Positions 1 to 5,725 of a stretch of 5,725 bases of DNA are shown one piece after another. The notes beneath the pieces were generated by a model. That model worked only from the letters and a program-made list of their open reading frames with translations. It did not search any database and had not been told where the DNA came from. Positions within the stretch are counted from its first letter, which is position 1, and the number at the start of each line of letters is the position of its first letter. Made by a program: the position numbers and the translations under genes. This stretch comes from an uncultured Allobaculum sp. (lineage in GTDB: Bacteria > Bacillota_I > Bacilli_A > Erysipelotrichales > Erysipelotrichaceae): contig CAOKFJ010000133.1 in the NCBI GenBank assembly GCA_948467695.1, forward strand, positions 1 through 5,725, read 5' to 3'.

Positions 1-244
1 CGGTGAATGGTCACTACGAACCGTTAATTTCTTCAATAAGAAAAATCACCGCAAAGCGATTTGGATAGTATACTAATAAGAAAATATTATCCTTGCTGCA
101 CGAAAAAGGCATGTGTTTGGAATACTTTGCCCAGTTTGCGAAAGATTTGGTTATGCCATATCGCCATATCTTTGCCTGATTCATATCTCGGGCACTGTGT
201 TTGAATTCCAATTCAGTTTAGGGAAAAGTTGTAATCAGAAAACA

Positions 245-317
245 GAGCGCTTTCAGACAAATCCTGACGTACATCCAGGATTGATCGATCACAGATTATA
301 TGACATGACAAGCGCTC
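245..317 (+). promoter_or_regulatory. Nested inverted repeats, possible leader RNA fold or operator
   Basis: An outer 8-bp perfect inverted repeat, GAGCGCTT (245-252) with AAGCGCTC (310-317), encloses an inner 7-bp perfect repeat, AATCCTG (260-266) with CAGGATT (276-282), which has a 9-nt loop. The nesting is compatible with a folded 5' leader of the gene starting at 430. The inner dyad could equally be a protein-binding operator. I recognise no known riboswitch or regulator consensus, so the function is inference only. Confidence 0.3.
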
Positions 318-416
318 ATCGTCTGCATGCGTGCATAGCCTTCGTTATACAGTGGTCACCTGGTTCTAAGTGGCACGTATATCGTGCGAGCATGCCGGCA
401 GTACGCTAGAAGTTAC

Positions 417-424
417 AAGGAGAA
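417..424 (+). promoter_or_regulatory. Ribosome binding site fixing the start at 430
   Basis: AAGGAGAA sits 5 nt before the ATG at 430. This is a near-perfect Shine-Dalgarno sequence. It rules against the in-frame ATG at 370, which would add 20 residues unlike any acyl-CoA dehydrogenase N-terminus and has no comparable site. Confidence 0.9.
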
Positions 425-429
425 CCATC

Positions 430-2319
430 ATGAATTTCACGACAGATTCCCGACACGAAGAACTCAGACAGAAAGTGCGCGCTCTGGTTGAGCAGCACAT
501 CGCCCCTATCGCTATGACGCTTGATGAAAAGAGCGAATTTCCCGAAGAATTCCTCAACGTCATGAAAGAGAACGGACTTATGGGTCTGCCCTATGCTAAA
601 GAAGATGGAGGCGCGGGAGAAGACGTTCTTGCCTACGCAATCGCTGTAGAAGAACTCTCACGCGTCGATGGCGGCGTTGGTGTCATTCTCTCAGCGCACA
701 CCTCACTCGGCACCTATCCGATTGCCGCGTATGGCAATGAAGAGCAGAAGAAGAAGTACCTCTATCCCCTCGCGAGCGGTGAAAAGCTCGGCGCATTCGG
801 TCTGACCGAAGAAAACGCTGGAAGCGATGCGGCAGAAACAGAAACCACAGCTGTTCTGGAAGGAGACCACTATATCCTCAACGGCAAGAAGATCTTCATC
901 ACCAACGCGCCATATGCCGACACGTATGTCGTCTTCGCCTCAACGAATCCCGCTAAAAAGACACGCGGCATTTCCGCTTTCATTGTTGAGAAGGGAATGG
1001 AAGGTTTCACCTTCTCTGATCACTACAACAAGATGGGCATTCGATCTTCCTCGACTGCCGAACTTCGATTCAAGAATGTGAAAGTTCCCAAAGAAAACCT
1101 TCTCGGTCTTGAGGGACAGGGTTTCAAAATTGCCATGTCGACACTGGATGGAGGACGCATTGGAATCGCTGCTCAGGCGCTTGGCATTGCACAGGGGGCG
1201 TTTGATGAAGCGCTCGCCTATGCAAAAGAGCGCGAGCAGTTTGGCGCACCGATCGCGGTGAACCAGGGCATTTCCTTCAAACTCGCCGATATGGCGACAA
1301 AACTTGAAGCGGCAAGACTTCTTATCTATAAAGCGGCCGAGAAGAAGCAGAATCACGAACCGTATGCGCTGAACGCCGCTATGGCGAAAATGTACGCTTC
1401 CGATATCGCGCTTGAAGTCTGCAACGACGCGCTGCAGATCTTCGGCGGCAGCGGCTATCTCAAAGGCATGGGCGTGGAAAGACGCTATCGCGATGCCAAG
1501 ATTACGACAATCTATGAAGGTACGAATGAAATTCAGCGCGTCGTCATTGCTTCCAATCTGCTTGGACGGCTTAAAAAAGGAAGCACCGCGCCTGCTAAAG
1601 CAGAAGCGAACAGCAACAAAGCGGAGGCAGGTAAAGCAGCGCCTGCAGGCGTGCAGATGATCGATGAAGCGACACTTGCCGACTCGGTGAAAAAGCTCGC
1701 ATCGATTCTCAAAGCGCAGTTTGACTTCAGCAATAAGGAAGATATCGATATACCGATCGCTTCGGCAAAGAAGATCATCGGGATCGGTCAGGGCGCAATG
1801 AACCGCGAAAACGCCGCCAGAGCAATTGATAATGCCAAGGCGCTTGGCATGGCGATCGGCGGAAGCCGTCCGGCTGCCGAAGTGCACCACTTTATTGCGA
1901 TGGATCGCTTTATCGGCATGTCCGGACAGAAAGCCAATGCTGATCTGTACATCGCCTGCGGCATCTCCGGATCCAAGATGCACATGAAAGGTCTCGACAA
2001 CGTCAAAACGATTGTCGCGATCAACACCGATCCTGACGCGCCGATCTTCAAGGATGCCGCGTATGGTATTGTCGGCGATATGAATGAAGTGCTCGACCTG
2101 CTTGAAGCCGAGCTTTGCGGAAAGTCTGACAATGATGACAATGGCGGACTGTATCAGTGCACGCTGTGCGGTTACATTTATGATCCGGTGATCGGGGATC
2201 CTGAAAGCGGAATCGCGCCAGGAACGTCTTTTGCGGCCCTTCCTGATGACTGGACGTGCCCGATCTGTGGAGCGAAAAAGGAAGATTTCATCCCGTTTGG
2301 AAAAGACGGACAGAAATAA
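430..2319 (+). CDS. Acyl-CoA dehydrogenase / EtfA C-terminal FAD domain / rubredoxin fusion
   Basis: This 629-residue cytoplasmic redox protein has three modules. Residues 1-381 are a full-length short-chain (butyryl-CoA type) acyl-CoA dehydrogenase, interconverting acyl-CoA and 2-enoyl-CoA. Its marks are the FAD/substrate motif [10 protein letters not shown] (124-133), QIFGGSGY (336-343), and YEGTNEIQR with the expected catalytic base Glu363. Residues 382-407 are an Ala/Lys-rich linker. Residues about 440-560 match the FAD-binding C-terminal domain of ETF alpha: GGSRPAAE with Arg480, an SGQ motif at 498-500, [12 protein letters not shown] ending in His518, then [15 protein letters not shown] alpha domain I is absent. 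Residues 574-629 are rubredoxin, with iron ligands Cys577, Cys580, Cys610 and Cys613 in CTLCGY and CPICG. The order suggests electron flow between dehydrogenase FAD, ETF-type FAD and the iron site. A terminator follows, so the gene appears monocistronic downstream. Acyl chain length, physiological direction and external partner cannot be read from the sequence. Confidence 0.95.
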
Positions 2320-2347
2320 TTGAACCAAAAAACATGAAATGAAGATT

Positions 2348-2383
2348 AAGACGGAAAGAACGATCTTTCCGTCTTTCTTTTCT
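2348..2383 (+). terminator. Rho-independent terminator of the fused flavoprotein gene
   Basis: A perfect 12-bp stem, AAGACGGAAAGA (2348-2359) with TCTTTCCGTCTT (2364-2375), has a 4-nt loop ACGA and runs into TTTCTTTTCT. It lies 28 nt after the stop codon at 2317-2319 and separates this transcript from cysE. Confidence 0.92.
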
Positions 2384-2516
2384 GAAACAATTATGTAAAA
2401 TCGATGAAAGAACCCGCAAAATGTTTTTCAAGAATGCCGAAGCGATGTACTTGCTTATTCGACTAAACAAATTCCGTGAATGCGTGAACAGTTCGAAGGG
2501 CAGTCGAAAGGGGACA

Positions 2517-2543
2517 ATGTCTGTTTGCAGGTACTATGAATGA
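2517..2543 (+). CDS. Possible leader peptide (8 codons) ahead of cysE
   Basis: The ORF reads MSVCRYYE and is preceded by GAAAGGGG (2506-2513), a purine-rich Shine-Dalgarno-like run only 3 nt from the ATG, which is tight spacing. It contains one Cys codon and follows immediately after a 7-bp stem. A role in sensing cysteine supply upstream of a cysteine-synthesis gene is imaginable, but a single Cys codon is weak evidence and chance occurrence is quite possible. Confidence 0.2.
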   Translation: MSVCRYYE

Positions 2544-2626
2544 AACATGGACATATGGACTGCACGACGAATTCTCTGCGAAGCATAGATGCCGTAAGTG
2601 TGATGATGCGGTCTGCATGTCGACAA

Positions 2627-2632
2627 GAGAGG
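2627..2632 (+). promoter_or_regulatory. Ribosome binding site fixing the cysE start at 2641
   Basis: GAGAGG lies 8 nt before ATG 2641. The in-frame upstream ATGs at 2536 and 2617 have no comparable site, and family alignment by eye places the normal serine acetyltransferase N-terminus at MSYREF. Confidence 0.75.
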
Positions 2633-2640
2633 ATGATGGT

Positions 2641-3309
2641 ATGAGTTATCGTGAATTTATCAAAGAAGAAAAGGAATGCTTCATGGCTCTTGATCCTTCT
2701 CTGAACTCGACTCTCGAAATTCTGGCGATGCCGGGCTATCGCGCAATCAAAACGTGGTACCGCACGCATCAGCTGTACCTGAAAAAACACTACGTGCTTG
2801 CCCGATGGCTCTCTCTCAGGGCACAGCGCAAGACGGGAATAGATATTCATCCGGGCGCGACAATTGGAAAGCGTCTGTTTATCGACCACGGCAGCGGAGT
2901 TGTTATCGGCGAGACATGCATCATCGGCGACGACGTCAAGATTTACCAGGGCGTCACGCTTGGCGGAACCGGCAAAGACAAAGGCAAGCGTCATCCGACT
3001 GTTGAAGACAATGTCCTTATCGGTGCCGGAGCCAAAATCCTGGGCAACATTACCATCGGACGCGACGCCAAAGTCGGCGCGGGAGCGATTGTCATTCGCG
3101 ATGTCGATCCGGGAAACACCGTTGTCTGCCCGCCGGCGTATCCGGTTCGCTTTAAAGCCGGCAAGCATTCAAACCTTTGCGCCAACGGCAAGGAAAGATG
3201 GACCCGCGAGGAAATCAAGTGTCTGCAAAACGGGAAAATCAAAGTATGTCCGGGTCAAACTGCCCTCACAAAAGTGAAGGAAGGTTGCGAAAGTCAGCCT
3301 AAGGACTAA
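2641..3309 (+). CDS. cysE: Serine O-acetyltransferase
   Basis: CysE transfers an acetyl group from acetyl-CoA to L-serine, giving O-acetylserine for cysteine synthase, in the cytoplasm. The 222-residue protein has a short helical N-terminal domain (1-60) and a left-handed beta-helix of hexapeptide repeats (about 67-165). Expected catalytic residues are present at family spacing: Asp68 in IDIHPGATIG, His83 in FIDHGSGVVIGET, and His118 in GGTGKDKGKRHPT. Length is close to short Gram-positive CysE (about 217 residues). The frame is open upstream to ATG 2536, which would add 35 residues (CRKC...C), but the ribosome binding site favours 2641. The tail is unusual: the usual GxPGR-like ending of the helix is replaced by VVCPPAYPVRF, five cysteines follow (163, 180, 194, 203, 216), and the C-terminal residue is Asp rather than the Ile that docks into cysteine synthase in classical CysE. 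No cysK lies nearby. The next gene begins 27 nt later, suggesting an operon. Confidence 0.93.
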   Translation: MSYREFIKEEKECFMALDPSLNSTLEILAMPGYRAIKTWYRTHQLYLKKHYVLARWLSLRAQRKTGIDIHPGATIGKRLFIDHGSGVVIGETCIIGDDVKIYQGVTLGGTGKDKGKRHPTVEDNVLIGAGAKILGNITIGRDAKVGAGAIVIRDVDPGNTVVCPPAYPVRFKAGKHSNLCANGKERWTREEIKCLQNGKIKVCPGQTALTKVKEGCESQPKD

Positions 3310-3336
3310 AATAGACACAGAACAGGAAGGTGAACC

Positions 3337-3684
3337 ATGAAATTCAAGTTTTCTGATACGTACGGAAACGACGTTACTTATGAAATCCACGATACCGAAC
3401 TTGGTCATGCTTTAGAGCGCATGCTTCCGCTGACTGTTGTTCTCAACCGCATCGGATCTTCGGAGTTTTCGTTCGTACCCCCGAAAAAACTGTCCACATT
3501 TGGCGCTCCCATCGCACCGGGCGGACAGGAAGGACTGTGCTATCACGAACCGTGGAACGAGATCATTCTCTACTACGGCGGCTACTCGCAGTACGAAGAT
3601 CTTTACGAGCTCGGAATGCCCATTGCCGGAGCCGGCGCAGTGCGCAACCTCAAGGGCCCCGTTAAAATTGAAGAAATTTTCTAA
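3337..3684 (+). CDS. Cyclophilin-like fold protein
   Basis: This small soluble 115-residue protein has no signal peptide or membrane segment. It fits the cyclophilin-like family (the beta-barrel group typified by Thermotoga TM1367 and Pfam Cyclophil_like2). Diagnostic stretches are LPLTVVLNRIG (31-41), PPKKLSTFGAPIAPGG (48-63), LCYHEPWNEIILYYGGY (67-83), where the family typically has YYxPWGxxxxFYxDxG, and a following LYELGMPI. Members share the fold of peptidyl-prolyl isomerases, but isomerase activity is generally not shown and the cellular role is unknown. The ribosome binding site AGGAAGG (3324-3330) lies 6 nt before the ATG. It follows cysE by 27 nt with no terminator between, so co-transcription is likely. 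A functional link to cysteine synthesis is unproven. Confidence 0.82.
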   Translation: MKFKFSDTYGNDVTYEIHDTELGHALERMLPLTVVLNRIGSSEFSFVPPKKLSTFGAPIAPGGQEGLCYHEPWNEIILYYGGYSQYEDLYELGMPIAGAGAVRNLKGPVKIEEIF

Positions 3685-3690
3685 AGGGAG

Positions 3691-3720
3691 AGGAAGAAGT
3701 TCCATCTTCCTTTTTTGTTT
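3691..3720 (+). terminator. Rho-independent terminator of the cysE operon
   Basis: A 7-bp stem, AGGAAGA (3691-3697) with TCTTCCT (3705-3711), has a 7-nt loop and leads directly into TTTTTTGTTT. It starts 7 nt after the stop of the cyclophilin-like gene. Confidence 0.85.
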
Positions 3721-3780
3721 GCGACGCCATTCCTGTCATTCCCAAAAGATCAGTCAAGAATGGATTTGGCAGCGATACAC

Positions 3781-3918
3781 GCCAGTTGTCTAGCGTGCAA
3801 ATATCCGACCACCCCAGTCTGGGTTAGACGCATGAACGGCTTAAGGGAAGTGCGCAATCCAGTATTGGTCATTGTGAAGAATATGCGTTTTTGCTCCTTC
3901 GCTGGAAGGGGCTTTTTC
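3781..3918 (+). ncRNA. Candidate structured small RNA ending in an intrinsic terminator
   Basis: Nested complementary segments are visible. GCC-A-GTT (3781-3787) can pair with AACGGC (3835-3840), leaving A3784 bulged. GTCTA (3788-3792) pairs with TAGAC (3825-3829). CCCAG/CTGGG (3813-3817 with 3819-3823) is a dyad around one base, so as RNA its innermost pairs must open to form a loop. Downstream is a terminator at 3893-3918. The sequence matches no RNA class I recognise (not tRNA, tmRNA, 6S or RNase P). Without a promoter or conservation data this remains a candidate. Confidence 0.25.
3893..3918 (+). terminator. Orphan intrinsic terminator
   Basis: GCTCCTTC (3893-3900) pairs with GAAGGGGC (3905-3912), 8 bp with one G-T pair. 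The loop is GCTG and TTTTTC follows. It lies about 210 nt beyond the cyclophilin-like stop and after that gene's own terminator, so it is either a backup terminator or the end of a short noncoding transcript. Confidence 0.6.
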
Positions 3919-4052
3919 TATTGGAGAAACTGCCGTCACAATCTGAACACGAAGAACATAGAAACATCTGTTAGCCATTGCATATATTAGCTTAATAGGA
4001 TGATAACGATGTTTATTTAACATAATTTACTACATTTACGAACGCTTTGAGA

Positions 4053-4061
4053 TGATACTAT
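4053..4061 (+). promoter_or_regulatory. Possible extended -10 promoter of the zinc-ribbon gene
   Basis: TGA-TACTAT is a TGn-extended -10-like element (4 of 6 matches in the hexamer) in an AT-rich stretch, with no good -35. Transcription would begin near 4068, at the edge of the dyad described next. The evidence is weak. Confidence 0.22.
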
Positions 4062-4067
4062 TTTTTT

Positions 4068-4087
4068 CATGTTCTATCGGGAACATG
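4068..4087 (+). promoter_or_regulatory. Perfect 7-bp dyad, possible operator or 5' hairpin
   Basis: CATGTTC (4068-4074) and GAACATG (4081-4087) flank a 6-nt spacer TATCGG. It follows a run of seven T. The arrangement GTTC-N6-GAAC is the reverse of the Gram-positive LexA box (GAAC-N4-GTTC), so LexA is not supported. Its place just downstream of the possible -10 would suit a repressor site or an mRNA stem-loop. A terminator reading is less likely because no T run follows the stem on the + strand; on the - strand the same dyad has an A-to-T run after it. Confidence 0.35.
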
Positions 4088-4251
4088 CAGCTCGAATCAA
4101 AGACAAGGAGTCTTCCGGCACAACTGCCTCATCAGTCAGAGTCGTCATCAAAATGTTCAGCAGATCGTCAAACGGCTGCGACAGCGAATGCGGCTCGCCT
4201 CAAGACGGCTTCTTCATCGAACTTTCAATCTATCAGGGCTGCTCTCATCAG

Positions 4252-4259
4252 AAAGGCGG
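4252..4259 (+). promoter_or_regulatory. Ribosome binding site for the zinc-ribbon gene
   Basis: AAAGGCGG lies 7 nt upstream of ATG 4267. It supports that start over the in-frame ATGs at 4069 and 4153, which have no purine-rich site before them. Confidence 0.6.
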
Positions 4260-4266
4260 AAACATC

Positions 4267-5725
4267 ATGAAAAAATGTCCTACCTGCAGGCAGAAAAGTC
4301 CAGACCAGGATATTTTCTGCGGTCAATGCGGGACCAGACTTCCTGCACATAAAACGGGAAAAACAAAAAACCTCATACTTCTGGCAGTTTTGATTCTCTT
4401 CACATTCATTACCGGAACGATATCCGGATCACTTTGGTCAATAAAAGCGGATTCTTCAAAACAGCAGAACATAAAAGACACAGCCACAGGCGCAATCAGT
4501 CCATCCTATCCTGAACTGATTGTTCAGTCAGAAAAGCTTCTGGAAGCAGGAGAACTGAATAAAGCTGAAAATATGCTCCTGCAGGCAAGCAAACAGGAAC
4601 CTCAGCAGGCTCTTCCTTACGAGAAGCTGTACGCCATGTACATCGCGCAGTCCCAAACAGAGAAAGCCGAGGAAATAAAGGATCAGGCGCAGCAGAACAT
4701 TGCGCAGGACCAGAAACCAGACTTTGACGCCAGCATTGACGTAATTACCGAGGACGCGAAGCCCGATCCTGCACGAAAGGAAATCGCTGATCTAGGCAAG
4801 CTCGAATTCACGCCGATCAGCTTTGATGGCCGCGGATGGCTTATCCGTAAAGACGGTGTGTTTTCCTATCTGCTTCCAGATGGCACAATTCAAGAAGCCA
4901 CAGGAACAGATACTGTTCTCGTCATGGACAATGGAACAAGCAGCGAAGCACCAGGACAGAACGCCTGCCTGGGCAGCACGGTTGACTACAACACCAATTA
5001 CATAATCGCGAATGGAACGATGACCACAGGCGGCGCATGCGGAGCTGGCGGCTTTATGGTCACACATCCGTATATTCTCGATGATCAGAATAATGTTGTA
5101 TTAACCGATCAGGCAGTTTCTTCGCAGAGCTCGCCATTGGGCAGCGGGCAGAATTTTGCTATTACCTCTCCGATCGTTGTCAGTCATCAGCCCAAAGCGG
5201 AAGGGGATTATTATATTTATCTCCCAAATAACGAACAACTGTTTGGTCCGTATGCCAAAAGCGAATCAGCGACGTTTTACAGCGCGGCAAAAAAGATTCC
5301 AAACCTCAATTTTCTGATGGATATGCAGAAAACAAGCGGCCCGTTCTGGATTCACAATCCTGCTGAAGCGTATGGACATGAGAATGGCGTTCAGAATCGT
5401 TTTTCTCTGCTCAGCGAAGACGGTTCGAAAAAACTTGAAGGTTTCTCGAGCGCGCAGGCTGTGGATGCATTCTCGATTGGCGCTCACAGGTCGCATCGCT
5501 TCTATTCATTTGATCGCGATTTGAAAGAAGTCTATACAGGTCTCTATGAAGCAGGTGCAACCGCAATTGATGGCGCGGCGCCCGTCAAGACAGACGGCAC
5601 ATGGAAGCTCGTCTCACTTGAACAGTCGGATGCCAATCAAAATGAGAGCTCTAAGCCTGAAACAGCAGAATCTTCCGTTATCCAGCCGCGTCCAAATACA
5701 GATTTCTCTGCACTAAGCGGCTCTT
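4267..5725 (+). CDS. Zinc-ribbon, single-pass membrane protein with TPR-like segment (3' end outside window)
   Basis: The frame is open from ATG 4267 to the window edge, giving 486 complete codons with no stop. Residues 4-21 form a zinc ribbon (CPTC...CGQC, Cys4, 7, 18 and 21) like those at the N-terminus of many Firmicute membrane proteins. Residues 35-57 are one strongly hydrophobic helix. The few residues before it are Lys-rich, so the ribbon should lie in the cytoplasm and the rest outside. Residues about 80-145 are helical and TPR-like (LLEAGELNKAENMLLQA, then Pro and a Tyr/Leu-rich second helix, then EKAEEI). From about 175 the chain is polar and probably beta-rich (FDGRGWLIRKDGVFSYLLPDG), faintly like WG-type repeats. 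It has two isolated cysteines (234, 258) that could form a disulfide. A Ser/Glu/Pro-rich stretch lies near 458-480. No catalytic motif was recognised. Possible roles are envelope sensing or scaffolding, but this is not established. Confidence 0.85.
   Translation, partial: MKKCPTCRQKSPDQDIFCGQCGTRLPAHKTGKTKNLILLAVLILFTFITGTISGSLWSIKADSSKQQNIKDTATGAISPSYPELIVQSEKLLEAGELNKAENMLLQASKQEPQQALPYEKLYAMYIAQSQTEKAEEIKDQAQQNIAQDQKPDFDASIDVITEDAKPDPARKEIADLGKLEFTPISFDGRGWLIRKDGVFSYLLPDGTIQEATGTDTVLVMDNGTSSEAPGQNACLGSTVDYNTNYIIANGTMTTGGACGAGGFMVTHPYILDDQNNVVLTDQAVSSQSSPLGSGQNFAITSPIVVSHQPKAEGDYYIYLPNNEQLFGPYAKSESATFYSAAKKIPNLNFLMDMQKTSGPFWIHNPAEAYGHENGVQNRFSLLSEDGSKKLEGFSSAQAVDAFSIGAHRSHRFYSFDRDLKEVYTGLYEAGATAIDGAAPVKTDGTWKLVSLEQSDANQNESSKPETAESSVIQPRPNTDFSALSGS

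Follow-up and report, generated by a model that had tools for sequence, protein, structure and literature searches.

A fusion of acyl-CoA dehydrogenase, ETF alpha domain and rubredoxin without an adjacent flavodiiron protein gene in an uncultured Allobaculum

Butyryl-CoA oxygen oxidoreductase (BOOR) is a route by which anaerobes burn the electrons of butyryl-CoA on oxygen; the primary paper on the Fusobacterium nucleatum enzyme is reportedly that of Bystrom and Wolthers from 2024 (doi 10.1021/acs.biochem.4c00279). In the accessible passages of PMC12288474, the F. nucleatum enzyme is an alpha4beta4 complex with butyryl-CoA:O2 activity, in which the butyryl-CoA-oxidising subunit, BCR, combines Bcd, the C-terminus of EtfA and a rubredoxin and passes electrons to a flavodiiron protein (FDP). 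BOOR corresponds to FN1423-FN1424 in the available portions of PMC12630350, and a 2026 preprint, in the parts accessible (PMC13404960), places a BCR–FDP gene pair of gut Clostridia near an Rrf2 regulator. No mode of docking between BCR and FDP was found in the BOOR literature passages available.

The stretch of DNA analyzed here, referred to as the window, comprises 5,725 nt on contig CAOKFJ010000133.1 (assembly GCA_948467695.1) of an uncultured Allobaculum sp., whose genome is labelled G000. A sequence-only reading had proposed that an acyl-CoA dehydrogenase, half an ETF alpha and a rubredoxin are joined in one chain, and all three parts were recovered above Pfam cut-offs within a single gene with the following features.

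430..2319, + strand: BCR-type fusion gene, 629 aa (single stop-free frame and Pfam)
417..422, + strand: ribosome-binding-site-like AAGGAG, 7 nt ahead of the ATG (read from the sequence)
430..1569, + strand: acyl-CoA dehydrogenase part, residues 1-380 (Pfam; model versus 5ol2_C; E363 invariant in 44 rows)
1570..1665, + strand: first hinge, residues 381-412, with pLDDT below 50 at 381-406 (model)
1666..2115, + strand: ETF alpha C-terminal FAD domain, residues 413-562, with SRP at 479-481, ISG at 512-514 and H518 (Pfam ETF_alpha; EtfA-type chains)
2080..2157, + strand: short acidic hinge, residues 551-576, 26 aa, net charge -6 (counted from YGIVGD to the first cysteine, thus including the last ETF helix of the model, 551-563)
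2152..2289, + strand: rubredoxin domain, residues 575-620, with C577, C580, C610 and C613 (Pfam; PDB; invariance)
2348..2375, + strand: terminator-like hairpin of 12 pairs with a T-rich tail, starting 28 nt past the stop codon (pattern scan; fold)

The dehydrogenase part is covered by Acyl-CoA_dh_N (residues 8-118, 125.6 bits, cut-off 22.9), Acyl-CoA_dh_M (122-217, 99.1 bits, cut-off 33.3) and Acyl-CoA_dh_1 (229-377, 179.6 bits, cut-off 22.4). The middle region matches ETF_alpha (443-522, 65.7 bits, cut-off 27), as had been supposed, and the tail matches Rubredoxin (575-620, 79.4 bits, cut-off 23); Pfam finds no further domain in the chain. A search of solved structures agreed, with the front of the fusion resembling Clostridium difficile Bcd (5ol2_C, E 1.7e-137) and the tail resembling rubredoxins (9zdi, E 9e-23). 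Residues 413-562 resemble the C-terminal part of EtfA-type chains, represented by 14 distinct sequences (best E values 3.9e-24 for 4kpu, 2.1e-21 for 5ol2_A and 4e-13 for CarE, 6fah_A). The matches start at residues 166-270 of those chains, and by these starts and by Pfam, EtfA domain I and EtfB are absent from the window's protein. An AlphaFold2 monomer model (mean pLDDT 83.4, pTM 0.62; below 50 at residues 128-137, 381-406, 566-570 and 626-629) had 5ol2_C as its top Foldseek match, at 59% identity over 375 columns.

The active-site and cofactor motifs described as intact are indeed invariant in 44 aligned homologues: E363, S479-R480-P481, S498, I512-S513-G514, H518 and the four cysteines C577, C580, C610 and C613. 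The roles of these residues are presumed from their families, E363 being the predicted catalytic base. A frameshift or an assembly error joining separate genes, raised as a way in which the reading might fail, is ruled out by the single open frame, by a 630-residue protein from another source that is 94% identical (P0002) and by a copy at 80% identity in a single-contig congener genome (G060). The guess that related fusions occur in anaerobes is borne out by records from Bacillota, Fusobacteriota, Spirochaetota and Synergistota. The window's protein is thus a member of the BCR family, with all three domains in one chain. A novel architecture was also considered and rejected, the arrangement being already in print as the BCR of BOOR.

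Downstream of the BCR gene, the hairpin lies within a segment (2340-2390) that folds at -21.4 kcal/mol (z -4.9); the pattern scan returned 11 terminator-like sites across the window, where 7.0 were expected. No RNA family reached its gathering score in the window. A cyclophilin-like gene (Pfam) lies downstream of the BCR gene and cysE, and two further frames were delimited.

2536-3309: cysE-like frame, likely start the ATG at 2641
4069-5725: frame cut by the contig end, likely start 4267, with a weak zinc-ribbon match below the Pfam cut-off followed by a hydrophobic stretch

The genomic setting of BCR genes was surveyed in several sets of genomes, which form a sample rather than a census. Fusion matches were present in 13 of the 272 genomes searched in the window's family (E 1e-150 or better), in 6 of 395 genomes of the class sample (E 1e-150), three of them new, in 19 of 397 genomes of the family of G478, an Eisenbergiella tayi record (E 1e-180), and in 22 of 61 genomes of the family of G480, Fusobacterium gastrosuis (E 1e-150). 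A named genome collection, searched with patterns derived from BCR alignment A1, gave at least 28 BCR loci (L058-L085) among the 80 loci listed, most of the others matching in the rubredoxin part only. The neighborhood table contains 85 loci, from which other loci of the same places (among them L006-L017, L035-L037, L058 and L178) had been left out; removal of 6 duplicates with identical BCR ends leaves 79 distinct loci (family 14, class 3, named collection 27, G478 family 15, G480 family 20).

An FDP gene adjoins the BCR gene in 73 of these 79 loci, downstream at 11-265 nt in 72 and upstream in one (L169). The six loci without an adjacent FDP are those of the window, of three more genomes of the same genus (one with a broken copy), of an Ileibacterium-like genome and of a Lachnospiraceae genome (G000, G003, G060, G039, G476 and G603 in all); none of the five loci of the window's clade has an FDP next to the BCR. 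Across its whole 5,725 nt, the window holds no FDP match above chance-level fragments. The FDP-free flanks seen, upstream and downstream, were 429 nt and 3.4 kb in the window, 3.3 and 4.0 kb in G003, 10.0 and 7.1 kb in G060, 10.2 and 2.1 kb in G039, 7.4 and 6.8 kb in G476, and 3.7 and 9.9 kb in G603. For the window's genome a missed FDP is possible: the assembly, in 315 contigs, is 67.9% complete, only 429 nt precede the BCR gene on the contig, and L169 provides a precedent for an upstream FDP. Better controls are G060 (one contig, 92%) and G003 (98%), neither of which has an FDP of the linked clade; in G060, cysE (77%) and a cyclophilin-like gene (76%) lie near the BCR gene, and no FDP is found there.

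Two of the exceptional loci have peculiarities of their own. In the Lachnospiraceae genome (L197, G603:C69), the BCR gene lies two genes from guaA, with integrase-, relaxase- and ParM-like genes, named by eye, beyond it, which suggests an inserted element near guaA. In G476, which comes in addition to the 13 family genomes with a match, both BCR and FDP are in broken frames (L170, L206 and L211, G476:C1), suggesting an error-rich assembly.

The order in which the linked and unlinked states arose was approached with two BCR trees. A quick tree of the dehydrogenase and ETF columns of 79 BCRs, rooted on seven Bcds, and a careful tree of 55 rows with 51 BCRs both separated the BCRs, including the window's, from the Bcd outgroup (support 100 and 100/100, respectively). 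In the quick tree, the five members of the window's clade grouped together (100) inside the linked BCRs. A tree in which this clade branches first is 20.7 log units better (AU p 0.897), which makes the clade-first topology the more likely and indicates that the quick search missed better trees. An earlier interpretation from the quick tree, in which the linked state is ancestral and was lost twice, was accordingly withdrawn for the window's clade. The careful tree recovered that clade (100/100), joined by P0047 (81/96), and left the base of the BCRs without resolution; here too the clade-first tree, with P0047 on the clade's side, is better, by 11.8 log units (AU p 0.685). P0047 itself, a BCR of 616 residues whose hinge spans 28, may show what early BCRs looked like.

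The Lachnospiraceae BCR of G603 falls with two linked BCRs in the careful tree (100/97), and, as it nests among linked BCRs, G603 most likely lost its FDP. The window's clade, which may branch early, either lost its FDP or never had one. Among the loci sampled, the unlinked state arose at most twice, a number too small for significance testing. Grouping all unlinked BCRs in one clade lowers the likelihood by 33.3 log units in the careful set (AU p 0.187; p 0.546 in the quick set), and a single origin is not rejected.

The missing FDP neighbor coincides with a change in the segment between the ETF domain and the rubredoxin, measured from YGIVGD to the first rubredoxin cysteine and including the last ETF helix. 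In linked BCRs this hinge spans 41-44 aa and carries a net charge of +1 to +9 in all 72 readable loci (+2 in L061; L169 is cut by the contig end); it contains 4-10 prolines in 71 of 71 and a K-[MILV]-[KRP]-[RK] motif in 70 of 71, the remaining one having KRIRR. The hinges of all six unlinked loci span 24-38 aa, with net charges of -2 to -6. The pattern was noticed first in the window's clade; from it, the short-hinged P0036 from Lachnospiraceae was forecast to have no FDP neighbor, and its locus in G603 bore the forecast out; the 18 other BCRs of the G478-family search, four of which are also in the named collection, are linked and long-hinged, as are all 22 BCRs in the G480 family. Further short hinges occur in P0025, P0027, P0047 and P0035, which were found without genomic context. 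P0035 has a 20-residue hinge, and its own locus is not among the 61 G480-family genomes (best match 83%). P0048, with 32 aa and a net charge of +3, fits neither group. Four family members had seemed to lack a rubredoxin, matching only over residues 1-562 or 1-563; this was rejected, the domain being present after a longer hinge, as recovered from the reading frames for L011, L016 and L017 and via locus L052 for G006.

Because the partner and the basic hinge are jointly absent in all six unlinked loci and jointly present in all 72 readable linked ones, this short segment is a likely docking arm. From the joint absence in at most two lineages, we infer that the long basic hinge of the other BCRs may hold their dedicated FDP. 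A docking arm of this kind would be a directly testable segment.

Each of the five BCR-bearing genomes examined in the window's clade (G000, G003, G060, G039 and G476) has an FDP. In the window's genome a single FDP exceeds the Pfam cut-off, and it lies at its own locus on contig C145. When nine genomes were searched with a BOOR-type FDP, the best match in each of these five was 41-48% identical: 41-42% near full length in the first four and 48% over a partial match in G476. No FDP of the linked clade was found in G000 (68% complete), G003, G060, G039 or G476. G603 has an unlinked FDP at 60% identity to the BOOR type; G477 has neither a BOOR-type FDP match nor a BCR. In a quick FDP tree of 74 rows, built without the G480-family FDPs and carrying a long-branch-join warning, all 52 linked FDPs present lie on one side of a branch (99), and outside it fall the FDP of G603 and all five from the window's clade. 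Genes named by eye around the unlinked FDP include potassium-channel-like genes next to it in G000 (L055), G060 (L040), G003 (L043) and G039 (L045), and ChrA-like transporters on its other side in G000, G060 and G003.

These data bear on the possibility that the window encodes an ordinary BOOR, with its FDP elsewhere in the genome and assembling into the same fixed complex. An FDP in trans does exist, and paired genes can come apart while remaining functional. However, the trans FDP belongs to another clade (41-42% identity to a BOOR FDP, or 48% partial in G476) and has a separate locus flanked by channel- and transporter-like genes, and the hinge differs in six of six unlinked loci, which makes this explanation decidedly unlikely. 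We instead consider it probable that this BCR fusion, having no adjacent FDP, oxidizes butyryl-CoA and passes the electrons via its rubredoxin to an acceptor whose gene lies elsewhere in the genome, an explanation that does not depend on whether the linked or the unlinked state came first. Judged from sequence relationships, this acceptor is most likely the genome's other-clade FDP, the leading candidate because its relatives carry rubredoxin-like tails of their own: three family FDPs (L154, L155 and L156), 52-53% identical to that of the window's genome, are fused to a flavin-reductase-like part and a rubredoxin-like tail, so that an FDP of the window's type plausibly takes electrons from a rubredoxin domain.

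The rubredoxin of the window's protein resembles free rubredoxins. It shares 65-72% identity with five of the clade's free rubredoxins, versus a median of 54% and a best of 61% with the rubredoxins of linked BCRs; the latter reach a median of 59% and a best of 72% against the same free ones, which was counted against the favored explanation. A comparison of 70 linked rows with 24 from the window's clade gave 16 columns with a consistent difference, R293 to E among them; eight lie in the dehydrogenase, eight in the ETF domain and none in the rubredoxin. Rubredoxin domains were read by pattern in 64 listed proteins, nine of which were left unparsed. Three such domains occur in P0003, P0020, P0022 and P0024, from the window's clade, and in P0025 from outside it; P0027, also from outside, has two. 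The second and third rubredoxins of P0020, P0022 and P0024 are of a short type of about 35 residues.

A free-type rubredoxin would also suit an acceptor other than an FDP, such as rubrerythrin, with the fusion serving more broadly as a butyryl-CoA:rubredoxin reductase. A chain with two or three rubredoxins, as found in relatives, would be odd for a single fixed partner, and rubrerythrin is described as accepting electrons from rubredoxin in the accessible text of PMC12288474. Against this stands the FDP in each of the five BCR-bearing clade genomes examined, and we regard a non-FDP acceptor as unlikely. Another candidate component is a standalone rubredoxin in the window's genome (L057, G000:C184), which might be what actually supplies the unlinked FDP with electrons. 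Here and in L162 and L163 it lies beside an ApbE-like gene, and RnfC-like genes are close to it in G000, G003 and G039 (all named by eye).

The window's clade is under purifying selection, with dN/dS of 0.05-0.17 where dS was finite and several pairs saturated or infinite. A decaying relic is unlikely, since dN/dS is well below 1 in all domains, though with dS near saturation.

By analogy with F. nucleatum BOOR, the dehydrogenase FAD would take up electrons from butyryl-CoA and hand them to the ETF-domain FAD, from which they would reach the rubredoxin iron one at a time. As a fixed FDP is missing in the window's lineage, the rubredoxin would likely meet its acceptor by diffusion; with the unlinked FDP of contig C145 as the candidate, oxygen would be removed via a transient rather than a fixed complex. 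The sequence-only reading had envisaged a self-contained electron relay with rubredoxin as a port. The exit port agrees with the BCR of BOOR; the relay is not self-contained, as a terminal acceptor is needed.

A likely source of substrate is seen in the congener genome G060, where genes named by eye as a CoA-transferase, crt, hbd, etfA, etfB and bcd are clustered, close to a thiolase, so that butyryl-CoA is expected in the genus; the assembly of the window itself, which is 67.9% complete, yielded no Bcd. On another contig of that assembly (L003/L056, G000:C84), EtfB, an EtfA of 400 residues whose N-terminus is ferredoxin-like, and an oxidase resembling GlcD/LctD stand in a row that, named by eye, resembles an electron-confurcating lactate dehydrogenase. 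The chain of domains is reversible in principle, and reduced rubredoxin might therefore enter it and drive crotonyl-CoA to butyryl-CoA, the potential of butyryl-CoA being about -10 mV (PMC12288474, accessible passages). Yet in G060 crotonyl-CoA reduction has its own Bcd with EtfAB, and the known BCR is described in the same passages as running in the oxidative direction; we consider reverse flow highly improbable. The evidence counted for oxidation of butyryl-CoA with transfer to an acceptor encoded elsewhere comprises the characterized BOOR of F. nucleatum, the pattern of hinge and FDP with the forecast for P0036, the FDP clades, the rubredoxin-like tails of FDP relatives, the free-type rubredoxin, dN/dS, the hairpin and the G060 cluster.

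More speculatively, there may be two kinds of BCR, a proposal we put forward tentatively, as possible rather than probable. The first would be that of BOOR, tied to a dedicated FDP by a long basic arm that is the FDP docking site. The second, in the window's clade and separately in one Lachnospiraceae lineage, would lack both arm and partner and carry a free-type rubredoxin, tripled in some, acting as a free-standing butyryl-CoA:rubredoxin oxidoreductase that feeds several acceptors of oxygen and peroxide; a state older than the recruitment of the FDP may even persist in the window's clade. Labelling the fusion alone as BOOR would be unsafe in genomes such as that of Allobaculum. The literature searched, consisting of partial texts and few subscription papers, yielded no description of an unlinked BCR type.

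Compared with known systems, the fusion architecture is known already, and what differs here is the missing FDP neighbor and the short acidic hinge. The bifurcating Bcd-EtfAB complexes (C. difficile 5ol2; CarCDE 6fah) share the dehydrogenase fold and the EtfA C-terminal FAD domain; the window's chain differs in having neither EtfB nor EtfA domain I and in its added rubredoxin. The unlinked FDP of the window's genome falls within the wider clade of class A and reductase-fused FDPs, which have no BCR fused or adjacent in the loci read. The BCRs of gut Clostridia, in the accessible parts of PMC13404960, share the domain architecture and have FDP neighbors, whereas the window has cysE and a cyclophilin-like gene downstream. 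The closest described counterpart, the BCR of F. nucleatum BOOR, has the same three domains, with the motifs kept in the window's fusion, but an FDP gene adjoins it and none lies beside the window's gene. Unlike the BOOR BCR, the window's clade sits on a long stem of 0.54 changes per column in the careful tree. The sequence compared directly was P0108, a BCR from a Fusobacterium sp. rather than the F. nucleatum protein, to which the window's BCR is 62% identical; before the rubredoxin, P0108 has 43 basic, proline-rich residues, in contrast to the 26 acidic residues of the window's protein.
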